Shown: one piece after another, positions 1 to 10,149 of the stretch
How positions within the stretch are numbered: position 1 is the first letter of the stretch
How the letters are laid out: each line of letters begins with the position of its first letter
NCBI GenBank assembly: GCA_020058965.1
Contig: JAGVCY010000244.1
Coordinates: 1 to 10,149 of the forward strand
Direction of reading: 5' to 3'
From: Candidatus Omnitrophota bacterium
GTDB lineage: Bacteria > Omnitrophota > Gorgyraeia > 2-02-FULL-51-18 > JAGOUK01
Length of the DNA: 10,149 nucleotides
Position numbers and translations under genes: made by a program
Notes under the pieces: generated by a model
Told to the model about the DNA's origin: nothing
The model's database searches: none
The model's input: the letters and a program-made list of their open reading frames with translations, nothing else

Positions 1-1387
1 CCTCCAGAGCGCCGGTCTGTCGCGTATGCCACATCGTTTTGGATTCCTGGATAGCGGGCACAAGCTCCTGAGATTCTGCACCCGAAATATCAAAGATGCG
101 GGTGGTGTGGAGCAAGCTTTTCTCACCCTCTCGCGCGTCGGCCCGTTCGACGGCCAAATACTTCGCGTCCGCGTCCAAAGACACAGACCCCCCTTGCTCC
201 AGAAGAATTCTTGCTGCCGATTCAGACCGCCAAATCCCCTTGAAGACCAGATCTTTAATTTTTTCCAACCAAGAATGCCGACGCGCGAGCTCGTTAAGAT
301 CCCACGCTTCGACCCGCGTACCATTGTTCAGTTGGCGTCCAAAAAACTCCCGTAGTTGTAATACCGCGACCAGTTTGCGCCCTCCGTCGGCGAAGTACGC
401 TTGCGCAGAATCCCAGACGGAGGTGCGGTAAAGGAGCGCCGGTTTTTTTCCGTTCCCAAGGTCATAAACGCTCAGCCCTTGTTGATCCGTCGCAGTCGGC
501 CCTTCGCCCGTTATCGCGCAAAAACGGTCATCGCCTGAAATCTCAGCTCGCATGTGCGCCCGTTGCTGGCTCAAAACCGGCTTGCTTGAATCCGTCCAAA
601 GATCATAGACATCCGCATCGCGGTCGTTCGTCGCGATCAAATACCTTCCTCTGGGCGAAAATTTGAAGGTGTGGCGCGAGTCGTAACTGCCTGTCGGAAT
701 GAATTCCTCCCCGCGGATCTCAAAGAGGTCTGTTTGGAACAGCTCGGCAGGCGCGCCCCCGACGGCCGGGCGATAAGTCACAGTCATCCACCGCCCATCT
801 GGAGAAATTTGCAGGTACTGCTCGGCGTTCCGCTCCCGCTCAATGATCGAAAGCGATAATTCCCGTCCGGTCTTAGCATCGACGAGCCGCGCGTCCGACT
901 TCATATGCGCTTTTCCGTCATAAACCCCCTGCAGGATCAAGAAGCGACTGTCCGGAGAAAATTCGATCTTCCCCGCGGCATATATTTCCTTGCTCTCCGC
1001 GCTCTCCGTCACGCCGGGCAGATCGAATAGCCTAATTCGGTCCGTCCGCGCGTCCTTGACTACGACCCTCCGGCCGTCCGGAGAAAAATGCGCCTTGGAA
1101 TTTATATTGATTCTCATAATCCGCCGCCCATTGGTGAGGTCGACCAGATCTTCTTTCTTCTCTCCGGGGCTCGTCGTAGAACTGCCAGGCATTAGTTCAA
1201 TCAGTCCCGGCTTGTCCCTACTGGTCACCCACTGATATCTCCCATCCCGCGATAACGACCCTTCATTTCCATCAAATACAGCTTCTTCGCCGTCCCCCAG
1301 TCTGACAGCCGTCACCGCCCCCCGATCCACCTCGTCCCACGACACCTCTCCCTCTCGCGCCACCCCCGCCTCCGCCATCCTCGCCCC
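1..1387 (-). repeat. GARMA module 4, cut by the window edge (residues 2586 to at least 3047)
   Basis: It opens with GARMA at 1373-1387, then a Trp motif (EVSWDEVDRGAV) and propeller turns SRDGRYQ, SPDGRRV, SPDSRFL, SPDGRWM, SPRGRYL and a degenerate SGDDRFC. A likely counterpart of the NGDxTLVT block reads FADGGRKLVAV. The window ends inside the propeller region, so it cannot be seen whether a helical domain and further modules follow. Its sequence is clearly divergent from modules 2 and 3. Confidence 0.7.
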
Positions 1388-4300
1388 GGATTCCACTGCA
1401 ATTTTTGGCGCTGCGTACAAGTCCATCAGAACCTTAAGTTCCGTTTCCGCGGATATCCCGAGGTCGGATTTATTGGTGCCCGCGATCCGAATCCCAAACA
1501 TTTTGATAAATTCGGTCAGTCCGTCCAGAAGTGATTGTCCGGATTCTCTGCGCGCTTCCACATCATGAACGGCATTAAAGTCCTTATGAAAACCTGCCAG
1601 CATGTCCGCCGGATCCGCCGCGTGGAGGGAGATCATGTCGAACAAGAAAACCGCATGCCCCAGCATTTTCGCGCGGCCAGCCGGCCCCGTCTCAGCAGGC
1701 GTATGATCCGCGATCTGATCCAGAACGATCTGGGCGACTTCAAGCGTTCTCGATTTTTGATTCTCGTCAGCCGCGGACACCGCCTGATAGAGCATCAGGA
1801 ACACCTCAAGCTCCGCCTCCGCCATCCATTTGGGATGTTTTTTAAAAAATTCGGTATCGGCCATTTCTTGGACGAGACGATCCGGATCGATCTGAAGAAT
1901 GCTCTTTAGAGCATTCGCCGGTCCCGCCCCCTGTTTAAAAATGATGCGCGTACTCTCGTGATTAATTTCGGTCGAAAGCGTGTTCCATGTCGCCAAGCCG
2001 ACCTTTGATCTTCCGTCCGCTCCTTTTCGGATTACAAGGTTAAGATTTTTTCCCTTGGGAAGATTCACCACCCGAAGCACGGAAGACTTTGCAAGCCAGG
2101 CAAAGCTCTCGATGCGCTCGTTAGCGGTCTCAAATAAAGTCGGTGCTGATTGTTGAGTCAAGTCCACAACTCGCAGACTGAAGCGATTGGGAATACTTTT
2201 ACGGGCATTTTTGTATCCCTTTGCGTAAGCCATGCAGCTGCCGTCGGCCGTCACCCTTGCGCGCAATGGATCCAATCCGTCGGTATTAAAATGGCCTTCG
2301 TCCAGCCAATAGGGCCGCTTTGGCAGCCACCGTCTTACAAAGCTCATCGGGCCTCGGTGCAGCAGTGCCCCCAAATGATAAGCAGATAGTTTCCCTTGAT
2401 AAGCGGTGACCAGCGTCTCGTCTCCATTCGCAAACCCGACAAAGTCATGACCTTTTAGATCGATAATTTTTTTAAAGCCGCCGGTCCGCCGCATCTGATA
2501 GACCCGTAAATGGTCTTTGCCCCATAACCCGCCTTTGCCTTTAACAGCCACAAGCGCTCCCTGCGACCCAAACCAGATGGACTCAACGCCCTTCCGCCTA
2601 AAGACCGGGGATTGATAGTCGTCGCTCGAGTAGATTTCCGCATCATGACTCTTGGTGTGGTTAAGCAGCATGGACAAAAATCGGCCATCCGACGACCAGG
2701 TTGGTCCAATCTTGGTGCTGATGAATCGCTTTTTTAGTTCCGCTACACCGTCAGCCCTGAATTCATAAACGCTGCATTCTTCGAACGCACTGCTCGAATT
2801 TTTGACATAAAATTGCCGGCTGTCCGGAGAAAAGTTAAAGCTATTGTTCTCTCCTTTCAACATCCAGGCAACGATATCATTCGGGCCTTCCAAAAAGTGG
2901 ATCCATCGTTTGTTGCGAAGATCATAAATATATAAAAAACCGGGACCGGCGATACCCAGCAAACTTCCGTCAGCTGAAAATTTTACAACCTGTCCATGTA
3001 TCGGAAGGTCAGTCGTATCTCCGGTCAATAAATTAAATATTTTTCCCGATCCTAAGCCGGCAACCGAATGATACTTCACCGCCACCCGGCTGTCGGGAGA
3101 AAACAGCACGCTTCCCCGTCGCGGACCCATATCGAAGAGCACCGGCGGCCGCTCACCCTCTCGATCCACGATGGAAAAGGTCGTGGAGATTTTAGAACTT
3201 TTTTCGAGGACAAATCTACCGTCCGGAGAAGCCGGTCTGAGTGCCCCTTTTTCTTCGTCGTACTGACCGAGACCATGGTCCGTGGCCACCCGGCCCGCCA
3301 GATCACTCCAACCGTTCAGATCCAATCTTCCTCGACCGGCCATCCTCGCCCCCAGGTTCGCGGGCGGCGGGGTTGTTTGCGGGTCTTGATCACCGGGCTC
3401 CCATTTAGCGGTCGGTTGGGTCACAGTCTTGTGCCCTTGATATCTTTTTATCAGGGAAGTTAATAGGGCTGTGGATGATGAGCCGTCCTCAGAACTGGTC
3501 GACCCCGCCGCCGCAGTCCAGAATGTTTTGATAAAACCGGTCAGGCCTTCCAACAGCGGTTGCCCGGAAAGCTTCCGCGCCTCCTGGCTATAGACGGCTC
3601 TGAATTCCTTATGAAATCCTGCCAGCATGTCCGCCGGATTGGCCGCGTGGCGGGAGATCGTCTCAAATACGAATCTCGCGTGCGCCAGCATGATGGCTCT
3701 TCCGGCCGCTCCCGTCTCGGCGGGTGTGTAGTCCGCGATCTGATCTAAGACTATTTGAGCGGTCTCAAGCGTCGCGGCTTTTTGCTTCTCATCGGCCGCG
3801 GCCACCGCCTGCTGGAGCATGAGGAACACCTCCAGCGTTGCTTCTCCGTACCAATCAGGGTGTTTTTGGAAGAATGGGAGGGAGCGCATAGAATCGATTA
3901 AGGCATCGGGATTAACCAAGAATACGCCCACACGATCCTGTGCTACAGAACGGCCGGACCCTTCCCCTCTCTTGATAATGATCCTTGCGCCGTCTCCGTC
4001 AAACGCGGCAGTCGAATCAACCTCCAAATTCATGGAGACCTTCGCCTTCCCGCTGTCGTCGCGACGGATCAGAAGGTTTGTCGCTGCCCCTTCGCCGTCC
4101 TCCATCTGCAACACCGGGGCTTTTTCTTTCCATTTAATTGCATCTATTTTTCTCTTCACGATGGCGATCGGCTGGGTGGAATCAAGCCGAGCGAGATCGA
4201 CGATTCGGATCTCGTCGGCAGAGCGATTATCCGATTCAAGAGCGCTGTAGGCGAGGTGTTCTCCGTCGGCGGATATCTTCGCCGTAAGCGGATCGTTAAG

Positions 4301-7300
4301 TCCGGAGTCAAACAGACCGCGGCCACGCCATAACGGCTTTGGATTAAAATACCCAACCGGTATCCAGCGAGCCATTCGGCCCCAAATCCCCTTGTCCGGC
4401 GCTGGCAATGGATGGGCATAAATGGTTCCTGACGCTTCATAGGTGACAAGCGTCTTGTCACCGTTTCCAAATCCGATAAGCTCGCGATCTTTTAGATGAA
4501 GGCTCTCTTTGACGCTACGGTCTGGGCGCAATTCATAGACCCGCACCGATCGAGTGCTGCCCATTAAACGACCGACAAAAAGTCCGATCGAAAAAAGCAT
4601 CTTTTTGGTGTTTACTGCTACTATCGGTTCCTTCGATCCGAATCTAAATCTCCCGACATTTTTTTTGACCAAAACTGGGCGTCTCAGATTGTTGGCGGCA
4701 TAGATCTCGAGGGTGCCGTCGCCATCATCAAGAGCGCTTTTTTTTGCCAAAAACTCACCGTCCGCGGACCACTCACATACGATCTTTGACCCCCCAAACC
4801 GCCGACTCAGCGTTGCCCGCCCATCGCTCCTAATCCTATAAACACTGATAGTATCGGACTCAGCACTTATTGAAGTTTGAACAAAAACATATCTGCCGTT
4901 CGGCGAGATCTTGAATTGGTCATTAGGGCAATAAAGGGTTTCTGTCGATGCGCCCTTCTCCACAAATTTAAACCACCGATTGTTTCGAATATCATAAATT
5001 CCAAAATTTCCATTCCCGGCGAGCGCCACCAAAGCTCCGTCCGCCGAATATTGAATTTTTCTCCCTTGTAAAAATCGGCTGTCTGTATTGCCGCTCAAGA
5101 GATCGATCAATAAAACCGAACGCTCGCCGCCCTTTTCCTGCACCACGGCCGTCTTGCTATCCGGCGAAAAAGTAACCTTGCCTTTGACTAAAGCATCTAA
5201 AGAGATGGGTCTAGCGGGCAGCTCCCCGCTCAAATCCACGATCGACCCCCCAAATTCCCTTCTATCCGCGTTATACGCGACCACAAATCGCCCGTCCGGC
5301 GAAGCCGCCCCGGCGCGCCGATCCAGATCCTCATATTTGGCCGGATCAAGACTCTGCGCAACCTTTCCTTCCAATCCTTCCCATTCCACCAAGCTCAACT
5401 TCCGTTCCTTCCCACCCGCCGGTGCCGCCATCCGTGCTCCGGCGCTTACTTGGATCAGGGCGCTCTCAAGGTCTTCCTGAGCTCTTTGGGCCATTATTTT
5501 TCCATCAGGCCCCAAGCGCTCGATGCTACTGATGACATAGTCGGGCAACGCTTCCATTGCCAAATCGAACTTTTGAGCCGGCGACGCTCTCCTAAAATTT
5601 AAATAAGTTATAAGCGTCTTATGAACGCCTTCCAGCATATCCAGGGGCTTAAGCCCTGCCCGAGCAACTTCCGGCCGCGTCGTTTCTTCGACCATCCATT
5701 CGAGGATTTCGATCATTTGTATTCTTTTCTTCCGCGCGGACGCTCCTGCGGTCTTTGGAGTCAGGTCCATCGCCAATAGCAATACTCTTTCCATCAGATT
5801 AAAAGCTTCTTGTTTGTTGCGCTCGCTCTCTACGCCCCGCAAAACGGCCCGCATCATCCCGTAGACCTTAAAAGCCGACCCGCCGAGCCATTCGGGATGT
5901 TCTTGATAGACCCGCATCCGCGACATCAGATCCACGATGCTCTTCGTGCTGATCCGCTCTTCTCGGGTTGACCCGGTCGGGCCGTCGGATATCCGCATAA
6001 AGTTTCCGTCTTTCGTAAAATGACAAGATTCCTCCCACGACATGATCGGATCGATCTGAATGGGCGTTCCGTTTTGATCAAACCGGTAATGCCGCTCATT
6101 AGCGGGTCCGCCCACCAAATGGATAGTGATCACTGATCCGTCCTGATTCCATTCAAATTTAGCAACATGGGAAAGCCGCAGAACGACAGAGGCGCGATAA
6201 CGGCCCAGGTTCCATAAAATAAAATTTTTTGCGCCTTTATTTATGAGCGCCTGGATGGGCATCATGGAAACGATCTGACGCCCGCTAGGCGATACCTTCA
6301 TCTCCTCTGAAATTCTCTTCTCATCAAAATCTTTCGAAAAGATAACCCTGTCGGGGTTTGTACGACTCAAGACATGGACATATCTAGACCCCTTCAGCAG
6401 GGCGATGGCATCTCCTCCGTTCATCCATCTCAATAATTTACCCGAACTGCTCAAGGCCGGTTTTTTCAATATGCCCGCATCGGTCAATTTGAGGATACGG
6501 ATACGCTCGTTGTGGGTTTGGATCGCGACTTCTTTCCGCGTTGGTGAAAAGATGTATTTATGCACATAGGCCAGCTTATAAATTGGATGAGTCGGCGAGG
6601 TTGATCGGTATATTTTTAATGTTCCAGAGCGCGTCTCCGTCATTCCGAAATATTTTCCATCGCTCGACCACTGAAAATGGTCGAAGCCCATAAAATATGT
6701 CACGAGATTTGCTTGGCTTCCATCCAGCGAATACAGATAGATTGCGCTCACATCGCCTAAGACTCTTCTTGTGATCGAAAGCATTTTTCCATCAGGAGAG
6801 ATCTGATGCTTGAGAGCGCGATCTAAAACAACCGTCTTATCGTGCCCCTGTCTATTATCTTTAAACACAACCTCCGCTTTACCCGCCAGGTCATAAAGTT
6901 GAAAGTTATCGGATGCGCTGATCGCGGACGCGTACCGGCTGTCAGGCGAAAAAACCAGCTCGTCACGCGGGATCCTTTTTTTGCCCATAGTTTTGATCAA
7001 CTTCTTTTGTAGCAGATCCACGATACGGACCGGATCATCTTGATTCCCAGTCCTATTCGTCACCTCCGTGATTGCGGCATATTTACCGTCTGGTGATATT
7101 TCCAATGGAAGGATGCTTGAATCCGCCACGCTAACCGGGATTCGCCTATCCGGTCTTTCAAGGTCTACCAAATAAAAAAATTCTCTCCAAGCTTTGGCTA
7201 TGACATACCTACCGTCCTCCGAGGCGTGTCCCTTTTCCAAACTGAGGGTCAAATCGCGTGCTTTATCATGATCCAATTTTTGAGCATAAAATTCCCGCAC

Positions 7301-9142
7301 CTCTTCCCGATCGAACCTCTCCCACTCCTCGAATGTCAGAGCCGCCCGCGCCTCCGGTTTTTTCGGCTCGCGGCGAGTCACCGACCGAGTTGGCTGTGCC
7401 GACTTCCCGGCCATCCTCGCTCCGGCGCCGGGATGGGCTTCGACGAGCGCTCGCGCCGCTTTGGACAGATCTGATGAATCGCCCGGATAGCGGGCGGCAA
7501 AACGGGCGGCGGCCGGATGGATCGGTTGGCCGGCGGCGCCCCGTCGAACTTCGCCCACGCCGACCTGTCTGAGAAGGGATGGCTTGGCGCCAAGCCCGGC
7601 GCCGGATCCGTGCGGGATTGGCGCGAGAAGATTTTTTTCATAAACGGCCGGATCGGTCTCATAAGTCACCTTCGGTGCGATCACCGCGTAGGACAGGTCC
7701 TTCGCCCGAAGCATCCGCATCATGCGGTCGGTGTGATAGCCTCCCGCGATCACGAACACCGCGCGGCTCGGGTTTTTTTGGATCTCCTGCCAGATCCGGC
7801 CCACGAACTGTCGGTCGCGTTTGCGCGCGAGTTCGTAAAACTTCCGTAGATGCCATTCGGCCGCTCGCAAACTCCGGGCCCTCGGCAACAACCGTTCAGT
7901 GAGTCCGATTTTTAAAAGCTCCGCGTTCAAAAACGCCTGCCACGAATCGATCGGCGCCAACACCCGCGCACGATCGAGAGCCCCAAATTCCTCGGAAGAA
8001 AGCTGAATCCGACTTCCGCCCTTGAGAAGTCCGAGATAACGGTCCACCGCGTGCAGGGTCTTGAGTTCCGCGCGACCCTTCAAATATTTTTCGGTCAACG
8101 CTTCTTGGGCCGAAAGCATTTGGGCCTGCACTTCGCGCCAGCCGACCTGTGACAAGCTTTTGAGTTGCAAACGATAAAGATTGAGCGAGGGGTAATGTTT
8201 TTTTTCAGATGCCGGAACGGCGGCCATAAGCGTCTCGATAAACCCGAGTTGCTCGGTGGGATCCTCGGCCTTCGCGGAGCGCTGAGCCAAGTCCCGAAGT
8301 CTCGCTCCGTCGGTTCCTGCGCGGCCTATCAAAACTTCCATCTCGCGATTCATCGCATCGAACGAAAACGCGGACTCCCGTCCCAAAAGCCTCACGACGC
8401 TCTCGAGCTCCGCGTACTGCGTCTCGCCAGCCATCGTCGGGTCCGCATGAAGTGCTTTGAGAAGGACCTCGATTTTTTTGATCTCGTTCGCATCTTTAAG
8501 CTGGCGTTCAAGCTCGAGAAGCTCTTTGGGGTATGAGCGGCTCTTCAGCGCTTCAACCGCTTGTGTGGCGCGGGTGATCTCGACCCCGGCTTTCTCGCGC
8601 ACCCGAGCCAGCCGCGCGTATTCCGCGAGACTTGCGTCATAGAGCCGTGCGTCCTCGATTCCAATAAGCTCTAAGGGCTCGGCGCTTGTGAGGTTTTGGA
8701 ATTCTTCACCCGAGATCACACCGTCCGCCAGGAAGCGCTTGGCTGCGCGGTCCCACGAAATTTCCGGATGAGCCGCCTTGATGCCGTCGAGCGAAACAAT
8801 ACCCGAACTCCCCTCAACCAGCGCCGTGCGGATCCCGTATGCCTTTGAAAGCCGCTCGAGCGTCTCTGCCAGATTTTTTTGAGCGTCGGGATTGGCGTGA
8901 GCGTCCTGAAGGTGGATCACGAGGCCCCGGTCATTGGAGCCGGTGTAAACTTCCTGAAGTTTTTCGGTGCGGAGCGCTTGTCCCAAAAGCTCCGGCGACC
9001 TCACCAGCTCGGGGAGCCGTGCGGACGCCAATTGAATTTTTTTCACATGCGTCGGCCGCGGCTCGTCCGCCCAGGCAGACTGCGTCAGCGATTGAAGCAA
9101 AAAAATTGCCGCTATAATTCCAGAAATGACTTTTTTAGCCAT
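1..9142 (-). CDS. Giant exported modular protein: TIKI/TraB-like head plus tandem GARMA/beta-propeller/helical modules (3' end outside window)
   Basis: One reading frame stays open for 3047 codons and leaves the window without a stop, so the protein exceeds about 330 kDa. The ATG at 9140-9142 is chosen because it opens a clean signal peptide; the ATG four bases upstream is out of frame and stops after three codons. No strong Shine-Dalgarno is visible. Order: signal peptide 1-25; TraB/TIKI/ChaN-like domain about 45-500 (His82, Glu110, His470); linker about 500-573; four modules starting with GARMA at 574, 1235, 1931 and 2586. Each module has PD40/TolB-like turns (SPDG, SPDS, SADG), and modules 1-3 end in a helical domain. 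I count only six cysteines, which suits an exported protein. It follows pheT after 154 bases and probably has its own promoter. The propellers suggest protein or polymer binding and the head might be enzymatic; both are inference. I do not know a named family with this architecture. Confidence 0.92.
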   Translation of the reverse strand, partial: MAKKVISGIIAAIFLLQSLTQSAWADEPRPTHVKKIQLASARLPELVRSPELLGQALRTEKLQEVYTGSNDRGLVIHLQDAHANPDAQKNLAETLERLSKAYGIRTALVEGSSGIVSLDGIKAAHPEISWDRAAKRFLADGVISGEEFQNLTSAEPLELIGIEDARLYDASLAEYARLARVREKAGVEITRATQAVEALKSRSYPKELLELERQLKDANEIKKIEVLLKALHADPTMAGETQYAELESVVRLLGRESAFSFDAMNREMEVLIGRAGTDGARLRDLAQRSAKAEDPTEQLGFIETLMAAVPASEKKHYPSLNLYRLQLKSLSQVGWREVQAQMLSAQEALTEKYLKGRAELKTLHAVDRYLGLLKGGSRIQLSSEEFGALDRARVLAPIDSWQAFLNAELLKIGLTERLLPRARSLRAAEWHLRKFYELARKRDRQFVGRIWQEIQKNPSRAVFVIAGGYHTDRMMRMLRAKDLSYAVIAPKVTYETDPAVYEKNLLAPIPHGSGAGLGAKPSLLRQVGVGEVRRGAAGQPIHPAAARFAARYPGDSSDLSKAARALVEAHPGAGARMAGKSAQPTRSVTRREPKKPEARAALTFEEWERFDREEVREFYAQKLDHDKARDLTLSLEKGHASEDGRYVIAKAWREFFYLVDLERPDRRIPVSVADSSILPLEISPDGKYAAITEVTNRTGNQDDPVRIVDLLQKKLIKTMGKKRIPRDELVFSPDSRYASAISASDNFQLYDLAGKAEVVFKDNRQGHDKTVVLDRALKHQISPDGKMLSITRRVLGDVSAIYLYSLDGSQANLVTYFMGFDHFQWSSDGKYFGMTETRSGTLKIYRSTSPTHPIYKLAYVHKYIFSPTRKEVAIQTHNERIRILKLTDAGILKKPALSSSGKLLRWMNGGDAIALLKGSRYVHVLSRTNPDRVIFSKDFDEKRISEEMKVSPSGRQIVSMMPIQALINKGAKNFILWNLGRYRASVVLRLSHVAKFEWNQDGSVITIHLVGGPANERHYRFDQNGTPIQIDPIMSWEESCHFTKDGNFMRISDGPTGSTREERISTKSIVDLMSRMRVYQEHPEWLGGSAFKVYGMMRAVLRGVESERNKQEAFNLMERVLLLAMDLTPKTAGASARKKRIQMIEILEWMVEETTRPEVARAGLKPLDMLEGVHKTLITYLNFRRASPAQKFDLAMEALPDYVISSIERLGPDGKIMAQRAQEDLESALIQVSAGARMAAPAGGKERKLSLVEWEGLEGKVAQSLDPAKYEDLDRRAGAASPDGRFVVAYNADRREFGGSIVDLSGELPARPISLDALVKGKVTFSPDSKTAVVQEKGGERSVLLIDLLSGNTDSRFLQGRKIQYSADGALVALAGNGNFGIYDIRNNRWFKFVEKGASTETLYCPNDQFKISPNGRYVFVQTSISAESDTISVYRIRSDGRATLSRRFGGSKIVCEWSADGEFLAKKSALDDGDGTLEIYAANNLRRPVLVKKNVGRFRFGSKEPIVAVNTKKMLFSIGLFVGRLMGSTRSVRVYELRPDRSVKESLHLKDRELIGFGNGDKTLVTYEASGTIYAHPLPAPDKGIWGRMARWIPVGYFNPKPLWRGRGLFDSGLNDPLTAKISADGEHLAYSALESDNRSADEIRIVDLARLDSTQPIAIVKRKIDAIKWKEKAPVLQMEDGEGAATNLLIRRDDSGKAKVSMNLEVDSTAAFDGDGARIIIKRGEGSGRSVAQDRVGVFLVNPDALIDSMRSLPFFQKHPDWYGEATLEVFLMLQQAVAAADEKQKAATLETAQIVLDQIADYTPAETGAAGRAIMLAHARFVFETISRHAANPADMLAGFHKEFRAVYSQEARKLSGQPLLEGLTGFIKTFWTAAAGSTSSEDGSSSTALLTSLIKRYQGHKTVTQPTAKWEPGDQDPQTTPPPANLGARMAGRGRLDLNGWSDLAGRVATDHGLGQYDEEKGALRPASPDGRFVLEKSSKISTTFSIVDREGERPPVLFDMGPRRGSVLFSPDSRVAVKYHSVAGLGSGKIFNLLTGDTTDLPIHGQVVKFSADGSLLGIAGPGFLYIYDLRNKRWIHFLEGPNDIVAWMLKGENNSFNFSPDSRQFYVKNSSSAFEECSVYEFRADGVAELKKRFISTKIGPTWSSDGRFLSMLLNHTKSHDAEIYSSDDYQSPVFRRKGVESIWFGSQGALVAVKGKGGLWGKDHLRVYQMRRTGGFKKIIDLKGHDFVGFANGDETLVTAYQGKLSAYHLGALLHRGPMSFVRRWLPKRPYWLDEGHFNTDGLDPLRARVTADGSCMAYAKGYKNARKSIPNRFSLRVVDLTQQSAPTLFETANERIESFAWLAKSSVLRVVNLPKGKNLNLVIRKGADGRSKVGLATWNTLSTEINHESTRIIFKQGAGPANALKSILQIDPDRLVQEMADTEFFKKHPKWMAEAELEVFLMLYQAVSAADENQKSRTLEVAQIVLDQIADHTPAETGPAGRAKMLGHAVFLFDMISLHAADPADMLAGFHKDFNAVHDVEARRESGQSLLDGLTEFIKMFGIRIAGTNKSDLGISAETELKVLMDLYAAPKIAVESGARMAEAGVAREGEVSWDEVDRGAVTAVRLGDGEEAVFDGNEGSLSRDGRYQWVTSRDKPGLIELMPGSSTTSPGEKKEDLVDLTNGRRIMRININSKAHFSPDGRRVVVKDARTDRIRLFDLPGVTESAESKEIYAAGKIEFSPDSRFLILQGVYDGKAHMKSDARLVDAKTGRELSLSIIERERNAEQYLQISPDGRWMTVTYRPAVGGAPAELFQTDLFEIRGEEFIPTGSYDSRHTFKFSPRGRYLIATNDRDADVYDLWTDSSKPVLSQQRAHMRAEISGDDRFCAITGEGPTATDQQGLSVYDLGNGKKPALLYRTSVWDSAQAYFADGGRKLVAVLQLREFFGRQLNNGTRVEAWDLNELARRHSWLEKIKDLVFKGIWRSESAARILLEQGGSVSLDADAKYLAVERADAREGEKSLLHTTRIFDISGAESQELVPAIQESKTMWHTRQTGALE
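1388..3352 (-). repeat. GARMA module 3 (residues 1931-2585)
   Basis: It opens with GARMA at 3338-3352, then a Trp motif (LDLNGWSDLAGRVA) and a propeller-like region with SPDGRFV, SPDSRVA, SADGSLL, SPDSRQF, SSDGRFL and TADGSCM turns. These align in order with module 2: IYDLRNKRW against IYDIRNNRW, and FANGDETLVT against FGNGDKTLVT. Its helical domain (1496-1885) is a gapless partner of the one in module 2. The tail (about residues 2550-2585) is shorter and less Ser/Thr/Pro-rich than that of module 2. Confidence 0.8.
1496..1885 (-). repeat. Helical domain copy B (end of module 3, 130 residues)
   Basis: This is the second member of the pair with 3521-3910, the same length and offset by exactly 2025 bases. 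It has FFKKHPKW, LEVFLMLYQAV, LDQIADHTPAETG, DMLAGFHK and LTEFIKMF. Changes against copy A are spread out and keep hydrophobic spacing, which suggests both copies still fold. Confidence 0.82.
3353..5440 (-). repeat. GARMA module 2 (residues 1235-1930)
   Basis: It opens with GARMA at 5426-5440, then a Trp motif (LSLVEWEGLEGKVA) and a propeller-like region with SPDGRFV, SPDSKTA, SADGALV, SPNGRYV, SADGEFL and SADGEHL turns. A hallmark GNGDKTLVT lies near 4441-4470. The helical domain (3521-3910) contains KHPDW, LDQIADYTPAETG and DMLAGFHK. A Ser/Thr/Pro-rich tail (about 3355-3520) links to module 3. At 696 residues it is the longest unit, mostly because of that tail and a basic loop (IWGRMARWIP) near 4370. 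Confidence 0.8.
3521..3910 (-). repeat. Helical domain copy A (end of module 2, 130 residues)
   Basis: This is the first member of a closely similar pair with 1496-1885. It is predicted helical throughout, with FFQKHPDW, LEVFLMLQQAV, LDQIADYTPAETG, DMLAGFHK and LTGFIKTF. By hand count about 90 of 130 residues match copy B with no gaps. The best-conserved stretch, 3607-3639, differs from 1582-1614 at one base in 33. No known fold is recognised. Confidence 0.82.
5441..7423 (-). repeat. GARMA module 1 (residues 574-1234)
   Basis: The module opens with GARMA at 7409-7423, then a basic, proline-containing stretch and a Trp motif (LTFEEWERF). A beta-rich region follows with at least eight turns of the SPDG type: SEDGRYV, SPDGKYA, SPDSRYA, SPDGKML, SSDGKYF, SPTRKEV, SPSGRQI and TKDGNFM. 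This spacing fits PD40/WD40-like propeller blades. It ends with a helical domain from about 5945 carrying EHPEW and DMLEGVHK. This is the most divergent of the complete modules: its helical part aligns with modules 2 and 3 only at landmark residues, which suggests it split off before modules 2 and 3 duplicated. Confidence 0.75.
5443..5945 (-). repeat. Divergent helical domain (end of module 1)
   Basis: It shares landmarks with copies A and B in the same order: EHPEW, a MMRAV segment, MDLTPKTAG with following basic residues, and DMLEGVHK. It lacks close sequence identity and has a different C-terminal tail (about residues 1185-1234) rich in Glu, Ala and Leu, probably an extra helix before the next GARMA. 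Confidence 0.65.
7424..7640 (-). other. Low-complexity linker between head domain and first GARMA module (residues about 501-573)
   Basis: After the last strand of the head domain the protein becomes rich in Ala, Gly, Pro and Arg (for example GSGAGLGAKP and HPAAARFAARYPG), with little predicted secondary structure. It contains a short helix-like segment (SDLSKAARALVEAHP) immediately before the first GARMA. It is probably a flexible tether that separates the head from the propeller series. Confidence 0.55.
7640..9010 (-). other. TraB/TIKI/ChaN-like domain with a long helical insert (residues about 45-500)
   Basis: Three blocks match the scheme of the TIKI/TraB/ChaN/erythromycin-esterase-like superfamily. 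An N-terminal beta strand is followed by LQDAHANPDAQ, with His82 where the family has its first GExH or GxxH. A second strand carries LVEGSSG with Glu110. A late strand ends in VIAGGYHTD, where GGYH is the C-terminal GxxH and holds His470. Between about residues 140 and 440 lies a charged, mostly alpha-helical region rich in Glu, Arg, Leu and Lys, far longer than in short ChaN-like proteins. Family members bind haem or metal, or act as proteases or esterases. The key His and Glu are kept here, so activity is possible but unproven. I recall QDAHxN proteins of this kind from Omnitrophota and related phyla, without a known function. Confidence 0.6.
9068..9142 (-). other. Sec signal peptide of the giant protein (residues 1-25)
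   Basis: The N-terminus has two lysines at residues 3-4, a hydrophobic core (VISGIIAAIFLL, residues 5-16), a polar stretch, and an Ala-Trp-Ala ending before Asp26. This is a textbook signal peptidase I site (A-x-A, cut after residue 25). No lipobox cysteine is present, so the mature protein should be released to the periplasm or beyond rather than lipid-anchored. It also decides the start codon, because no later start keeps the full n-region and hydrophobic core. Confidence 0.85.
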
Positions 9143-9216
9143 GCATTGTCTTTATACTTATAAGTCTTAATAAGCCGTATAAATAGTATTCACACAGACA
9201 CCCCCAGATAAGGCGA

Positions 9217-9245
9217 AGTATGCCTCTCAGAAAGGCGTTTTTCAA
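9217..9245 (-). promoter_or_regulatory. Candidate sigma70-type promoter for the giant gene
   Basis: On the minus strand a TTGAAA box (9240-9245, five of six to TTGACA) is followed after exactly 17 bases by CATACT (9217-9222, four of six to TATAAT). Transcription would begin near 9210 and leave a leader of about 70 bases. It is the best-spaced pair in the 154-base spacer, but the -10 box is mediocre and promoter consensus in this phylum is not known to me. Confidence 0.35.
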
Positions 9246-9253
9246 GGAATCGC

Positions 9254-9271
9254 CGATTAAATAATTAATCG
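9254..9271 (-). terminator. Short AT-rich hairpin downstream of pheT
   Basis: A perfect seven-base stem (CGATTAA paired with TTAATCG, loop of four) lies 26 bases after the pheT stop codon. It could help end the pheT transcript or stabilise its 3' end. There is no T-run after it on the minus strand and the stem is weak, so a classic intrinsic terminator is not supported. Confidence 0.3.
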
Positions 9272-9296
9272 ACAATATTCTTAGATTGTTGGTGAT

Positions 9297-10149
9297 TTAC
9301 TGGCGAAGTTCGATCGAAAATGCCTGGCGGAGGCCTTCGACGGCGGAGGCATGGAGCCCCTGGATCTCATCATCCGTGAAGGTGCCGTCGGGCTTCTGAT
9401 ATTGGAGCGAAAACGCAAGACTGCGTTTGTCCTTGGGAATGTTTTTTCCTTCATACAGGTCAAAAAGCTGAACGCGCGTCAGCCGCTCGCCGGCGGCGGT
9501 CCGAAGAGCGCTTTCGATCTGACCGATCGAAATGTCGCGGTTGATGAGAAAAGCGATGTCCCGCCGCGCGGACGGGAATTTGGGAAGTTCGGCAAATTTA
9601 CGCGCGACACGCGGCATCTTCAAAAGGTCGTCCAGAAGGATCTCCGCCGCGAACACCGGCTGCAAAATGTCCCAGCCCTTTAGCGCTTCGTCCGACACGC
9701 GGCCCACATGCGTCATCCTGAACCCCATGGGCCCTTCAAGCACCAGCGTCTGGTTAAAAGTCCCCGGCCACACCTCCGCTTCCTTCCACTCCGGCATCTT
9801 CCGACCCGCCGCCTTAAAAATATTTTCCACCAATCCTTTTAAATAAAAAAATCCCGCATCCTGGCGCGCCGCCCAATTCCTCATCCATTCCCCCGTCACC
9901 GCCAGCGCCAACACCTCTTCCTCGTGTCCTTGATAAAATCTCCGCGACACTTCAAAAAAAGCGAGGTCCTTTTCTTTGCGATTTAGATTGTGGCGTATCG
10001 CTCCCAAAAGTCCGACAAGCGCGGTCGGCCGCAGCACTTCCTGCTCCTGGCTCAAAGGATTTTTGATCCGAAGAATCGCCTTATCCTTCGGAAACGCCAT
10101 CCGCTCCAGATCCTCCGCCGACACCATGCTAAAAGTAACTGTTTCCCAC
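9297..10149 (-). CDS. pheT: Phenylalanyl-tRNA synthetase beta subunit, C-terminal part (5' end outside window)
   Basis: This subunit works in the cytoplasmic alpha2-beta2 enzyme that charges tRNA-Phe. The frame is open at the right edge and ends at TAA 9297-9299; 283 complete codons are visible of a protein that usually has about 800 residues. The first visible residues (WETVTFSMVSAEDL) match the VxTYSFV start of the beta-subunit catalytic-like domain. RIKNPLSQEQEVLRPT and LLGAIRHNLNR follow, then FFEVSRRF, the FEIGxxF block. The last 95 or so residues form the anticodon-binding FDX-ACB domain, with KFPSARRDIAFLINRD, VQLFDLYEGKNIP, KSLAF-type RSLAFSLQYQ and the final TDDEI motif. It looks intact in the visible part. 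The internal ATG at 10125-10127 is not a start, because the homologous frame continues upstream. An upstream pheS is expected but not seen. Confidence 0.96.
   Translation of the reverse strand, partial: WETVTFSMVSAEDLERMAFPKDKAILRIKNPLSQEQEVLRPTALVGLLGAIRHNLNRKEKDLAFFEVSRRFYQGHEEEVLALAVTGEWMRNWAARQDAGFFYLKGLVENIFKAAGRKMPEWKEAEVWPGTFNQTLVLEGPMGFRMTHVGRVSDEALKGWDILQPVFAAEILLDDLLKMPRVARKFAELPKFPSARRDIAFLINRDISIGQIESALRTAAGERLTRVQLFDLYEGKNIPKDKRSLAFSLQYQKPDGTFTDDEIQGLHASAVEGLRQAFSIELRQ

Follow-up and report, generated by a model that had tools for sequence, protein, structure and literature searches.

Giant open reading frames (ORFs) are common in Omnitrophota, contain few annotated domains and are poorly conserved according to the available part of PMC10066038, and their role is open, partly because so few domains are recognised. 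In the accessible sections of two further papers, gigantic Omnitrophota proteins are reported to carry methylases, peptidases and other domains, with roles against prey proposed (PMC12419801), and the post-transcriptional integrity of such giant proteins is called unclear (PMC12057145). A comparison outside the phylum is with the MARTX toxins, in which one large exported protein holds several independent modules, and some of which carry the TIKI-family endopeptidase module RRSP (PMC6254334). According to the available text of that paper, ChaN, Bcr135 and HopBA1 belong to the TIKI superfamily, and the essential residues of RRSP are Glu-x-His, Glu and His (PMC6254334).

Like the Velamenicoccus coat protein and the other giants of PMC10066038, the ORF analysed here comes from Omnitrophota and is a very long single ORF with few annotated domains. 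The available part of that paper does not mention a separator peptide, a shared head or a shared tail, and our literature searches, which returned sources in part, found no description of the GARMA motif or of a separator peptide; other literature may describe it. Giant Omnitrophota ORFs as such are already known, and it is their architecture of head, border peptide and tail that we did not find described in the accessible literature. Sequence comparison identifies [GA]AR[ML][AST] as a protein-level boundary peptide between independent modules in giants of one Omnitrophota order. A fixed border peptide provides a parsing rule, by which giants can be split into units of ordinary size to be annotated, folded and expressed singly, and it makes the question of whether they are polyproteins testable by mass spectrometry.

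Layout of the giant ORF and its propeller modules

The window, which is the whole stretch of 10,149 nucleotides analysed, is a single contig (C120) of a fragmented genome (1.68 Mb, 72% complete). Its giant ORF encodes a signal-like stretch, then a head domain and then four modules, each opened by GARMA:

9297-10127, minus strand: pheT, 3' part
2-9142, minus strand: giant ORF with 3047 aa visible; its 3' end lies outside the contig
9068-9142, minus strand: signal-peptide-like N-terminus (residues 1-25) with A-W-A at its end, as judged by eye
7607-9025, minus strand: TIKI/EreA/ChaN-like head domain, about residues 40-512 (~470 residues), with D80-x-H82, E110 and H470
7409-7423, minus strand: GARMA 1 (residue 574)
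5426-5440, minus strand: GARMA 2 (residue 1235)
3338-3352, minus strand: GARMA 3 (residue 1931)
1373-1387, minus strand: GARMA 4 (residue 2586)
5441-7423, minus strand: module 1, propeller plus helical domain, 23% identical to module 2
3353-5440, minus strand: module 2, propeller plus helical domain; ends of the model of low confidence (disordered)
1388-3352, minus strand: module 3, 39% identical to module 2 along almost the entire module
2-1387, minus strand: module 4, propeller-like, weak similarity, truncated by the contig end

Shuffling the window protein 5000 times gave 20 GARMA in total and never more than one per shuffle, so that four copies are not due to chance. The preliminary description of this DNA had noted the four peptides, a Trp after each, and HPxW and DMLxGxHK in three of the modules. 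All of these are present in the minus-strand ORF: the Trp follows at a variable distance (+33, +19, +14 and +16), HPxW lies at residues 1082, 1761 and 2436, and DMLxGxHK at residues 1168, 1838 and 2513. The duplicated propeller-plus-helix block of about 2 kb is also there. The alignment of modules 2 and 3 begins exactly at GARMA and has 39% identity in 688 columns; modules 1 and 2 are 23% identical, helical domain included, and module 4 has only weak propeller similarity to the others.

The window modules have a beta-propeller fold and in this part resemble TolB/PD40 and eIF3b/DPP4-type propellers, from which they differ by the attached helical domain and the GARMA borders. The TolB equivalog TIGR02800 scores 39.9 bits against a cut-off of 343 bits, which leaves the window ORF outside that family. 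Among Pfam and NCBIfam families none spans the propeller-plus-helix module, matches being limited to propeller models. Relatives of the modules outside the window ORF were found neither in the 59 genomes of the class (own genome included; word/pattern-filtered search), nor in a GTDB contig scan using one pattern set, nor at E 0.001 in a protein search filtered by words and patterns. The suggestion of a seemingly undescribed unit is therefore upheld for the module, which has no covering Pfam or NCBIfam family and no detected relatives, and fails for GARMA, which is not its component. A structure prediction of module 2 has low-confidence ends that include GARMA, in line with a boundary peptide.

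Distribution and sequence rule of the peptide

Searched as a degenerate DNA pattern, GARMA occurs at 39 places in the source genome, against 2 for the reversed pattern. Every one of the 39 lies in an open frame (one in an ORF of 467 aa, the other 38 in ORFs of 800 aa or more), and the sequence after the sites mostly differs from one to the next. The preliminary description had read GARMA as part of a tandem propeller-helix repeat unit, as the single order of elements shared by modules 1-3 would suggest. Elsewhere in the genome and the order the same peptide separates unrelated modules, and this reading, refuted by the module families described below and by the sequences after the 39 sites, is practically untenable. 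Its claim that the GARMA sites are domain borders survives insofar as they are module borders, without being specific to the propeller-helix repeat.

Among the 59 class genomes (own included), GARMA is strongly above control in about eight genomes of the order, for instance 31 vs 2 in G001, 14 vs 1 in G004, 18 vs 1 in G006, 12 vs 0 in G007 and 11 vs 0 in G015. The excess is absent in G002, G005, G010, G012, G013 and G014 of the same order, and none of the 43 class genomes outside the order has more than three GARMA places. G005 and G013 have mainly GARLA. As a DNA pattern GARLA is clearly above its reversed control genome-wide only in G003, G009, G013 and G015, and not in G000 or G005.

We compared pentapeptide counts with those expected from dipeptide frequencies in a set of 69 ORFs no shorter than 800 aa, drawn from eight genomes and totalling 177,395 aa, whose loci had been picked because they contain GARMA. 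GARMA itself is present 123 times (0.54 expected), GARLA 100 times (1.39 expected) and AARLA 74 times (2.27 expected); the class [GA]AR[ML]A has 327 copies and its reverse two. The order-wide form, [GA]AR[ML][AST], was counted in 122 sampled ORFs (500 aa or longer, selected by the motif or QDAH), 115 of which hold 657 copies between them. In the GARMA-selected ORFs Arg is nearly invariant, and the fourth position is Leu (174) or Met (153) vs only two Val. The last position of the motif is Ala more often than Ser and Ser more often than Thr (last position and flanks counted in the 73 of 84 ORFs that have the motif). Loci of G004 also hold 12 copies of GARAA, in which the fourth residue is Ala.

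Evidence for a border between modules

Edge tests and the cutting of ORFs into modules used a looser pattern, [GA]AR[MLFIA][ASTG]. The 69 ORFs yield 419 modules, 304 of which have no relative in the set; there are 38 families with at least two members, and some of them recur in different ORFs with differing neighbours. Internal modules have a median length of 300 aa (quartiles 205 and 459, n = 313). The strict motif is absent from 21 Pfam stretches (13 in seven ORFs of the source genome and eight in three ORFs of other genomes), one of which, CheR in L206, holds AARAA, a match to the looser pattern only. It is likewise absent from 97 head envelopes (E up to 1e-5) and from a head set widened to 108 by weak pieces and a 10-residue margin.

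Homology between segments also tends to begin and end at the peptide. Outside the heads (53 segments, from the set of 122 ORFs), 22 of 103 homology starts lie within 8 aa of a motif (5.0 expected), as do 22 of 91 ends (4.1 expected), and only 12 of 106 homology sides cross a motif, against 50.7 expected. With heads included, ends keep the excess (236 of 1351 vs 50.4 expected) and starts do not (12 vs 13.0); it is with head domains excluded that both are in excess. Pro, Ser and Thr are frequent in the flanks of the motif, and hydrophobic residues are scarce there. Spacing of the motif is no more regular than random (54 spacings below 60 aa, 66 expected). In 16 of 57 ORFs with a complete 3' end the last motif is at most 27 aa from the stop, where nothing as large as a module is left to be separated, and a plain separator does not explain these copies.

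Constraint on the peptide rather than on the DNA

In the eight genomes first sampled the codons of the motif are biased towards G[GC]C GCG CGG NTG GCG, the preferred synonymous codons being GCC at the first position, GCG at the second and CGG for Arg. Dipeptide context does not account for this bias, and a DNA element was first inferred from it, that is, a recombination or cassette site that is read through in frame and shuffles modules. Such an element would also suit flanks that share almost no sequence and module families that recur with other neighbours in different ORFs. The exact consensus occurs at 138 places in the 16 genomes of the order, vs 2 for the reversed pattern. Of the 136 distinct copies, however, 134 are read in frame 0 within open stretches of 250 aa or more, and no copy has GTG. 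A codon bias of similar size is found at the conserved head residues of these ORFs, and other codons are preferred in G005. The frame test and the head-residue control together point to constraint on the peptide, and the codon bias requires no DNA element. The candidate was removed on these two grounds; it is largely refuted, and we regard it as very improbable.

Nor does codon identity within genomes depart much from that between them (0.496 and 0.446 at the first position, less or similar at the other positions). At one locus of G007 (L240, G007:C23:25392-25583) two consensus copies lie 177 bp apart on opposite strands, and the plus-strand copy is one of only two of the 136 outside a long frame-0 stretch.

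The fourth codon is dominated by ATG, CTG and TTG, as might be expected if translation also began internally at the sites or if they were left over from gene fusions (R-ATG-GC). Against this, GTG, a common start codon, is absent at the fourth position, the residues before it are fixed at the amino-acid level, and Leu without a start-like codon is also found, which makes such an origin extremely unlikely.

A shared TIKI/EreA/ChaN-like head

Matches to the head occur in 42 of the 59 genomes (own included), with up to 35 per genome; the open frames that carry them reach 10,727 aa. A scan of GTDB gave at least 474 head relatives, the best 80 of which are all Omnitrophota, Omnitrophica or Omnitrophus. 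Where the 5' end is complete, ORFs with two or more motifs almost always have a head near the start (44 of 45). Heads without the motif lead giant ORFs outside the order, and also in G002 of the same family; the head alone thus does not require the motif. When the whole ORF was used in a protein search, nine giant proteins were recovered whose similarity to it is confined to the head, two with several GARLA or AARLA, one with a single GARLA and six without the motif.

The head has the alpha/beta core fold of the TIKI/EreA/ChaN superfamily. Its model has a pLDDT of 84, and a second aligner groups it with ChaN, EreC, Bcr135 (3b55) and HopBA1; ChaN and EreC rank first, but an unrelated chain ties with some of the placed relatives. 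Foldseek alone returned nothing below 0.001 with the head model, and a PDB sequence search with the head profile gave two chance-level matches. The Pfam ChaN family (PF04187) matches 7 of 25 heads at E up to 0.1 (best 0.0003), and the window head scores 15.5 bits against its cut-off of 27.7, which makes the head at best a remote ChaN member.

In the 25 heads H82, E110 and H470 are invariant and D80 is kept in at least 90%. As judged from the alignment, the head appears to carry the 2His/2acid set (acid-x-His, 28 residues to Glu, later His), and the step of 28 residues from H82 to E110 equals that from 3902 to 3930 in RRSP. In a wider, unfiltered scan for Q[DEN]xH, 47 of the 81 places have Glu at precisely this distance. 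The head therefore resembles the EreA/ChaN/TIKI superfamily in fold, in the acid-x-H, E and H positions and in the 28-residue step from His to Glu, and differs by a long helical stretch between its halves, by Asp in most heads where the superfamily has Glu, and by its place at the N-terminus of giants.

Possible export signals and a conserved tail

By a loose signal-peptide test, 41 of the 44 head ORFs with a complete 5' end and two or more motifs have a hydrophobic 12-residue window before the head core followed by a small-x-small site. Exported proteins are expected to be low in Cys, which makes up 0.14% of residues in giants of at least 1000 aa compared with 1.0% in 270 other ORFs from these loci.

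Complete ORFs with two or more motifs mostly end in [AS]A-COOH (14 of 18), as do 26 of 33 ORFs with head and motif, compared with 9 of the 171 other ORFs that reach 500 aa. Long head ORFs without the motif end in [AGST][VLI] in 10 of 16 cases, and a small residue followed by V or L is a frequent ending among long head ORFs of other lineages. All nine giant relatives from the protein search end in Ala, eight of them in [AS]A; since six of the nine lack the motif, the tail is not tied to it. A 115-residue tail profile, built from 40 tails selected for an [AS]A ending, so that its matches are nearly circular, recovered 42 ORF ends: 36 training ORFs, three second copies and three new ones (L191 of G002, L053 and L089). 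In 41 of these the match ends precisely on the final residue, and in the other it stops one residue earlier.

T9SS CTD and PEP-CTERM are known C-terminal sorting domains, and proteins that carry them resemble the giants in combining a signal-like N-terminus with a conserved C-terminal domain. Sixteen tails of other ORFs gave no convincing match in NCBIfam or Pfam, only single weak ones (best E 0.021), and in this the giants differ from T9SS CTD and PEP-CTERM proteins. The conserved tails, such as those of L205, L208 and L178, may represent a new C-terminal sorting signal. Unlike the giants, shorter head ORFs (500-999 aa, in several loci) that lack the motif often have an acidic C-terminal residue, Glu in 12 of 25 cases.

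Polyproteins or intact chains

The presence of the boundary peptide in dozens of giant, probably exported, proteins suggests bacterial polyproteins that are cut into pieces. We put at about 0.5 the probability that the giants are exported modular polyproteins with the boundary peptide as a putative proteolytic site, and that the window ORF is one such, in which case it would carry three or four propeller modules. The giants would be exported by Sec as polyproteins, and a protease would cut at or next to the peptide, most simply at R[ML]/[AST] (the slash marking the cut), where an unbranched hydrophobic residue precedes a small one. Cutting would set the modules free, either outside the cytoplasm or inside a partner cell. 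The giants differ from MARTX toxins in their signal-like N-terminus and in the conserved pentapeptide at the borders, and their cleavage is a proposal drawn from sequence. Neither a cysteine protease domain nor RTX repeats were reported up to E 0.1 in the 3047 aa visible of the window ORF.

The head is a candidate in-cis protease, since a sequence-specific endopeptidase belongs to its superfamily and the head's own catalytic positions are conserved; the presence of heads without the motif elsewhere weakens this candidacy. A more complete scheme, in which one lineage would pack dozens of unrelated proteins into giant Sec-exported chains, the TIKI-type head would cut these in cis at the pentapeptide, the [AS]A tail would sort the chain and modules would be swappable between chains, seems doubtful to us.

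A tail-specific protease of the S41 type was rejected as the general cutter, as Peptidase_S41 was not found in 9 of the 16 genomes of the order (several incomplete).

The residue rule with its fixed Arg reads like a protease site, and a docking site would have much the same appearance. The peptide might instead be an uncut hinge or a docking linker for a chaperone, a surface partner or an assembly factor, with the giants persisting as intact surface coats, a role proposed for one Omnitrophota giant in the available part of PMC10066038. This explains the strict residues, the border position, the flexible flanks and the near-stop copies as well as or better than cleavage does; however, modules of whole-enzyme size and mixed chemistry fit separate proteins better, and we consider an uncut linker rather unlikely. 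Against the polyprotein reading count the copies near the stop, the irregular spacing, the heads without the motif and the genomes in which Peptidase_S41 was not found. The uneven distribution of the peptide at DNA level also counts against it, GARLA being clearly above control genome-wide in only four genomes and GARMA missing from six genomes of the order. Modules of cytoplasmic type (HPr, PPDK, sigma-70 region 4, CheR) are odd in such polyproteins and count against a periplasmic product.

Module contents

Recognised modules include HPr, PPDK, NUDIX, PALP, sigma-70 region 4, DnaJ, VWA, glycosyltransferases, CheR and other methyltransferases. In L006 a sigma-70 region 4 module (residues 1629-1677) lies between two GARMA sites 161 aa apart. 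H-A-R-P, which we take to be the HPr active-site signature, stands at residue 2548 of L011, inside the HPr module, and at residue 3226 of L012, about 240 residues before the best HPr stretch, where a second HPr stretch was reported; these cytoplasmic-type modules may thus be intact. The end of L011 (contig C254) and the start of L012 (C269) have an identical 26 aa in common, and the two are therefore probably one ORF of about 6,800 aa.
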